In this document: positions 1 to 64,000 of the stretch, one piece after another
How the letters are laid out: every line of letters starts with the position of its first letter
Numbering within the stretch: the stretch's first letter is position 1
Assembly: GCA_026002855.1 (NCBI GenBank)
Contig: BPGD01000001.1
Coordinates: 310,001 to 374,000 of the forward strand
DNA: 64,000 bases
Reading direction: 5' to 3'
Origin: Bryobacteraceae bacterium
GTDB lineage: Bacteria; Acidobacteriota; Terriglobia; Bryobacterales; Bryobacteraceae
Notes under the pieces: model-generated
What the model was told of the DNA's origin: nothing
Database searches by the model: none
What the model saw: the letters and a program-made list of their open reading frames with translations, nothing else
Made by a program: the position numbers and the translations under genes

Positions 1-9
1 CCGGAATCG

Positions 10-1434
10 TCACGCTCTCCCTGCCGCTTCAGGCGCGCGGTGAAAGACCTGCGCACGGAACACCCAGAGCCTGGCCTCGCGGTCTCTCCACGCCCCCGCC
101 GGCAGGCCCGCCTTGTGGGCCAGCGCATCCAGGAACCATTCCGCGTTGACGCGGCGCTCCCTGCCCACCTGCGGCAGCAGCAGCCCGCGGCGGCCCCAGC
201 ATTCGATGTAGGCTCCGTGTTCGCCCAGGCGGAAGCGGCGAGGATCGGGCAGGCGCTTGAAGGGCGTCAGGATCGAAATTTCGATCTCCAGATCCGGCGG
301 CGCCGTGGCCCTCGTCGGAAAGCGCGGGTCGTGCAGCGCCGAAAGCGTCAGCTCGGGAACAGCCGCGCGGTAGGTGTCCTCGTCGCCGAGCCGGCCGATG
401 CAGCCAAACAGTTCCCCGCGCTCGTGCAGGCTGACAAACACGCCGCCGCGGCGGTCCAGTTCTTCGAGCGGCGCCTCGCTCTCCACCGGACGCTCGATGC
501 CGCGCTCGCGGAGCTGCGCGAGCGTCGCCTCGGCGCTGTCCAGCAGCGCCTGCCGCGCCGCCTCGCTCAGATAAAAGCTGCTTTCGCGGAAGTAACCCAG
601 CGCGGCATAGCCGACCGAAAGAGAATAGTCCCCGTTCAGATCCCCGCTGGTCATGTAGTCGAGCGTCGCCTGAAAGATCTCTTCCTCGCCCGGCAACATC
701 GACAGGATCTCCAGCAGCAGGCTCACTGGCGCCACCCCGCATGTGGTCGATCCGTTGCGGCGCAGCTCAGCCAGGAAGAACGCCGGGTCGAGGCTCGAGG
801 CCGCTTCGATCACTTCGCGGTCCAGCGCATGGAGATTCGCCCCCGTTCCGCTGTCGAGCGGGAACGGCGTAAATCCGAAGCGCCGCCCGTAATGGGTGAG
901 GTCGGTGCTCGCCACCAACACGTCGCCCGGCCGCAGCGCGGCCGCGATCCGCTGCGCCGCCTCGCGACGGATGCGCTCATGCGCGGATCCGACATATAAC
1001 GGCGCCACCGCCACGCCCGGCAGCAGCCGCTGGACGAACGGAAGCTGGATCTCCAGGGAATGGTCGCAGGCCTGCGCCGGCGACATGGCCGGAAAGTCAA
1101 AGCCGGACAGATCCACCGGGACGCGGCCCAGCGGCGTCGAGTAGGCCCCGATGCGCGGCATGATCACCTCGGCCGGCCCGCCCGAGTGAAGGAAGCCAAG
1201 CATCACGACCCGCGCCGGCCGCGCCGCCGCCACGTGCCTCCACGACGCGGCCGCCACCGAGCCCGAATAAACCAGCCCCGCGTGCGGCACAACCGCCGCC
1301 AGCACGCCGGGCCACAGGGCGGCGCCGGTTCGCTCCTCCGAAGTCTCCAGCAGTTCTTCCAGCAGCTCTTCCAGCTCGGCCGGCTCCGCCGGATACCACG
1401 CGCCGGCATACGGAGTGGCGAATGTCGTGGTCAT
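10..1434 (-). CDS. AmmeMemoRadiSam system fusion protein (Memo domain + AMMECR1 domain)
   Basis: The 474-residue protein joins two domains usually called AmmeMemoRadiSam proteins B and A. Residues about 5-275 are Memo-like: a VVPHAG motif with His51, then DHSLEIQLPF, STDLTHYG and TTCGVAP, which carry the expected metal-site His and Cys positions. Residues about 290-470 are AMMECR1-like, with GVFVSLHERG followed by GCIGRL, matching the family's conserved GCIG segment. The partner radical SAM gene lies 9 bases upstream on the same strand, so the pair is very likely one operon. The family is conserved in bacteria and archaea but its substrate is not established; a protein or cofactor modification role is inference. 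No signal peptide, so cytoplasmic. Family assignment is secure, function is not. Confidence 0.9.
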   Translation of the reverse strand: MTTTFATPYAGAWYPAEPAELEELLEELLETSEERTGAALWPGVLAAVVPHAGLVYSGSVAAASWRHVAAARPARVVMLGFLHSGGPAEVIMPRIGAYSTPLGRVPVDLSGFDFPAMSPAQACDHSLEIQLPFVQRLLPGVAVAPLYVGSAHERIRREAAQRIAAALRPGDVLVASTDLTHYGRRFGFTPFPLDSGTGANLHALDREVIEAASSLDPAFFLAELRRNGSTTCGVAPVSLLLEILSMLPGEEEIFQATLDYMTSGDLNGDYSLSVGYAALGYFRESSFYLSEAARQALLDSAEATLAQLRERGIERPVESEAPLEELDRRGGVFVSLHERGELFGCIGRLGDEDTYRAAVPELTLSALHDPRFPTRATAPPDLEIEISILTPFKRLPDPRRFRLGEHGAYIECWGRRGLLLPQVGRERRVNAEWFLDALAHKAGLPAGAWRDREARLWVFRAQVFHRAPEAAGRA

Positions 1435-1443
1435 GGCTCCTCC

Positions 1444-2514
1444 TCAGACAGCGGTCCGCGCCGGGACCCGCCAGAAGCCTGCAATTTCGGCCAGGCACGA
1501 CGGGCAGCGCCCGTCCGCGCCAATCCGGTTCTTCAGCACGCGGAAGCCGTAGCGCTCGATCAGCGTTGCGCCACACTGCCAGCAGCGCGTGTTTTCCAGC
1601 TCTCCCAGCCCGGGCAGGTTGCCCGCGTAAACGTAGCGCAGCCCAGCCTCCTTTCCGGCACGCACCGCCCGCAGCAGGTCGGAGGCCGACGTCGGCCGCA
1701 CGTCCTCCATCTTGTAGTCCGGATGGAAAGCCGTCACATGCCAGGGAATGTCTACCGAAATGGACGCCAGGAAACGTGCAATCTGGCCGAGCTCTTCGTC
1801 TGAGTCGTTGAATCCAGGCACCACCAGCGTCACCACCTCCAGCCAGAACCCCATCTCGTGGATGCGCCGGATCGAGTCCAGCACCGGCCCCAGCCGCCCG
1901 CCCAGCCTGCGATAGTTTTCGTCGCGGAAGGATTTCAGGTCCACCTTGAACAGGTCAAGCCACGGCCGCAGGAACTCGAGCACCTCCGGCGTGGCGTTGC
2001 CATTGGAGACGAACCCGGTGACGAGCCTGTGGCGGCGCGCCACACGGAACACCTCCACCGCCCACTCGGCGGTAATCAGCGGCTCGTTATAGGTGCTGAC
2101 AATGCACTCCGAGCCTGTGGCGAGCGCCTGCTCGACAATCTCCTCGGGCCGGATCGGATGGAAGTAGAGGTCCGCTCGCGGATCGCGCAGCGCCTGCGAG
2201 CTGAGCCAGTTCTGGCAGTAGGCGCAGTGCAGGTCGCAGCCAAGCATGCCGAAGCTCAGCGCCCGCGCCCCGGGCAGGGCGTGGAAAAACGGTTTCTTTT
2301 CGATCGGGTCGACATGCAGCGCATTGACGTAGCCGTAGGGCGCCATCAGCCGCCCGCCGTCGTTGAAGCGCACCTTGCACACGCCCGGCAGGCCGGGGAA
2401 GATCGGGCAGCGGTGGCCGCACGCCAGACAGCGGATGCGCCCGTCGCCGAGCGGCTCCACGAGCGGCGACTCGCGCACATGCCGCGCCAGCTCCTGCTCC
2501 AGCGTCGTCGCCAT
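1444..2514 (-). CDS. amrS: AmmeMemoRadiSam system radical SAM enzyme
   Basis: A 356-residue radical SAM protein. The cluster-binding CxxxCxxC is visible as GCDLHCAYC (Cys93, Cys97, Cys100), followed by QNW as in the PflA-like branch of this family. An N-terminal Cys-rich segment (CLACGHRC, then GVCKVRF) and a C-terminal pair of CxxC motifs (CWQCG and CPSC) could hold Zn or a second cluster. The next gene downstream is the Memo-AMMECR1 fusion, 9 bases away, which is the diagnostic AmmeMemoRadiSam pairing. The start is the ATG that gives MATTLEQEL. Chemistry is expected to use SAM and a 4Fe-4S cluster to make a 5'-deoxyadenosyl radical; the target is unknown. Confidence 0.93.
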   Translation of the reverse strand: MATTLEQELARHVRESPLVEPLGDGRIRCLACGHRCPIFPGLPGVCKVRFNDGGRLMAPYGYVNALHVDPIEKKPFFHALPGARALSFGMLGCDLHCAYCQNWLSSQALRDPRADLYFHPIRPEEIVEQALATGSECIVSTYNEPLITAEWAVEVFRVARRHRLVTGFVSNGNATPEVLEFLRPWLDLFKVDLKSFRDENYRRLGGRLGPVLDSIRRIHEMGFWLEVVTLVVPGFNDSDEELGQIARFLASISVDIPWHVTAFHPDYKMEDVRPTSASDLLRAVRAGKEAGLRYVYAGNLPGLGELENTRCWQCGATLIERYGFRVLKNRIGADGRCPSCLAEIAGFWRVPARTAV

Positions 2515-2641
2515 ATGCCGATTTCATTGTAGGGCGCACTGCCGTCCGTAGGAAGCCTGAATTTTCGCCCGCACCGCCGCCCAGGGCACACTCCCGCCCC
2601 CAAGGTCCCATCGTGGAAAGCAAGCCCCGTCGTGGAGCTTC

Positions 2642-3652
2642 CTATTGCGGCGGGAAGTAGCGGACCTGGACGACTACCGTCACCGTCTCATCCAGCACGC
2701 CCGGCGGAAGAGGATGGTAGGCAGGGATCTTTTCGGCCAGCGCCAGCGCCAGACGGTCCAGCGCCGCATTGCCGGAACCCGCCTGCACCCGCGGCCGCAG
2801 CATCCGCCCCGCAGCGTCCGCCTCCACGGCCAAGGTCGTCAGCCCAGGCGGGCCCAGGTCGCGCCGGTCCGGCAGCAGCTCAAAGCTCGCGCGGCGCAGG
2901 CGCGCAAGCAGCACCCGGAGCCACTCCTCCATGGCGTTTTCGACCCGCGCGTCCACCACCGCCTCCACGCTGATGCCGACCCGCGCGGGCGTCGCCGGAA
3001 GCCGTAACCCTTCCCGGACTCCGCCTCCCGGCGCCCCGGCATCGCCCACGCGCACCCTCACCGTGCGCGCCGCGCCCGGACGGCGCCCCCGCGTGTTGCT
3101 CGGCGGCACCAGGTCAAATGGCGTCGCCGGGCCGGCCGAGACCCGTTCCGGCAGCGTGCCGCCCGGCAGCGCCCCGCCGCCGCCCGCAAACGGGACCGAA
3201 ATGGCCGAAGCACTGGGCTCGCTGAACGCGATTTTTTTCTCGGTCCCTTTCTGTGCGGCCGCACCGGCAGGCGCTGCCTCCCGCGCGGCGGCGAGCCGGC
3301 GCAGGTCAGGAGCATAGAGCTTTTCCTGCGGCAGAAGGGCCGAAAGCGGGATGCTTTTCTCCCTGCCCCGCAGCGGGTCGCGCTGCCCAAGCTCAAACAG
3401 CGGCGAGGCCAGCAGCACCGCCTGCCCGAACTGGGCGCCGTAGCCGAAGCGCGAAGTGTAGTCGAGCACGATCACGCCCGTATGCGCGATCCAGACGGCC
3501 AGCAGCCCGTGCACCGCCGCCGAAAAAAGATGCGAGCCCCACCACAGGCCCGCTTGCCGCTCCTGCAACTGCTCGCACGAAGCCAGAAACGGCGCGTCCC
3601 GCGCGGCCGCGGGGCCCGCCCGGCGCGGCTCCGGCCTGACACTCGTGCGCAT
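2642..3652 (-). CDS. TonB C-terminal-like envelope protein
   Basis: A 336-residue protein with one hydrophobic segment near residues 40-65 (SHLFSAAVHGLLAVWIA), a long Pro/Ala/Gly-rich linker and a compact C-terminal domain. That domain ends with DETVTVVVQVRYFPPQ and contains GLTTLAVEADAAGRML, the pattern of TonB-type C-terminal domains. It starts 4 bases after the stop of the upstream TPR lipoprotein gene, so the two are probably co-transcribed. An inner-membrane-anchored periplasmic protein is the likely topology. It lacks the plain Pro-Lys repeats of canonical TonB, and no ExbB/ExbD gene is adjacent, so energising a receptor is only one possibility. Confidence 0.6.
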   Translation of the reverse strand: MRTSVRPEPRRAGPAAARDAPFLASCEQLQERQAGLWWGSHLFSAAVHGLLAVWIAHTGVIVLDYTSRFGYGAQFGQAVLLASPLFELGQRDPLRGREKSIPLSALLPQEKLYAPDLRRLAAAREAAPAGAAAQKGTEKKIAFSEPSASAISVPFAGGGGALPGGTLPERVSAGPATPFDLVPPSNTRGRRPGAARTVRVRVGDAGAPGGGVREGLRLPATPARVGISVEAVVDARVENAMEEWLRVLLARLRRASFELLPDRRDLGPPGLTTLAVEADAAGRMLRPRVQAGSGNAALDRLALALAEKIPAYHPLPPGVLDETVTVVVQVRYFPPQ

Positions 3653-3656
3653 CCCT

Positions 3657-6017
3657 TCAGCCCGCCTGCGCCAGCAGCTCGCGGATCTTCTTCTCCATGT
3701 CCGCCGGCGGCTTGTTATTCAACGCCGCCTGAAGCTCCGCCTTCGCCCTCGCCTTGTCGCCTTTTCGGAGAAGCGCCGCCCCCAGATGGTAGCGGAACGC
3801 CGGCTCGTCCGGATATTTCCTCACCAGCCCCTGAAAAATCTGCATCGCCGCCTCAATATCATTTTTCCTGTAAAAAACCCAGCCCACCGTGTCGGCGATG
3901 TAGGGCTGCTGCGGCACGCGTTGCAGGGCGAGCTGCGCCAGCTTGAGCGCCTCGTCCAGGTCGCCGCCGTGCTCGCTGAGCAGATAGGCGAGGTTGTTCA
4001 TCGCGATCGGCGTGTTCGGCTGGATCTGGAGCGCCTTGCGGTAGGCGGCAATCGCCTCCTTCACCTGGCCCGCCGATTCATGGGCGTAAGCCAGCCGCAG
4101 GGTCGCCTCCAGATGGTTCGGCGTCACCTGAAGCGCGCGCTGGAAGGCCAGAATGGCGCGCGGCAGGTCGCCGTTCAGCTGGTGCGCCTGCCCGAGCAGC
4201 AGATACAGGTAGTCCCAGTTCGGGTCGCGCTCGGCCAGCCGGACGAGTTCCCGTACCGCCAGCGGATACTCGGCCACGCGCAACGCCGTGCGCGCCACCA
4301 GCAGGCGGATGCGCGCGTCGTCCGGGTTCCGTTCGAGCTCGCCCTGCGCCAGCCTGAGCGCTTCCTTTTGCCGGTTCTGCGCCAGCTCCACCTCCACCCG
4401 CCCGTTCAGCGCGCGCGCGTCCTTCGTCTTTTCGTAGAGCTCTTTCAGCCGCGCCTCGGCGGCGGAGTAACGCCGCTCGGCCAGGTCGAGGTAAGCCATC
4501 TGGAGGTGCGCCTCGCGGTAATTCGGAAATTCCTTCAACAATTCGAGCAGGATTTTCCGCGATTCTTCGTAATTTCCGAGCCCCGTATAGGCCGCGGCAC
4601 GGTAATAACGGCCCTCGGGGTGGCGCGGATTGATGGTCAGTATGTCGGCGGCCGTCTGCTGCAACTCGCGCCACTGCTCGCGGTCCAGGGCCATCTGCGC
4701 CAGCGCCAGCCGCGGCTCCAGGAAATTGCGCTGCATCCGCGCCGCTTCCAGAAACGCCGTCCGCGCCTCTTCCATCTTCCGGTTGGCCAGCAGCGCCAGC
4801 CCGAGGTTGTAGCGGATCACCGGGTTGCCCGGCACGTCCTTTACGAGCCGCCGGAATTCCTCGAGCGACCTCGCTGCGTCTTTGTCGAGCAGCAGCAGCG
4901 CACGGCGGGCGCGGCTTTCCGGGTCCTTGGGCGCGTCTTCCAGCACGTCGGCATAGGCCTTTTCGGCCTCGTCCCGTTTCCCTTCAAGCAGCAGCAGGCT
5001 GGCCAGGCGCTTGCGGTATTCGGTGCGCAGGGTGCTGTCGTTTGCTGCCTCCTTCAGCCCAGCCTCATACAGAGAGCGCGCCTCGGCCAGACGGCCAATG
5101 CTGCGGTAAAAATCGCCCGCCGCCATCCGGCCGTTTTCGTACCCGCCGTCGGGCCGCGACAGCGGCTCGACCGCCGCTTCCATCTCCTTGGACTTCTGCA
5201 TGCGGAAGAAGTGGTGGGCCAGCATCAGCCGCGCCACCGGATCTTTTGGATTCTTCTCGATCCGCGCCCGGCAGACGTTCTCCGCCTCCTGCGGCCGTCC
5301 CTTGCGCATGTGCAGGTTGTAGAGCGCGTCCCAGCCCGGCCCGAGCCGCGAATCCGCCTCAAGGGCTTCCTTCACGTTCTGCTCGCCTTCGGTCTCCTGC
5401 CCGAGGGCGATCTGGGTGATGCCCAGGCTGGCCAGGGCCAGCGCCGAGTCCGGCTTGCGCTGCCGCGCCTTTTCAAACCACCCGAGCGCGTCCTTGGGCC
5501 TTTTCTCAAGCAGCGCCACCTGCCCGGCCAGCATCAGGCCTTCAAAGGAGTCCGGCTTCTGCTTCAGCAGGCTGTCGGCGATGTCATGGGCTTGTTTCAG
5601 CGGGAAATCTTCAATGGCCCCGTGCTGAAGATAGCCGATAATGTAGAGCCCCGCCAGGCGGATCTTGACGTCCTCGTTCTGCGGCATCAGCGCCATCGCC
5701 TGCCGCAGCGCCTGAAGCGCGCGCGTCAGATCCTTGCCGGTTTCCAGATCGCACAGCGCCAGCCGGTAGTACGGCTCGCCCCACTGCGGATTTTTCTGGA
5801 TCGCCTTGCGGAAGGCCAGGGCCGCCTCGTCATATTTTTTCTTTTCATACAGCTCCAGGCCCTGCCGGTAATACCGCTCCGCCACCATGTGCCGGGCGGT
5901 CGAGCAGCCCGCGAGCAGAAAAAGGAGAACGAACAGGCCCGCCATCGCGGCGGCCTGGCTTTTTCCGAAATGGCGCCGAGATTGGGCGGGATGCAGGGAC
6001 GAATTCTCAGCAGTCAT
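3657..6017 (-). CDS. Large TPR-repeat lipoprotein
   Basis: A 786-residue protein made almost wholly of tetratricopeptide repeats. The N-terminus holds a lipoprotein signal with lipobox LLAGCS (Cys about residue 38), preceded by an unusually long charged segment; an internal ATG 24 codons on (MAGLFVLL) would give a normal short signal and may be the true start. Repeats run from about residue 50 to the end, with classic spacing such as YYRQGLELYEKKKYDEAAL. Architecture resembles the PEP-CTERM-system TPR lipoproteins (PrsT-like), which would fit the exosortase encoded nearby, but TPR proteins are too generic for a firm assignment. The TonB-C-like gene follows after 4 bases. Confidence 0.75.
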   Translation of the reverse strand: MTAENSSLHPAQSRRHFGKSQAAAMAGLFVLLFLLAGCSTARHMVAERYYRQGLELYEKKKYDEAALAFRKAIQKNPQWGEPYYRLALCDLETGKDLTRALQALRQAMALMPQNEDVKIRLAGLYIIGYLQHGAIEDFPLKQAHDIADSLLKQKPDSFEGLMLAGQVALLEKRPKDALGWFEKARQRKPDSALALASLGITQIALGQETEGEQNVKEALEADSRLGPGWDALYNLHMRKGRPQEAENVCRARIEKNPKDPVARLMLAHHFFRMQKSKEMEAAVEPLSRPDGGYENGRMAAGDFYRSIGRLAEARSLYEAGLKEAANDSTLRTEYRKRLASLLLLEGKRDEAEKAYADVLEDAPKDPESRARRALLLLDKDAARSLEEFRRLVKDVPGNPVIRYNLGLALLANRKMEEARTAFLEAARMQRNFLEPRLALAQMALDREQWRELQQTAADILTINPRHPEGRYYRAAAYTGLGNYEESRKILLELLKEFPNYREAHLQMAYLDLAERRYSAAEARLKELYEKTKDARALNGRVEVELAQNRQKEALRLAQGELERNPDDARIRLLVARTALRVAEYPLAVRELVRLAERDPNWDYLYLLLGQAHQLNGDLPRAILAFQRALQVTPNHLEATLRLAYAHESAGQVKEAIAAYRKALQIQPNTPIAMNNLAYLLSEHGGDLDEALKLAQLALQRVPQQPYIADTVGWVFYRKNDIEAAMQIFQGLVRKYPDEPAFRYHLGAALLRKGDKARAKAELQAALNNKPPADMEKKIRELLAQAG

Positions 6018-6508
6018 GGCACTTGTCCAAAGCGAGTCACGGTAATACCAGGGATATCCTTCTATTCCATCACGCTATGCGCGGCCGGCGCGGGACGGAC
6101 CATTCGTCGTTTTTCCTTCAAACCCACACGAAGCGCTGTCATTTCAAGCCGGGGCGGGACGAAACTCGTGAGGGCTTTCACAAGGCACGGTGCCGTCGGC
6201 GCTTCGGACGTCTGAGCCGCGGGTGCGCCACCCGCAGATCCGCGGAATCGACCGGCTGCAAGCGCGCCTTTTCATCGCATTGGGCAATTGTCCGAAACCG
6301 CTCATTCCGGTCGCCCCGCAGGCGCTCTCCATTTGCGGCTCGGCGGCTTTCCAGTCGCGGCACGGAAGGCGGCTCGATTTTCTGCCGCTCGCAGACCGAT
6401 GACTCTCACTTAGCTCCCGGTCCGATGTGAGGGAACCCGCCTGGAAACACGATGCCGGGATGAGCCTTGGGCTCACCCCGGCCGGTCAAACCCGAAAATG
6501 CGGCACTT
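6018..6508. other. Intergenic stretch without a supported gene
   Basis: This 491-base gap lies between the TPR lipoprotein start and the end of the first PEP-CTERM gene. Open frames here are short, Arg/Ser-rich and without ribosome-binding sites, so I call none. It contains one strong inverted repeat at 6454-6482, annotated separately. The remainder is upstream leader for the TPR gene; I see no convincing promoter. Confidence 0.6.
6454..6482 (-). terminator. Inverted repeat, probable terminator of the PEP-CTERM gene
   Basis: The arms GCCGGG-a-TGAGCC and GGCTCA-c-CCCGGC form a 12-pair stem with one internal mismatch around a TTG loop, 27 bases past the stop codon of the PEP-CTERM gene. On the minus strand the stem is followed by only a weak T-rich tail (ATCGTGTTTCC), so intrinsic termination is likely but not certain; it could also be an mRNA-stabilising 3' hairpin. 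Confidence 0.55.
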
Positions 6509-7264
6509 TCACGCTTGGGTGCGCGTTGACTTCTTCCTGCGGCGGATCAGGTACAGCGCCAGCCCCACCGTGCCCATCAGCGCATACGTGGAGGGTTCGG
6601 GAATACCCAGCGCTGCAGCCTCGTTAAAACGCACGAACAGACCCGTTGGATTCCCAGTTGAGCCGGAAGCGTTGTAAGTGTCGAAGCGGATCGTGTATGT
6701 GCCGGGAGCCAAGCCCATTGCGGTCAAGGAGTAAGGGCCACCCGCAAAGGTCGATACATGCCCTTGATTACCTGTATAATTCGTCGCGACGCTCGCAAGC
6801 ACGGTCGAACCACTGAGAAGTCGAATCGCCTCTGGCCTGTTGTCCGCCCAGACGGAAAAGTTCAGTGTGATATTCCACTCTGGGTAGAGGGACGGGAGCG
6901 TAAACGTCGTCGACCAGCTAAACCAGGCTCCCTGGCCAATATTGGGGGCGTCTGCGCTGGTCGAGACCCAAGCGGCGACGTTGGATTCGTTTGCACGCCA
7001 ATATGGAAATGGGAACGCAGGGGCATCGTTGATGATGTAAGCAGGCCCGCTCGAGCTGATGGTTGTTCTATTCGCATCTGCCCAACGAACCCAAGTGTAG
7101 TGACCGTCTTGTGCATCATTCGTGCCGTATGTTCCCCCCGAAGTCCACCCCGTGTTCCATAGTCTGCCGCTGTAGCCAGGGTCGAGAAGATTGATCGTAT
7201 ACCCCCACCCCGCCACCGTGCCCAGCACCAGCAGCGCCGCCAAGCCAAAAGCCCTTTTCATCAT
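6509..7264 (-). CDS. PEP-CTERM sorting domain-containing secreted protein
   Basis: With the start at 7264 the product is 251 residues: signal peptide (MMKRAFGLAALLVLGTVAGWG), a beta-rich extracellular domain of about 190 residues, and a C-terminal sorting tail. The tail reads IPEPSTYALMG, then a hydrophobic stretch and RRRKKS, the PEP motif-transmembrane-basic pattern recognised by exosortase. The start is chosen because GGAGG lies 8 bases upstream; longer in-frame extensions have no signal peptide. The body resembles carbohydrate-binding or jelly-roll folds (weak inference). Processing by the exosortase encoded at 16469-17305 is expected. A good sigma-70-type promoter precedes it. Confidence 0.9.
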   Translation of the reverse strand: MMKRAFGLAALLVLGTVAGWGYTINLLDPGYSGRLWNTGWTSGGTYGTNDAQDGHYTWVRWADANRTTISSSGPAYIINDAPAFPFPYWRANESNVAAWVSTSADAPNIGQGAWFSWSTTFTLPSLYPEWNITLNFSVWADNRPEAIRLLSGSTVLASVATNYTGNQGHVSTFAGGPYSLTAMGLAPGTYTIRFDTYNASGSTGNPTGLFVRFNEAAALGIPEPSTYALMGTVGLALYLIRRRKKSTRTQA

Positions 7265-7334
7265 CGTCACACCCTCCGTCATCGTCCTCCGTCGGCTGGA
7301 TATGATTCTACCCTGCACCGGATATCTGGCTTTC

Positions 7335-7363
7335 AGTATACGGTAAACCGGAGCGTCTGGCAA
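7335..7363 (-). promoter_or_regulatory. Sigma-70-type promoter of the PEP-CTERM gene
   Basis: On the minus strand TTGCCA and TATACT are separated by 17 bases; each matches the consensus at 5 of 6 positions. The -10 box lies about 70 bases upstream of the chosen start codon at 7264, leaving a normal leader with a GGAGG ribosome-binding site. Confidence 0.65.
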
Positions 7364-7547
7364 GATCTTTTTTCCGAAAAAACGCTTCATTTTCACCGTG
7401 TTAGACAAATGTACAGAGGCGGGCCGGAAGTACCATGTGCCACCGTTTCTTCGCCGCGAAAACTGGTGACTTGGCATGCCGTTTGCTACGTCGCATCAGC
7501 GCCCGCTCTCCCCTGCCGCCAGCCGCCTCATGGAACCGCATTGCGAA

Positions 7548-8531
7548 TTATCCCCCCGCAGCCGAGCGTCCTTCCAGGGGCCCCCGCACGCCAGATTGCG
7601 AAAAAATCCCCTCGCGACGGATCCGCTCGGTGACCGGCAACGGGTTCCAACCGAAAGCCGCCCGCGCCCGGGCGTCGTTGAACGTGAGCGTCCGCGTCAT
7701 CTTCCGGAAGCGGTCCAGATCGTACGGCGGGCGCAAACCCAGCTTCGCCAGCGCACTTCCCGCGGCCGCCAGCATCCAGGCCGCTGACGCCGGCAGCCGC
7801 GCGGGCGCCGCTCGCCCCAGCGCCTCGGCCATCGCCTCCTCAATCTCCCGGAATGTCGGGTGGCGCCCGTCGGTGAGATGAAAGATGCCGCCTGCCCGCG
7901 CCGCCGCCAGCAGCACCCGCCCCACGTCCACGCCCCAGACGAGGCTCCGCCGCGCCTGGCCACGCCCGACGCCCACATAGCGGCCGGCACGCAGCGCCGC
8001 CGCCATCGCGCCCAGATTGCCTGGCGGATCCTTCCCGTAGACCAACGGCAGCCGCAGGATCGTCCACCCCACGCCACTCTCCTGCGCCCAGGCGCGGAAA
8101 ATCCCCTCGGCCACTCTCTTGCTCTCCCCGTAAGGATCCGCCGCCGCCAGCGGCGTGTCTTCGTCGAGCCGTTCACCCTCCTCGCGGCCGTAGACGGCCA
8201 CCGTACTCACCAGCACCGCCCGCGCCGGCCGTTGCGGGCCGCCCAGCGAAGCCAGCAGGTTGCGCGTCCCGTCCGCATTGACTTCAAAAAACCGCCGCCG
8301 ATCTGCGGACGTCCGGGGCGTAAAATGTGCCAGTCCGGCGGCATGAACCACCAGGTCGAATCGCGGCCCCGCCCAATGCAGCGTCTCTGGCCGCGTGATG
8401 TCAGCCCGCTGCCAGGCGAACCCGGTCGGCTCGCGCAGATCGGCAACCAGAACTTCCGCCCCCGATTCGCGCAGCCCCGCCGCCAGCATCCGCCCGAGGA
8501 AGCCCGCGCCGCCCGTCAGAAGGCATCTCAT
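7548..8531 (-). CDS. NAD-dependent epimerase/dehydratase family protein (extended SDR)
   Basis: A 327-residue extended short-chain dehydrogenase/reductase. The nucleotide-binding GGAGFLG is at residues 7-13, VHAAG follows near residue 65, and the catalytic YxxxK is seen as YGESK near residue 133. LPLVYG and the C-terminal substrate region match nucleotide-sugar epimerases/dehydratases. Its start codon overlaps the stop of the upstream glycosyltransferase gene by 4 bases, placing it last in a three-gene set with an AMP-ligase-like gene. The exact sugar nucleotide cannot be read from sequence. Confidence 0.85.
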   Translation of the reverse strand: MRCLLTGGAGFLGRMLAAGLRESGAEVLVADLREPTGFAWQRADITRPETLHWAGPRFDLVVHAAGLAHFTPRTSADRRRFFEVNADGTRNLLASLGGPQRPARAVLVSTVAVYGREEGERLDEDTPLAAADPYGESKRVAEGIFRAWAQESGVGWTILRLPLVYGKDPPGNLGAMAAALRAGRYVGVGRGQARRSLVWGVDVGRVLLAAARAGGIFHLTDGRHPTFREIEEAMAEALGRAAPARLPASAAWMLAAAGSALAKLGLRPPYDLDRFRKMTRTLTFNDARARAAFGWNPLPVTERIRREGIFSQSGVRGPLEGRSAAGG

Positions 8532-9736
8532 TCGCCGCCCGCCGCCCGGTGAAGGATCTCGCGCATCTTCGCCGCCAGCAGCCCGCGCTCAAAGCGCTCC
8601 CGTCCGAGCCGCCGCGCATTGTCGCCCATCCGCCGCCGCAGCGCCTCATCCCGCGCCAGACGAAGCACCGCCTCCGCCATCGCCCGAGTGTCGCCGCGCG
8701 GCACGGTAATGCCGCACTGTTCCCGCTCGAGCAGCTCTTTCATCCAGCCCTGCGTGTCCTGCACCAGCGGCACGCCCGCCGCCAGGGCGTCAAAGAGTTT
8801 GTTCGGGAAGGATGTGTCAAGAACGGGCTCGCCGGAGAAAATCGACAGTGCGCAGATCGAATGGCGCAGCCACCCAAAAATCTCCTCCCTCGACCGCTGC
8901 CCCAGAATGTGTAGATTGTTCAGCCCCTTTCCTTGTGCTTCTGAAAGCAGGCGGTCTTGGTCGATCCCCGTACCGATAACCACGACCGCCACGCTTTGAT
9001 CGGCGTGTTCAAGCAGGCTTGCCGCCACGTCTGCTAGCCGGTAGGTCCCATACATCCTCCCCAGCGACCCCGCGTACAACACCAGCTTTTTGCCCCGCGC
9101 CCAGTCGGGCAGCTCAAAGCCGTTCCGCGCCGCCGCCTCAGCCAGCTCACAGTCGCTTGCGTTGGTGACGACCTCCACATTCGAAAACCCGTACCGGCGC
9201 CGGATCCATTCCGCCATCCCCGGCGAGAGCGCCACCGTCACCGCCGCACTCCGGTAACAGAGGCGCTCCAGCGCCCGCAGCACCCGGATCAGCAGCCGGT
9301 TCCGCAGCAGCCCGAGCTGGATGGCCCCTTCCGGCCACAGGTCCCGCACCTCGAAAACAAACGGCCGCCGCCGCACATATCGCGCCGCCAGGGCGGGAAT
9401 CGCCACCGTAATCGGCCCGCTGGAAGCCAGAATCACGTCCGCTTTTTCCGTCAGCGCAAACCACGTGGATACCGCCGCGTACTGAAGAAATGTCCACGCC
9501 TGCTGCCAAAGCGGCTGTTTGTTGGAGACCCCGATGTTCAGGATTTTGACCCGGATTCCCTCCACCTCGCGCTCGGTGATGAAGCGGTCCGGCTGAATGT
9601 CGGACTTGTAATAGACCGACGTCACCACCGTCACTTCATCGCCGGCCGCCACCCATCGCCGCGCGAATTCATAGGCGCGCGTGCTCCAGGCGCCTTTCGG
9701 GGTGGTGAAATACTGGTAAAAATACAGGATCTTCAT
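8528..9736 (-). CDS. Glycosyltransferase family 4 (WbuB-like)
   Basis: A 402-residue GT-B fold glycosyltransferase. The N-terminus MKILYFYQYFTTPKGAWSTR is typical of the WbuB-like group, and the C-terminal nucleotide-sugar domain shows LVLYAGSLGRMYG and a donor-site region ending in FPNKLFDALAAGVPLV, the GT4 equivalent of the EX7E motif. Four-base overlaps join it to both neighbours, a CapK-like AMP-ligase and an epimerase, so the three are translationally coupled. Likely adds a sugar to a cell-surface glycan at the cytoplasmic face of the inner membrane. Donor and acceptor are unknown. Confidence 0.9.
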   Translation of the reverse strand: MKILYFYQYFTTPKGAWSTRAYEFARRWVAAGDEVTVVTSVYYKSDIQPDRFITEREVEGIRVKILNIGVSNKQPLWQQAWTFLQYAAVSTWFALTEKADVILASSGPITVAIPALAARYVRRRPFVFEVRDLWPEGAIQLGLLRNRLLIRVLRALERLCYRSAAVTVALSPGMAEWIRRRYGFSNVEVVTNASDCELAEAAARNGFELPDWARGKKLVLYAGSLGRMYGTYRLADVAASLLEHADQSVAVVVIGTGIDQDRLLSEAQGKGLNNLHILGQRSREEIFGWLRHSICALSIFSGEPVLDTSFPNKLFDALAAGVPLVQDTQGWMKELLEREQCGITVPRGDTRAMAEAVLRLARDEALRRRMGDNARRLGRERFERGLLAAKMREILHRAAGGE

Positions 9737-11115
9737 CGACCGCCCAGGCGGTTCACAACCGCCCGGAATTTCCCGTTCGGCCCGCGCTCAATTTCCTGCA
9801 CCCGTTCCACCTCCACGCGCATTTCTTTGCCCAGCCGCAGCGCCAGCAGCTCTCTCAGGCGCTCTTCGTCGCGCGCGCCGAACTCGCCGGCCGGCGCCAC
9901 GCGCACACGCACGCGGTCGGCCGCCTCCTGCACGATCTGCGCCTCGCGCAGCGGGAGGTCCGCCTTGAACACCGGGTCCAGCCGTCCCACGCGCCGCCCG
10001 TCGGGTGTCACGATGACATCGTCCAGCCGCCCCTCGATCCTCTCAAGCAGAGGCAGCCTGCGCCCGCAGCCGCAGCGCGCTTCAGGCGGCGCTGGCGTCA
10101 CGCGGTCGCCCACGCGGTAGCGGATGAGCGGCATGTCCTCATTGATCAGCCCCGTCGCAACCAGCTCGCCCGCGCCGTCTTCGCCCCTCTCGAGCACCTC
10201 CACCACGCCCGCCTCCGGAAACCAGTGCATCCGCCCATGCTCGCACTCCCCGGCCGCCGCCGCACACTCCGTCATCCCGTAAGTCTCCCGCACCGGCGAC
10301 TGGAAAACCTCCGCGATCAACGCGCGCTGGTGCTCATACAGCGGCTCCGCGTTGGTAAGCACCACGCGGAAGCGCAGGTCGCGCACTCCCAGCCGCGCGC
10401 ACTCCTGCGCCAGCGTGTAGAGCGCTGAACTGTAACCCCACAGGTAAGCAGGCCGGAATCGGCGCAGTTCGTCCACATAGAACGGCGCAAACTCCGTCGC
10501 CAGGTGGTAGCTGGAAAGATACAATTGCCGCATCGGCCAATTGTGGACCCAGAAGGGCGGCCTGCGCTGCTCAACCGGCGCCACGAGCTGCCCGCCGAGA
10601 ATGGCCCAGCGGTCGCGGCGGCTCACGCCGTGCCAGCGCCGCCAGCGTGCCTCAAACAGCGCATACCAGGCCCGCAGCGTGCGCCGGCTGTGCCACAGTT
10701 TCAGCGGCGTGCCGCTCGTGCCGCTGGTGTGCGTCGCGAACATCCGCCGCGGATCGCAGTCCTCGGCCAGGAACGCCTCCGGCTGCTGCCGCACGGTCTC
10801 CTTGTCCAGAACCGGCCAGTTCTCCAGCCGCTCCCAGCTGCGGTGGTCGCCGCGCACGCGACGTTCCGCCCACATCGAGCGGTAGTAGGGAACCTGCTTC
10901 GCCGCCCGGTGCAGGAGCCGCGCCAGCCGCTCCTCCTGCCACTCCCGCCATTGCTCCGCCGTCCAGTGCTCGCGCTCGAGGGCCTCTTCCACCAGACGCC
11001 CGGTTTCGGGCCCATACCGCCAACGCTCCAGTTGCCAGCCGCGCACGGACGCCGCCACGTCCCGCATCCAGGCAGGCATCCGGTGGTACAGTGTCAGCCA
11101 GGCGTCAGCCGCCAT
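9733..11115 (-). CDS. Phenylacetate-CoA ligase-like (CapK family) AMP-forming protein
   Basis: A 460-residue member of the adenylate-forming superfamily, close in layout to CapK/PaaK-like proteins of capsule loci. The phosphate-binding loop THTSGTSGTP is near residue 130, TYGMTE near residue 283 and the hinge region RIEGRLDDVI near 367. CapK-like proteins are recurrent in polysaccharide clusters, but their reaction there is not established; activation of an acyl group for glycan modification is the usual guess. It is first of a set with GT4 and epimerase genes, joined by 4-base overlaps. Confidence 0.85.
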   Translation of the reverse strand: MAADAWLTLYHRMPAWMRDVAASVRGWQLERWRYGPETGRLVEEALEREHWTAEQWREWQEERLARLLHRAAKQVPYYRSMWAERRVRGDHRSWERLENWPVLDKETVRQQPEAFLAEDCDPRRMFATHTSGTSGTPLKLWHSRRTLRAWYALFEARWRRWHGVSRRDRWAILGGQLVAPVEQRRPPFWVHNWPMRQLYLSSYHLATEFAPFYVDELRRFRPAYLWGYSSALYTLAQECARLGVRDLRFRVVLTNAEPLYEHQRALIAEVFQSPVRETYGMTECAAAAGECEHGRMHWFPEAGVVEVLERGEDGAGELVATGLINEDMPLIRYRVGDRVTPAPPEARCGCGRRLPLLERIEGRLDDVIVTPDGRRVGRLDPVFKADLPLREAQIVQEAADRVRVRVAPAGEFGARDEERLRELLALRLGKEMRVEVERVQEIERGPNGKFRAVVNRLGGR

Positions 11116-11202
11116 TCAATCGATTCGAAAATGGAGCAGAAAACATGCGGGCCGTCGGCTTGCGGCCCTCTCTGAGGCAGATTCTGTCGTCTGGCCGGGC
11201 CG

Positions 11203-11931
11203 TTACCGCTTCCGGCGGAGGCGCCCCGCCGCCAGGGCAAGTCCCAACCCCATCAACGCCGCCGTGCCCGGTTCAGGAATCACCACCTCGCTACTGTACA
11301 GGCGCACCTCATCGAGGCCGGTGATGTCCCTGCAATCATTTCCCGCAATGTTGCACCCGAGCGGGTGACCGTAAAAGCGGCTGACCCAGTCGCCCAGAAT
11401 CCCGATCTGGGTCACATTGGTCAGAACGCTGTTCACCACGCCCGCGCCCGGCGTGACAAGGCTGCTGGGGTTTGTGCTCCAGAAAGCGTTCGTGCTGTCC
11501 AGAACCAGCGTGTTGAAAGTCCAGTCCGTTCCAACCACCCCCGGAGCAGAGCCGCCGCGAAGAATGAACAGATTCGTCGAACCATCGGTCACCCAGATGA
11601 GCGGCTGCGCCGAACTGCCTGAGCCATAATTCGCCGGGTTCTGATTCCGCAAATAGAAAGACAATGTGCCGCCCGTCAAATCCCCATTCCAGGAAGACGG
11701 CGCCAGAAAGAACAGGAATCCGTTGGCCGTGTCTTCCGTCTCCAGATATCCGCCGCTAAAGCCTCCCGTTGACACCTGAACCGGGCCCGTTCCGCCGGTA
11801 TAGGAAAAACCATACGTGGCTACTGTCCACCCCTCCGTCCCCGACTCAAAACTGCTCGAGAAGGAAAACACCGCCGCCGGCAGGCTCGCCGCTGCCGCCA
11901 GCGTGGCCAGAAACATTCTTAAAATCCGCAT
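11203..11931 (-). CDS. PEP-CTERM sorting domain-containing secreted protein
   Basis: A 242-residue secreted protein with a signal peptide (MRILRMFLATLAAAASLPAAVF), a beta-sandwich-like body with FSSSFESGTEGWTV near the mature N-terminus, and a C-terminal VIPEPGTAALMG plus hydrophobic helix and RLRRKR. That tail is a textbook PEP-CTERM signal. A GGAGG ribosome-binding site precedes the ATG by 5 bases. The body resembles laminin-G/jelly-roll choice-of-anchor domains (inference). It lies 87 bases past the CapK-like gene. A CTAGTAC element occurs upstream at 12018. Confidence 0.9.
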   Translation of the reverse strand: MRILRMFLATLAAAASLPAAVFSFSSSFESGTEGWTVATYGFSYTGGTGPVQVSTGGFSGGYLETEDTANGFLFFLAPSSWNGDLTGGTLSFYLRNQNPANYGSGSSAQPLIWVTDGSTNLFILRGGSAPGVVGTDWTFNTLVLDSTNAFWSTNPSSLVTPGAGVVNSVLTNVTQIGILGDWVSRFYGHPLGCNIAGNDCRDITGLDEVRLYSSEVVIPEPGTAALMGLGLALAAGRLRRKR

Positions 11932-12051
11932 GATTTCCTCCGGCCTCTGCTCGATTCTTGCCCCAGTTTATCCATCATCGTTTCGCCTCGCAAGGAAAAA
12001 TCGATAACGGTGCCGGGCTAGTACCGCCCCCCTGGCATCTTCCAGTACCTC

Positions 12052-14238
12052 TCACGGCGACGTGAACGCCTCCGAGGTCCCTCTCTCATTCGATACCTTC
12101 ACCGTCACGCTCTCCAGTTCCTCCAACAGCTTGTTCCGGTCGCTCGTACTGCCTGCCACCGCAAACGGCGCCGTCGCCGAAAACAGCCCGCCGTAACTCA
12201 GCGAGTTCGCGCTGCCAAACCACAGCGCCGCCGCCGCGGACACATCGAACGTGAACGTCTCCGCCTTCCCGCTGCGCCGCTTCACCGTCACTTCCAGCCT
12301 CGTCAGCGTGCGAGTCGTCGTGTAGCCCGTCACCAGCACATTGACCGCCGTGACACTCGCCTCCATCCGCGCCGCCAGCACCACCGGCGCCTGCTCCGGC
12401 ACCGTCAGCTCCAGCAGCGCCGGACTCGCCGGGGTCCGGTCGATGCCACCGTCGGCGACAAACGCCGGCGTCAGCACAATCCGCCCCGCCGCCGTCCCCG
12501 TCTGCAGCCGCACCCGCGTCGATCCATTGGCGAACACCGCCTGCGTCTGCCCCGCCGGAATCGTAAAGCTCACCACGCGTCCGCCGGTGGAAAACTGCAC
12601 CGCCGGATCCGCGCCAAAACTCGATGAATCCACCGTCATCGTCAGCGTTCCCCGCAGCGCGACCGGATACGCAGCCTGCAACGTCAGCCCCACCGCCGGC
12701 TGCGTCATCGGCGCCACCGTGCCGCTCGGCCCTTCGAAGCGGTACCCCGGCAGCTCCGGCAACGCCGCCGCCATGCCATTCAGGTTGAAGATCGCGTCCC
12801 CCACCACCAGCACATCCGTGCTCGCACCCGCCAACACCGGCGTGAAGCGGATCTGAAACTCCAGCCGGTCGTCCGGAGCCAGTTGTATGGGCAGCGGCGG
12901 CACCCCCGCCAGTTGAAACGCCTTCCCTGCCCCGCTCACCGCCAGCGTCTGGATCACCGCCGTCCGGTTGCCCTTGTTCTCCACCGAAAACACTACCGCC
13001 GTTGTCTGCCCCACCGCCGCCGCCGGCAGCATCACCTGCCCGCCCGTCTGCACCAGCGTGGTGGCGCCGGCCTTGTAAGAGTACTCCAGCAGCGCCCCCA
13101 CCACCGAAGCCGACACCACAAACGTGTCCGCGCCAATCCTCAGCCGCCCCGTCTGTCGCCCCGGCTGCACCGCCAGCAGACTCACCCCAAACCAGATCTC
13201 CGCCCCCACCTTCACCGGCGTCTGCACCAGCGGCGGATCCACCAGCCCGTACCCGTCCCCGCTGATCGCCACCCCCGCGATCACGCCCTCATCGTTGCCC
13301 TCGTTCTTCACCCGGATCCACGCCCTCTTGCGCCGGCCGAGCTCCACTTCGCCCAGGTCCACCACCCCGTCGGGGACAAACGCCACGCCGCTGTCTGCTC
13401 CGGGTTCCGGCAGCAGCGTGTAGACCCACTTCGGCCCCTGGGCCACGCCCTCCACCTTCGCCGTCACCGTCCGCCCTTCGCCCGTCATCCGCAGCGTGGC
13501 CTCGTGCACCGCCAGCTCTTTCGGTTGATACCGGATGCGGAACTGCACGCTCTGCCCCGCCGCCACCGTCAACGGCAACAGCGGCACCTGAATCAGATCC
13601 AGCTCCGCCGCCCCCTCCAGGCTCGCCGCCTCAAATTTCGCCGGCGCCGTCCCTGCGTTATAGACGATCACCGTCGCCACCGAAGCCGCATTCACCGGCG
13701 CCTTCGTGATCCGGATCACGCCGCCATCGGCCAGCGCCTGCACGTTGCCATCCGTCCCCAGCGCATAGGCGTATTTCAGCTCCGGCGCCGTGCCGCTCAG
13801 CCCCACCAGCAGCAGCCCGAAACTGCCCGGCTGCTGATTCGACCCTTCCGGCGGCAGCTCCCGCGCCGTCACCCCAAGCTGGGCCAGCGTCCGTGCGCTC
13901 GTCGAAGGCTGAAACCGCAACTGAAAAATCGCGCGTTGTCCCGGCGTCAGCACCGTCGGCGTCGGCAGCGCGGCCGCAAACTGGAAATCCGCCGACCCCG
14001 TCAGCGACGTCACCCCCAGCTCGCCCCGGCTCGTGCCCGCATACAGGATCTCCACAAAAACGTCCTTCGCCTCGCCCAGCCGGCCCGCCACCTCCACCGT
14101 CGCCCCATTCGGCACCTGCCGCGCCGTCTCCGCGTCCCGCACCGTAATCAGAAAACTCCCCTGCCCCCGCGCCACTCCCCCGGCTGCCAAAACGAGCAGC
14201 GCCCACAAGGCGCCAGTCCGCAGTGTCCCTTCCTTCAT
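12052..14238 (-). CDS. Secreted protein with repeated choice-of-anchor D / ASH-like beta domains
   Basis: A 728-residue secreted protein with signal peptide (LWALLVLAAGGVARGQG). At least four related Ig-like units are visible, each with an intermittent FxxxVxNxGxxxA pattern and RFQP, RYQP or RFTP (FQLRFQPS, FRIRYQPK, FQIRFTPV). This is the usual look of choice-of-anchor D or ASH-type domains. The last 200 residues are a different beta-rich region (VTVKRRSG, VTVKVSNERG). It is followed after 3 bases by the stop of the upstream gene, and the three genes from 15746 to 12052 form one unit. Role is unknown; an extracellular structural or glycan-interacting protein is plausible. Confidence 0.75.
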   Translation of the reverse strand: MKEGTLRTGALWALLVLAAGGVARGQGSFLITVRDAETARQVPNGATVEVAGRLGEAKDVFVEILYAGTSRGELGVTSLTGSADFQFAAALPTPTVLTPGQRAIFQLRFQPSTSARTLAQLGVTARELPPEGSNQQPGSFGLLLVGLSGTAPELKYAYALGTDGNVQALADGGVIRITKAPVNAASVATVIVYNAGTAPAKFEAASLEGAAELDLIQVPLLPLTVAAGQSVQFRIRYQPKELAVHEATLRMTGEGRTVTAKVEGVAQGPKWVYTLLPEPGADSGVAFVPDGVVDLGEVELGRRKRAWIRVKNEGNDEGVIAGVAISGDGYGLVDPPLVQTPVKVGAEIWFGVSLLAVQPGRQTGRLRIGADTFVVSASVVGALLEYSYKAGATTLVQTGGQVMLPAAAVGQTTAVVFSVENKGNRTAVIQTLAVSGAGKAFQLAGVPPLPIQLAPDDRLEFQIRFTPVLAGASTDVLVVGDAIFNLNGMAAALPELPGYRFEGPSGTVAPMTQPAVGLTLQAAYPVALRGTLTMTVDSSSFGADPAVQFSTGGRVVSFTIPAGQTQAVFANGSTRVRLQTGTAAGRIVLTPAFVADGGIDRTPASPALLELTVPEQAPVVLAARMEASVTAVNVLVTGYTTTRTLTRLEVTVKRRSGKAETFTFDVSAAAALWFGSANSLSYGGLFSATAPFAVAGSTSDRNKLLEELESVTVKVSNERGTSEAFTSP

Positions 14239-14241
14239 CGA

Positions 14242-15138
14242 CTACTCTCCCGCCGGAACAAAAAACACCGCCCACACGCCCCCGCGCCGCACCGCCACCC
14301 AGATCTCATCGCCCTCCCGCGCCCGCTGCTTCAGCAGCAGCCCGTTGCTGCCAGCCAGCGGCTCGGCCCGCTCCGGCGTTGACTCCAGCTCCACGCGCCG
14401 CGCCTCGCCGCCCCCGGCCTTCCACCACACCAGCTCCGGCTTCTCCCCGCCATAGGCCGCCACAATGTCGCCCTGCTGTACGGCCACCGCCGCCGGCGCG
14501 TCCATTCTCTCCGTCGACCCCCGCCACGCCTCGCCAGCCTCGCCGAACACCACAATTTCGCTCTCGCCCGCCAGCGCCGTCACCACCCCGGCGCACGCCG
14601 CCCGCCCGCGGCCCCTCACCCGGCCCAGCTCCTGCCAGCTCCCATCCCGCCAGACCTCCAGCGCTGTCGTCTCCCCGTCATACCAGGCCACATGCAGCGC
14701 CCCATTCTCGTTCACCGCCACATCCGCGGCCTCGCGCCCTTCGCCCAGATCCAGCCGCAGCGCCCACTCCATCGCCTCGGCGTCCCACACCCGCAGCTCG
14801 GCGGCCGTACGCACCGCCGCAAACCGCCCGCCCGCGTCCCATCGCACCGCCTCCGCCTCCACGCCCAGCTCGCGCGTCTCCGTCTCTTCCGTGCCCAGTC
14901 CTTTGATCGCCAGCCACGCGCCGCCCTGCCGCAGCAGGGCCGCCTGGCCGGTGGGGCTCACCCACGCCGCCTCCACCCCTCCGGCCACCGCCGCACCCAG
15001 ATGCGCCGCGCCCGGCACGCCCTCCACCACGCGCAGGCTCGCCGTCGGCGCATCAAACACCACCCCGCTGCGCACGCCTTCCACGCCGCCCTGGCCCCAG
15101 GCCGCCGCCACCGCCAGCATCCACGCCGCCACTCTCAT
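14242..15138 (-). CDS. Secreted protein of unknown function, beta-propeller-like
   Basis: With the start at 15138 the product is 298 residues: a short signal (MRVAAWMLAVAAAWGQG) followed by an Ala/Glu/Trp-rich region with repeated blades (for example VRWDAGGRFAAVRT, LHVAWYDGET, ELVWWKAGGG). The spacing suggests a WD40/TolB-like beta-propeller, an inference from pattern only. The start is supported by GGAGG 7 bases upstream and by a 4-base ATGA overlap with the preceding gene's stop; a longer in-frame extension has no signal peptide. Middle gene of a three-gene secreted set. Confidence 0.65.
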   Translation of the reverse strand: MRVAAWMLAVAAAWGQGGVEGVRSGVVFDAPTASLRVVEGVPGAAHLGAAVAGGVEAAWVSPTGQAALLRQGGAWLAIKGLGTEETETRELGVEAEAVRWDAGGRFAAVRTAAELRVWDAEAMEWALRLDLGEGREAADVAVNENGALHVAWYDGETTALEVWRDGSWQELGRVRGRGRAACAGVVTALAGESEIVVFGEAGEAWRGSTERMDAPAAVAVQQGDIVAAYGGEKPELVWWKAGGGEARRVELESTPERAEPLAGSNGLLLKQRAREGDEIWVAVRRGGVWAVFFVPAGE

Positions 15139-15746
15139 CGCGGACCTCCAATCACCACCGTCCCCGGCCGCAGCACCGCCCCCGAGCTCGTATCGCGCGT
15201 CGCAAAGAAATATCCAAGCCCCGCCCCAGTGCCCGCCAGCACCCCGGCCACCCACCACCGGTTCCGCCGCCAGAAACTCTTCCGCTGCGCCGTCGGCGAG
15301 CCGCCCATCGCATACTCGTCCCGGCTGTTGCGCTGCCGGATCACCGCCACCGCCGTCCGCTCACCCAGCTTCGCCGTCACCTGGATCGAAAACACGCCCT
15401 CCTGCCCGTTCGGCTTCATCTGACCCGCGCTCACCTGCCCCTTCGCGTCCGTCCGGTTCGTGTACTCGTGCCGGCCGCCCTCAAACGTCGCGCTCGGGCC
15501 CGTCTCCGGCGTCCGGAAGACGACCTCCGCCCCCGCCACCGGAAAATCATTGGCGTCGCGCACCTCCACCACCGGCGGCGTCGCCGCCCCGGTGCGGATG
15601 TTGTTCACCGCCTGCTCGCCCTGCAAAACATATATCTTCAGCCCGCCCCGCGCCGGCGCCTCCTGCGCCGCCAGCGGCGCGGCCGCGCACAGCGCCGCCA
15701 GCAGCCAGCCGCTGCCCCATCTCCCGATTTCTCTCATCATTTCCAC
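15135..15746 (-). CDS. Secreted Ig-like/bacterial surface protein with C-terminal membrane segment
   Basis: A 203-residue protein with signal peptide (GWLLAALCAAAPLAAQ), an Ig-like/Big-1 style domain (PPVVEVRDANDFPVAGAEV, then TDAKGQVSAG), and a basic-flanked hydrophobic segment RWWVAGVLAGTGAGLGYFF near residues 168-187. The pattern of a single regulatory-like beta domain before one C-terminal transmembrane helix is common in Solibacter-type genomes. First of the three-gene secreted set downstream of the exosortase-EpsI pair. No enzymatic motif was seen. Confidence 0.65.
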   Translation of the reverse strand: MEMMREIGRWGSGWLLAALCAAAPLAAQEAPARGGLKIYVLQGEQAVNNIRTGAATPPVVEVRDANDFPVAGAEVVFRTPETGPSATFEGGRHEYTNRTDAKGQVSAGQMKPNGQEGVFSIQVTAKLGERTAVAVIRQRNSRDEYAMGGSPTAQRKSFWRRNRWWVAGVLAGTGAGLGYFFATRDTSSGAVLRPGTVVIGGPR

Positions 15747-15803
15747 CTCGTTCCGGCCGTCAAATTCCCAAGTGTATCACCGCAATCAAACATTTTCGCC
15801 CGC

Positions 15804-16472
15804 TCATGTTCCCTTCAACGGCTCAAGCCGCGGGAAATGCTCAACAAGCGCCGCATACACCTCCCGCGCCAGCCCCTCGGCCGCCCGCTCGGCCTCTTCC
15901 ACCCCCGCCGCCGCCGGGACGATCACCCGCACCAGCGCCGTGTCGCTCCGCCCGTGCCGCATCGCGTCCCACACCAGCCACAGCTTCGCCTCATACTCAT
16001 TGGCCACCGTCCGCTCGCCCGTCTGATACCAGTAAACGACCGCCGCCCGCTCGTTCTCCTTCTGGATCACATACCGGTTCGCCCGCAGCCGCCCCGCCCC
16101 CGCCACCTCCGCCTCGTACGTACCCGTCCGCTCAAACACCCACCCGTGCCCCGGCAGGCAGTTGCGCGGCGTGTGCGGCGCATGGCCGGTGCGCTGGCTG
16201 CGGAAGTACGCCACAAAGACCGTCGCCCCCAGCCCCCGCCGGCTGTCGGCCAGAACCCGGTAGACGAAGTCGTCCGGGTGCAGGATCTCCGCCGTCGCGC
16301 TGTCCAGCGGCTCATCTTCCACCAGCGCCCAGCCGCCGCGCTCAAAGTTCACCAGCGCCAGCGGCAGCACCTTCGGCTCGTGCTCGTTCTGCGAAAACAC
16401 ATGGAACGCCACCGCCTGCGCGCACAACACCGCCGTCGCTACCCACACCCCCCGCCCCCGCCACCAGCTCAC
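15804..16472 (-). CDS. epsI: EpsI domain-containing protein (exosortase-associated)
   Basis: With a GTG start at 16472 the product is 222 residues: one N-terminal hydrophobic helix (VWVATAVLCAQAVAFHVF) and an EpsI domain. The hallmark segment APHTPRNCLPGHGW, near residue 110, and YWYQTGERTV match the family that accompanies or is fused to exosortases. The GTG overlaps the exosortase stop (GTGA) and has GGAGG 8 bases upstream; longer in-frame extensions are low-complexity Gly. EpsI is thought to act with exosortase in polysaccharide-linked protein sorting; the exact reaction is not known. Here exosortase and EpsI are separate but coupled genes. Confidence 0.9.
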   Translation of the reverse strand: MSWWRGRGVWVATAVLCAQAVAFHVFSQNEHEPKVLPLALVNFERGGWALVEDEPLDSATAEILHPDDFVYRVLADSRRGLGATVFVAYFRSQRTGHAPHTPRNCLPGHGWVFERTGTYEAEVAGAGRLRANRYVIQKENERAAVVYWYQTGERTVANEYEAKLWLVWDAMRHGRSDTALVRVIVPAAAGVEEAERAAEGLAREVYAALVEHFPRLEPLKGT

Positions 16473-17305
16473 TTGACCCACCTCCGCAGCAGCCGCTCCA
16501 CGCCAATCAGCATCGCCATCGCCGCCACAAACACCGCCCACCCCTCCAGCCCGTGATAAAACCCCTCGGCCAGCCGCGGATCCACCTCCCCCAGCAGCGC
16601 CGTCGCCATTACCCGCCCCGCATTGGCCAACACCGCCACCGGTACCGCCGCCGCCGCCAGCGCCCACCGCATCCACACCCTCTCATGAAACAGATATGCG
16701 TAGGCCAGCGCGAAAAACTCAAGCGTCAGCAGCGCCCGAATCCCGCTGCACGCCTCCACCACCGAAATCATCCGCCCGGCCAGCTCCAGCACGTTGCCCT
16801 CCCGCAGCACCGTCCGCCCGCTCAGCTCCAGACCCCACTCGGCCAGCCGCGTCGCCAGCAGTTGCAGCGGAAACGTGATCTGCTTGTGCAGCAGACCCGG
16901 CAGCGGCAGCGCAAAAAACAGCAGCAGCAGCGGAAACCGCAGCCGCCGCATCAGCTCCCCGCCGCCCAGGTACCACACCAGCCCCGCCACCGTCCCCACC
17001 AGCGCCAGCCTCTCCGTAAAGATCTCCGCCGCCAGCGCCCCCAAGCACGCCACCACACCGCTCGCCGCCAGCAGCCCCAGCCCCCACCCGCTCGGCGCAA
17101 TCCGCACGCCCTCCAGCTCCTCCCGCCGCTCCCACACAATGTAGCCGACAATCACCGGCACAAACCACCCGTGCGCCATGTTGTCGTCGCTCTGCCACTG
17201 GTGCACAATGTTGCCGATCACCGGCCAGTAACACACCCCCACCAGCCCCGCCAGCCACCCGGCGGCGATCCACCCCGCCCAACGCTGGCGCAAGACTCCA
17301 ATCAT
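16469..17305 (-). CDS. xrt: Exosortase/archaeosortase family transpeptidase
   Basis: A 278-residue, about 8-helix inner-membrane protein. The catalytic triad of the family is visible: Cys186 in VEACSGIR, Arg231 in NAGRVM and His251 in FYHGLEGW. Exosortases cleave the PEP-CTERM tail of secreted proteins and probably transfer them to a surface acceptor. Candidate substrates are encoded at 6509, 11203 and 62017. Its start overlaps the end of the broken GT39 gene upstream, and EpsI overlaps its stop, so it sits at the distal end of the polysaccharide locus. Confidence 0.93.
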   Translation of the reverse strand: MIGVLRQRWAGWIAAGWLAGLVGVCYWPVIGNIVHQWQSDDNMAHGWFVPVIVGYIVWERREELEGVRIAPSGWGLGLLAASGVVACLGALAAEIFTERLALVGTVAGLVWYLGGGELMRRLRFPLLLLFFALPLPGLLHKQITFPLQLLATRLAEWGLELSGRTVLREGNVLELAGRMISVVEACSGIRALLTLEFFALAYAYLFHERVWMRWALAAAAVPVAVLANAGRVMATALLGEVDPRLAEGFYHGLEGWAVFVAAMAMLIGVERLLRRWVK

Positions 17306-18557
17306 CGCGCCTCAAGCCTCACAGTCTTCGGCGTCTGCCGGCTTCCACCGGGCTCAAAGATCCACCCCGCCAGCGGCGCCAGCAGCGCCACCGCCGGGGC
17401 CATGTACCGCGCAATCGACAGCGCTACCGTTGCCATGAACCAAAACAGCCCCGTGAACCCCACCAGCAGCCACGCCGCCGCCGGCCACCCCGCCCTCGCG
17501 CAACGCCACATGCCGGCGCCAGCGACCGCCAGCCAGGCTAGGCTCACCACCAGGTTGAACCGCTCCGCCTCTTTCCTCTGAGCATCCGTCCCATACCACG
17601 CCCTCGCCGCTTTGTATAGATACGTCTCCACCACAGCAACCGGATCCTCGGCCGCCATTCGCAGCACGAACCGCACGTAAGCCCCGCTGCTGTCCAGCTC
17701 GCTGTAACGGTTCCAGGCGGCCTCGCTCATCCGCTCAACCCCCGCCGGCAGATCCAGCCGCCCCCGGAACGATTTGTGATGAAAGCTCAACCCGTCTCTC
17801 AGCGTTGGCGGCCCGCCACTTGATACCGGCACCCATTCGCCGGACTTCGCCCGCACCCATCCCACCCAGGGTAGGACCGCCAGCAGAAATCCCGCCGCCA
17901 CCGCTGCCACTCCCGCGCCACCGCGCGCTCCACCCCCCGGCCATTTTCCACCCAAGCACCCCGCCTGCCACCACCGGACTCAGAACTGCGATCGGACGCA
18001 CCAGACACGCCAGCCCGACCAGCACGCCCCCGCCCAGCAACCATCCCGCCTCGCCGCAGCGCAGCCCTCTCGCAAGGAACAGCGTCGCCCCCGTGAACAG
18101 CACCATGAAAGGCGTCTCGCTCAGCGGGATCAGCACTCCATACAGGACGAACGGATGCACCGCGAATAGACCCGCGCCTGCGGCCGCCGCCCACGGTCCC
18201 AGGCCGACCTCCCGCCCGAGTGCCCACACGAGCGTCGCCGTCGCCGTATTGCACAACACCGCAAACACCCGCCAGCACGGGAAACTTCCCCAAACCCGTC
18301 CGCTCGCCCGCCACCTCCAACCCCCACAGCAGGAGCGGGTACAGCGGCGGATACCGGTCCAGCACTTTTCCGTCCTCGCCGATAAACCCCCGACCCGCCC
18401 TCAAATTTTCCACCTGCGGAGCGTAATCTCCATTGCGGACCCGCCTCATGCTCTCCGGCGCCAACAACGCCACCCCCGCGCCAGCCAACAGAGAGACCAA
18501 GACCACAACACGCAGGACCCGGCGACTTTCCCCACACGCGATCCAAGGCACCCTCAC
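17302..18557 (-). pseudogene. GT39/ArnT-like membrane glycosyltransferase, broken by two frameshifts
   Basis: Three overlapping frames together spell one integral-membrane glycosyltransferase of about 418 codons. The N-terminal part has the catalytic-loop acidic motif NGDYAPQVENLRAG and the RYPPLYPLLL signature of dolichyl-phosphate-mannose-type transferases. Frame changes at about 18285-18300 (near a G4 run) and at the C6 run 17933-17938. The middle part contains VLIPLSETPFMVLF and the C-terminal part SIARYMAPAVALLAPLAG. The start is the GTG at 18557, directly at the edge of the 71-bp repeat. Both breaks lie at short homopolymers, so sequencing error cannot be excluded. The exosortase gene overlaps its end. 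Confidence 0.75.
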
Positions 18558-18627
18558 CTCACCTCACCCCCACCCCCGCCTCGTTCCCCGCCTTCTCCCC
18601 TGCCCCCACCTGCACCGCCGCCCACCC
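18557..18627. repeat. 71-bp direct repeat, copy 1
   Basis: These 71 bases are identical to 20141-20211. Copy 1 sits at the GTG start of the broken GT39 gene and contains a second copy of the last 23 codons plus stop of the beta-helix protein gene. Similarity stops abruptly at 18628. Confidence 0.95.
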
Positions 18628-18680
18628 AGCAGAACATGGGCTGCTCGAGCGCCTCCGGGCTGCGGACCACGCCCGTCTGA

Positions 18681-20090
18681 TCATCTTATGATCCGATCAA
18701 CATCTGGATCCTTCATCCTACCGACAAACATTTCGATCCCGAGAATTGTCTGCATCACGACAAACAGATCCACCGGGCTCCTCTGTCGTGGATCTCCGAC
18801 ATCAACCAATGCGTTCACGACAATGGTGTACAAGATGAGTCCAGCAAGGCTCGCATAAAGCACATATCGCCGGCGATCCTGCTCAACTACCAGCGGCAAT
18901 GACACATCCTTGCGCTTGAACCGGACGAACGCCCAAACACAGAAATCGTGTGCCAGTCTGCCCCCGACCATCCACAGTTGCAGGAGCCAGGCGCCAATCA
19001 CAAGGAAGTGGACGCCTGTCCAGAGAATCTGTCGAATCCCGTGCTGCCCCGCCAACCGCGTGACATACGGAAAGAGAGAACTAACAAGTGCTCTTCCAAC
19101 CGCAGCGAGGTACTCGAGTGGATTCTGAAGAATCAGCTCCATGTTCAGCCGTGCAAGCCTCTTGGCCAGCTCAACATCATTGAGACTTGTAACGGCTTTC
19201 AACATTGCCCATTGGTCCCACTGATATTGGAGGGCAGTGTGGGATTTTCCTCTCACTAGGCCACGATTTCGTCCTTCGATCAGCGCGCTGCGTAGCGGCT
19301 CCCATTTCATCTCGGCCCGTTCCACAAAGAGCGCCGTTCGATTACATAGGTTCCCCCCGAGAGCGTAAGTCAGTCCGAAATAGCCGTGGTGTTTGTAGTT
19401 CCAGGTGCATAGAGCGAGAATTGGCACTAACCCTAGGGCCGGACCGCATGCGACGCACCGAGTCCACCATTTCCCACCCTCAGTGGGACCCAGCCGCGTA
19501 AGCGTTGCAATCCCGAACAGACTAAGGACCACCGGCAGAAGTTGATAGGCCGGTCGCACCATCGCGGCAAAGGCTGCAAAAAGACCAGCAAACATTGCGA
19601 AGGTAAGTGAGCGCGTTCTCAGTGAAAACCACAATAGCGCCGTTGTTGCAACCAGGCTAAACTGAGCCACATTTTCAGTTAGTAGAATCCCAGCCGACTG
19701 CACATACAGCGGCAGCCCCATCAGCCCTGCAAATACAATCCTCAGCCGGGCGCCAAGACCCACTTCTCCCATCAGCCAGACTCCGAGCACTGTCGCCACC
19801 CCATGCAGCAATAGCCCTACCCAGACAATGGTCTTGGACGGGGGCAATCCGCAGAGCCATAGCAGAATCGGGTAACCTGGCGTCCTGAAGAACGGCCTAT
19901 CGAACTCACCGGACTGGATGCTCTCCGCCACCTCGATATATCCCCTCGAGTCACCGGCCAAAACAGGAGCGTCGTGCCAAGTCAAACCATAAAATAGAGT
20001 CGCCGCAGCCATGAGGGCGGCCGCGCCGAGAATGACCTTGTCAGCGGCACAAACCTTGACAATTCTTTTTATTCCATTCATCCACGCCAC
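18681..20090 (-). CDS. ArnT/GT39-like integral membrane glycosyltransferase
   Basis: A 469-residue protein with about 10-12 hydrophobic helices. The first periplasmic loop has DSRGYIEVAESIQSGEFDRPF and FFRTPGYPILLW, the acidic motif and RxPGYP signature of lipid-linked-sugar-dependent transferases. Its base composition is visibly lower in GC than both neighbours, and it lies between two copies of a 71-bp direct repeat, so it looks inserted between the beta-helix gene and the broken GT39 gene, which is of the same general type. Expected to transfer a sugar from a polyprenyl-phosphate donor at the periplasmic face; the substrate is unknown. Confidence 0.7.
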   Translation of the reverse strand: MAWMNGIKRIVKVCAADKVILGAAALMAAATLFYGLTWHDAPVLAGDSRGYIEVAESIQSGEFDRPFFRTPGYPILLWLCGLPPSKTIVWVGLLLHGVATVLGVWLMGEVGLGARLRIVFAGLMGLPLYVQSAGILLTENVAQFSLVATTALLWFSLRTRSLTFAMFAGLFAAFAAMVRPAYQLLPVVLSLFGIATLTRLGPTEGGKWWTRCVACGPALGLVPILALCTWNYKHHGYFGLTYALGGNLCNRTALFVERAEMKWEPLRSALIEGRNRGLVRGKSHTALQYQWDQWAMLKAVTSLNDVELAKRLARLNMELILQNPLEYLAAVGRALVSSLFPYVTRLAGQHGIRQILWTGVHFLVIGAWLLQLWMVGGRLAHDFCVWAFVRFKRKDVSLPLVVEQDRRRYVLYASLAGLILYTIVVNALVDVGDPRQRSPVDLFVVMQTILGIEMFVGRMKDPDVDRIIR

Positions 20091-20140
20091 CTCAAACAGA
20101 CTACGTTTCGGCTTTCGCGCCCGTATGAAACTCGCGCCCC

Positions 20141-20211
20141 CCTCACCTCACCCCCACCCCCGCCTCGTTCCCCGCCTTCTCCCCTGCCCCCACCTGCACC
20201 GCCGCCCACCC
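20141..20211. repeat. 71-bp direct repeat, copy 2
   Basis: Identical to 18557-18627. This copy is the genuine 3' end (stop codon at 20143-20145 and preceding codons) of the beta-helix protein gene. Confidence 0.95.
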
Positions 20212-22296
20212 CGGCGCCACCCCCGCCGGCCATCCCACCCGCACCCAGTCCACCCCCGGATACTCAGCCCGCTCCACACCCCGCACCTCCGCCGCCTGCC
20301 CCCCGACCCGCGCCCACACCCTCTCCGCCCGCCGCAGCCCCGTCGCCAACAGCCCCAGCTCCTCACCCCGCGCCCCCTCCACCTCCACCGCCTGGCACCC
20401 CCCAGGCCCGCACCGCGCCAGCGCCTCCACGGTGCCGTCCCGGTACCTCACCCACCCCAGCACTGCCCCCCGCCCGCTCCCGTCCAGTGTGAACAGCCCC
20501 GGCGCGCTCCGCTCCACCAGCACCCCGCCCGCCTCCGTGGCCGGCTCCCCCTCCCGGATCAGCCGCACCTGCGCCCACCCGGTCGCGCACTCCTCAGGCA
20601 CTTCCCACGTGATCCATTCCCTCGTGATCGCCGCCACCCGCACCCACGCCTGCCCGCCCTCGCCGTCCGTGACGTGGACTCGCACCCCGCCCAGCTCATA
20701 CCCGAACGGCGCCGCCCCGGCGACCGGCTCCCCCGAAAAATAGCCTGCCGGCAACTCCGTCCGCATCAGCGCGCCGGGCGCGCCCGCCAGCCCCTCCTCG
20801 GGTGCCGCCGCCAGCGCCGTCTTTCGCGCCGTTCCGCGCTCCAGCGTCAGCACGAAGACGCCAAATTCGGGAAACGTCGCCGGCCGCAGCGGCCCCTCCT
20901 CGCCCACCGGCGCCGCCGCCGTCCAGCCCGTCATACGCACCTTCAGCGGCCGCCCGTCCCAGATGCCCGTCTCGAATTCCTCAAAATAATTCTGCACGTT
21001 CCGCAGCGTCCACCGGTCCCCCGCCTGCGGGTTCATCACGGAAAGATCCACTTCCACCGCATCCCGCTTCGGCCAGTTATAAATCACCACATGCGCCCGG
21101 TTCGGCTCGTAAAAGTTCCGCCGCACAAACACCTTCGGCTCCGGCGGCCGTCCATCCGGATACACCGCCAGCCGGCCGTCCCGGTCGAACCCCGCCTCCT
21201 GCCATGCCGCAAACGAATAGGTCTTCGCCCCCGTCATGCCCGGCTCCAGCACGCTCACCACCGCCTGCTCCGGCCGCCCGGCGATATACGTGTTGCCCGC
21301 AAAGACAGACTCCTTCAGCGCGTGCCCCTCGGCGAGGGTCACCCCAATCAGATTCCCCCCTTGGCCCGGCCGCAGGAACGTGTTGCCTTCCGCCGTCACC
21401 CGATCCCATCCCTGCCCCGCGGAAACGAAAACCGGAAAATAATTTCCCCGCAGCGTCAGGTTCTCGTTCTGCCGGTTCGTGTACGAAAACTCCGCCGTAT
21501 TTCCATACAGCATGTTTTCCACCGCTACAATGTTTTTCAGCGGCGCCCCGCCGCCCACCAGCCACCGGCCGTTGAAATTCACGTTTCCTTCCAGCCGGAA
21601 ATTGTTCAATGCTGAATTCGCAGACCCGTACAGTTGCAGGTTGCTCCAGTACGAGTTGAAAATGATGTTTTCCCGCAGGATCTTCTCCCCCGTTGCATTC
21701 TGCGTGTAGATCCCCGGCCCGTGCCACCGGTCCGGCCCTTTCCACCCGTTGTTGAAGATGATCGTCCCGTACAGTTCCATGTCCGGGATGTTCTTGCTCT
21801 GCCCGACCGCCGTCCCCGCATCATGCACGATGCAATTGATCACCTTCGTATTCCGCCCTGCCATGGAAATGCCTCCGCCCCGGTCCTGCGGGTTGTTGTT
21901 CCCGGCGATCGTCGACGACCGGTTCGGGTCCGTATTGGTCACCTCCAGGCCCCAGTACCACGCCCACTCGCCCTCGATCGTCAGCACCGTCTTCGGCGAA
22001 AACCCGCGCCCGTCCAGCACCACCCGCTCGCCCGGATACGCCCGCAGCACCACCGGCTTGCCCGGCGCGCCCTTCAGCCGCGACACAAACGCCCCGTTGT
22101 ACACCCCTTTCCGCACCCAGACGGTATCCATCGGCGCAATCATCGGGTGCGGCTTCAGCGCTGCCTCCAGGCTCCACGGCCTCTCCTTCGACCCGTCCCC
22201 CGCCGCCGTCCCGTCTGGCGCCACATACCACTCCCGCCCCAGCGCCAGCCCGGCCAGCACCGCCAGCAGCGCCGCGCTACTCCAGAGCCTTTTCAT
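20143..22296 (-). CDS. Secreted right-handed beta-helix protein with Solibacter-type C-terminal domain
   Basis: With the start at 22296 the product is 717 residues: signal peptide (MKRLWSSAALLAVLAGLALG), then REWYVAPDGTAAGDGSKERPW, the usual opening of pectate-lyase-like beta-helix proteins, and a helical-repeat body to about residue 480 (VLDGRG, NTKVINCIVHDAG, LRGNYFPVF). The last 210 residues form an immunoglobulin-like domain resembling the TIGR03437 C-terminal domain abundant in Solibacter (SAPGLFTLDGSGRGA, LLATGLRRAE). The start is supported by GAGGAGG upstream and a 20-base overlap with the preceding GT4 gene. Probably degrades or binds an exopolysaccharide, perhaps the product of this locus. 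No catalytic triad is claimed. Confidence 0.8.
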   Translation of the reverse strand: MKRLWSSAALLAVLAGLALGREWYVAPDGTAAGDGSKERPWSLEAALKPHPMIAPMDTVWVRKGVYNGAFVSRLKGAPGKPVVLRAYPGERVVLDGRGFSPKTVLTIEGEWAWYWGLEVTNTDPNRSSTIAGNNNPQDRGGGISMAGRNTKVINCIVHDAGTAVGQSKNIPDMELYGTIIFNNGWKGPDRWHGPGIYTQNATGEKILRENIIFNSYWSNLQLYGSANSALNNFRLEGNVNFNGRWLVGGGAPLKNIVAVENMLYGNTAEFSYTNRQNENLTLRGNYFPVFVSAGQGWDRVTAEGNTFLRPGQGGNLIGVTLAEGHALKESVFAGNTYIAGRPEQAVVSVLEPGMTGAKTYSFAAWQEAGFDRDGRLAVYPDGRPPEPKVFVRRNFYEPNRAHVVIYNWPKRDAVEVDLSVMNPQAGDRWTLRNVQNYFEEFETGIWDGRPLKVRMTGWTAAAPVGEEGPLRPATFPEFGVFVLTLERGTARKTALAAAPEEGLAGAPGALMRTELPAGYFSGEPVAGAAPFGYELGGVRVHVTDGEGGQAWVRVAAITREWITWEVPEECATGWAQVRLIREGEPATEAGGVLVERSAPGLFTLDGSGRGAVLGWVRYRDGTVEALARCGPGGCQAVEVEGARGEELGLLATGLRRAERVWARVGGQAAEVRGVERAEYPGVDWVRVGWPAGVAPGWAAVQVGAGEKAGNEAGVGVR

Positions 22297-23368
22297 ACGC
22301 CTCCTCGATCCTCTCCAGCACCGCCTCCCGGCTCCACCGCGCCCGCACCCGCTCCCGCAACTTCCCGCCGGCCCGCACGCGCTCCTCCGGATCCCGCAGC
22401 AAGGCCAGCACCGCCTCCGCCAACGCCGCATCGTCGCCCACGCGCACCACCGGCCCCACCCCGTCCAGCACCGCCCGGCAGGCGCCCGCGTCCGTGCACA
22501 CCGCCGCCAGGCCCGCCTCCCCATACTCGAGCAGCGCCACCGGCAGCCCCTCGCTCGCCGAACTCAACACCCCCACATCGCACCCCGCCAGCACCGCCCC
22601 CACGTCCCGCCGCGGACCCAGAAACGTCACATTCGCCGCCAGCCCCAGCTCCTCCACCAGCCGCCGCACCTCCGCTCCATGGCCCTCCGTCCCGCACGCC
22701 CCTACCACCAGCAGGTGCGCCCTGGGCTCCTCGCGCACGATCCGCGCCATCGCCCGCAGCATCGTCGTGTAGTCTTTCTGCGGACGCACGTTCGCCACCT
22801 GCACCAGCCGGTAACCCGCCGTTCCCGGCAGCCCGCTCGCCGGCTCGCCAATCCCCCGCGTGGCAAAGTTTCCCACCACAAAGACCCGCTCAGCGGACAC
22901 CCCCAGCCGCTCCCGGCTCCATCGTGCCAGCTCCTCGTTCACCGCCAGCACCGCCGCCATCCGCCGCCGCACCATCCGGTAAGGCCAGCTCGAACGTGCG
23001 TGGATCAGCCCCCCATAGTGGTCGTGCCAAACCACGCGCACCTCCCGCCGCCCCGCGCTCGCCGCTGCCGCCGCAAACAGCGCCGTCCCGTGCGCGTGCA
23101 GAATGCGAATGCCCCGCTGCTCCACCTCCTGCCGCAGCCGCCACAGCGCCGCGGCATCGAACCGCCACCGCCGCCCCAGATTCACGAATCCGACCCGCGC
23201 GTCCAGCTCCTCCCGTAACGGCCCGCTGCGCCGCGTCGCGCACACCGCCACCACCCGGCCCCGCTCCGCCATCGCGTTCGCCAGTTGAACACACATCCGC
23301 TCCGCCCCGCCCGCCTCCAGCGTGTCCACCAGGTGCATCACCGGCGCTGTCCGCCCCGTCATGCTCAA
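22277..23368 (-). CDS. Glycosyltransferase family 4
   Basis: A 363-residue GT-B glycosyltransferase. It has the acceptor-side VMHLVDTLEAGGAERM of the GT4 group near the N-terminus and the donor-site motif VLSSASEGLPVALLEYGEAGLA (E-x7-E) near residue 272. It shares a 4-base overlap with the upstream GT4 gene and overlaps the beta-helix gene by 20 bases, so expression is coupled. Probably cytoplasmic, at the membrane, adding one residue of the repeat unit; the sugar is unknown. Confidence 0.9.
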   Translation of the reverse strand: MSMTGRTAPVMHLVDTLEAGGAERMCVQLANAMAERGRVVAVCATRRSGPLREELDARVGFVNLGRRWRFDAAALWRLRQEVEQRGIRILHAHGTALFAAAAASAGRREVRVVWHDHYGGLIHARSSWPYRMVRRRMAAVLAVNEELARWSRERLGVSAERVFVVGNFATRGIGEPASGLPGTAGYRLVQVANVRPQKDYTTMLRAMARIVREEPRAHLLVVGACGTEGHGAEVRRLVEELGLAANVTFLGPRRDVGAVLAGCDVGVLSSASEGLPVALLEYGEAGLAAVCTDAGACRAVLDGVGPVVRVGDDAALAEAVLALLRDPEERVRAGGKLRERVRARWSREAVLERIEEAYEKALE

Positions 23369-24531
23369 CCCGCCTCCACGGGCTCTTTCACCGCCACTCC
23401 CAATCGCTCCCGAAGCACGCGCACGATCTCCGCCCTCACGCCTTCAATCGAGTACTGCAAACCGAACTCCCGGCATCGCCGCTGCCTCGCCCGCCGCTCC
23501 TCCTCCGGCTCATCCATCAGCCGCGCCACCGCCCGCGCCAGCCCTTCAGGATCATTCGGACTCACGGTCTCCCCGCGCCCCTCGCCCAGCATCCAGTCCG
23601 TCAGCCCGCCCCTCGTCGCCACGCAGGGGACCCCGAACGCCATCGCCTCCACCAGCACCTTCGGCCAGCCTTCGGAAAGCGATGGCAGCACCAGTAGATC
23701 CGCCTGCTCGTACATCCCTAGCAGCCGCTCAAACCCCATCCCGCCGTGGAAGCGCACCGCCCCGTCCAGGCCCTGCCGCAGCACAAGCTCCTCCAGCCGC
23801 TGCCGCTCCGGCCCCTCGCCAATCACGTCCAGCCGCACCGCGCGGCCATGGCCCCGGAGCGCCCCCGCCGCCCGGATCGCCGCTTCCGCCCCCTTGGCCG
23901 CCGTCAGCCGCCCCACAAACAGCACCCGCCAGGGCGCCCCGGCCTCCCGGCGCCGGCAGGCGCGCCGCGCCCGCTCCAGGTCTGCCTGCCCCATCGCCGA
24001 ATTGAACATCGGCGCCACCGGCCCGCGCGCCTCCTCGGGCGGAATATAGGCGAGCACCACCCCGCGCCGCCACCACCACGACCCCAGCAGCCACCGCTGG
24101 AAAGCAAAACTCCACGGCTCGCCCCCGTACGCCCCCCACCGCCCCGCATACTTCGCCACATGCGGCCTCCCGGCCAGCGGAGCCAGAACCGCCCCGGCCA
24201 GCCCTACGTTTCCGGGACACCGCACCTGCACCACCTCCGCCTGCCGCATCTCCCGCCACAGCACCCGCATCCACACTGGCAGCGCCGCCAGCAGCCGGAG
24301 CTTCCTTCTGACTCCGGCCCCGCCTCTCTCCTCCAGCCCCGCCAGACGGACATTCCCCGCGCGAAGCGGCCGCAGGTCCCCCGGCCACGCCCCGCGCCCC
24401 TCCGGCGCCACAATCACGACTTCGTCAAACAGCGCCGCCCATTGGTCAATTTCCGCCGCATACGGCCCATACGCCCACAGCCGCCCCTCCCGCCGCCAGT
24501 GAGCCACATGAGACACGATCACAAGGCGCAC
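23365..24531 (-). CDS. Glycosyltransferase family 4
   Basis: A 388-residue GT-B enzyme. The nucleotide-sugar site is visible as RVLFVGRLTAAKGAE (about residue 210) and PSLSEGWPKVLVEAMAFG (about 290), the standard E-x7-E pattern. Its ATG overlaps the next gene's start region by 4 bases. The upstream GT4 gene stops 5 bases before its start codon. Part of a run of three GT4 genes at the distal end of the exopolysaccharide locus. Confidence 0.9.
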   Translation of the reverse strand: MRLVIVSHVAHWRREGRLWAYGPYAAEIDQWAALFDEVVIVAPEGRGAWPGDLRPLRAGNVRLAGLEERGGAGVRRKLRLLAALPVWMRVLWREMRQAEVVQVRCPGNVGLAGAVLAPLAGRPHVAKYAGRWGAYGGEPWSFAFQRWLLGSWWWRRGVVLAYIPPEEARGPVAPMFNSAMGQADLERARRACRRREAGAPWRVLFVGRLTAAKGAEAAIRAAGALRGHGRAVRLDVIGEGPERQRLEELVLRQGLDGAVRFHGGMGFERLLGMYEQADLLVLPSLSEGWPKVLVEAMAFGVPCVATRGGLTDWMLGEGRGETVSPNDPEGLARAVARLMDEPEEERRARQRRCREFGLQYSIEGVRAEIVRVLRERLGVAVKEPVEAG

Positions 24532-24535
24532 GCAC

Positions 24536-25678
24536 TCACCCTTCCGCCAGCACCCGGCGGTAAAATCCCAGATTTTTTTCCACCATCACCGCCGCGGAGA
24601 AGTCTTCTTCAATCCGCCTCCGCGCCGCCCGGCCCAGCCGGTACCGAAGATCCGGGTCGCGGAGAAGACGGACAATGGCCGATGCCAGCTCCTGAGGCTG
24701 GCGCGGATCACACAGCAGACCTTCCACTCCGTCCCGGATCACCTCCGGCCCAGGCCCCAGCCGCGACGCCACCACCGCCTTCCCCATCGCCATTCCTTCC
24801 AGCCAGGCCATCGGCATCGCTTCCATCAACGACGGATACACGCACACGGCCGCCCGCGCCAGCAGCGCCGGCATCTGATCATACGGAACCGGTCCGGCAA
24901 ACTCCACCCGGCCCCGCGTGGTCTCATCCATCAGGCGCTCCAGATGACCCCGGAACGACCCGCCGTATCTGACATCGGCCTGATCCCGCCCTGCCACCAC
25001 AAGGCGCGCCGCGGGTTGCTCGGCAAGAATCTTCGGAAATGCCTGGATCAGGAAATGAATTCCCTTTTTCTCGCAGATTGTCCCGGCAAAGACGACCAGA
25101 TTTTCCTCCTCTTGCGCTGTTTCACATGGGCAGAATCGCACCGGGTCGACGAAATTGGGAAGGATCTCAATTTGCCGGCTGCCCAGCCCTAGTAGATGCC
25201 TCGTCGTCTCCGCCACATACCGGCTCACCGCGCACACCGCGTCCGCCTGCCGGAAGGACCGCCGCTCCTGCCACCCGCGCCACAACGCCGGCTGCCTGCC
25301 CAGAGTCACCGCGAAGAAGTGGTGCCCCCCGTGCATGCGGATGACTTTCTTGACGCCATCCAACGGGCCCACCGCCGCAAAGGCGTTTTCCTGCCCCTCC
25401 ACCAGATCCAGACCATCCTGCTCACACAGCTCGCGCAGCTTCCGGGTCACCTTCCATCCGTTCCGCACAAACCGCGTGTACGGCGTCCGGGCCGCCGCCA
25501 GTCGCCACACCCGCACCCCCTGGTCGTCCTCCAGGGCGTCCCGCTCCACCGGATACACACCCACGACATCGACATGCACGCCGGCCCGCACCAGCGCCCG
25601 CCCGAGCGCCTGCGTGAACGTCCCGATCCCCCCGCCCCGGTGCGGCGGATATTCCGAACAGAGAAAGGCGATTCTCAT
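24536..25678 (-). CDS. Glycosyltransferase family 4
   Basis: With the start at 25678 the product is 380 residues, opening MRIAFLCSEYPPHRGGGIGT, the canonical GT4 acceptor-domain start with the Gly-rich loop. Donor-site residues appear in VVFAGTICEKKGIHFL and YPSLMEAMPMAWLEGMAMG (E-x7-E). A GTG 12 bases further upstream is an alternative start overlapping the preceding gene; the ATG gives the family-typical N-terminus. The preceding GT2 gene ends 4 bases upstream. Composition is intermediate between the GC-rich downstream genes and the lower-GC island beginning just upstream. Confidence 0.88.
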   Translation of the reverse strand: MRIAFLCSEYPPHRGGGIGTFTQALGRALVRAGVHVDVVGVYPVERDALEDDQGVRVWRLAAARTPYTRFVRNGWKVTRKLRELCEQDGLDLVEGQENAFAAVGPLDGVKKVIRMHGGHHFFAVTLGRQPALWRGWQERRSFRQADAVCAVSRYVAETTRHLLGLGSRQIEILPNFVDPVRFCPCETAQEEENLVVFAGTICEKKGIHFLIQAFPKILAEQPAARLVVAGRDQADVRYGGSFRGHLERLMDETTRGRVEFAGPVPYDQMPALLARAAVCVYPSLMEAMPMAWLEGMAMGKAVVASRLGPGPEVIRDGVEGLLCDPRQPQELASAIVRLLRDPDLRYRLGRAARRRIEEDFSAAVMVEKNLGFYRRVLAEG

Positions 25679-25682
25679 AGGC

Positions 25683-26678
25683 TCATTCACCGCGCAGGCG
25701 CAAAAGCCACCCCTCACAGACGCGATTGACAACGCGTCCGCAAATGCAACGCATTCGATACGGCCAGGCTCTTTCCCAGTGCCAATCCGGTGCCTTGGGG
25801 GCGGCCAGATATCGATCTGAGCGCCCTGCTTCCGGAGCCAAAAGCTCTTCGGGAACCCGGTTCCCCATGTGCCGTACGTAGGCTTTGCAGAGACTCAACC
25901 GCCACATCCCCAGCAGGTCCGCCGGCAGATCCATCCAGCAGTACTCGGAATCCTGCCCCATCGCGGCTCCGCACCGTTCCCTCGGTGCGGCATCGAACAC
26001 CTCGCGCCGGAACGTGCATTGCATGTGCGTCGCTCCGATCAGAGCAACCGCGCACCCATTCCTCACGCCCCATTGCCGCTTCCGTTGATCCGGCCGAATC
26101 AGCGCAGGTGAATTCAGGTCCCTCATGTACAGCTCCAGGTCACTGGGGCTCGCAAGAGCCTCCCGGACCAGCTTTCCTCGCACCGCCGCCCCTAGCCATG
26201 TCGCCGTCGTACACTGCCGCCGGAGGTGCGGAACGGGAAGGGCCGAAACGGCGCCTGCCATCGGGAACGCATTGAAAACGGCCACGGTCGCCTCCAGCCA
26301 GCCCGGCAGAAAAAAAATGTCGGAGTCCGTTAGCGTCACAATCGGCTCATGGGAGCCTCGCACCCCGGCCATCAGCGCATTCACTTTCCCGGCGTTCTCC
26401 CGGAATGCGATCAGCGTGTCAATGTGCCCGCTCCTCCGGTGCCGCTCAATGACCTCGAAAGTTTTTCGCGACGCCGCGTTCACCACCACCGTAATCGCCG
26501 TCTCCTGCCCGCAGGTGGCCCACAAGGAACTCAGGCAAAGATCGAGCACCTCTGCCGATTGCTCGAAATAACCAGAATCCTCGGGAACAAATACCGGCAG
26601 CACAACACGGTGCCACACGGCCGAGCCATTCAGACCCACGTGTCGGAAAGGATTACTTCCTGACCGCGGCATTTGCAC
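25683..26678 (-). CDS. Glycosyltransferase family 2 (GT-A)
   Basis: A 331-residue GT-A glycosyltransferase. The metal-binding motif is LTDSDIFFLPGW (about residues 115-126), preceded by the nucleotide-binding segment ITVVVNAAS. The middle contains GCAVALIGATHMQCTF and the putative catalytic-base region MGQDSEYCWMD. It belongs to the lower-GC island 25.7-29.6 kb. It is separated from the next gene upstream by 237 bases in which I see no credible gene. Function: transfer of one sugar onto a lipid-linked or protein acceptor; specificity unknown. Confidence 0.82.
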   Translation of the reverse strand: MQMPRSGSNPFRHVGLNGSAVWHRVVLPVFVPEDSGYFEQSAEVLDLCLSSLWATCGQETAITVVVNAASRKTFEVIERHRRSGHIDTLIAFRENAGKVNALMAGVRGSHEPIVTLTDSDIFFLPGWLEATVAVFNAFPMAGAVSALPVPHLRRQCTTATWLGAAVRGKLVREALASPSDLELYMRDLNSPALIRPDQRKRQWGVRNGCAVALIGATHMQCTFRREVFDAAPRERCGAAMGQDSEYCWMDLPADLLGMWRLSLCKAYVRHMGNRVPEELLAPEAGRSDRYLAAPKAPDWHWERAWPYRMRCICGRVVNRVCEGWLLRLRGE

Positions 26679-26915
26679 TCACGCCCTGACATCTCGCAAC
26701 TCGCATCGCATATTGATTTGTGATTCCCTCGAACAGCGAACCAGTTCGCATATATCGCACCCAGCCCGCATTTTGCACCTCTCGAGACCACACGCCTCCT
26801 GAATCAAAGGAAAGAACTCACCCATTCCACGGAGAATCACAACAACCCACCACGCCTCTACGCTATCCATGACCGACCTCTTGAAAACGATGCGCGGATT
26901 TCCGAGATAAGACTG

Positions 26916-27908
26916 TCAGCAGGAGCCGCGCACCCTCCTCGAATGCTTCCTGCCAAAATCCAGCATTCCGCACAACGACAGCGGTGCCATGAGCGTCGCC
27001 TTCAGGGCCTTTTTGGCACGCTTTACACCAGGATTCAGAAATAGCGCTCTCCACCTGTCAATTGCGCTGGAAACGTACCTGCCCTTAGCGGCGAACCAGT
27101 TTGCCCTGCTCTCAACCGATATTGCCAATACGGTCCGTCTTGCTTCCGCGTACGCGTCATAAAGACTCCGGTGTTTCGTCACAATGTATTGATAGATCTC
27201 ATAGTCATAACGGGACGCACTAAAATCAAGAGATTGACTCCATTCGTCTCGGCTCACCGGTCGACGCACGTGGTAGAGTTCCTCTTCAACCACCAGAACA
27301 GGAACCCTTCCAGCAACGACTCGAATCCACCACTCGTGATCCTCTCGCCCCATCTTGATAATAGGATGCTCGTCATACAATCCCACATCCCCAAATACAC
27401 TCTTTCTGATCAGTGATCCGGCAGGTAAAAGCGGCTGCGAAACCAATATTTGCGCCACGGTTGGCTGGCTGCATTTCCTCCGCCCGTCACGCCCACCAAA
27501 AAACCGGCCCTGTGGGCACACGATAGGAGCACTGGTCCCCTGCATATAGGTGAGCAATGTCTGGAGACACTCTGCTACAATCCAATCGTCCTCATCCACA
27601 CAGATCACCTTGTCAGCCCGGGCTTCACGAATCCCCGTATTCCTCGCTGCTGCCAGCCCGCGGTTCTCCCGGTGCTCCACGAGCCGGAACCGCGGATCGT
27701 TCATCGACGCCACTGCCGCCCGGATCTCCTCCACCCGCGGCGACCCATCACTCACCACAATGCACTCCCAGTCCGTATGAAGGTCTGCTTCTGAATCGAT
27801 CCCTAGACACTCCGGCAGATACTCCGGCTTGTTGTAAGAAGGCACAATCACACTCACAATCGGCGTGGGCCCATACATGCACGTCGCCTTATCTCCTGAT
27901 TCATTCAT
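26916..27908 (-). CDS. Glycosyltransferase family 2 (GT-A)
   Basis: With the start at 27908 the product is 330 residues. The N-terminal PIVSVIVPSYNKPEYLPECL and the metal-binding VICVDEDDWIV (about residues 90-100) identify a GT2 enzyme. WECIVVSDGSPR lies between them, and a later GREDHEWWIRV carries the putative base (ED). The start is chosen for a GGGAGGGG ribosome-binding site. It lies in the low-GC island. A basic hydrophobic tail follows the catalytic domain. Confidence 0.88.
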   Translation of the reverse strand: MNESGDKATCMYGPTPIVSVIVPSYNKPEYLPECLGIDSEADLHTDWECIVVSDGSPRVEEIRAAVASMNDPRFRLVEHRENRGLAAARNTGIREARADKVICVDEDDWIVAECLQTLLTYMQGTSAPIVCPQGRFFGGRDGRRKCSQPTVAQILVSQPLLPAGSLIRKSVFGDVGLYDEHPIIKMGREDHEWWIRVVAGRVPVLVVEEELYHVRRPVSRDEWSQSLDFSASRYDYEIYQYIVTKHRSLYDAYAEARRTVLAISVESRANWFAAKGRYVSSAIDRWRALFLNPGVKRAKKALKATLMAPLSLCGMLDFGRKHSRRVRGSC

Positions 27909-28076
27909 TGCGCAGGCCCCTCCCTGCCATTCAGCCCACGCGTACACCCACGGAGAAAAAACGCCTCTTTGAACAGCACACCCAAATGCCTCACTTCTGA
28001 CTGCGCGAATGCTACATTCAGAACGGGCGAGCTCCGTTCACTTGACAATCAGGTTTACTCAGTATTCCGCCCTACG

Positions 28077-28979
28077 TTACCTTGGTCGACTTTCAACTTC
28101 TTCCTTAAGTAGTTCAATACGGCCCTTACCGTCCATAACAGGCGCATGCCACAAGCCCATCATCATTGCATACGCGGCTAGTAGCCACTCTCCTCTTGAT
28201 TTAAATCGCGAGGCAAGAACCACAGCCGTCTTTCCGCGCAGCTCACCGGTGGAATCCGGAAACCTGCTCATTGATTTCAATATCACTCGATCTCTGACCC
28301 TAGGAACCTCTGCCGCACGCCTAATGCTCAGAGATTCCTCATGCCTCCTGTAACGATATAAAAGCTCCGGAACCGTGACAAAACGGAACCCGCAACAGTA
28401 AGCTCTGAGAAAAAAGTCATAATCTTCCGCTAAGAACAACCTGGGATCGTAACCATTAAGGCGGTCGTGGACATGTCTTCTGTATAAAAAGCATGCCGTA
28501 ATTTGATTGCTCGTGGGGAACAAATCCCATCTTATAGTAGTTCTTGTTAGCTTAATCACTCCATTTCGATCAACAATTTCCTCTCCTCCCACCGCTATGT
28601 CTGCGCCAGAAGAATCAAGCGCATATACAAGCTTCTCGATCGCGGTCGGGAAAAATACGTTGTCGTCAGACGTCCAGGTTAGATACCCCCCCCTCGACTT
28701 CTCAAACCCGCAGTTCAATGCACGCGGCAGCCGGAGGTTTACGTCGCTCTTCAGAACACCGATCCTTTGATCCTTCACCGCAAGCTCTCTAACAATACTC
28801 TCTGTGCCATCAGAACAGGCATCTAGCACGACGATAAGTTCCAGGTTTGTATAGGTCTGCCCGAGGACGCTTTCGATGGCTTCTCGAATGTACCTTGAAC
28901 CATTCCTCGTGGGCAGCACAATGGAAACGCATGGTCGTCTCACCTTAGGGGGCATCCAAAACAGCTCTTTATCCCACAT
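28077..28979 (-). CDS. Glycosyltransferase family 2, homologue of the GT2 at 34631-35515
   Basis: About 300 residues from the ATG at 28979 (an ATG at 28997 is also possible; both overlap the end of wzt). It opens CVSIVLPTRNGSRYIREAIES, with LIVVLDACSDGTE and the metal-binding TWTSDDN. It shares many segments with the GC-rich GT2 at 34631-35515: TWTSDDN, ACFLYRR-VH, GYDP, LAEDY-FFLRA. The two are clearly homologous although their base composition differs strongly. Located in the low-GC island. Likely adds a residue to the exported polysaccharide. Confidence 0.85.
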   Translation of the reverse strand: MWDKELFWMPPKVRRPCVSIVLPTRNGSRYIREAIESVLGQTYTNLELIVVLDACSDGTESIVRELAVKDQRIGVLKSDVNLRLPRALNCGFEKSRGGYLTWTSDDNVFFPTAIEKLVYALDSSGADIAVGGEEIVDRNGVIKLTRTTIRWDLFPTSNQITACFLYRRHVHDRLNGYDPRLFLAEDYDFFLRAYCCGFRFVTVPELLYRYRRHEESLSIRRAAEVPRVRDRVILKSMSRFPDSTGELRGKTAVVLASRFKSRGEWLLAAYAMMMGLWHAPVMDGKGRIELLKEEVESRPR

Positions 28980-30258
28980 CGGGCCTTGCTTCGCCATCGG
29001 TTGAACTGACACTCCACTTGAGCGCCGGGCGGACAACTCCACCCCACTTTCCCATATATCCAGACGGCCTTTCACCATCTGCTACACGCAGGATACCAAC
29101 GTGCCTGACATCGTCCACCACTCGCCAATTTTCCTCGATGACTTGTACCCTCACCGTGTAACTCTCATCGTTTAAGAGCCGCCCGGGCACATTGCACCGA
29201 AACACAACTTGCGGCCCAGAAACCTCTGTAAATCCTGAGACAGAATTGAAGACAATTTGCTCGTCTCTGGCCAGTAGATACCATCCAAGCGCAAGTTTTC
29301 CTTTGTACCCATTGCGGTCTACTATGAAAATTCCCTGAACACTGTCTGCAACGGTTAGGACTGGCTTCCCTTCTTCGATTGCGAACCACGCCGTTTTCAA
29401 AAACGGGCCCTTTGCTGAGCTTGACGTGCACAGATACGGTTTTTTAGTCAGATCGGAATCTTCTTCGCATCCTTCGCTTGCTCTTAGGTATTCGTTAACG
29501 ACTGAATTCGCTGCACCGTCCGCCACAATCTTGCCAGAACTCAAATACAAGACTCTGTTGCACAAGCTTCGAATTGCAGTCAGGTTATGGCTCACAAATA
29601 GTACGGTCTTGCCTGCGGTGGTCACCCCCCCCATCTTCGTCAAACACTTGCGCTGAAAGCCCGCATCTCCCACGCTCAGCACCTCGTCCACCAGCAGAAT
29701 GTCCGTGTCCAGATGCGCCGCCACGCTGAACGCCAGCCGCACGTACATCCCGCTCGAATAGTGCTTCACCGGCGTGTCAATGAATTTCTCGATCTCCGCA
29801 AACGCCACGATCTCATCGAACTTCTGGTCCACCTCCGCCCGCTTCATCCCCAGAATCGCCCCGTTCAGATACACGTTCTCCCGCCCCGTCAGCTCGGGAT
29901 GGAAGCCCGTCCCCACCTCCAGCAGGCTCCCCACCCGCCCGCGGATCTCCACGCGCCCCGTCGTCGGCTCCGTGATCCGGCTCAGGATCTTGAGCAGCGT
30001 GCTCTTGCCCGCCCCGTTCCGCCCGATGATCCCCACCACCTCCCCAGGCTGCACTTCAAACGAGACGTCCTTCAGCGCCCAGATCGTCTCATACTTCGGC
30101 GCCGCCCCGTTCTCGCCTCCAAACCAGCTCCGCACCCGCCGCCCCAGCCCCGCCACACTCTGCGCCACCGTGTCCCGAAATGTCCGGTAGCGCTCCACCG
30201 GCCCCCCGATCCGGTACATCTTCCCCAGGTTCTCCACTCGGATCGCCGGCGCCCTCAT
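28969..30258 (-). CDS. wzt: Polysaccharide ABC exporter ATP-binding protein, Wzt-like
   Basis: A 429-residue ATPase. Walker A GRNGAGKST is at residues 79-87, the signature YSSGMYVRLAFSVA near 168, and Walker B LLVDEVLSVGD near 190. The Wzt-type extended C-terminal domain (about residues 250-429) usually binds the glycan's end group. It pairs with the Wzm permease at 35519-36385, although the two genes are separated by a GT2 and nonulosonic-acid genes. The DNA is GC-rich up to about 29640 and abruptly AT-richer beyond, in the region coding the end of the ATPase domain and the C-terminal domain, suggesting a recombinant gene. A C7 run lies at the break. Confidence 0.92.
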   Translation of the reverse strand: MRAPAIRVENLGKMYRIGGPVERYRTFRDTVAQSVAGLGRRVRSWFGGENGAAPKYETIWALKDVSFEVQPGEVVGIIGRNGAGKSTLLKILSRITEPTTGRVEIRGRVGSLLEVGTGFHPELTGRENVYLNGAILGMKRAEVDQKFDEIVAFAEIEKFIDTPVKHYSSGMYVRLAFSVAAHLDTDILLVDEVLSVGDAGFQRKCLTKMGGVTTAGKTVLFVSHNLTAIRSLCNRVLYLSSGKIVADGAANSVVNEYLRASEGCEEDSDLTKKPYLCTSSSAKGPFLKTAWFAIEEGKPVLTVADSVQGIFIVDRNGYKGKLALGWYLLARDEQIVFNSVSGFTEVSGPQVVFRCNVPGRLLNDESYTVRVQVIEENWRVVDDVRHVGILRVADGERPSGYMGKWGGVVRPALKWSVSSTDGEARPDVG

Positions 30259-31720
30259 GCCACCGCCTCCACCCCCGCAATCCGCCCCAGCGCCTCCACC
30301 ACCCGCGCCGACGCCTGCCCCACCGGCACACCCACCTCCAGCTCCACCAGCCGCCGCCGCCCCTCCCGGTCCAGCGACGGGTCCCGCAAATACGCATTCA
30401 CATGCGCCGCCAGCTCCTCCGGACTCCGCGCCACCCGCGCCGCCCCCAGCTCCACCACCGGCCGGTAATGGTCAAACTGGTAATACTCGTCCCACACCCG
30501 CCATCCGCCCCGCTCGGCCACATCAAAAGCAACGTTCACCACCGGCCGGTCCCGCAAGGCAAAATCCAGCGTCATCGTCGAGGCCACGTTCACGTTCACG
30601 TCCGCTGTGCTGCCGCCAGGTTCGCCAGCATCCGCACGTCCTCGCTGCGTCGGCACAAATCTGCTCCCACCCTCCTCCGCTCCGGCTAGCTCCTCCAGGC
30701 CGGCTGCGCGTAAAGCAGCTCCGGATACTCGCTGCCGCACCCCGTCGATACCGCTCGCCCCGGTCCGCCGTGGCGCACAGGCCGGAACATCCACTGCGCG
30801 TTTCCCCTCGATCGCCCCACTTCCTCGACTCAGCTCCAGCACCGACTGCCAGCTGTCCGCGGCCCCTGCGGGCACGTCCGTCCTGTCCCCGCCCGTATAG
30901 CAGATCAGCGGCCGCGCCGCGTCCGCCCCAATCCGGCGGAAGAACTCCCCCCGTCTCCGTCACGAATTTTCCGCGCATCCCCATATGCGATCAAACTGCG
31001 GCGTGCCCAACCACGTGGACCCGCTCCTCGGCTGACGTCCGGGTAATAGCGGTGCAGCTCCTCGCTTCATCAGCGCGCTCCACACCAGGAAAGTGCTCGT
31101 AACGGCGCCGCAATCCGGCCCTTGCTCGTCAGATTGTCCCAACTGAAGATGAACGTCGCCGTGGGAATCCCCAGCCGCCGCGCCGCCAGCACCATCGCGG
31201 GCAGCACGCTCGACGGCCGCTGATGCGTGCAGAAGACCACGTCCGGCCGCAGGCGCTCCCACGTTTCCAAATAGTGCCCGAATAGCCGGTGCCTGCCGGC
31301 AATGCCGTGCAGTTTTGCCTCAAGAAACCGGATTCCCTGCCCGCTTGCATGCGCCCGGCCCAGCGCTTTGGCCGTTCCATGCAACAGCCGGCTTTTCCAT
31401 TCATGATGCCGCGGCTCGCCAAGCACACGGAGCATGCCAGGCGTGCGCCATCGGTACATATGGGCATACTGTAAGGCATACCGAAGCAGCCCGCCCACCT
31501 TCCCCTCACGGTAGGCCGGCATTTCCTGCACCGTGTAACCCGCCGCCTCATCCGGCATCAGGTCCGCGGGAAATCCACAAAAAATATGCACCTCAAAACG
31601 GTCTCCCGCCAGCGGCAGAAATTTGCCCAGAATGAAATTCCGCACGCCGACTCCGTCCGGAACGAGCAGTGCCAGCACGGGCCGCCCGCTGCCCCCGCGT
31701 CTCTTGAACACCGGCCTCAT
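30255..31720 (-). pseudogene. Decayed glycosyltransferase-like gene (GT-B/UDP-epimerase-like fold), many frameshifts
   Basis: The N-terminal 200 codons (31720 to about 31110) read cleanly: VLALLVPDGVGVRNFILGKF, RLGIPTATFIFSWDNLTSKG. From 31110 to about 30600 the frame changes repeatedly: FLVWSALMK, EELHRYYPDVS, ERVHVVG and GTPQFD sit in different frames, then FFRRIGAD, PLICYTGG, GWEQI. The C-terminal end (about 30600 to 30255) reads cleanly again: VNVNVASTMTLDFALRDRPV and FDV. The pieces, in order, make one protein of about 485 residues of a type seen in polysaccharide loci, with an SWDN and a C-terminal nucleotide-site region. It overlaps neuB by 4 bases and wzt by 4. Either a true pseudogene or a patch of poor sequence. 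Confidence 0.72.
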
Positions 31721-32601
31721 CGCCCCGAGAACTCCACACGGCGCAGGCGTCGCCTCACCGGCAGCTCACTCGCGTACACCCGCTTTACCCCATCACCCAG
31801 CGCCGCTTCCACCACGCGGATGTCCCTGACCAGCCGGGCCATGCCGTGCGGCTCGACGCTGGCCGCCTGATCCGACCCCCACATGGCACGGTCTAGGGTC
31901 AGGTGCCGCTCCACCGCGCACGCTCCCAGCGCCACCGCCGCCACCGTTGTCTGCAACCCCACCTCATGCCCCGAATACCCCACTGGCACCCCGTAACGCC
32001 GTTTCAGCTCGGGGATCATCCGCAGATTCAGCTCGCCCGGATCGCACGGATAAGTGCTCGTCGTATGCATCAGGATCAGCCCTTCCGTCCCCAGAATCTC
32101 CACCGCCCGGTCAATTTCCTCGAGCGTGCTCATCCCGGTGGAGACCATCAGCGGACGCCCCGTGCTCCTCAGGCGCCGCAGTAAAACCTCGTCCGTCAGA
32201 CACGCCGAAGCTACCTTGTGGCAGACAGGGGAAAACTCTTCCATAAAATCCACACTTTCAACGTCCCAGCACGAAGCAAACCAGGGAATGCTCCTCGCCC
32301 GGCAGTAAGAATCAATCTCTTCGTACTCCTCCCTTCCAAACTCGAGCCTCCTGCGGTAGTCGAGGTAAGTCATCAAGCCCCAAGGGGTCTCCCTCACCAG
32401 GTCCCGCTGACCCTCGGGAACACACTTCTCCGGCGTCCGTTTCTGGAACTTCACCGCATCACACCCGGCTTCTATGGCCGCGTCAATGAGCCTCTTCGCC
32501 AGCTCCAGACTCCCGTTGTGGTTGATGCCGATTTCCGCAACGACGAATACCGGCTCCCCGTCTCCAACCTTCCTCGCGCCTATCCGGACCGGCTTACCCA
32601 T
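31717..32601 (-). CDS. neuB: N-acetylneuraminate synthase family protein without SAF domain
   Basis: A 294-residue TIM-barrel synthase of the NeuB family (condenses phosphoenolpyruvate with an N-acyl-amino sugar to make a nonulosonic acid). Family motifs are visible: VAEIGINHNGSLELAKRL, GCDAVKFQKRTPEK, STGMSTLEEI, TTSTYPC and YSGHEVG. The start at 32601 overlaps the broken NeuA-HAD gene by 8 bases. NeuB proteins usually run to about 340-350 residues with a C-terminal antifreeze-like SAF domain; this one stops after the barrel, near ELPVRRRLRR. Shorter homologues exist, so it may be functional. Product identity (sialic, legionaminic or other) cannot be read from sequence. Confidence 0.85.
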   Translation of the reverse strand: MGKPVRIGARKVGDGEPVFVVAEIGINHNGSLELAKRLIDAAIEAGCDAVKFQKRTPEKCVPEGQRDLVRETPWGLMTYLDYRRRLEFGREEYEEIDSYCRARSIPWFASCWDVESVDFMEEFSPVCHKVASACLTDEVLLRRLRSTGRPLMVSTGMSTLEEIDRAVEILGTEGLILMHTTSTYPCDPGELNLRMIPELKRRYGVPVGYSGHEVGLQTTVAAVALGACAVERHLTLDRAMWGSDQAASVEPHGMARLVRDIRVVEAALGDGVKRVYASELPVRRRLRRVEFSGR

Positions 32602-33766
32602 GTTCCCTCGCCTCCACAATCAGATCGCACAGTTCCCTCACCGCCCCGTGCCCGCCGGGCCGCCGCAATATGTGTTGCGCCGCCGCTTTCGCCTCCTCGT
32701 GCGCGTCAGCCACGCATACGCCCCAGCCCACCGCCTTCATGCAGGCAACATCGTTTACATCATTGCCCAAATACGCGGCTCGCTCAGGTTCAATGTTCAT
32801 CGCCCGGAGCCACTCCAGCATCACCGGCAGCTTGTCTTCCACCCCCTGAATGCACTCAATCCCAAGCTTCCGGCACCGGGCCTCCACCACCGGATTCCGC
32901 TCTTTCGAAATGACTGCCACCATCACCCCGCCTCTTCCTGACCCGCTCAATGCCCAGTCCGTCAGAACGGCTGCAAACCACCGCCTCCCGTCCGTCCTCG
33001 GCCACGATCACCCGATTGTCCGTAAAAACCCCCGTCGAAGTCGAACACAACCGCTCGCACGTCTGAGGGAGCTCGTCCAGCACCCCGCCGCTCGATCACT
33101 TCCACGAGCAGGTTTGCCAGCTCCAGATCTTCCGGCTCGTCGATCTCAAGTGCCCGGATACGCGGTACTTCATAAATGCCCGTCTTGCCGAAAAATCGAT
33201 GTCGGTGCTTCAGAAATCCATCAACCCACATTGCATACGCCGCCCCGGTCTCGGCAAACTCGGCCTCCCGCTGTTGCCGCATCGGCCGCCTCCATTTGTC
33301 GTGGTTCACTGCCTCACAATCACCCCCCCCTCCTCCTCCACAGGAAAGCGTGCGTCCTTGCCCCCGTAAAAGCCGTGTCATAGCCCCCATCACCCAGCAG
33401 CCGAACCACCCCGTCAATGTCCTCAGGCGCCGTAAATGGAGACGTGCACTGAAGGAGGACGAGCAGGTCAGGCGGCCTCCCCCCCTGCTTTTTGATTTCA
33501 CCGAGAACATGAAGCAGCGCCTCCTCGGAAGTCGCGGTGTCCCCGCTGATCTCCTCAGGGCGCCAGACCACCTCCGTTCCGGCCCCGGCAGCCACTCGAC
33601 CAATCTCTGCGTCGTCCGTGGAAACGATCACACGGCTCACCGTCTTCGCCATCTTCGCGGTTCGACAACTCCGCTCTACCAGAGGAACCCCGCCAACGTG
33701 TTGCAGATTCTTTCTCGGGATCCCCTTCGAACCGCCGCGTGCGGGAATCACAGCCAAAACTTCCAC
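32594..33766 (-). pseudogene. neuA: CMP-nonulosonate cytidylyltransferase fused to KdsC-like HAD phosphatase, frameshifted
   Basis: The pieces make one about 390-residue protein. Start: VLAVIPARGGSKGIPRKNL, the CMP-sugar synthase signature, then CTSPFTAPEDIDG. A first frame change lies in a C8 tract at 33323-33330; the frame after it reads EAVNHDKWRR and EIDEPEDLELANLLVE. Next comes the HAD part, VVFDFDG-FTDNR, broken by an extra base in a G5 run near 33033. A third change lies near 32950; then VMVAVISKERNPV, GIECIQGVEDKLP and GNDVNDVACM give HAD motifs. NeuA-HAD fusions are known in nonulosonic-acid pathways. Two of the three breaks are at homopolymers. NeuB follows with an 8-base overlap. 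Confidence 0.8.
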
Positions 33767-34090
33767 TTCGATCTCTCCTTCCGGGTGGATCGCCTCTTTA
33801 TTTCCGCCTCAACCGCAAGGAATTTCCATCACGCTAGCACCAATCCGTTTATCGCTTGTAGACGAACCACTTCCGCCCTTCACCCCCGCAGTTGCACCAG
33901 ACCAGCCTCCACGCTTCCGCCAGGATGATGAGCCACCACTCCCGATACCCCTCCGCCGCTGCCCAGCAGCCCGACCCGTTGACTCGCGCCCGCCAATCCC
34001 TCGCAGTCGCCATCCTCGCCGCCGGAGCCGCAAAAGTTGCCGCGAGCCCAATTTTCTCTGGAAGTCATTCCAATAAAAGGCGAAATCGGC

Positions 34091-34124
34091 AAAAATTCGC
34101 GTCGAAACGAACTGGAACGAACTC
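34091..34124. repeat. Imperfect direct repeat with tandem AACGAACT core, copy 1
   Basis: Contains GAAACGAACT and GGAACGAACT in tandem at 34104-34123, next to an AT-rich patch. Closely matches 34472-34505. Confidence 0.8.
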
Positions 34125-34471
34125 GACCCGCCGCAAGCCGCAACACTATTTCTTATCAATGACTTGCACGGAAACACGCACGTCCGCCGCATCGCCCTCC
34201 CACCCGCCCGCGTCGGCGCCACAAGGCGGCCCCGCACACCCCGCCTCCACCTCCACCGCTCCGCCTTCCCCATGCCACCCTCACCCCGCACCGCGTCCGC
34301 TGGCCTCGGAAAAATCCGTCCCCAGTGCCCGGCAAGCCTCCACCCTTCCCCAGCCAGCGCCCGCCGCCTCTCTCCAACCAGACTCCGTCCTCCATCGTTC
34401 CGCTCCCGGGGCAAAAGTCCAAAATGACTCAAAATCCCCATCAACCAATTCAATCCAAAAGAGTTATTCGC

Positions 34472-34505
34472 CAAAACCCGTGTTGAAACGAACTGAAACG
34501 AACTC
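34472..34505. repeat. Imperfect direct repeat with tandem AACGAACT core, copy 2
   Basis: GAAACGAACT followed by GAAACGAACT at 34485-34504, same orientation as copy 1, 381 bases away. Adjacent bases (CCAAAACCCGTGTT here, CAAAAATTCGCGTC in copy 1) are also similar. Confidence 0.8.
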
Positions 34506-34630
34506 GCCCCTTCTCGCCGCGGCCCACCGGCCCTCCACCCGCCCGAACCTCTTGCCGGACAATCACTTCTATCCGCATCTCACCAGCCGTCGCGCCCCAG
34601 GCCGGCCCCTCGTCCATGCCCGCCCTCCCC

Positions 34631-35515
34631 TCATGCCCCCACCCACCGCCGCGCCCGCCACCAGATCCCATGGCAGACCGCGCCCGCAGCCACCCAAGGC
34701 GAGTAGCGCGCCGCCATCGCAAGGCTCTTCATTACCGGCATCCATCGGCTCCGCTGGAGAAACCGCGCCCCCACCTCCACGGCCACCCGCGCCCTCTCGC
34801 ACCCCCTTCGGGCGGGCATTTCCTTCAGGTGCTTCAGGATCACCGCATCCCGCATGTCCGCCACTGCCATCCCATGCCGCGCCGTCAGCGACTTGGCGTG
34901 CATCCGGTACGTGTACAGCACCTCCGGCAGGACCTCGAACCGGCACCCTCGGCACCAGGCTCGCAGAAAAAACCCGTAGTCCTCGGCCAGACGCTCGGCC
35001 GGATCATAGCCCCCGGCGATCTCATGCACCCGCCGCCGGTACAGAAAGCACGCCCCGGCCACGTTCTCCCATCGCAGCCGATCCACATCGGGCGGCACGA
35101 ACGTCTCGGCCCGCCCGTTCTCTCCCTCCCAGACGATCTCCATCCCCGCCAGCACAACGTCCGCCCCGCTGTCTTCCAGGCGCCGCGCCATCCGTTCCAG
35201 CGCCTCCGCGTGATACGCGTTGTCGTCCGACGTCCACGTCCACAGCTCGCCACGGGCCTCGGCAAAGCCCGCATTCAGCGCTGCCGGCAACCCGCGGTTG
35301 TCCCGCAGCGCCACCAGCCGCACCCGCCCGTCGCAGGCCGCATAGCCCTCGGCGATCCGCTCGCTGCCGTCAGTGCACCCGTCCAGCACGACAATCAGTT
35401 CCAGCTCCCGCAGACTCTGCGCCAGCACGCTCTCGATCGCCGCGCCCAGCATCGCCTCGCCATTGTGGGTTGGCAGGACCACCGATACCCGCACAGCGCT
35501 CATCCCCGCCCCCAT
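34631..35515 (-). CDS. Glycosyltransferase family 2 (GT-A)
   Basis: About 290 residues. VRVSVVLPTHNGEAMLGAAIES, LIVVLDGCTDGSE and TWTSDDN identify the GT2 fold and metal site; ACFLYRRRVHEIAGGYDP and LAEDYGFFLRAWC follow. The ATG at 35515 is used; a second ATG at 35503 (MSAVRV) has a Gly-rich leader resembling a ribosome-binding site and is an equally good start. It lies 3 bases from the Wzm permease gene. Homologue of the GT2 at 28077-28979, but GC-rich like the surrounding locus. Confidence 0.87.
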   Translation of the reverse strand: MGAGMSAVRVSVVLPTHNGEAMLGAAIESVLAQSLRELELIVVLDGCTDGSERIAEGYAACDGRVRLVALRDNRGLPAALNAGFAEARGELWTWTSDDNAYHAEALERMARRLEDSGADVVLAGMEIVWEGENGRAETFVPPDVDRLRWENVAGACFLYRRRVHEIAGGYDPAERLAEDYGFFLRAWCRGCRFEVLPEVLYTYRMHAKSLTARHGMAVADMRDAVILKHLKEMPARRGCERARVAVEVGARFLQRSRWMPVMKSLAMAARYSPWVAAGAVCHGIWWRARRWVGA

Positions 35516-35518
35516 CCC

Positions 35519-36385
35519 TCACACCACGTCCGCAAACGTCTTCTCCATCCGCCGGAAGAAAAACGCCCCGCTCACCAGCAGCCCTACCGCCGCCGCCACG
35601 CTCGCCCACAGCATCGGCCCCGGCGGCGTCTTCACCCCCAGCAGCGCCCACCGGAACCCTTCCACCACGCCGGCCATCGGGTTCAGCCCGTACAGCGTCT
35701 TCCACGGCTCCGGCAGCAGCGAGCTCGGATACACGATCGGTGTCGCATACATCCAGAACTGCACCAGAAACGGCACCGTGTATTTCACGTCCCGGTACTC
35801 GACGTTCAGCGCGCTCAGCCACAGCCCCACCCCCAGCGCCGTCACCAGCGCCAGCAGCAGAAACAGCGGCAGCCAGACGACGTTCACCGTCGGCCGCACC
35901 CCGAAATACCCCATCATCAACAGCAGCACGCAGAAGGCGATCAGAAAGTCCACCACCCCGCCGCAGACCGCCGCCACCGGAATCGCCAGCCGCGGAAAAT
36001 ACACCTTCTTGATCAGGTTCGCGCTGCCCACCAGGCTGTCGGACGAGCTCGAAAGCCCCTGCGCAAAATAATTCCATGGCAGCAGCGCCGCATAGGAAAA
36101 CAGCGGATACGGAATTCCGTCCGACGGAATTTTCGCCAGCCGCCCGAATACCACCGTGAAAACCAGCATGCTGAACAGCGGCTGGATGATCGCCCACAGC
36201 GCCCCCAGCACCGTCTGCTTGTAGCGAACCTTCACGTCGCGCCAGACCAGAAAATACACCAGTTCCCGGTACTCCCACAACTCGCGCAGCTTCAGTCCCA
36301 CCCAGCCGCGCGAGGGCTCGATCACCAGCACCGGAACGTCCGCCGCCGCCTGCGCCGCCGGCATCTGTGCTTCTTTTGCCGCCAT
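35519..36385 (-). CDS. wzm: Polysaccharide ABC exporter permease, Wzm-like
   Basis: A 288-residue ABC-2 type permease with about six hydrophobic helices. FLVWRDVKVRYKQTVLGALWAIIQPLF near residues 45-75 is the classic O-antigen/capsule exporter permease opening, followed by FARLAIPVAAVCGGVVDFLI-like helices and YGLNPMAGVVEGFRW. It should pair with the Wzt-like ATPase encoded at 28969-30258 to flip a lipid-linked polysaccharide across the inner membrane. Three bases separate it from the Wzc gene's end. Confidence 0.9.
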   Translation of the reverse strand: MAAKEAQMPAAQAAADVPVLVIEPSRGWVGLKLRELWEYRELVYFLVWRDVKVRYKQTVLGALWAIIQPLFSMLVFTVVFGRLAKIPSDGIPYPLFSYAALLPWNYFAQGLSSSSDSLVGSANLIKKVYFPRLAIPVAAVCGGVVDFLIAFCVLLLMMGYFGVRPTVNVVWLPLFLLLALVTALGVGLWLSALNVEYRDVKYTVPFLVQFWMYATPIVYPSSLLPEPWKTLYGLNPMAGVVEGFRWALLGVKTPPGPMLWASVAAAVGLLVSGAFFFRRMEKTFADVV

Positions 36386-36388
36386 GAT

Positions 36389-38752
36389 TTATGCTTCCGT
36401 CGGCCGGTAATAGTCGTAGTATTTCCTGTAATATTTCCGCCCCGCGCGCGGCGGAATCCACTGGTTCAGCACCGTGCCCAGGATCCTTGTCCCGTCTTCT
36501 TTCAGCCGCCGCACCACCTGAAGCGCGTCCAGCTGCCGCGTCTCGCCGGCCCGCAGCACCAGAATCACCCCGTCGCTCCGCTGCCCGATCACCCGCGCAT
36601 CGCTCACCACCAGCACCGGCGGCGTGTCAACGAATACGTAGTCGAATTCCTGCCGGAAACGCTCCAGCAGCGCCGCCAGGCGCGCCGAATGCACCATCGC
36701 GCCCACGTTTTTCAGCGGCGGCCCGCTCGGCAGAACGTGCAGATTTCTCACCCCTGTCTGCCGGTAAAATGCCTCCCGCGGATACGCGCTCACCGCCGTC
36801 TCGTCCTCAAGCAGATCGGCCAGCCCCCAGGTGTTTTCCAGATCGAAAATCACATGCTGCCTCGGCTTGCGCAGGTCCCCGTCCACCAGCAGCACCTCGC
36901 GCCCCATTTCGGCCAGCGCCACCGCCAGGTTGGCCGCCACCGTGCTCTTTCCGTCCTGCGGATTCGGACTCGTCACCGTCACCAGGCGGCACTTCTCGCC
37001 TTCGGGCGAAAACAGCAGCGACGTCAACACCGCCCGGAAACTCTCCGCAAGCAGCGTCGGCCGCTCCCCGTGGCGGATCACCTCCACCTCGGCCGGCTGG
37101 TCCCCGTTGCCGCTCTGCGGCAGCGCCAGCTTCACCAGTCCCCCACCACGCACCCGCCGCGACCCACGCTCGAACAGCTCGCCGTCCGGGATCACGCCCA
37201 GCTCGGGCAACTGAAGCACCGTGAGCGGCTCGCCCGGCTTGTAGAACTTCAGCTCGCCCTGATACAGCAGCACAGCCAGCACCGCTCCCAGCAACAGGCC
37301 CATCGCCACACCCAGCCCGCCGCCGATGTAGAAATTCCTCAGGTTCGCCGTCCCGCCCGGCGTGGCCGGATCCACCACGCGCACGTTCTGCGTCGGCACC
37401 GCCGTCGCGATGCCGGCCTGATTTACCTGTTGCAGAATGTTGTTGTAGACCTGCCGCGCCGACTCCACCTCCCGCCTCAGCAGGTTGTATTGCAGCGTCT
37501 TGTCGGCCTGCCCGCGCACCTGACCCGTTTGCGCCGCAAACGAACCCAGCAGCAGCTGTTCCCGCCGGCGCGCCGCCTCCAGGTCCGTCCGCAGCCGCTC
37601 GATGATCTCCCCCCGCTCCTTCTCCATCGCCTTGCGCACCTCGGCCATCTGCGCCTTCAGCCGCACCACCCGCGGATGATTCTCGGTAAACGTCGTCGTC
37701 AGGTCCGCAAGCTGCTTTTCCATCTCGATCAGCTGCCCGCGCAACTGCATCATCACCGGACTCGCAATGCTTTCCGGCATGTTCTCCGGCCCGCTCTTCA
37801 CCGCCGTCTCATACTGCGACTGCCGCACGATCCGGTCCGTCTGCAACTGTGCCAGCTCCCGTTGCAGCACGAGCATCTTCGCGTCGGCCAGCGTCAGCGC
37901 CTGTTGCTGCTGCTCCTGCACGGTGACGCCTTCCAGCCCGCTGCGCGCAATGAAATCCTTCAGCCGCGTCTCGGCCTCTTCGAGCTTCTCCTTCTGCTCC
38001 TTCATCTGGCTCTCGAGCCACTGGTTCGTGGTGCGCGAGCTGCGCGCGCGCTGCTCAAGCATCTGCTCGGTGTATTCGGCCATCAGCACGTTGAGAAATT
38101 CCGCCGCAACGTCCGGAATGGTGGACTCGCACGTCAGCCGCACGATCCGCGTGCCTTCCACCGCCTGCGCCCGTGCGCTGCCCACGGCCGTGCGGATCGC
38201 CTCGCGCGTCGCCTCCACCGGACTCGCCGGCGCCAGGCCGGCCATCGCCCGCAGCCCGTTGAAGGCGCGCGCCAGCCCGCTGCCCGGCGGCGGCAGCGCC
38301 GGAATCGTCTCCCGCTCCAGCCGTTCCGCCGCCCGCTGCTTCAGCGACGAGCTGTTCAGGATCTCGACCTGTGTGGCGATGTTGGTCGATGTCGCCGAAT
38401 AGATGCCGCCGCTTGCCTGCGGGTCCACCTGCGCCAGGCCCATGAAGTTCTCGTTGATGCCCTGGATTTCCGCGGTCAACTCCGAACCATAGGTCAGCGG
38501 CCTGGGCAGCACGAAGGCCAGTCCGAGAACCAACCCGATGAGGGCAAGCCCGGCCAGCAGCCAGCGGCGCTGCCACAGCGCCTGCAAATAGTCCTGCAAC
38601 GTCCGTGCGTGCAGCGCCTCGGCGAACGTGCTGACGCCCGCCGCCTCCGCGTAGCCGTACCCGTAGCCGGCGCCGCCCCCAGGGACGGCCGGGACTCCGG
38701 CCGCGTCCGCCCGGATCGGCGTCAGCGAGTTCCTTTCATCCTGCGGATCCAT
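36389..38752 (-). CDS. wzc: Polysaccharide co-polymerase/tyrosine autokinase, Wzc-like
   Basis: A 787-residue membrane protein. Residues about 60-200 carry a Wzz-type chain-length domain bounded by two membrane helices, the first near residue 70 (LLAGLALIGLVLGLAFVL) and the second near 485. The long periplasmic region between is coiled-coil-rich with a GNVR-like segment. The cytoplasmic BY-kinase has Walker A SPNPQDGKST (595-604), Walker A' VLLVDGDLR (621-629), Walker B FVDTPP (about 707) and a C-terminal Tyr cluster GRKYYRKYYDYYRP. Such proteins control polymer length and export together with Wza, encoded next door. Confidence 0.94.
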   Translation of the reverse strand: MDPQDERNSLTPIRADAAGVPAVPGGGAGYGYGYAEAAGVSTFAEALHARTLQDYLQALWQRRWLLAGLALIGLVLGLAFVLPRPLTYGSELTAEIQGINENFMGLAQVDPQASGGIYSATSTNIATQVEILNSSSLKQRAAERLERETIPALPPPGSGLARAFNGLRAMAGLAPASPVEATREAIRTAVGSARAQAVEGTRIVRLTCESTIPDVAAEFLNVLMAEYTEQMLEQRARSSRTTNQWLESQMKEQKEKLEEAETRLKDFIARSGLEGVTVQEQQQQALTLADAKMLVLQRELAQLQTDRIVRQSQYETAVKSGPENMPESIASPVMMQLRGQLIEMEKQLADLTTTFTENHPRVVRLKAQMAEVRKAMEKERGEIIERLRTDLEAARRREQLLLGSFAAQTGQVRGQADKTLQYNLLRREVESARQVYNNILQQVNQAGIATAVPTQNVRVVDPATPGGTANLRNFYIGGGLGVAMGLLLGAVLAVLLYQGELKFYKPGEPLTVLQLPELGVIPDGELFERGSRRVRGGGLVKLALPQSGNGDQPAEVEVIRHGERPTLLAESFRAVLTSLLFSPEGEKCRLVTVTSPNPQDGKSTVAANLAVALAEMGREVLLVDGDLRKPRQHVIFDLENTWGLADLLEDETAVSAYPREAFYRQTGVRNLHVLPSGPPLKNVGAMVHSARLAALLERFRQEFDYVFVDTPPVLVVSDARVIGQRSDGVILVLRAGETRQLDALQVVRRLKEDGTRILGTVLNQWIPPRAGRKYYRKYYDYYRPTEA

Positions 38753-38767
38753 TCCTTCTTCCCCCGC

Positions 38768-39781
38768 CTACCGTCTCACCCACACCCAGATCAGACTGGT
38801 GATCAACGCCGGCACCGCGATCAGACCAAGCCGCGCCATTGCCTGGCCCGTGCCGGATTTCCGCGGAACATAAAGCACGTCGTTGGCCATCAGCGGAAAA
38901 TCGTTCGCTTTTCCGCTAAAAATGTCCTTGAGATTGATCGTGATTTCCGCTCTCTGGCTCGAGTCGCCCACCACGCGAAGCACCCGCGCCTTTTCGAGAT
39001 CGGCGTTCGGCCCCGCCCCGGCCATCGCCAGGATCTGCGTCGCCGACAGATAGTCGCGGTCCTCGAGCGGAAAAGCGCCGCTGCGGGCCACCTCGCCGGT
39101 CACATACACCGGCTCAAGTTTCATCGCCACGACGACATCCTGCGGCTTCATCACGATGTTGTCGGACGGATCGGCGAGCTCCCCGGTCACGGTCAGGGCC
39201 ACCTCGCCGTAAGTCGTCTTCCCATCGGTCGACTCGGTGACGTTCTTCAGGTCCAGCCGCCCCTGCTCGATCCGACGGATCACCTTCACCCGCCGCATCG
39301 CCGTCGGCAGCAGTCCGCCCGTCCGCATCAGCACCTCGCCGAGCGTCTCCGGCCGCGTCCCCAGCGGATACACGCCCGGCTGCTTGAAAGCCCCGACCAG
39401 GTACACGGGGTTGGCCACCTCCTGCGGACGCGCGGTCTCGATGACGCTGACCACCACCTGCGGAGAACGCACGAACAGCTTCAGGCGGTCCACCAGCGCC
39501 GCTTCCAGCTGCTCGACGGTCATTCCCGCCGCCCGGATTCGTCCCACCACCGGAAGGTTCAGGAATCCCTCGCCGTCGATCCGGAACGGCTTCTCGCTGA
39601 TCTCTTCCACGTTCTGCGCGCGGATCACGATCTGGTCGCCCGGACTGAGCAGGTAGACGGGCCGCGGCGCCTCCGCCTGCTGGGGCTCCTGTTGCGGGGG
39701 CTGCGGCTGCCCCGCCGCCTGAGTCCCCGTCTGTCCGGCGGCCCATGCCGCCGCCAAAACAGTCACAAAAATCAGCCGCAT
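38768..39781 (-). CDS. wza: Outer-membrane polysaccharide export protein, Wza-like with SLBB domains
   Basis: A 337-residue secreted protein with signal peptide (MRLIFVTVLAAAWAAG), a poly-Gln/Pro linker, then the polysaccharide export domain opening LLSPGDQIVIRAQNVEEIS and repeated SLBB domains (VYLVGAFKQPGVYPLG; VYVTGEVARSGAFPLE). It forms the periplasmic/outer-membrane part of an export channel with Wzc, whose gene is 15 bases downstream. No lipobox Cys was seen, unlike enterobacterial Wza. The C-terminal hydrophobic helix (LIAVPALITSLIWVWVRR) is unusual and would anchor it differently. Confidence 0.92.
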   Translation of the reverse strand: MRLIFVTVLAAAWAAGQTGTQAAGQPQPPQQEPQQAEAPRPVYLLSPGDQIVIRAQNVEEISEKPFRIDGEGFLNLPVVGRIRAAGMTVEQLEAALVDRLKLFVRSPQVVVSVIETARPQEVANPVYLVGAFKQPGVYPLGTRPETLGEVLMRTGGLLPTAMRRVKVIRRIEQGRLDLKNVTESTDGKTTYGEVALTVTGELADPSDNIVMKPQDVVVAMKLEPVYVTGEVARSGAFPLEDRDYLSATQILAMAGAGPNADLEKARVLRVVGDSSQRAEITINLKDIFSGKANDFPLMANDVLYVPRKSGTGQAMARLGLIAVPALITSLIWVWVRR

Positions 39782-39829
39782 ATTTCCTGCCTGCTTCGTC
39801 CTGTATTCGCCTGGATATCCGTCATTGTC

Positions 39830-40102
39830 CTACAGTTTCCGCGCGACTTTCACCCGCGGGCTCTCGTCGAGCTTCTGCCGCAGCTCCTCCACCAGCCGCG
39901 TGAGCCGTTCAATCCTTGCCGCCAGCGATTCGAGCCCGTCCTCGTCAGCCGCGCGCATGTTCCATCTCTGAAACAGCGACGTGCGAACCAGATCCGAGAG
40001 GCTCCTTGCTCCAAGCCGCTCGCACAGGGCGCTCAACTGTTGATACTCGTCTTCCGACACGCGGAAATAAACCAGCTTCGATCTCGGCCTCAGAACTGTC
40101 AC
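39830..40102 (-). CDS. Small ribbon-helix-helix-like protein with coiled-coil tail
   Basis: A 90-residue protein. KLVYFRVSEDEYQQLSALCERLG (residues 9-31) has the pattern of a ribbon-helix-helix DNA-binding domain (beta strand then two amphipathic helices). The C-terminal half is heptad-like (LESLAARIERLTRLVEELRQKL). It sits between the CapD-like and Wza genes, on the same strand and within 50 bases of each, so it may regulate the locus; this is inference. Its start codon lies 15 bases past the upstream stop. Confidence 0.6.
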   Translation of the reverse strand: MTVLRPRSKLVYFRVSEDEYQQLSALCERLGARSLSDLVRTSLFQRWNMRAADEDGLESLAARIERLTRLVEELRQKLDESPRVKVARKL

Positions 40103-40117
40103 CGCGTCCTCCTGCCC

Positions 40118-42025
40118 TCAGGAATCCACCACCTGCGCTCTTGCCTGCCGGATCCGGTCCCGCCACAGCTCGCCCGGCTCATATTCCGGCACCAGGTCCT
40201 TCAGCAAGGCCACGGCCTCGACCTCATCCCGGCGCCGCACGGCGTCCCTGACGCGCTCGATCCACCGCTCAATCTCCAGAAGGCTTGCCCCGCGCCCGCG
40301 GAACACCTTGATCTTTTCGTGCGAGGTCGGCGCGATGTGCTCGCCTTCGCTGATGACCTCCTCGTAGAGCTTCTCGCCGGGCCGCAGGCCGGTGTAGCGA
40401 ATCTCGATGTCCGTGTTCGGCTCGAGGCCGGCCAGACGGATCATGTTCGCCGCCAGATCGGCGATGCGGATCAGCTCGCCCATGTCGAGCACAAAAACAT
40501 CGCCGCCTTCGCCCATGGCCGAAGCCTGCAACACGAGTTGCACCGCCTCCTCGGTGAGCATGAAGTAGCGGCGCACCTCGGGGTGCGTCACCGTCACCGG
40601 GCCGCCCTCGGCGATCTGCTTCTGGAAAATCGGGACCACGCTGCCGCTCGAGCCCAGCACGTTGCCGAAGCGGACCGAGACGCAGCGCATGCGTCCGCCA
40701 TCCAGCCCGTTGAAACTGCCCACGACCAGCTCGGCGGCCCGCTTGGTCGCCCCCATCACGTTGACCGGGTGCACCGCCTTGTCCGAGCTGATCATGACGA
40801 ACGACTCCACGCCGGCCGGGCAGGCCTCCCGCACCAGGTTCCACGTGCCCAGCACGTTGTTGTGCACCGCCGAAACCGGATGCGTCTCCATCAGCGGCAC
40901 ATGCTTGTAGGCGGCCGCGTGGTAGACGACATCCGGCCGGTAGCGCCGGAACAGCTCCCGGACTTCATCCTCATTGCGGATGTCGACCACCGCCGCCGCC
41001 ACGCTCACCTGCGGGTGGCGGCGCCGCATTTCGAGATCGATGGTGAACAGTCCGCTCTCGCTCTGGTCGGCCATCACCAGCAGCTCGGGCTCGAAGAGCG
41101 CAATCTGGTGGCAGAGCACGCTGCCGATGGAGCCCGCCGCGCCGGTCACGACCACGACACGGTCCTTCAGTTTCGCGCTGATCAGCGCCTTGTCCAGCCG
41201 GATGGGCTCCCGGCCGAGAAGGTCCTCCACGGCGATTTCCCGCAATTGCCCGCTGAGGCCGCGGTTCTTGAGCAGCCCGCCGAGGCCCGGCAGGATCCGG
41301 CAAGGCAGGCCGGCGGCGCGGCAGTTCGACACCGCCTCCCGCACCTGGCGGCCCGTGGCCGAGGGCATCGAGATCAATACTTCGTCCAGCACCACGCCGC
41401 GGCGGCGGAACCGCTGCACGAAGCGGATCATCTCGCGGCCCGGGCCCAGCACGCGGTGGCCGCCCAGAAGCTCGCCGCGCAGCGCCAGATTGTCGTCGAC
41501 AAAGCCCAGCACGCGGTACTTGAGCGACGAGTTCATCCGCATCTCGCGCGCCAGCGCGACGCCCGCCTCCCCGGCGCCGTAAATCAGCACGTTGCGGTGG
41601 CCCTGGCCGCGGGGCGCGCCCATGGCCAGCTCGCGGGCCATGCGGGCCGCCATGCGCAGCCCCGCGGTGAGTCCGGTGCAGATGACGAAATCAATCAGGT
41701 AAATGCTGCGGGGAATTCCGTCCGGATGCGCGGCCAGAAGCAGCGCCGAAAAAACCACCGACGCGACGAAATTCACCGCCACCAGCCGGAGAAGATCCCG
41801 GGTGTCGGTCCAGCGCCACCAGCCGTGATAGAGCCCGCCGGCCAGAAACACGGCGAGTTTGATGAGCACCGCCGCCGCCATTACCAGCGGAATCATATGG
41901 CGGTGCCCGGGCGGAACCGAAAGATCAAATCGCAGCAGGTAGGCAATGAGGACGCTCAGCGCCGCCACCGCGGCCAGCATCGCCACGACCGCCGTGCGGC
42001 GGTGCCGCTCCATCCAGAGCTTCAT
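40118..42025 (-). CDS. Nucleoside-diphosphate sugar epimerase/dehydratase, FlaA1/CapD-like
   Basis: With the start at 42025 the product is 635 residues: four N-terminal membrane helices, then two linked Rossmann domains. The second has VTGAAGSIGSVLCHQIA (about residue 295) and YHAAAYKHVPLME, the FlaA1/CapD/WbpM nucleotide-binding motif and the substrate loop with the YxxxK-like region. SVRFGNVLGSSGSVVP and RPGEKLYEE near the C-terminus complete the family. The ATG overlaps the stop of the WecA-like gene by 4 bases. Likely makes a UDP-4-keto-6-deoxy sugar for the first residue of the repeat unit. Confidence 0.93.
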   Translation of the reverse strand: MKLWMERHRRTAVVAMLAAVAALSVLIAYLLRFDLSVPPGHRHMIPLVMAAAVLIKLAVFLAGGLYHGWWRWTDTRDLLRLVAVNFVASVVFSALLLAAHPDGIPRSIYLIDFVICTGLTAGLRMAARMARELAMGAPRGQGHRNVLIYGAGEAGVALAREMRMNSSLKYRVLGFVDDNLALRGELLGGHRVLGPGREMIRFVQRFRRRGVVLDEVLISMPSATGRQVREAVSNCRAAGLPCRILPGLGGLLKNRGLSGQLREIAVEDLLGREPIRLDKALISAKLKDRVVVVTGAAGSIGSVLCHQIALFEPELLVMADQSESGLFTIDLEMRRRHPQVSVAAAVVDIRNEDEVRELFRRYRPDVVYHAAAYKHVPLMETHPVSAVHNNVLGTWNLVREACPAGVESFVMISSDKAVHPVNVMGATKRAAELVVGSFNGLDGGRMRCVSVRFGNVLGSSGSVVPIFQKQIAEGGPVTVTHPEVRRYFMLTEEAVQLVLQASAMGEGGDVFVLDMGELIRIADLAANMIRLAGLEPNTDIEIRYTGLRPGEKLYEEVISEGEHIAPTSHEKIKVFRGRGASLLEIERWIERVRDAVRRRDEVEAVALLKDLVPEYEPGELWRDRIRQARAQVVDS

Positions 42026-43071
42026 GCCGTCTGCCTCCGCGCAGCCGCCGCCACAGGCGCGCGCCGGGCGCGCTCGACGCGATGCCGGTAGACCAGAAAC
42101 GCCGCCACGGCCACCGCGAGCACCGCCCATTGCCCGCCCGGGTTGCGCGCCAGATACGCGGCCACGGCCGCCGCGCCCAGGAGTGTCCCCGTCGTGCCGA
42201 CGCGCACCACCACCGCATCATGCCGGCCCAACCGCCGAGCCAATTGCTGATACAGGTGGCTCCGATGCGGCGACCAGACCTTCTCGCCCTGAACGAGCCG
42301 CCGGAGAAGCGTGTACGCCCCGTCGCTCAAAAAAAACCAGAGCAGCATGGCCATGGTGAACACGGCCTCAGGCCGACGGTCCACGGGCGCGGCCAGCGGC
42401 GCCAGCGCGAGGAAAAAGCCGATTGCGGTGGAGCCGACGTCGCCCAGGAAGATCCGCGCCGGATGCCAGTTCCAGGCCAGGAAGCCGACGGCGGCGCCGC
42501 CCAGACAGATCGCTGCGGCCGTCATCGGCTCGCCCAGGCCGAGCAGCGCCGCGCCGGCGCAGGCAAGCACCGTCTGCCAGCCCGCGTAGCCGTCGATGCC
42601 ATCCAGAAAGTTGAACAGATTGGTGACGCCCACCAGCCACAGCCAAGCCAGCGGCAGCGCCAGTGCGCCGGCTGGAAAATCCAGCGGCGCGGGCAGAGGG
42701 ATGCGCTCCAGAGACAACCCGCCGGCAATGACCAGCGCCGCGCATCCGGTCTGCACGAGCAGCCGCAGCCAGGCCGGCAGGCCGCGCACGTCGTCAGCCA
42801 GTCCAACCAGTGCCATCAGGGCCACGGCGGCGAGGATCCCCGCACCGGGCAGCGGCGTTCCCTGCCATCCGTGGAGGAGCGCCAGACCGGCGGTCGTGCC
42901 GGCAAGAACTGCGGCGCCGCCGCCGCGCGGCGTTGGCGCAGAGTGGGAGCTGCGCTCATTCGGGATGTCCACGACGCCCCGCCGCCTGAGCCACCCGGCC
43001 AGCCAACCGCTGACGGCTGCCGCCACGCCCGCCGCCAGCAGAGCTCCACAAAGAAGGGCCACGGGTTTCAA
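42022..43071 (-). CDS. Polyprenyl-phosphate sugar-1-phosphate transferase, MraY/WecA-like
   Basis: About 349 residues from a probable TTG start at 43071, which overlaps the upstream stop by 3 bases. Some 10 membrane helices with family motifs: VDIPNERSSHSAPTPRGGG, LADDVRG (the metal-binding Asp-Asp), NFLDGIDGYAG and FLGDVGSTAIGF. These belong to the WecA/TagO group that starts lipid-linked polysaccharide on undecaprenyl phosphate. It therefore marks initiation of the glycan built by this locus. Further upstream in-frame codons exist, but lack the usual N-terminus. Confidence 0.9.
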   Translation of the reverse strand: MKPVALLCGALLAAGVAAAVSGWLAGWLRRRGVVDIPNERSSHSAPTPRGGGAAVLAGTTAGLALLHGWQGTPLPGAGILAAVALMALVGLADDVRGLPAWLRLLVQTGCAALVIAGGLSLERIPLPAPLDFPAGALALPLAWLWLVGVTNLFNFLDGIDGYAGWQTVLACAGAALLGLGEPMTAAAICLGGAAVGFLAWNWHPARIFLGDVGSTAIGFFLALAPLAAPVDRRPEAVFTMAMLLWFFLSDGAYTLLRRLVQGEKVWSPHRSHLYQQLARRLGRHDAVVVRVGTTGTLLGAAAVAAYLARNPGGQWAVLAVAVAAFLVYRHRVERARRAPVAAAARRQTA

Positions 43072-44135
43072 TGCCTGCCCCCCGGTCCGCCATCCAGCGT
43101 TGCGAGCAGTTCCAGCCACTGCGGCAGAACGCTCTCCCAACCGAACTGGTCTGCCCTGGCCCGCGCCGCCCGCGAAAGGCGGAGGCAGAGATCCGGATCC
43201 GCCAGCAGCCGGAGAACCGCCGCCGTCATGGCCTCGACGTCACCGGGCCTGACAAGGAGCGCGTCAACGCCATCCTCGACGAGAAACGGCACGCCGCCGG
43301 CATCGGTGCTGACCACGCACAGGCCACAGGCCAGCGCTTCGAGCACACTGACCGGGGCGTTATCCACGTTCGTCGTGTTGAGGAAGATGTCGGCCTCGGC
43401 CAGGCGCTGGCCGACCTGCTCCTTGGGCACGACGCCTGGCAACTGCACCGCGCCGTCCACGCCGAGCTGCCCGGCCAGCCGCTGGCAGGCCGCGAGGCTG
43501 CCGTCCTTGTCCACCCCGTACATGGCGAGCGTGGCGTCAGGGTAGTGGCGGCGCACCGCCGCGAGCACGCGCACGGCCATCTCCGGGTAGTAGATCCGAT
43601 GAAACGAACGCAGCCAGACGAGGCGCGGCTGGACGCCGTGGCGCGCCCGCCAGGGGCAGGCATCCAGGTCGATGGCGTTCGGAAGCAGGCGGATGTCGGC
43701 GCGGAACTCGCGCAGCGCGGCTTGCAGGTACGGGCTCGGCGAGATCACCAGGTCCGCACTGTCCAGCAGCCGGGCCACACGCGCGCGGTGGCGTGCGGCG
43801 AATTCCGGCAGCCGGCCGCCATGCAGCACGGCGACCACTCGTTTGCCGGCCAACCGGGCCGCCCGCGCGGCGGCCTCGGCCCAGAGGAACGCCTGGCCGC
43901 TGTAGACGTCGATGATCGCGATTTCGTAGCCGCCGCGCGCGCCCATCGCGGCCAGCACCATGTCGGCCAGCCGTGCCGGTTTGAACGAGAAGTGCGAGCT
44001 GTTGCGGACCTGCACGCCCGCGGTCCGCAGACGGGCGGCCAGGTCCTCGGCGTAGGTGCGGCGTCCGTCCCAACCGGAGAGAAAATTGCTCACCAGCAGC
44101 ACGGGCGGAAGCTGTGCGCAGGATGCGCGGTTCAT
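43068..44135 (-). CDS. Glycosyltransferase family 4
   Basis: A 355-residue GT-B enzyme with LLVSNFLSGWDGRRTYAED at the N-terminus and a nucleotide-sugar site in VWLRSFHRIYYPEMAVRVL and FLNTTNVDNAPVSVLEALACG (about residue 285). This is an atypical variant of the E-x7-E motif, with Asn/Thr replacing the first Glu neighbourhood. It shares a 4-base overlap with the O-antigen-ligase-like gene upstream. Second gene of the exopolysaccharide operon in transcription order. Confidence 0.9.
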   Translation of the reverse strand: MNRASCAQLPPVLLVSNFLSGWDGRRTYAEDLAARLRTAGVQVRNSSHFSFKPARLADMVLAAMGARGGYEIAIIDVYSGQAFLWAEAAARAARLAGKRVVAVLHGGRLPEFAARHRARVARLLDSADLVISPSPYLQAALREFRADIRLLPNAIDLDACPWRARHGVQPRLVWLRSFHRIYYPEMAVRVLAAVRRHYPDATLAMYGVDKDGSLAACQRLAGQLGVDGAVQLPGVVPKEQVGQRLAEADIFLNTTNVDNAPVSVLEALACGLCVVSTDAGGVPFLVEDGVDALLVRPGDVEAMTAAVLRLLADPDLCLRLSRAARARADQFGWESVLPQWLELLATLDGGPGGRH

Positions 44136-45526
44136 CGTGAGAAGGACTGCTCCGTCTCAGCACTCTGCCGGGGCAGGATGGTGAGAAAGGCCAGTCCAAG
44201 CGCAAAGCCGGGAGCCGAGGTTCGCATGGCGTTCACCACCATGTACAGCAGAGACCACGCCATCAGCGCCACCAGAAGGCCTCGCACCGGGCGGTTGACC
44301 GGGTCGCGGAGGATCGCCAGCGAGCGCCGCAGCAGCAGCCAAGCCAGGCACAGATAGGCGGCGACGCCCAGCAGCCCGTGTTCGGCAATGGCGCGGGTGA
44401 ATTCGGTGTGCGCCGTCGTGCCGCCCGGATGGAAATAGCCGGAGACGCCCACGCCGACCCCGAACCACGGATGCTCGAGAAACAGCATCCAGTCGATGAT
44501 GGCAAGCTGTTCGCGCCCGGACATCTCTTTTTTCGCAAAACGCTCGGCGAGTTTGCCGCCGGTATAGGCGTTGACGATGGGGAAGGCGACGGAAAGCAGC
44601 AGTACGAAAACGACCAGGCCGGCGACGATGTGTTTGCGGTACTTATGCCCGGCCAGCACAAAGGGCAGGGCGAGCAGCAGCGAGGCGGCCGAGGCGATGA
44701 TGCCTCCGCGGGAGAACGTCATCGAGCTCTGCACGACGAGCAGGCCGGCCAGCAGCGTCAGCAGGGCGCGAAGTTTCCACTGCATCCGCCCGAGCAGGAC
44801 GATCAACACGACCATCAGCGCGCCCAGAGCGAGCGACGAGGCCACCTGGTTGGGCCCAAAGCCGCCGCTCGTCTGGAAATTGGAGTTCGTGGTGAAGCGC
44901 ACCTGCCGCAGATACGACGAAACCACGGTTACCGCCGCCACGCCGCACAGCGGTGCGACAAAGGCGATCAGCACGCGCCAAAATTCCCGGATGGAAAGCC
45001 GCAGGTTCGAACAAAAAAGAAGACAAAAAGTGAGCGCAATCGGGCCGGAAAGATGAAACATGGCCGTCTTGCGGAATGTATTCAGAGGAAAATAGAAAAA
45101 CGTAAATACCGCCGCCGGCAGCAGAAACAGGAGATAAAAAACAGCACCGGCGGGCAGGCGCACCCTGCGCAGGCGAACCATTCCAATGAACGAAAGAAGC
45201 GCCACCGTATATTTGGCGGTTTCGTGGAAAGTAAACGACTTCGACATCCGCCACAGCACTTCCGAGCCGCTGACGTAAGCGGCGCACATCAGCACCGCCG
45301 CCGGGCTTCGGGTGGAGACGGCGATGGCCAGCACCGTGAGAACCGTCGCGAAGGTGTGGATGGTGGCCAGCGCCGGCAGCCGGTGCATGGCCATTCCCAG
45401 AGCCGCATGCAGGGCGAAGAGAAGAGCCAAACGCCCCAGTTCAGGCGTCTCGGCCACTGCCGCAGCAGCGAGGGGAAATTGCCGCCGCAGCGCGGGGCCG
45501 GCGGGGATGGCAAGACCGGCATTCAC
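44132..45526 (-). CDS. O-antigen ligase/polymerase (Wzy/WaaL-like) family membrane protein
   Basis: A 464-residue protein with about 12 membrane helices and a large periplasmic loop near residues 340-400 (EHPWFGVGVGVSGYFHPGG and TAHTEFTRAIAEHGLLG), which carries the ligase/polymerase family's Arg/His segment: GVG then HTEF-x-x-x-AEHG. The start codon is GTG; no clear ribosome-binding site is visible, so an internal start is possible. It is the first gene of the glycan operon in transcription order. A TTGACA-containing palindrome lies 165 bases upstream. The product could polymerise repeat units or ligate them to an acceptor. Confidence 0.85.
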   Translation of the reverse strand: MNAGLAIPAGPALRRQFPLAAAAVAETPELGRLALLFALHAALGMAMHRLPALATIHTFATVLTVLAIAVSTRSPAAVLMCAAYVSGSEVLWRMSKSFTFHETAKYTVALLSFIGMVRLRRVRLPAGAVFYLLFLLPAAVFTFFYFPLNTFRKTAMFHLSGPIALTFCLLFCSNLRLSIREFWRVLIAFVAPLCGVAAVTVVSSYLRQVRFTTNSNFQTSGGFGPNQVASSLALGALMVVLIVLLGRMQWKLRALLTLLAGLLVVQSSMTFSRGGIIASAASLLLALPFVLAGHKYRKHIVAGLVVFVLLLSVAFPIVNAYTGGKLAERFAKKEMSGREQLAIIDWMLFLEHPWFGVGVGVSGYFHPGGTTAHTEFTRAIAEHGLLGVAAYLCLAWLLLRRSLAILRDPVNRPVRGLLVALMAWSLLYMVVNAMRTSAPGFALGLAFLTILPRQSAETEQSFSR

Positions 45527-45690
45527 GGCGTCAACACGTCCGGCGGAATCTGAAAAAGGGAGCCAGTACTAGCTCGAATGGGGGAAAATTCCATGGATAA
45601 GACAGGCTACCGCCCTCTGAGTCCCACCTGCCATATTCTGTCGCGGGACCTCCTCCCTGGGCCGTAGTTAACATCATATTGCCCAAGGAA

Positions 45691-45704
45691 TTGACAATTG
45701 TCAA
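45691..45704. promoter_or_regulatory. TTGACAATTGTCAA palindrome upstream of the exopolysaccharide operon
   Basis: A perfect 14-base palindrome, in the 240-base gap between the O-antigen-ligase-like and lipoprotein genes. On the minus strand it contains a consensus -35 (TTGACA); the best -10 candidate is TATGAT 20 bases further, which is wide, or CAATAT at 17 bases, which is weak. The symmetry suggests an operator for a dimeric repressor overlapping a promoter. Confidence 0.5.
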
Positions 45705-45766
45705 GAGAAAAATGGAGGGCTACCAATTCATACAGAATCAACCACTCATTTGGGTGAACGCGGCGC

Positions 45767-46375
45767 TCACTCGCCGCCGATGTCCACACGCACGGCGCGC
45801 CATCTGCCCTCCTCGAGAGCGAGCTGGCCCGTCCCCATTCTGGGACTCGCCTGGATGCCCAATCGCTGGCCAGCCGCATTCATGCGCCATTGCCATTCGA
45901 ATGCCACATCAGCGGCGCCGCTGCCGACAGCGTGGACGTCCACGATTCGAAGCAGCGTCCGCACCGCGACGGGAACCACCAGCTCGCCCTCTCCTCCGGA
46001 GCCGGCGGCATCCACCCGGTGGATCCAGCTTTCGGCTTCCCGCGCAACCGTTTCCTCCAGAACCAGCCGGCAGGAGGGCCCGGAGGAAGTCATCAAGGGG
46101 GACAGGGAGGCGAGGCCCAATTGAGTCCACTGGCTCCACTCCGGCTGGGATGCCAAAGCCTGCTGGCAGCCGCCTGAAACAAAGGCCGGGAGGCGGACCA
46201 CTCGAGCCGACGCTGACGAGAACGGGGCGCTGGCCAGGATTGCCTGCGCCGCCTGTTCGGGTCCGGGCACCGGGCTGCCGCAGCCCGCCAGCAGAAGCCC
46301 CAGGAGGAGGAAGAGCCCGAGTCGCTGGTTTGGGGGGAAGGATCCCGGCAAAGTCCAGGGCGCGCTGGGGCGCAT
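45767..46375 (-). CDS. Putative lipoprotein of unknown function
   Basis: A 202-residue protein with a lipobox in LLLGLLLAGCGSP (Cys about residue 32). The mature part has no motif I recognise; it ends with WRAVRVDIGGE. It has a plausible NTF2-like or small beta-sheet layout, but this is weak. On the same strand as the YdcH-like gene upstream, with 135 bases and a terminator-like hairpin between. No neighbour suggests a role. Confidence 0.6.
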   Translation of the reverse strand: MRPSAPWTLPGSFPPNQRLGLFLLLGLLLAGCGSPVPGPEQAAQAILASAPFSSASARVVRLPAFVSGGCQQALASQPEWSQWTQLGLASLSPLMTSSGPSCRLVLEETVAREAESWIHRVDAAGSGGEGELVVPVAVRTLLRIVDVHAVGSGAADVAFEWQWRMNAAGQRLGIQASPRMGTGQLALEEGRWRAVRVDIGGE

Positions 46376-46448
46376 GGCCGTTATGCTAGCGGGACGGACG
46401 TGCCGGCTGCAACGCCGGGTGCGGCTGCGCGAAGGAGGAAAATGAAAG

Positions 46449-46471
46449 CCCCGGCCCTTTCGAGGCCGGGG
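46449..46471 (-). terminator. GC-rich hairpin downstream of the YdcH-like gene
   Basis: CCCCGGCC and GGCCGGGG (8-bp perfect stem) around a 7-base loop, 40 bases past the stop of the YdcH-like gene. On the minus strand CTTTCATTTTCC follows, a modest T-rich tail. Adjacent GGTTCGAAA looks like a tRNA T-loop but has no paired stem. Confidence 0.6.
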
Positions 46472-46510
46472 GTTCGAAACTCAAGTTGAGTCCGCGTCCG
46501 GACAGGCCGG

Positions 46511-46747
46511 CTAAGCCACCTCGCTGGTCTTATACCGGGACATGATCTGATGCATCTGGTCCTTCACATGAAGCTTCAGCTTCTTCAGGCGGTGTTCTTC
46601 CAGTTCGTCCTCAGGCGTGTGGTAGGGCTTCGCCTCGATCGCCTCGATCAGCCGCTTGTATTCGGCGTGCTTCTCGGCGAGCGCACGAAACTCCTCATTG
46701 TGCTGCATGAGGTACTCTTTCAGTTCTTCCTGGGTGAACTTCTCCAT
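46511..46747 (-). CDS. YdcH/DUF465 family protein
   Basis: With the start at 46747 the product is 78 residues, highly charged and helical: MEKFTQEELKEYLMQHNEEF, YKRLIEAIE and a C-terminal HRLKKLKLHVKDQMHQIM, matching the DUF465/YdcH layout in which a short helix pair is followed by an E-E-H-x-L-K-K-x-K-L-x-x-K-D-x-M segment. GGAGAAAG lies 8 bases before the ATG; the longer frame upstream lacks one. Biological role of the family is not established. Confidence 0.88.
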   Translation of the reverse strand: MEKFTQEELKEYLMQHNEEFRALAEKHAEYKRLIEAIEAKPYHTPEDELEEHRLKKLKLHVKDQMHQIMSRYKTSEVA

Positions 46748-47052
46748 GTGACTTTCTCCTTTGGATGGGGAGGTCCGCGCCTGGCCTTCTCGGGGCGGGA
46801 CGAGGGAGAGGGCGCGGCGCAGGGACCGTTGCATCAGTGCTACCCGGCGGCGGTCCTCCAACAGACCGCCGTCATCCTGACACTAACACTTTTGAAACCT
46901 GCACACAATCCCATGGAGAGAGTACTGCGCCAGGGTGCGCCCTGGTGGAAACGGATGCGGCGCTGTTGTATGAGAGGAAGTAGCGGGCTGTGCGATTGCC
47001 CGAGCAGGCCGCATGAGCCTGCCGGCAGCCCGGGTGGAATGGGAGGTCGTCT

Positions 47053-47217
47053 ATGCCTCACTATGTGTACATCTGCAAGGACTGCAAGAAAGAGTTCGAG
47101 AAAGTGATGCACATGGACGAGCTGGGCAAGAAGAAAGTGGAGTGCCCCCATTGTGGGAGCACACGGGTAGAGCTTGCCGTCACGACATTTTCCGCAGTCA
47201 CGAGCAAGAAGAGTTGA
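47053..47217 (+). CDS. FmdB-like zinc-ribbon protein
   Basis: A 54-residue protein, MPHYVYICKDCKKEF then VECPHCGSTRVELAV, with two CxxC pairs (Cys8/Cys11 and Cys31/Cys34) forming a zinc ribbon of the FmdB/CxxC-regulatory type. GGAGG lies 7 bases before the ATG. The family is often called regulatory but its function is not proven. It is divergent from the YdcH-like gene, whose start lies about 300 bases to the left; the gap between them is about 190 bases after the longer reading frames and holds no other gene I can support. Confidence 0.85.
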   Translation: MPHYVYICKDCKKEFEKVMHMDELGKKKVECPHCGSTRVELAVTTFSAVTSKKS

Positions 47218-47322
47218 GCCGCGCCGGGTGGAGCCATCCTCTGGAGCGGCTCCGCCCGGCAAAGCGGCCGTGCCGAGGTCGAGCCAGGAGCCCCTGGCCC
47301 GCTGCCAGAAAAATTCCTCTTT

Positions 47323-48624
47323 CTACCACCGTGGCAGGATCCTTCGCCACGAAGGGTCGACATGCTTCCGCATCTCTTCGGCGTCGTCCCGGCGGCGGTA
47401 GGGTAGTTTCCAGTAGCGTTCTTCCAGTCTCGCCACCTGGTCCCAATTGATTTCTGCCCCCAGCCCGGGGCGGTCCGGGATGCGAACCTCGCCATTGTCG
47501 ATCCGGACGCGTCCTCCCAGCAGGATTTCGTCTTCGGCGTGTTGCCACGGGTAATGTGTATCGCAGGCGAACTGCATGGCGGGCGTGGCGCAGCAGGAGT
47601 GGGCCATGATGAGCAGACTGAGGCCGAGGTGGGTGTTGGAGTGCATGGAGAGCCCGAGGCCGAGCGCCTGGCAGAGATCGCCGAGGCGTTGCACGGCACG
47701 GATGCCGCCCCAGTAGTGGGGATCCGAGAGTACGATCTGCACCGAGGACTGCCGCCAGGCGGGCACAACGTCTTCGAACCCGGTGACGGCCACGTTGGAG
47801 GCGAGCGGGATGTCCGCGCCCGCCGCCACAAGACGGCGGCGCACTTCGGCCATGCCCTCGAGGCCCGCAGTGGGATCTTCCAGATACCCTCCGCCGCTCA
47901 GCTCCTGGCGCAGCTCGAAGCCCACGCGCACGGAGGTGTCCACGCTCCAGGCGCAATTGGGGTCGATGCGCAACGGGTACGAGGGCCCGAACTCGGCCCG
48001 CAGCAGGCGCATGGTTTCGATCTCCAACGCGGGATCAAGCACGCCGCCCTTGAGCTTGATCTCCCGGAAGCCGTACCGGGCGATCATCTGGCGGCACTGA
48101 CGCACGATGGATTCCGGCGTGAGACACTCGCCATATTCGTCTTCGCGCGCATCGGCCCCCTCGCCCCCGCCGCCCGCGTGTTTGTAAAACAGATAGGCAG
48201 AAAACGGGGCGGCGTCGCGGGCGCGGCCGCCGAGCAGGTCGCAGACGGGTTTGGCGACGGCCTTGCCGATGATATCCAGACAGGCGGCTTCAACGGCGGC
48301 AAACGCGCGTCGCCGGGCATCGTTAGGATTCTCGCCGGGCACGAGCCAGGTCTGGGAACGGTCGCCGCCGGTCTCGCCGGCGGTCCAACGGATCCAGAGC
48401 GCATGCAGCGCAAAGGGATCCATGCCGATGACGTGTTCGCGCAACGCCTGGAAGGCCGCCAGCGAGCCGTCGCCCCCGTGGGCTTCGGCCACCCCGCTGA
48501 TCCCATCCGTGGTTTCGAGGCAGATCAGCGTGCGCAGCGCGTAGGGGGCATGCAGACCGTAGCTGCTGCGCAGTGGCGGATCCGCAACGGCGAGCGGGTG
48601 GATGCGGAAATCCCGAATGACCAC
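47323..48624 (-). CDS. gudD: Glucarate dehydratase-type enolase superfamily protein
   Basis: A 433-residue enolase-superfamily enzyme of the mandelate racemase subgroup. Catalytic residues visible: Lys190/Lys192 in EIKLKGG, metal ligands Asp221 and Asn223 in RIDPNCAW, Glu249 in YLEDP, Asn277 in ASNVAVT, and the base in MHSNTHLG (His328 and His332). Length and the KxK, D-x-N and H-x-x-x-H spacing agree with D-glucarate dehydratase, which makes 5-keto-4-deoxyglucarate in hexarate degradation. Start codon is GTG. No other glucarate pathway gene is adjacent, so specificity for a different acid sugar is possible. Confidence 0.9.
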   Translation of the reverse strand: MVIRDFRIHPLAVADPPLRSSYGLHAPYALRTLICLETTDGISGVAEAHGGDGSLAAFQALREHVIGMDPFALHALWIRWTAGETGGDRSQTWLVPGENPNDARRRAFAAVEAACLDIIGKAVAKPVCDLLGGRARDAAPFSAYLFYKHAGGGGEGADAREDEYGECLTPESIVRQCRQMIARYGFREIKLKGGVLDPALEIETMRLLRAEFGPSYPLRIDPNCAWSVDTSVRVGFELRQELSGGGYLEDPTAGLEGMAEVRRRLVAAGADIPLASNVAVTGFEDVVPAWRQSSVQIVLSDPHYWGGIRAVQRLGDLCQALGLGLSMHSNTHLGLSLLIMAHSCCATPAMQFACDTHYPWQHAEDEILLGGRVRIDNGEVRIPDRPGLGAEINWDQVARLEERYWKLPYRRRDDAEEMRKHVDPSWRRILPRW

Positions 48625-48721
48625 GCTTGCAACGTATCACGCATGAAGGTCTCAGGGGAAGAAGCCCGGTGCCGCCCTGCACACGCGTGGGGTGGATCGT
48701 GAAAAGAAAATAGGGAACGGT

Positions 48722-48741
48722 AAAAAAGGGGCGGCGCCGCC
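48722..48741 (-). terminator. Short GC-rich palindrome and T-run, probable terminator
   Basis: On the minus strand GGCGGCGCCGCC is followed by CCTTTTTT. It lies at the stop codon of the 46-residue protein gene, so termination would begin at the stop itself. The palindrome can form only a short 4-bp stem with a 4-base loop. Confidence 0.5.
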
Positions 48742-48881
48742 TACTTGCGCATTCCGGGGTTCGGGTTCTTCAGCCGCTGCTGACGCAGCTTCCGCCGGTT
48801 GCGCTTGGGCTTGTGGATGATGAACGTGCCGCAGCCCAAATATTCCGCCTGGTAGAGCCTGCTTGTATCCTTCTCTGCCAA
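48741..48881 (-). CDS. Small basic protein, 46 residues, TTG start
   Basis: MAEKDTSRLYQAEYLGCGTF (first codon TTG) then a very basic tail HKPKRNRRKLRQQRLKNPN. GGAGG lies 5 bases before the TTG, and a hairpin with a T-run begins at the stop, so gene boundaries are well marked despite the small size. The composition resembles small ribosomal or RNA-binding proteins, but I do not recognise the family. It lies between the glucarate dehydratase gene and the divergent metallopeptidase gene. Confidence 0.6.
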   Translation of the reverse strand: MAEKDTSRLYQAEYLGCGTFIIHKPKRNRRKLRQQRLKNPNPGMRK

Positions 48882-48982
48882 GTCGACCTCCAAACCGGTA
48901 GTTTAGCAGACCGCGCGGGCGCCGGTGCTGCGATATGTTGGAAGGACCGGGTTCACCGGCATCTCATCCAGGATCCAGAACG

Positions 48983-50233
48983 ATGAAAGCCTCCCGCCTG
49001 TTCCGCACCCTGTTGTGGCATGCGGCGGCCGTCTGCGCGGTTTTCGCGCAGGCTCCGACGGCGGAGCGCATTCGCGCGCTGACGGCCGAGGTGGCGCGCA
49101 TCACCGGCTTCGCCTTGCGGCGGCCAGTCCCGATAGAGACGCTGACGCGGGCCGAATGGAAGCGCTACGTTGAGCGCGAGATCGGACGGGAGGTGAAAGA
49201 GGAGGAGCTGCGGGCGGACCAGACCACGCTTCAGCTCTTTGGCCTGCTTCCGCGGGATTTCGACCTCCGGCAGGCCACCATCGACCTGCTGGCCGAGCAG
49301 GCGGCGGCGGTCTATGATCACCGCCGGAAAAAGATGCTGCTGTTGGAGGACGGCCCCGGCGGAGCCATGGACGAGGCCATTCTGGTGCACGAGCTGGCGC
49401 ACGCGCTGGCCGACCAGCACTTCGACATGCGCCGGTTTCTCGACAAGGGCGTCCGCACCGGCGAGCAGCAGGCGGCCCGGCTCGCGGTGGCCGAAGGCCA
49501 GGCCATGTGGGTGATGCTGGAATGGCAGCTTGGCAGGATGGGTCTGGGTTCGGTGGCAAAGAACCGGGAGGCGCTCGAACGGATGCTGCCGGCCCTTGGC
49601 CAGATGGCCGCTGCCAGTTATCCGGTCTTTGCCACGTCGCCCCTGTATTTGCAGGAGACGCTCCTGTTTCCCTACACAGCGGGGGTGCTGTTCCAGCAGG
49701 CGGCGGTGGAGAAGCTGGGTCCGCGCGCCTTCCGGCAGGTGTTTGAGAAGCCGCCCGAGACGACGCACCAGGTCCTGCATCCGGAGACGTGGCTGGAGGG
49801 CGGCCGCTGGGAGGCGCCGCCAGCCCCTGTGCCCCCGGAGGAAGACAGTTACCGCCGGGTCTCGTCGGGAATCCTGGGAGAGTTTGACATCCGCGTGCTG
49901 ATCAGGCAATACTGCGGCACCGAGGCGGCCGAGCGGCTGGGCGGCCAGTGGCGGGGCGGCAGCTACGAACTGCTGCAACATCGGCAGACGCGCCGGCCGG
50001 CGCTGCGGTGGGCGATTGGCTTTGTCAATCGGGCGGCGGCGCTGGAATTCGCCGGCTGCTACCGGGCCGTGATCGAGGGGAAGTCCCGGCGGCTCGAGTG
50101 GGGGACAATGGCCGCGGACCGGTTGGAGGGCCGAAACGCCGACGGCGAATTCCGCATAGAAGTGCGGGGAACCGCCGTGGGCGGCCTCGAGGCGCTGCAA
50201 CCGCGGTTGGCGGCGGCGCGTCCTGCGCTATAG
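48983..50233 (+). CDS. Secreted zinc metallopeptidase-like protein (HExxH)
   Basis: With the start at 48983 the product is 416 residues: signal peptide (LLWHAAAVCAVFAQA), then a domain with VHELAHALADQHFD (His136, Glu137, His140, His146). The HExxHxxxxxH spacing equals that of metzincin proteases, but residue 143 is Ala, not Gly. DQHFD after HELxHAL is a recurrent pattern in uncharacterised bacterial proteins. A GAWW-like C-terminal part (GGQWRGGSYEL) may be a substrate-side domain. Followed within 15 bases by the redoxin pair, with which it probably forms an operon. Confidence 0.7.
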   Translation: MKASRLFRTLLWHAAAVCAVFAQAPTAERIRALTAEVARITGFALRRPVPIETLTRAEWKRYVEREIGREVKEEELRADQTTLQLFGLLPRDFDLRQATIDLLAEQAAAVYDHRRKKMLLLEDGPGGAMDEAILVHELAHALADQHFDMRRFLDKGVRTGEQQAARLAVAEGQAMWVMLEWQLGRMGLGSVAKNREALERMLPALGQMAAASYPVFATSPLYLQETLLFPYTAGVLFQQAAVEKLGPRAFRQVFEKPPETTHQVLHPETWLEGGRWEAPPAPVPPEEDSYRRVSSGILGEFDIRVLIRQYCGTEAAERLGGQWRGGSYELLQHRQTRRPALRWAIGFVNRAAALEFAGCYRAVIEGKSRRLEWGTMAADRLEGRNADGEFRIEVRGTAVGGLEALQPRLAAARPAL

Positions 50234-50248
50234 TAGGAATTCCCGATC

Positions 50249-50818
50249 ATGCTGAACCGCCGCACGATTCTTGCCCTTGCCGGCGCTTCGCCGCTGCTGG
50301 CCCAGCTCAGGCCGCCCAAGCCCGCGCCGGAGCTGACGATCATTCTGAACAGCGGGGAGCACCTGTTGCTGAGCCGTTTCCGCGGGAAAGTGGTGGTGCT
50401 TGAGTTCCTGCTGACCACCTGTCCGCACTGCCAGAGCTGCTCGGCCATCATGCAGAAGCTCTACGCGGAACTGGGAGACCGGGTCTTCCAGCCGCTGGGC
50501 GCGGCCATCAATCCGAACACGATGACCGAGGCGCGGATGCTGGTGCCGGCCTACGTCAGCAGCCTGGGCCTGAAGTTCCCGGTCGGGTGGACGCCGCGCG
50601 AGCAGGCCTACGCCTGGCTGGAGGCGCAAAATGTCCAGGGGCCGATGTATTTTCCTCAAGTCGTTTTCATCGACAAAAAAGGAATTATCCGCTACTATTT
50701 CCCCGGGGGCGATGAGTTTTATCGCAACGAGGAAGCGAATATGCGGCGGCTGATTCTCGAGCTTTCCCGGGAAAATGGCGCCGCTGCAGCGGCAAAATCC
50801 GGGGGCCACAAGAAGTGA
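50249..50818 (+). CDS. Thioredoxin-like (TlpA/redoxin) protein 1
   Basis: A 189-residue thioredoxin-fold protein: signal-like N-terminus (MLNRRTILALAGASPLLAQ), FRGKVVVLEFLLTTCPHCQSC with active-site Cys58 and Cys61 in CPHC and an extra Cys64, then VVFIDKKGIIRYYFPGGDEF. The layout is TlpA/AhpC-TSA, peripheral or periplasmic thiol-disulfide exchange. The next gene overlaps by 4 bases and is clearly similar, so this is a tandem pair. It follows the metallopeptidase gene by 15 bases. Confidence 0.85.
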   Translation: MLNRRTILALAGASPLLAQLRPPKPAPELTIILNSGEHLLLSRFRGKVVVLEFLLTTCPHCQSCSAIMQKLYAELGDRVFQPLGAAINPNTMTEARMLVPAYVSSLGLKFPVGWTPREQAYAWLEAQNVQGPMYFPQVVFIDKKGIIRYYFPGGDEFYRNEEANMRRLILELSRENGAAAAAKSGGHKK

Positions 50819-51387
50819 AGCGCCTGTTGATGGCGGCCGCATTTACGGCCGCTCTCGCCACCGCCCAGATCCCGAGGCCGGCCCCGGACATCCAGTTCGC
50901 TCCGGTGACCGGAGGCGGCGGCAGAATGCGTCTTTCCGATTTCCGCGGAAAGGTGGTGGTGATTGAATTCCTGCTCACCACCTGCCCGGGATGCAAACAC
51001 AGCGGAGCGATCCTGGCGCGCCTCCAGCGGGAATACGGCCCGCGCGGCCTTCAGGTGATCGGCCTCGCCGTTGACGTCGGCTCGGCGGCGCGCATTCCCG
51101 TGTTTGCCGCCGAGACGGGCGCCCTGTTTCCGATCGCCGCTTACAGCGACGCGGCCGCGCGGGACTTCCTCCAGGCGCCCATCATGCTGCGGATGTCCTA
51201 TCCGCAGATCGTGATCATCGACCGCAAGGGCATGCTCCGGGAGCATTTCCGCGGCGAGGACCCGCGCATGGGGCCGCAGTCGGAAGAGGCCACGCTTCGC
51301 AGGGCGATCGAGCAGCTGCTGGCCGAAAATGGAGACACGAAAAAGGGGCCGCAGCGGGGGAAAAAACAGGACGATATTCGGCAATGA
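50815..51387 (+). CDS. Thioredoxin-like (TlpA/redoxin) protein 2
   Basis: A 190-residue thioredoxin-fold protein with signal-like N-terminus (MKRLLMAAAFTAALATAQ) and active site CPGC (Cys57, Cys60) in FRGKVVVIEFLLTTCPGCKH. VQIVIIDRKGM-like strand and FRGED-rich C-terminus follow. GTG start overlaps the stop of redoxin 1 (GTGA). The two paralogues share the segment FRGKVVV-EFLLTTCP, indicating tandem duplication; only copy 1 has the third Cys. The DUF1080 gene overlaps the end by 4 bases. Confidence 0.85.
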   Translation: MKRLLMAAAFTAALATAQIPRPAPDIQFAPVTGGGGRMRLSDFRGKVVVIEFLLTTCPGCKHSGAILARLQREYGPRGLQVIGLAVDVGSAARIPVFAAETGALFPIAAYSDAAARDFLQAPIMLRMSYPQIVIIDRKGMLREHFRGEDPRMGPQSEEATLRRAIEQLLAENGDTKKGPQRGKKQDDIRQ

Positions 51388-52226
51388 AGCGGATCTTCTT
51401 CTGTCTGGCGGCGGCTCCGGTGATGCTATTATTTTCCGGGAATGCCGCCCGCAGTTCTGCTGCGCAGCCTGAAAGCAGGCGTCCGGCCGGAGCGGAGGCG
51501 AATGGCTGGAGGGCGTTGTTCGATGGCCGGTCTTTCGCCGGCTGGCGGCCTGCGGCCGAAGGTGCCTGGGCCATCGAGGACGGGTGCCTGAAGGCCGTGC
51601 CCAGGCCGGCGCTGCGGGAAGACCTTGTGTCGACGGACGAGTTTGGCGATTTTGAGCTGGAATTCGAGTGGAAGGTCGCACCCGGCGCCAACAGCGGCGT
51701 CAAATACCTGATTCAGGACACCGTGCTGGTGGACGAGAAACAGTTGCCCGAGAGAATGAGGCTCAGTTTCGAGCAGCAGGTGGGCTGGTTTCTCACGCAC
51801 CGCAGCGCGAAGCGGGAGCTCGTGCAGGCGGGGTCGGGAGCGCAGGTCTACCCGGTGGCCTTCGAGTACCAGGTGATCGATGACCGCAGGCATCCCGACG
51901 CCCTGTTCAATGCCGCCAGCCGCGCCGGGGCCCTGTATCGCATGGCCGCGCCCTCGCAAGCGGCCGCCCGTCCCGCGGGCGAGTTCAACCAGGGCCGCAT
52001 CGTGCTGCGCGGACTCCATGTGGAGCACTGGCTGAACGGCGTGAAGGTTGTCGACATCCGCCTGGACGACCCGCAGGTGCGGGCGAGCATCGAGAAGCGC
52101 TGGCCGGCCGACAATCCCGTGCGGCGGCTGCTCGAAGAGATCCCGAAGCGGCGGTCGCCGATCGCCTTGCAGCACCACAACGACGCGGCTTGGTTCCGAA
52201 ACATCCGGATCCGCGAGCTCGATTGA
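51384..52226 (+). CDS. DUF1080 (3-keto-disaccharide hydrolase-like) secreted protein
   Basis: A 280-residue secreted protein: signal peptide (MKRIFFCLAAAPVMLLFSGN), then WRALFDGRSFAGWRPA, the DUF1080 opening, LEFEWKVAPGANSGVKYLIQ and RIVLRGLHVEHWLNGVKVVD, the family's concanavalin-like core. It ends LQHHNDAAWFRNIRIREL. DUF1080 proteins are abundant in Acidobacteria and Planctomycetes and include 3-keto-glycoside hydrolases. ATGA overlap with redoxin 2 makes it the last gene of the metallopeptidase-redoxin operon. Confidence 0.9.
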   Translation: MKRIFFCLAAAPVMLLFSGNAARSSAAQPESRRPAGAEANGWRALFDGRSFAGWRPAAEGAWAIEDGCLKAVPRPALREDLVSTDEFGDFELEFEWKVAPGANSGVKYLIQDTVLVDEKQLPERMRLSFEQQVGWFLTHRSAKRELVQAGSGAQVYPVAFEYQVIDDRRHPDALFNAASRAGALYRMAAPSQAAARPAGEFNQGRIVLRGLHVEHWLNGVKVVDIRLDDPQVRASIEKRWPADNPVRRLLEEIPKRRSPIALQHHNDAAWFRNIRIRELD

Positions 52227-52353
52227 AGGGGGCAGCTTCGTCCGGCCCGGCGCCACACGAGGGAGGCGTCTGCCCTGATAACGCTCCGCGCGGCGACACT
52301 GGCGGGGCGGCAGCGCCGGCCGGGCGGTGTCGGCAAAGCCGTATAATCCGGGC

Positions 52354-53127
52354 GTGGCCCGCCAGCGAAAACCGTGCGTCTACCGCCAGCTCGCACTGCA
52401 TTACGACGAGATCTTCGCCCCGCTGCGGCAGCCTCTCGACAAAGCCCGCCGGCAGCTCCTGGAGCCGCTGCTCGGCCCGGTCCGGTCGGCCTGCGATCTC
52501 GGCTGCGGCACCGGGACCACGGCGGTCGAGCTGGCCCGCCGCGGCATTGAGATGTTCGCCGTGGATCTGTCCCCGGCCATGTGCCGCCTGGCACGGGAGA
52601 AGGCCCGCCGCGCCGGGGTCGCCGTGCGCGTCCTCTGTGCCGACATGCGATCGTTTCGGCTTCCCAGGCCGGTGGACCTGGTTCTTTGCGAGTGTGATGC
52701 GCTGAACCACCTGCCGGCTCGCGCGGATCTCGTGCGTGTGGCGAAGGCAGTTGCCGGGGCGCTGGCACCGGGCGGACTGTTTTATTTTGACGTCAACAAC
52801 GCGCGCGGCTTTGAACGCTACTGGTCCGGCGAGTTCTGGATCGAGCGGCCGGGCATCGCCGCCGCGCTGCACAACGGTTTTGACGCCCTTCGCAGACGGG
52901 CCTCCAGCGACGTGGATCTGTTCGTCCGCGAAGGGCGCTGCTGGCGGCGCTACCGCGAGCGCGTCGAGGAGGTCTGCTGGACGGCCGGCGAGATCCGCGC
53001 CGCCCTGCGCGGCGCTGGTTTCGTCTCCATCCGCTGCCACGATGCCGCGCCCTTTTTCCGCGGTTACCCGGACTTCGACCGCGGATGCCGTTCGGTGTAT
53101 CTGGCGCGGAAGCGGCACCGCGCGTGA
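52354..53127 (+). CDS. Class I SAM-dependent methyltransferase
   Basis: About 257 residues from a GTG at 52354; an in-frame GTG at 52327 is also possible. ALHYDEIFAPL is followed by CDLGCGTGTTAVELA (the SAM-binding motif I), FAVDLSP (motif II with the acidic ribose contact) and LVLCECDALNHL. A perfect TATAAT lies 7 bases before the 52354 GTG, which would fit a leaderless transcript. There is no clear ribosome-binding site at either start. Substrate unknown. Confidence 0.8.
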   Translation: MARQRKPCVYRQLALHYDEIFAPLRQPLDKARRQLLEPLLGPVRSACDLGCGTGTTAVELARRGIEMFAVDLSPAMCRLAREKARRAGVAVRVLCADMRSFRLPRPVDLVLCECDALNHLPARADLVRVAKAVAGALAPGGLFYFDVNNARGFERYWSGEFWIERPGIAAALHNGFDALRRRASSDVDLFVREGRCWRRYRERVEEVCWTAGEIRAALRGAGFVSIRCHDAAPFFRGYPDFDRGCRSVYLARKRHRA

Positions 53128-53486
53128 ATGCACGGCTGCGGCGTGGCGCGTGGGCAAGGCGCCTTCTGAGCCTTGATTGAAGCGAGCCCGCCATGGCGAG
53201 CGGAAGGAGCGGTGCCGGAATCCCCCCGCCCGCCAGGGGGTGCCGTTGACGGCTCGTTGCCCGCCCGTTCTCGGAGCGCTTTACGCTGCTTTCCTCGCGG
53301 CTTTGACGTCAGAAGTGCCTTCCAGGGCGACACTGGAGCGCTCTTTCCCGTGTATTTCTCCGCGGAAAGAGCCATTTGACTGAGGGAAATGACCGTTGCC
53401 ACAAAAATCGGTTCCATGAAATTCCGCCTTCCTGCCTAGTCGGGCTTTCAGGATAAGCACATGCCGAACTCGATTATCATGGTTTC
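53128..53486. other. Intergenic stretch, nothing recognised
   Basis: A 359-base gap between the methyltransferase and a small hypothetical gene. Short Arg/Pro/Ser-rich frames only, none with a ribosome-binding site. No clear promoter; GGATAAGCACATGCCG-like bases precede the next start but are not convincing. Confidence 0.6.
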
Positions 53487-53837
53487 ATGCACTTCCGGTT
53501 GGGGACAGACGAATTCGGCAGGCTCGAATGCCGCATCGGCGGCGACGGCGATGAGCATTCCGTCCAGGCCGCCGACGCCGGGGCCGCGTTGGCCGACCTT
53601 TCGGCGGCGCTCGACGAGCTGGAGGCCTCCGGCGCCGCCGGGTGCGTCTGGCTGATCTCCAGCGGCGAATACCGCTGGGCCTTCCGGCGGCATGAAGAAA
53701 ACGTCCGGGTGGCGGTGATGTTCATGCACAGCGTGGCCATCGGCTACCAGCACGTCTACTGGGGCGAGCATCCATTGCACGAGCTGCTGGAAATCTTCCG
53801 GGCAGAGATCCGCCGATACCGCGGGCAGCAGGCCTGA
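53487..53837 (+). CDS. Small protein of unknown function
   Basis: A 116-residue soluble protein: MHFRLGTDEFGRLEC, GAALADLSAALDELE, GCVWLISSGEYRWAFRRHE and a C-terminal HELLEIFRAEIRRYRG. A layout of beta-strand, helix, beta-hairpin, helix is suggested. I do not recognise a family. It is short but has normal codon use and no hydrophobic segments. Stands alone between the methyltransferase and a convergent FkbM gene. Confidence 0.55.
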   Translation: MHFRLGTDEFGRLECRIGGDGDEHSVQAADAGAALADLSAALDELEASGAAGCVWLISSGEYRWAFRRHEENVRVAVMFMHSVAIGYQHVYWGEHPLHELLEIFRAEIRRYRGQQA

Positions 53838-53878
53838 AGAACCGCTGGCGCGTTGCCAGGCGCCGGCGCCCGGTCCGG

Positions 53879-54574
53879 CTACTTTGGCCGGTAGCCGTGG
53901 ATGTGGTAGGGCACGTAATAGCGGGGATCGTCGTCGCGGGTGACCAGCGTGAAACCCGCCTCCGAGAGGAAGTCGCAGACAAAGGCGCGTGTACGGAAAT
54001 GCTCGCCTTCGCCGCGGTCGGCACGGAAATCGTGAGCAGCGACGCAGCAGTGACGGGTGCGGCGCAGCGCCTCGCGGCAGCCCGGCAGGGCCGTGCGCTC
54101 GGCTCCTTCGATGTTCATCTTCAGGAAATCGATGCGGCCGATGCCGTGGCGGCGGCACACCGCGTCAAACGGGATGGCCTCCACCGGGTACGAGGTGGGC
54201 GAAGGAGGACCCTCGCGCACATAATTCGACTCCCATACCGGCAGCGTCTCCACCTGCATCTGGCCGGGCCGGTCCGCACAGGCGAGATTCAGGCAGACGA
54301 CGTTGTCCAGACCGTAGGCCTGGCAGAACTCCACCAGGTGGCGGAAATTCTCCGGGTGCGCCTCGATCGCCCAGACGCGGCCTTTCGGGCCGACCCCGAG
54401 AGAGAACGCGTAGACGTCCTCGCCGCGGCCGGCGCCGATGTCGACAATGACGTCCCCTTCGCGCGGCCGGTAGACGTGGAACCAGTAGTCGCGCGCGTCC
54501 CGGAGATATCTTTCAAGCTGTTCCGGGCTGCGCGCTCCCGGATGACGGGGCGGCGTGAGGGATTCGGGCTTCAT
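53879..54574 (-). CDS. FkbM family methyltransferase
   Basis: A 231-residue SAM-dependent methyltransferase. GDVIVDIGAGRGEDVYAFSL carries SAM motif I (DIGAGRG), RVWAIEAHPENFRHL motif II, and FLKMNIEGAERTAL the FkbM-specific ExxE segment. A PYHIHGYRPK tail ends it. FkbM enzymes methylate sugars and other substrates in natural-product and glycan pathways. The upstream 116 bases are AT-rich and may hold a promoter, but no clear boxes are visible. Confidence 0.9.
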   Translation of the reverse strand: MKPESLTPPRHPGARSPEQLERYLRDARDYWFHVYRPREGDVIVDIGAGRGEDVYAFSLGVGPKGRVWAIEAHPENFRHLVEFCQAYGLDNVVCLNLACADRPGQMQVETLPVWESNYVREGPPSPTSYPVEAIPFDAVCRRHGIGRIDFLKMNIEGAERTALPGCREALRRTRHCCVAAHDFRADRGEGEHFRTRAFVCDFLSEAGFTLVTRDDDPRYYVPYHIHGYRPK

Positions 54575-54690
54575 TGGCGTCCTTCGGTGATGAAGTTTCC
54601 CGTAATTCGTATTTTTCGGAAAGAATATCGCAGGTTATTTTTCTGGGATTTCTGGAAATTGAGATGCAGTATTTTCGCCACTGAGCGCTG

Positions 54691-55656
54691 TTATGCATCC
54701 ACGTGATCAGCGAAAAAGCGCTCAATGGAAGCGCGGAGGGCGGCGGAAACCTTGCGAGGAAGATCCTTCATCTCATTTTCCGAAAGCGGGCGGAAATTCT
54801 TTGCGACCTTCACGTTGAAATCGATGTTCTCAAGCGACGGCATGCCGACCACGCATGCCGAAACGGGGAGCGTCATCGCGTAACGCAGCAGGATCTCCGG
54901 GGGCGCCTGTCCGAGCAATTTCTCCTGGGCGAAAACCTTCATCGCGGTCAGTCCGATCTTCTTCTTCAGCGCCACCGGCAGGGCCACCGCCTCGAAGCCG
55001 GACGGTCCGGTCATGCCTTCGCCGGCGCGGTCCGACGGGCGCGCGGCGCCAATCTGCGCGATATTGAGCGCCATCTGCACCGAGTCAAAGGGATGGCGCT
55101 CGAGCGCCGTCTTGAGCACCGCCGGGTCGGTGTGACAGGTGACACCGATGAAGCGCGTCATCTTCTCTTCTTTTGCCCGGAGCATCGCCTTGAGCTGCCC
55201 TTCCGGCGCCTCGATCCGCGACAGGTCCTCCTGGCTGCCCAGCGAGTGGATGTGGAGCAGATCCACCTGGGACACGCCCAGGTTCCTGAGCGACCGCTCG
55301 AGCAGCTTCATCGTCCCCGAGTAAGTCCGGTCGCCGCCAAGCTTGGTGACGAGGAAAAAGTTCTTCCGATGCGACCTGAGGTACTGCCCGATCCACCGCT
55401 CGCTCTGGCCGTCGCCGTAGCTGGCGGCGGAGTCCACGTAGTTGATGCCCGCCTGAAGGGCGCGGTGCAGGGCCTCGAGGGCCCGGTCCTCGGACTTGTA
55501 CATCAGCCAGCGGCTGCCGGCGCCGAAGGCGAGCAGAGAGACTTTCTCTCCGGTGCTGCCCAGCGGGCGCATGGGCATGCCGGTGGCGCCGTCGATTTCG
55601 GTGGCCGCCGCGGCCGCGGCGGCGTAAGTCAGAAACTGCCTTCGTGTGAATTCCAT
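54691..55656 (-). CDS. Aldo/keto reductase family protein with twin-arginine-type N-terminus
   Basis: With the start at 55656 the product is 321 residues. TRRQFLTYAAAAAAA is a twin-arginine-type signal. The aldo/keto reductase fold follows: LRPLGSTG-like opening (MPMRPLGSTGEKVS), DSAASYGDGQSERW, FFLVTKLGG with the catalytic Lys region, LLHIHSLG and FNVKVAKNFRPLSENE. GGAG lies 7 bases before the ATG. Such TAT-signal aldo/keto reductases are numerous in Acidobacteria and Planctomycetes and appear to act on exported sugars, but substrates are unproven. Confidence 0.87.
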   Translation of the reverse strand: MEFTRRQFLTYAAAAAAATEIDGATGMPMRPLGSTGEKVSLLAFGAGSRWLMYKSEDRALEALHRALQAGINYVDSAASYGDGQSERWIGQYLRSHRKNFFLVTKLGGDRTYSGTMKLLERSLRNLGVSQVDLLHIHSLGSQEDLSRIEAPEGQLKAMLRAKEEKMTRFIGVTCHTDPAVLKTALERHPFDSVQMALNIAQIGAARPSDRAGEGMTGPSGFEAVALPVALKKKIGLTAMKVFAQEKLLGQAPPEILLRYAMTLPVSACVVGMPSLENIDFNVKVAKNFRPLSENEMKDLPRKVSAALRASIERFFADHVDA

Positions 55657-55698
55657 CGCGCGCTCCATGGCCCGTATCCTATCGCAGAATCGCCGTGC

Positions 55699-56118
55699 TC
55701 ACTCGCCCAGCAGGCAGGCGGCCACGCGCCGGGTGTGGCTGCCGCGGCGGTGCTCGAACAGATAAATGCCCTGCCATGTGCCGAGCACGGGCGCGCCGGC
55801 GCGCACGGGAATCGACAGATGCACCTGTGTGAGCGCGGTCCGCAGGTGCGCCGGCATGTCGTCCGCCCCCTCAATGGTATGCACATAGGCGTGCGGATCC
55901 TCGGGCGCAAGGCGGGCGAAGTAGCGCAGAATGTCGGTCCGGACGTCGGGGTCGGCATTCTCCTGGATGAGCAGCGAGGCCGACGTGTGTTGGCAGAACA
56001 GCGTCAGCAGCCCCTCGCGGATGCCGGTGCGCCGCACCCAGGCCTCCACCTCGGCGGTGAATTCATACAGGCCGGGCCCGCGGCTGCCGATGCGGAATTC
56101 CGTGTGTTCCTGGCGCAT
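55699..56118 (-). CDS. YjbQ/UPF0047 family protein (secondary thiamine-phosphate synthase-like)
   Basis: With the start at 56118 the product is 139 residues: LYEFTAEVEAWVRRTG, LTLFCQHTSASLLIQENADPDVRTD, HTIEGADDMPAHL, LGTWQGIYLFEHR, all hallmarks of the UPF0047/YjbQ family. Members show weak thiamine-phosphate synthase activity in vitro, but the true role is unclear. The start follows the glmS stop by 2 bases, so both are co-transcribed. A longer in-frame extension has no family match. Confidence 0.9.
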   Translation of the reverse strand: MRQEHTEFRIGSRGPGLYEFTAEVEAWVRRTGIREGLLTLFCQHTSASLLIQENADPDVRTDILRYFARLAPEDPHAYVHTIEGADDMPAHLRTALTQVHLSIPVRAGAPVLGTWQGIYLFEHRRGSHTRRVAACLLGE

Positions 56119-56120
56119 CT

Positions 56121-57974
56121 TTACTCGACGGTCACACTCTTGGCGAGGTTGCGCGGCTGGTCGACGTCGCAGCCGCGCCGCACGGCGATGTGATAGGCGA
56201 GAAGCTGCAAGGGGATCACCTCGAGCATCGGAAGCAGCAGCTCTGGGGCTGGGGGCACCGTGATCACGAAGTCGCTGCGCGCGGCCGCCGCGTCCATGCC
56301 TTCGGTCGTCACGGCCAGGACGCGCCCGCCGCGCGCCTTCACTTCTTCGATGTTGGCCAGCGTTTTTTCGAAGCGCAGCAGGCTGGCGGGATCGTCCGGG
56401 TCGGCGGTGGCGATGACGACCACGGGCAGGGTCTCGTCGATCAGCGCATTCGGCCCATGCTTCATTTCGCCCGCCGGGTATCCTTCGGCATGAATATAGG
56501 AAATTTCTTTCAGTTTCAGCGCGCCTTCCAGGGCGATGGGATAATGGATGCCACGGCCGAGGTAGAGGAAGTTGGACGCGCGGAACAGTTGATGGGCAAG
56601 CTCGGCGCAGTGCTCGGCGGCGGAAAGCAGCCGCTCCATCTTTGCCGGCACGAGCAACAGCTGGCGTGCCAGTGCGCACGAATTCTCCACGTCGATTTGG
56701 CCCCGGACCTGGGCCAGATACATTGCCAGCAGGAACAGCGCGGCCAGTTGGGCGCTAAAGGCCTTGGTGGAGGCGACGCCGATCTCCGGGCCGGCGTGCG
56801 TCATCAGCACGCCTGCCGCCTCGCGGGCCATCATCGCTCCCAGGACGTTGCAGATGGCCAGCGTGGGCGAGCCTTTCCGCCTGGCCTCCCGCTGCGCCGC
56901 CAGCGTGTCAGCCGTCTCGCCTGACTGCGAAATCAGGATGGTCAGCGTCTCCGGGCCGACCAGCGGATCCCGGTAGCGGAATTCGCTGCCGTAGTCCACT
57001 TCCACGGGGAGCCTCGCCAGGCGCTCGATCATGAACTTGCCGACCAGCGCCGCATGCCAGCTCGTGCCGCAGGCGACGATCCTTACGTCCCGGAACGAGG
57101 AAAACTGTTCCGGGGAAATCTGCATCTCATCGAGAAAAATCCGGCCGCTTTCCTGGCCGATCCGATTCAGAATTGTGTCTCTGAAGGCGCGCGGCTGCTC
57201 AAAAATCTCCTTGAGCATGAAATGACGGTAGCCGCCTTTTTCGGCCGCCACCGGGTCCCACAGGATGCGCGTGAGCCGGCGTTGCACCGGCCTGCCCTCG
57301 AAGTCAGTCAGCCGCACTCCCGCGGGCGTCAGGAGCGCCAGGTCGCCGTCTTCCAGGAAAAACACGTCGCGGGTGTGGTTCAGAATGGCGGGGATGTCGC
57401 TGGCAACGAAATATTCCCCTTCGCCAACCCCGACGACAATGGGAGGCCCCTGCCGCGCGGCAACGATCTTGCCGGGATCGAGGCGGCTGATGGCGGCGAC
57501 CGCGAAAATGCCGCGGAGATGGCCGAGAGCGCAGCGAACGGCTTCCTCCAGGTTGCCACGGAAATTTTCTTCGATCAGATGAGGAATGATTTCCGTGTCG
57601 GTCTCGGTTTCAAAGACATGGCCCCTTGCGGCCAGCTCCGCCTTGAGTTCGAGATAGTTTTCGATAATTCCGTTGTGAACGACGACAATATTGCCCTGGC
57701 TGTCGCGGTGCGGGTGGGCGTTTTCTTCCGTCGGCCGCCCGTGAGTGGCCCAGCGGGTGTGCCCGATGCCGTACCAGCCGTCGGCCGGCGCGCGCCGCAG
57801 CGCTTCCTCCAGGTTGTGCAGCTTGCCCGACGCGCGCCGGATCTCCAGGCGCCCGTTTTCATCAATCACCGCCACGCCGGCCGAATCATAGCCGCGGTAC
57901 TCCAGCCGCCGCAGCCCTTCCATCAGGACCGGCATGGGCCTGCGCCGTCCGATATAGCCGATAATGCCGCACAC
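56121..57974 (-). CDS. glmS: Glutamine-fructose-6-phosphate transaminase (isomerising)
   Basis: A 617-residue GlmS of normal length. The N-terminal glutaminase has the catalytic Cys2 (MCGIIGYIG) and [10 protein letters not shown], then SIS domain 1 ([21 protein letters not shown] and [12 protein letters not shown]), SIS domain 2 ([23 protein letters not shown]) and the C-terminal AKSVTVE. It makes glucosamine-6-phosphate from fructose-6-phosphate and glutamine, the precursor of UDP-GlcNAc for peptidoglycan and the exopolysaccharide. Followed directly by the YjbQ gene. No glmS ribozyme-like structure could be confirmed upstream. Confidence 0.97.
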
Positions 57975-58039
57975 GGAAACACCCCCCTCCTTCCGTCAAC
58001 CGCCGGTCCCGCGGCGCGGCAGGCCTTCCCGGCGGAAGT

Positions 58040-58285
58040 TCACTCTCCAGCGAGCTCGACGCGGAACTCCTCGATGACGGGATTCGACAGCACGTCCTCG
58101 GCGATGCGCTCGAGCAGCGCCCGGGCCTGCTGCCGGTCAGCGCAGTCCACTTCAATTTCGAAGAATTTTCCCTGGCGCACTGAGGCAATTTCCCGGTGCC
58201 CCATGCCCTGCAAGGCGCGCGCGATGGTGGCGCCCTGCGGGTCGAGCACGGTCTTCTTCAGCGTGACATAGACATGCGCCTTCAT
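58040..58285 (-). CDS. purS: Phosphoribosylformylglycinamidine synthase subunit PurS
   Basis: With the start at 58285 the product is 81 residues: MKAHVYVTLKKTVLDPQGAT, then LQGMGHREIASVRQGKFFEI and EEFRVELA. These are the standard PurS segments; length is normal for the family. PurS joins PurQ and PurL in purine biosynthesis. The usual purQ partner is not adjacent in this window, as the next gene on either side is unrelated. A longer frame upstream lacks family similarity. Confidence 0.95.
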   Translation of the reverse strand: MKAHVYVTLKKTVLDPQGATIARALQGMGHREIASVRQGKFFEIEVDCADRQQARALLERIAEDVLSNPVIEEFRVELAGE

Positions 58286-58295
58286 GACTTTAGAC

Positions 58296-59066
58296 TCAGT
58301 GTAGCGGATCGCGGGTCCGCCCTTCCGGCCAGGGGCCGGCGATCCAGCCTTCCACGGCGGCAATGGCGGGCGTCTCGGGCAGCGTCGCACCACGCAGCGC
58401 CTCGGCGAGCGTCCGGACCTGCCAACGATCCGGGATCGGCTCTCCCGCTGGCGGACGGCCGAGCAGCGCCGGCCAGACTTCCGCAAGGACCACTCGCGCA
58501 CCGTCTACCGGCTCAAACGGCCACACCCGCGCACGCAACTTACGTCGTAGCCGTTCCAGAGCGGGGATGCCAGCCAGGGTCTGTGCCCCGACGGCGCCGG
58601 CGCCGCGGAGCTGGAAAGCAGACTTGGGATGCAGACCGGTCTCCTTCAGGCGCAATTCGCACGTGCGAAATTCCGTCCAGAGGTACGGGCGCGGCTTCGA
58701 GGGCCGGGCGGCAAAACCCCAGAACGGGCCGTGAGCGCCGCCACTCAGCATCCGGTTGAGCCGCATTGCGGTCTCTGCCGACGGCCGACCGGCGTACCCG
58801 GCGAGGAACCGCCAGAAGGCGCGCCAGCCGCCCAGCCGGTGCATCGCCCAGGCGGGGAGCGCGAAGCAGAAATCGAAGCCGGCGAGGACCGCTCCGGGAG
58901 GCTCCCGCAGCGCATGCAGAATGCCCGATTCGGCCTCCTCTGGCGTCCGGCAATACCGGGGCCCGTCGAGCCATGTGGCGTGCCACCAGAGGGCATCGCG
59001 GCTCGGCCGGGCGGGCGCAGGGCGGGACCGTGCGCTCCAGTCGGCCACCAGGACATGTTCGAACAC
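58296..59066 (-). CDS. DUF429-like protein of unknown function
   Basis: A 256-residue soluble protein. HVLVADWSA opens a Rossmann/RNase H-like fold, GFDFCFALPAWA carries an acidic-hydrophobic motif, ALERLRRKLRARVWPFEP and EVWPALLGR follow. The pattern fits DUF429-type proteins with an actin/RNase H-like fold, whose function is unknown. It ends 11 bases before purS starts, so it may be co-transcribed with it. Assignment to the family is by pattern, not search. Confidence 0.5.
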   Translation of the reverse strand: MFEHVLVADWSARSRPAPARPSRDALWWHATWLDGPRYCRTPEEAESGILHALREPPGAVLAGFDFCFALPAWAMHRLGGWRAFWRFLAGYAGRPSAETAMRLNRMLSGGAHGPFWGFAARPSKPRPYLWTEFRTCELRLKETGLHPKSAFQLRGAGAVGAQTLAGIPALERLRRKLRARVWPFEPVDGARVVLAEVWPALLGRPPAGEPIPDRWQVRTLAEALRGATLPETPAIAAVEGWIAGPWPEGRTRDPLH

Positions 59067-59169
59067 GGGCGCAGTATAGCAGGCGCGCGGGCCCGGAGCT
59101 GCACAATCTGCTTGCCCGCAGACCGAACAGGGCCTACACTGTCAACAAGACCGCCTGGAGGAGGAACAG

Positions 59170-59463
59170 GTGGAATCCAACCCGTCAGTGTGGCTCGCAG
59201 CCGTTCCGTACGGTCCGAATCCCGGCTGCATCAGCCCGGAAGCGGAGCCGCGTTGCGGCTCCCGCCATAAGGCCTGTAAGACTGAAGCCCGGCCCGGGAG
59301 AGACGGCGGTAGCACCGGCTTTGGGGCGCGGAGCCTGCCGGGTGCGTGTGTGCTGCTCGTCCCGTATTTTCCCTGGCGCTTTGATCTTCCGGGGCCGGGC
59401 ACGATCGCCATCATCGCCGCAGTGCTGCTGTTCTGCGCCTGGAGAGCATGCCGCAGGAGCTGA
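59170..59463 (+). CDS. Possible small membrane protein, GTG start
   Basis: A 97-codon frame with a strong GGAGGAGG 6 bases before a GTG. The N-terminal 65 residues are low-complexity and unconvincing; the last part is a plausible membrane helix (GTIAIIAAVLLFCAW) followed by RACRRS. It could be a small membrane protein or a decayed gene; the ribosome-binding site is the main support. Confidence 0.3.
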   Translation: MESNPSVWLAAVPYGPNPGCISPEAEPRCGSRHKACKTEARPGRDGGSTGFGARSLPGACVLLVPYFPWRFDLPGPGTIAIIAAVLLFCAWRACRRS

Positions 59464-59547
59464 GCGCGGCCGGGCGCAAATCGCACCACCCGATGAGCGG
59501 CGCGCTGCCGGTGCGTGTAGAATCAAGGCGAGTCGAGGAAGTCCGCC

Positions 59548-60507
59548 ATGAAACGTTTTTCGTTGTTGTGCCTGGCCGCAGCGCTTGTGTCTGTTTCGCC
59601 GTCCGGGATCGCTGCTGAGGGAAAGATCCCCGTCATGATTCTCACCGGCGAGCAGGGCGGGCCCTACCATGCCTGGGAAGAGACGACGCCGTACCTGAAG
59701 CGAATGCTTGAGGAGACGGGCCTGTTTGATGTCACTGTTGTCATCGCCCCGCCCAAAGGCGGCGATTTTTCCACTTTCCGGCCGGAGTGGAACAGGTACA
59801 GGGTTGTGGTCGGCAACTATGACGCACCTGATGAGCGTTGGCCGGACGAGCTGAAGGCTTCGTTTGAATCCTACGTGCGCAACGGCGGCGGTTTTGTTTC
59901 CGTCCATGCCGCCGACAACGCCTTTCCGAACTGGCGCGAGTACAACCTGATGATCGGCATCGGGGGCTGGCGTGGCCGGAACGAGAAGAGCGGCCCCTAC
60001 TGGTACGTAAAAGACGGCAAGGTGGTGAGCGATCCAGGCCCTGGCCCCGCAGGCAGCCATGGGGCGCGGCTCCCGTTCCGCATCCGCAACCTCGTCAAGG
60101 ATCACCCGGTGACGAAGGGCCTGCCGGAGGAGTGGATGCATGTAGCCGATGAGCTCTACGCGCAGCTCCGCGGGCCGGGCGAGAACATGACGATGCTGTC
60201 GGTCGCCTACTCGGATCCGTCCAACCGCGGCACCGGCCGGGAGGAGCCGATTCTGATGGCGATCCAGTATGGCAAGGGGCGCGTCTTTCACACGACGCTG
60301 GGGCACGATATCGCCGCGATGAACTGCGTCGGTTTCATCACCACGTTCCAGCGGGGAACGGAATGGGCGGCCACCGGCCGGGTAACCCAGAAGGTGCCTG
60401 CGGATTTCCCCACCGCAACGGAAGCGAGAACGCGCCCTGAATACAACCCGCCGCCGGGCTGGGTCTCGCCGCCGGGGCCGCGGCGGCCGCAGCCGTCAAA
60501 ACCGTGA
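59548..60507 (+). CDS. ThuA domain-containing secreted protein
   Basis: A 319-residue protein: signal peptide (LLCLAAALVSVSPSGIA), then a ThuA fold (type 1 glutamine amidotransferase-like) with MILTGEQGGPYHAWEETTP, YDAPDERWPDELKASFESYV, FVSVHAADNAFPNWREYN and HPVTKGLPEEWMHV. The C-terminal region ends GRVFHTTLGHDIAAMN. ThuA proteins are linked to trehalose and keto-sugar use, although the reaction is not firmly known. GAGG lies 9 bases upstream. It is convergent with the Gfo/Idh/MocA gene, 6 bases apart; a 15-base palindrome (60512-60526) sits at the junction. Confidence 0.9.
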   Translation: MKRFSLLCLAAALVSVSPSGIAAEGKIPVMILTGEQGGPYHAWEETTPYLKRMLEETGLFDVTVVIAPPKGGDFSTFRPEWNRYRVVVGNYDAPDERWPDELKASFESYVRNGGGFVSVHAADNAFPNWREYNLMIGIGGWRGRNEKSGPYWYVKDGKVVSDPGPGPAGSHGARLPFRIRNLVKDHPVTKGLPEEWMHVADELYAQLRGPGENMTMLSVAYSDPSNRGTGREEPILMAIQYGKGRVFHTTLGHDIAAMNCVGFITTFQRGTEWAATGRVTQKVPADFPTATEARTRPEYNPPPGWVSPPGPRRPQPSKP

Positions 60508-60513
60508 CGCCGC

Positions 60514-61710
60514 TCAATAATTGAGCCGCAGCGGAGGCTTCTCCCAGCGCTCGTTGGCGGCCATCATCTCGTCCCAGGTGACGGTGGCCTCCCGGTAGGC
60601 CGCGGTGCGTCCGAGGATGGCGGTGAGGTTGGATTCCACCGAGACTTCGTAGTTGTAGATGGGTTTCGATTCGCGGATCGAGGCGATAAAGTCCTTCACA
60701 TTTTGAATGGCGCCGCCGCGAAATGTGTCGTCTTTTTCCGCGCCTGTCCAGGGATTTTTCCCGAGGATGCGGATGACGCCGCCATAGTGAGTGTCCGCGC
60801 AGCCGTGAATACCGTAGACGCGGACGCAGAGATCGGACAGCGCGCCGTTGAGCTGATGGGAGGAAAACGAGGCGTGCACGCCGTCCGGGTACCAGAAAGT
60901 CACAGCGAAATGGTCCCAGGCGTCGCCGTAATCGTTCGGCGTGCCGCGCCAGTCCGTGCGGCCGCCGGTCCCGTGAGCCTTCAGCGGCCGGCTCCCCAGC
61001 AGCCAGTTGGCGATGTCGATGACGTGGATGTTCTGCTCGACGATGATGTCGCCGCTGAGCGTGCGGTCGCCGAACCAGTTCAGGATGCGGCGCTGCTCCG
61101 GGTCCATGCCGGGCGTCCCCCTGTCGCGCCAGGGGCGGCCCGCGTAGTAAAGGACCTGCGCAAAAGCGGGTTTGCCGATGTCGCCGCGCCGCACCCGCTC
61201 CACCGTCTCTTTGTAGGCGTCCCGTGCCCGGCTCTGAAAGTCCACCCAGAAGGAAAGCTTTTTCTGCCGCGCCAGGTGGCCGCTTTCGAGCACCGTCCTG
61301 CATCCCGGCACGTCCACTGCCACCGGCTTTGCCATGAAGACGTGCTTGCCGGCGCGCACTGCGGCCAGCCCCTGTTCCGCGTGATAGATGGTAGGCGTCT
61401 CGATGACCACAGCATCGAGCTTTGATTCGGCCAGCCGGAGATAGGCGTCCGGCCCCAGCCAGGCGCGGCTGGGGTCGACCTTCAGCTTCTCGGCTGTCGA
61501 TTCCAGGTTGGCGCGCTGCACGTCGGCCAGGGCCACAATGCGGGCGCCGGTGAATTCTGGGAAGAAGGGTGCGATCCAGTTGCCCCGGCCTCCGCAGCCG
61601 ATGAGACCTACTTCTACCGTGGAATTGGCCTGGTAGGTGAAGGCCGTTCCGGGCGAGACCAGCAGCAGCCCGGCCGGAGCGGCCTTGAGAAAATCGCGGC
61701 GCCCGTTCAT
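60514..61710 (-). CDS. Gfo/Idh/MocA family oxidoreductase with twin-arginine-type signal
   Basis: With the start at 61710 the product is 398 residues. RRDFLKAAPAG is a twin-arginine-type signal. VEVGLIGCGGRGNWI is the NAD(P)-binding motif, FMAKPVAVD the EKP-like substrate motif (here AKP), and VEQNIHVIDIANWLLG the C-terminal catalytic domain. GGAGG is 8 bases before the ATG. Such exported sugar oxidoreductases are abundant in Acidobacteria and Planctomycetes; the 3-keto-sugar pathway is suspected because of the convergent ThuA gene. The EKP motif shows AKP in place of EKP. Confidence 0.9.
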   Translation of the reverse strand: MNGRRDFLKAAPAGLLLVSPGTAFTYQANSTVEVGLIGCGGRGNWIAPFFPEFTGARIVALADVQRANLESTAEKLKVDPSRAWLGPDAYLRLAESKLDAVVIETPTIYHAEQGLAAVRAGKHVFMAKPVAVDVPGCRTVLESGHLARQKKLSFWVDFQSRARDAYKETVERVRRGDIGKPAFAQVLYYAGRPWRDRGTPGMDPEQRRILNWFGDRTLSGDIIVEQNIHVIDIANWLLGSRPLKAHGTGGRTDWRGTPNDYGDAWDHFAVTFWYPDGVHASFSSHQLNGALSDLCVRVYGIHGCADTHYGGVIRILGKNPWTGAEKDDTFRGGAIQNVKDFIASIRESKPIYNYEVSVESNLTAILGRTAAYREATVTWDEMMAANERWEKPPLRLNY

Positions 61711-62016
61711 GGGTTCATCCTCCACGTCTTCGGGAATTCTATCTCAGATTCCCTGGGGCGAAGTCGAGGACATGGAGAGCGCGCCTGCATACTTCCGCTT
61801 CGAGACCCATACCGGCGCAAGGAGCGGTCACCGGGCGGCATCGGGTGTTCTGGCCGTGCTCTGGCCGCTGGTGCCCGCAGCGCTTCGGACTGCCTGACTC
61901 GCGGCCCTGAAGACCCAACCGCGCTTCGAGCCCGAAGGCCGGGCGGAGGAAGCGGTCGTCGGCCGTGGGCGGTGGTTCAGATTGTGCTGTTGGCCGCTGG
62001 TTGTGGCGGCCGAGGC

Positions 62017-62697
62017 TCAACGCCGCCGCAGAAGAGACAGGCCCAGCAGCCCCGCGCCCAGCAGGGCGAAAGTCGAGGGCTCGGGGGTCACCGTCCCGGC
62101 CGCGCTGTCCAGGAAAAGGTGACTCGAGACTTCGTCGTCCTCAGTATTCACGACACCGAATCCCAATCGGTAGGCGCCTGTCGCCGGCAACACATAGGTG
62201 AAAGCGTGCCAACCGGTGGCGCCATAGTCGCCCACCTGAATCCCTCCATTCCAGATGCTGGCGAGCACCGTAAGCTGTGCACCCGATGGCCCGGACACGA
62301 CCGCGAACGCCGGGTCATTGTACTCCTCGTAATCCTCGGTCACATACGCCCAGTACACGGTTACCGTATCCCCGGCATTGCCCGAAAAGTCCTGGTAGAT
62401 GGCGGAGCCGTTGGTCGCCGTGCCCGGCGGCAGTCCGCTGGACAACAGTCCCGGAGTCACGCCGAGAAATGTCTCCAAGCTGGCTACAGGAATCCCGTCA
62501 TTGACGAGATGCGCCATGTAGGAGCCGGCCGGGCCGATCGTCCACGCGTTAATGGTTGTGGTGCCGTCCACTGTCACCGACCCTGCGGTGACCCACCCGG
62601 TCGTGTCGCCGGACTCAAAGCCCGGATTGTTGAGGGTAATCACTGCCGCCGGGCACAGCCCGACTGTAAACACGAGAGCCGCTATGGCAATTCTCAT
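62017..62697 (-). CDS. PEP-CTERM sorting domain-containing secreted protein
   Basis: A 226-residue protein with signal peptide (IAIAALVFTVGLCPAA), an N-terminal LNNPGFESGDTTGW and a carbohydrate-binding/jelly-roll-like body, then PEPSTFALLGAGLLGLSLLRRR, a clear PEP-CTERM tail. GGAGGAG lies 10 bases upstream of the ATG. NNPGFESG is typical of choice-of-anchor PEP-CTERM proteins. It is far from the exosortase gene (45 kb) but is presumably a substrate of the same enzyme. A promoter lies at 62773-62800. Confidence 0.92.
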   Translation of the reverse strand: MRIAIAALVFTVGLCPAAVITLNNPGFESGDTTGWVTAGSVTVDGTTTINAWTIGPAGSYMAHLVNDGIPVASLETFLGVTPGLLSSGLPPGTATNGSAIYQDFSGNAGDTVTVYWAYVTEDYEEYNDPAFAVVSGPSGAQLTVLASIWNGGIQVGDYGATGWHAFTYVLPATGAYRLGFGVVNTEDDEVSSHLFLDSAAGTVTPEPSTFALLGAGLLGLSLLRRR

Positions 62698-62772
62698 ACG
62701 AGTCTCCTCCTTTGGCTGGCGCTTTCATCGGTATGGAAATCTCCGCCAGCCGAAAATCAGTACTACGGGGAG

Positions 62773-62800
62773 AGTATACCACGACTACTAGTACTTGGAA
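62773..62800 (-). promoter_or_regulatory. Extended -10 promoter of the PEP-CTERM gene
   Basis: On the minus strand TTCCAA, 16 bases, then TATACT; the TGG immediately before the -10 box makes an extended -10. About 75 bases separate the -10 from the ATG. The spacer contains the palindrome TACTAGTA, part of a shared CTAGTAC element. Confidence 0.6.
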
Positions 62801-62839
62801 CCAAAATTCGGGCAGCCTGAACCGGTGCGCAGGAGAGGA

Positions 62840-64000
62840 TCAGAAGATGAAGCTGATGCCGCCGCGCACCGCACGCGGCATCTGAATGAGCCAAAGGCGG
62901 CGGCCGTCCGGGGAAGTGATGGGCAGATACCCCTGCGCCAGCAGGTTGCGAAGCTCGGCGCTGATCTCCAGCCGTCCGGGTCCGGCGGCGATGGGCAGCG
63001 GCTGACGGAGCTGGACGTTCAGGCCGAGCTGCGGCTGCCAGCGCTGAGTCAGGAAAGCGTGGCCGGGGCCGGCAGTGCCGGGCGTTGTCCAGAGGTACGT
63101 CGTGACGAACCGGGTTCCCGCGCCAGGCACGACGCCGGTCACCCGGAGGGAGGCCCAGGGCCGCCGCACCGGATGCACGCCGGCCCGGATGCTTGCGGCG
63201 GATTCGGCCAGCGTGCCCGCATCGTAGGTCAGCATGGACGCGGCACCTGCGGCGAAGCCTGCCGACCAGGCGTCCCAGAGCTGCTGGGTGATCGAGGCCA
63301 TGTAGCCCAAGCTGCGGTAGTCGCCGATGTTGAAGACGGAGCTTGACGAGGCCAGGTCGGGCAGCAGGTCGGAAGTCGGCAGGAACTCGCCGCCAGTGGC
63401 CACCAGCGCCGCATCCCGCAAGGACTCGCGGAAAACCGCCGCCGCGAAGGTTCTCGTGCCGGCATCCTTGCGGTAGCCCAGCTCGAATGACTGCGTGCGC
63501 TGCACCCGCGCGGCGCCGCTGCGCAGCGAGACCCTGGGGAAGAGCGCCAGACCGGCCAGGCTGTTTTCGAAGGAGTCATCGCCGGCGATCAGCTCATAAG
63601 CGGGCGCCCCGCTGGAAAAACCGCCCTCGATGACACCCAGCTCGCCCAGGTCCCAGGTAAGCTTCGCGTAAGGACTCAGCAGGTTCAGCCGGTCGATGAA
63701 GACGACCGATTCAAGCATGGAACCGTAGGTCAATTGAAGCCCTGGCCGCAGCTCCATCCGGTCGCTCACGCGGACCGACATGGTGCGCAGCACGGGCGTC
63801 TCCACCGGAGCGCCCTGCCCGCGCAGGAACCCCTCGCCGGCCTGGCGCAGCGCTGCCTGGCGAACCGTCAGTTCGACCTCCGGGGAAGGCGTCAAACCCT
63901 CGCCCTGCCGTGAGTACGTTGTGCGGAAACCCGTTGTCGGCGTCCCGGATGTGGATGCATAGCCGACGTTGCCGCTGAAGCGCACCTCGTTATTGCCGAA
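62840..64000 (-). CDS. TonB-dependent-receptor-like outer-membrane barrel, C-terminal part
   Basis: The frame stays open to the window edge, so only the C-terminal 386 residues are visible. Alternating aromatic/hydrophobic strands, ARVQRTQSFELGYRKDAG, FAAAVFRESLRDAALV, RLEISAELRNLLAQGYLP and a C-terminal GGISFIF with the outer-membrane sorting Phe mark a TonB-dependent receptor or similar barrel. LEISAELRNLLAQGYLP is characteristic of the last strands of carboxypeptidase-regulated TonB receptors abundant in Solibacter. The plug domain lies outside the window. Confidence 0.8.
   Translation of the reverse strand, partial: FGNNEVRFSGNVGYASTSGTPTTGFRTTYSRQGEGLTPSPEVELTVRQAALRQAGEGFLRGQGAPVETPVLRTMSVRVSDRMELRPGLQLTYGSMLESVVFIDRLNLLSPYAKLTWDLGELGVIEGGFSSGAPAYELIAGDDSFENSLAGLALFPRVSLRSGAARVQRTQSFELGYRKDAGTRTFAAAVFRESLRDAALVATGGEFLPTSDLLPDLASSSSVFNIGDYRSLGYMASITQQLWDAWSAGFAAGAASMLTYDAGTLAESAASIRAGVHPVRRPWASLRVTGVVPGAGTRFVTTYLWTTPGTAGPGHAFLTQRWQPQLGLNVQLRQPLPIAAGPGRLEISAELRNLLAQGYLPITSPDGRRLWLIQMPRAVRGGISFIF

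Follow-up and report, generated by a model that had tools for sequence, protein, structure and literature searches.

A perfect gene-tail duplication around a compositionally foreign gene at an exosortase locus of a Bryobacteraceae bacterium

We looked at a 64-kb stretch of DNA from a Bryobacteraceae bacterium (64,000 nucleotides, hereafter the window) and found that a gene of foreign composition, named GT-A here, is enclosed by two identical 71-bp copies of the 3' tail of a neighbouring beta-helix protein gene. This is a real insertion scar, of a kind known from Helicobacter. New here are its occurrence outside the Helicobacter group, its position in an exosortase locus, the repeated use of gene tails and a possible stacking of insertions. 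With a probability of about 0.55, incoming DNA made of a tail and GT-A was integrated by a single homologous crossover at the shared beta-helix tail.

The 71-bp repeat and the gene between its copies

Both copies of the repeat are read on the minus strand, at positions 20141-20211 (copy 2) and 18557-18627 (copy 1), and a segment of 1513 bp (18628-20140) separates them. Copy 2 corresponds to the true 3' end of the beta-helix protein gene (20143-22296, minus strand), since it comprises the end of the open reading frame with its TGA, the stop being at 20143, and two more bases. Copy 1 is the displaced tail copy, and its final base, 18557, is also the first base of the GTG start of a broken PMT_2-type gene (17302-18557, minus strand). 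The original prediction had described a perfect 71-bp direct repeat with copy 2 as the true end of the beta-helix gene and copy 1 abutting the GTG of the broken gene, and all three statements were borne out, the copies being identical at 71 of 71 bp.

When direct repeats were sought in the window with exact seeds of 25 bp and a spacing of up to 10 kb, k-mers present more than 20 times being skipped, this pair was the only one detected. The genome, a single contig of 4,437,915 bp, likewise contains these two full-length matches only. The next-best match by score was an exact one of 18 bp, and the remaining matches among the 21 listed covered 14-40 bp with 75-100% identity. Because the whole genome is without a further full match, a chance origin of the pair is excluded. 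As all 71 positions agree, the copies have diverged by at most 4.1% (95% upper bound), while the window differs by 25% from a sister species of the same genus (G004) over 3995 aligned columns around the exosortase. From this comparison, the duplication would be recent, that is, much younger than the split between the two species, unless gene conversion acts on it.

The segment between the copies contains GT-A (18681-20090, minus strand), which encodes a protein of 469 aa. One other open reading frame of at least 100 aa lies wholly within it (103 aa, opposite strand). As predicted, the gene between the copies is of low GC: 0.55, with a GC3 of 0.59, versus a GC of 0.66 for the whole window and GC3 values of 0.86-0.89 for the genes of the beta-helix protein, the exosortase and the next glycosyltransferase. 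GT-A is thus compositionally foreign. Its relatives are sparse, being present in 2 of 61 genomes (E 0.001) and, among genomes of the phylum, in 6 of 396, its own genome being included in both counts.

GT-A is probably a multi-helix membrane protein, as its single-sequence structure model is all helical, though of low confidence (mean pLDDT 41.8). It had been proposed to be GT39-like, and this was not confirmed: no Pfam family was reported for GT-A at E up to 5, GT39 and PMT_2 included. The putative glycosyltransferase family NF047440 of NCBIfam was matched with an E value of 2.8e-4 and 19.8 bits, to be compared with a cut-off of 200. Given no Pfam match and an NCBIfam match so far below its cut-off, the name glycosyltransferase is a weak guess drawn from the context. 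The claim that GT-A is of the same type as the broken gene next to it found weak backing (33% over 98 aa, E 0.19).

The beta-helix protein, target of the tail duplication, terminates in a TIGR03437 domain (Solibacter C-terminal; residues 524-716 of 717) detected with 43.8 bits, above the curated cut-off of 29.05, so that the 71-bp repeat is the end of this domain. In Pfam, the window protein had no match at E 0.001, and its beta-helix label rests on the original prediction and on the sub-threshold Beta_helix match (19.6 bits, cut-off 25.9) of a relative in G109, a genome from another genus of the family. The broken gene, whose GC of 0.68 is ordinary, is read in three frames. One of the three frame pieces matches PMT_2 (33.7 bits, gathering cut-off 26.1), the remaining two have no match, and an intact relative of 435 aa in G109 aligns to the gene in three different frames, which confirms the claim that the transferase gene next to copy 1 is broken. 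Beyond it are found an exosortase (16469-17305, minus strand; PF09721, 236 bits), which forms the right border of the variable slot, and, from profile matches, an EpsI-type or DUF3485 exosortase-associated protein (15804-16676, minus strand). With these two neighbours, the locus is of the exosortase/polysaccharide type, and the gain of a gene in such a slot may change the cell surface.

The slot between the beta-helix and exosortase genes in related genomes

Of four further species in the genus, G004 alone matches both the complete beta-helix protein and this exosortase at high identity, and the remaining three possess an exosortase paralogue only, at 41-44%. In G109, which allows a cross-genus comparison, the slot is empty: a relative of the beta-helix protein (46% over residues 10-713) is followed by the exosortase 36 bp away. 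The intact relative of the broken gene is absent from the G109 slot and lies about 9.7 kb further on. It had been suggested that GT-A replaced a failing transferase; no evidence for this was obtained, the G109 relative being intact and located elsewhere in the cluster. Among 28 further loci with a beta-helix protein or C-terminal domain (L028-L055, flanks of up to 1.5 kb), an exosortase of this type adjoins one, the G109 locus.

In G004, the beta-helix gene and the exosortase are about 12 kb apart, and the slot between them holds long internal repeats and IS copies. A methyltransferase comes first; behind it lie a tail piece of the beta-helix gene, itself decayed, then a gene piece and an IS5-family element. 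Next come the C-terminal portion of a homologue of GT-A (55% over 298 aa) and another tail piece. The last three are a further, partly duplicated membrane gene (GT-B), another methyltransferase and an exosortase with a frameshift. The gene piece (L027:4647-5126), which immediately follows the tail and precedes the IS element, is not significantly similar to GT-A (38% over 29 aa, E 0.77). The gene order of G004 may have been altered by the IS elements and would then not be the original one. Because the slot is empty in G109 and variable in G004, the beta-helix/exosortase junction is a site of gene turnover, and what the slot holds in the window is the derived form, provided that G109 has preserved the earlier, empty condition.

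The tail preceding GT-B in G004 is identical to the 71-bp query at 47 of 51 bp (75 bits); it occurs twice and sits within a 1.3-kb repeat. The tail piece upstream of the GT-A piece gave 73% identity over 176 columns (94 bits) with a query of 170 bp, and 35.6 bits with the 71-bp query, a value level with background, for which the best match in 40 blocks (800 kb, both genomes) reached 34.6 bits. This upstream piece is therefore separated from background by the 170-bp query only, and the same query has another, unrelated match in the G004 locus (L027, 39 bits). At the true end of the G004 beta-helix gene, 6 of the last 21 residues agree with the window. Unlike this end, the displaced piece before GT-B still resembles the window, which would fit a later event that replaced the end of the G004 gene. 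Judged by eye, a short GGGGGCGCG-like G-rich flank follows the G004 tail pieces, and such a flank follows copy 2 in the window, and not copy 1, which runs directly into the broken gene. The claim that copy 1 occupies its native place is thus plausible, with some uncertainty left by the G004-type flank behind copy 2.

Genome contigs were searched for a donor with GT-A and with a two-sequence beta-helix alignment, and neither search returned a relative from a set in which the own or a very near genome was possibly left out. No donor, circle or close single-copy strain was seen in these contig searches.

Further duplications of gene tails

To look for similar arrangements, we surveyed the window together with 800 kb of its own genome (G000; 864 kb) as well as 800 kb and the 32.5-kb locus of G004 (832 kb), both samples being partial genomes. 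Exact direct repeats of at least 30 bp, more than 300 bp apart and with a spacing of up to 8 kb, were retained; pairs at block borders are missed by this approach. Repeat pairs were detected in 16 of 83 blocks, and five blocks contained exactly one: the window (71 bp), L072 (33 bp), L085 (180 bp), L091 (56 bp) and L096 (38 bp). Blocks with several pairs (L076, L088, L089, L124, L127, L128, L133, L137, L147, L026 and L027) were left out of this count.

The pairs of the window, L072 and L085 are spaced by 1.6-2.6 kb and lie at gene 3' ends, their own ends being 2, 1 and 7 bp, respectively, away from the last base of the stop codon. Those of L091 and L096 are spaced by 0.4-0.8 kb and lie away from gene ends, the split at 1.5 kb having been chosen post hoc. 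Both were rejected as tail insertions, and L091 also shows three shorter pairs with a 25-bp seed. About 9% of random intervals of the same lengths have an end within 7 bp of an open reading frame stop, so that three of five isolated pairs at gene tails corresponds to a binomial probability of about 0.7%, for a criterion shaped after the cases were seen. The location at gene ends is partly explained by the fact that only insertions sparing the upstream gene are likely to be kept.

In L072, which belongs to the window's own genome, the 33-bp tail of an NlpC/P60-type gene is duplicated around 2.6 kb, and the displaced copy is found just before the end of the convergent nadB gene. The insert consists of a PEP-CTERM protein gene and an IS256-type transposase gene, and an IS may have had a part in this event. 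In four of four sister species, the NlpC/P60 gene directly adjoins nadB, which represents the empty site of L072, and the PEP-CTERM and transposase genes were not found in the flanks examined in these four species. In L085, from G004, the 180-bp tail of a small gene adjoining an hpnH-like gene is repeated on both sides of a lower-GC segment with one gene of 383 aa. The last codon is altered in the full copy of the small gene, and the displaced copy keeps the Asp-stop end seen in G000, G001 and G002. When the four remaining species were inspected at the host gene, neither the insert nor the far-side neighbour was found next to it, and the empty site of L085 is therefore only putative. In both L072 and L085, mismatched homology seems, by eye, to extend past the exact tract, which would fit recombination between diverged copies.

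Altogether, the repeat, the foreign composition, the variable slot and these two further tail duplications support the original prediction of an insertion flanked by a target duplication.

Routes of integration and related systems

In the reading that we favor, the incoming DNA would carry a homologous beta-helix tail followed by GT-A, and one homologous crossover would join it to the chromosome at the beta-helix tail. It could arrive as a small circle; alternatively, a linear piece could join through homology at one end and illegitimately at the other, with the same product provided that the illegitimate join falls upstream of the crossover. The resulting order would be an intact beta-helix gene, GT-A, the displaced 71-bp tail and the old neighbour; the incoming piece may have brought its own beta-helix tail and G-rich flank along with GT-A. 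As the duplication would equal the homology carried, repeats of variable lengths would be expected. In this account, the route by crossover, the existence of a donor and the gene that was the last to arrive are inferred. The arrival of GT-A is preferred over a later arrival of the broken gene because GT-A is the compositionally foreign one. As to competence, the window's own genome has a ComEC-type gene, but so do 10 of 14 control genomes, and its presence is little informative.

The opposite polarity would make the beta-helix gene followed by GT-A the older arrangement, with the broken PMT_2-type gene arriving later and bringing the 71-bp tail from a donor where it stood behind the beta-helix gene. 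The G-rich flank, adjoining by eye copy 2 beside GT-A and not copy 1, would agree with this order. However, the PMT_2-type gene looks like the older resident, with its ordinary GC, its relative in the G109 cluster and its decayed state. Moreover, the G004 piece that follows the tail has no significant similarity to GT-A, so that a common order of tail then GT-A is not evident, which makes this polarity somewhat less likely; we consider it improbable. Rather more doubtful is an old duplication common to the window and G004, whose identity in the window would be maintained by gene conversion. It would account for the beta-helix tail piece found shortly after the end of GT-A in both, at 53 bp in the window and 45 bp in G004, but the next gene differs, the three frame pieces of the broken gene having no match in the G004 locus (L027, E 0.1), and gene conversion would have to act on a 71-bp tract that ends abruptly against non-homologous sequence at either side, which is demanding. 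The original prediction also named replication slip as a possible mechanism; this is disfavoured, since slippage cannot supply a foreign gene and the low-GC gene is absent from 59 of 61 genomes (E 0.001).

Another conceivable route begins at the tail itself: being prone to form a G-quadruplex, it could provoke replication template switching or the repair of a break, during which foreign DNA would be captured. In the window, 71-nt stretches with a G4Hunter magnitude of at least 1.8 form just two clusters, which coincide with or adjoin the two copies; in G004, no position of a 400-kb sample reaches the value of the tail preceding GT-B. At L085, in contrast, the 180-bp repeat is not G4-prone (0.61), four other such clusters in two blocks exist in 800 kb of G000 without known tail duplications, and the idea was formed post hoc from one site, leaving us to regard it as very unlikely. 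We give hardly any credit to a transposon or integrase insertion with an unusual target duplication. IS elements are present in the same G004 slot, an IS256-type gene is found in L072, and the genome to which the window belongs has six pieces akin to the IS5-family transposase of G004, none of them inside the window. GT-A matches no transposase or recombinase family, duplication lengths vary (33, 71 and 180 bp), and no inverted repeat of at least 20 bp was found between positions 12000 and 27000 by a search that is blind to shorter ends. These observations go in the direction of the original prediction, which had favored recombination over a transposon. An assembly artefact would be more surprising still, given the single-contig assembly and the GT-A homologue in the same G004 slot.

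Integrative elements that target gene 3' ends duplicate the host gene 3' end at both borders and carry an integrase together with a fixed attachment core. The present case differs in that no integrase was seen. Insertion with long target duplication, as far as it is presented in parts of PMC1643837, PMC3031569 and PMC3154945, was described in Helicobacter pylori by Nobusato, Uchiyama, Ohashi and Kobayashi (2000, Gene 259:99) and often, not obligatorily, involves restriction-modification genes. On this partial account, the two share a gene placed between long, variable-length direct repeats of the target. Events of that kind are recognised by comparison of related genomes; for the window, this comparison is with the empty slot of G109, which belongs to another genus and also lacks the broken gene there, and for L072 it is with the empty site of four of four sister species. 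They differ in that the insert here holds a single membrane-protein-like gene and no restriction-modification gene, lies in an exosortase locus, and the duplicated piece is a gene 3' tail in three cases.

A single crossover of the kind that we favor has a laboratory counterpart in E. coli. According to the portions of PMC3240628 considered, 56 of 60 Lac- clones gave a PCR product diagnostic of a partial lacZ duplication, and duplications of 109-950 bp were confirmed in 14 sequenced clones. These clones came from a search for homology-facilitated illegitimate recombination, which generally yields a deletion, and the authors explained them by one crossover involving a circle from which some of the homologous sequence had been lost. 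As far as these portions go, in both situations incoming DNA that shares homology with the end of a gene is integrated, and part of that gene becomes duplicated; theirs was plasmid conjugation in the laboratory, whereas ours is natural, with a putative donor and duplications of 33-180 bp. In one open-licence literature collection, we found no target duplication with a direct repeat and a glycosyltransferase in Acidobacteria, no paper that brings illegitimate recombination, natural transformation and gene acquisition together with a direct repeat and a duplication, and no naming of TIGR03437.

The entry of single accessory genes into chromosomes in the absence of a visible mobile element is an open question, and three readable scars in about 1.7 Mb surveyed would let donors, rates and homology lengths be measured. 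More speculatively, and with low expectation on our part, gene tails could serve in this genus as homing sites for transposase-free gene cassettes. A tail with its accessory gene would be excised when its two tail copies recombine, and could insert again wherever a chromosome has the same gene. Cassettes would then accumulate one after another behind the beta-helix gene, adding diversity to the surface polysaccharide locus.

G-quadruplex-prone sequence at the repeat copies

When 71-nt stretches of the window were scored with G4Hunter, a magnitude of at least 1.8 was reached in just two clusters, at 18549-18633 and 20120-20257, both of which coincide with or adjoin the two copies of the 71-bp repeat that flank GT-A. 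Elsewhere in the same genome, two far-apart places that are C-rich and G-quadruplex-prone (L062:1691-1933 and L076:19618-19860) have near-identical starts, and possibly belong to a dispersed repeat family. Blocks L076 and L127 of this genome contain hundreds of perfectly matching repeat pairs, about 40 bp in length; perhaps these are repeat arrays or tandem-repeat genes.

Duplicated gene tails at other loci

In the window's own genome, the 33-bp tail of an NlpC/P60-type gene is present twice, at both sides of an insert, adjoining nadB (L072:3952-6587, corresponding to G000:C1:2213952-2216587). The insert contains genes for a PEP-CTERM protein and an IS256-type transposase, and the site was found empty in each of the four sister species compared. 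In G004, a sister species of the same genus, a perfect 180-bp repeat of a gene tail encloses one lower-GC gene of 383 aa (L085:14430-16573).

The beta-helix gene and its slot in G004

At its C-terminal end the G004 beta-helix protein (L027:3341-3406) shares just 6 of the final 21 residues with the window's protein, and window-like sequence is retained in a displaced tail downstream of the gene. The matching slot is rearranged (L027:4452-14333): it carries a 1.3-kb repeat at 99.9%, tandem duplications of 1.19 kb and 198 bp, and IS5-family copies in inverted orientation at 95%. The exosortase gene adjoining this slot is frameshifted.
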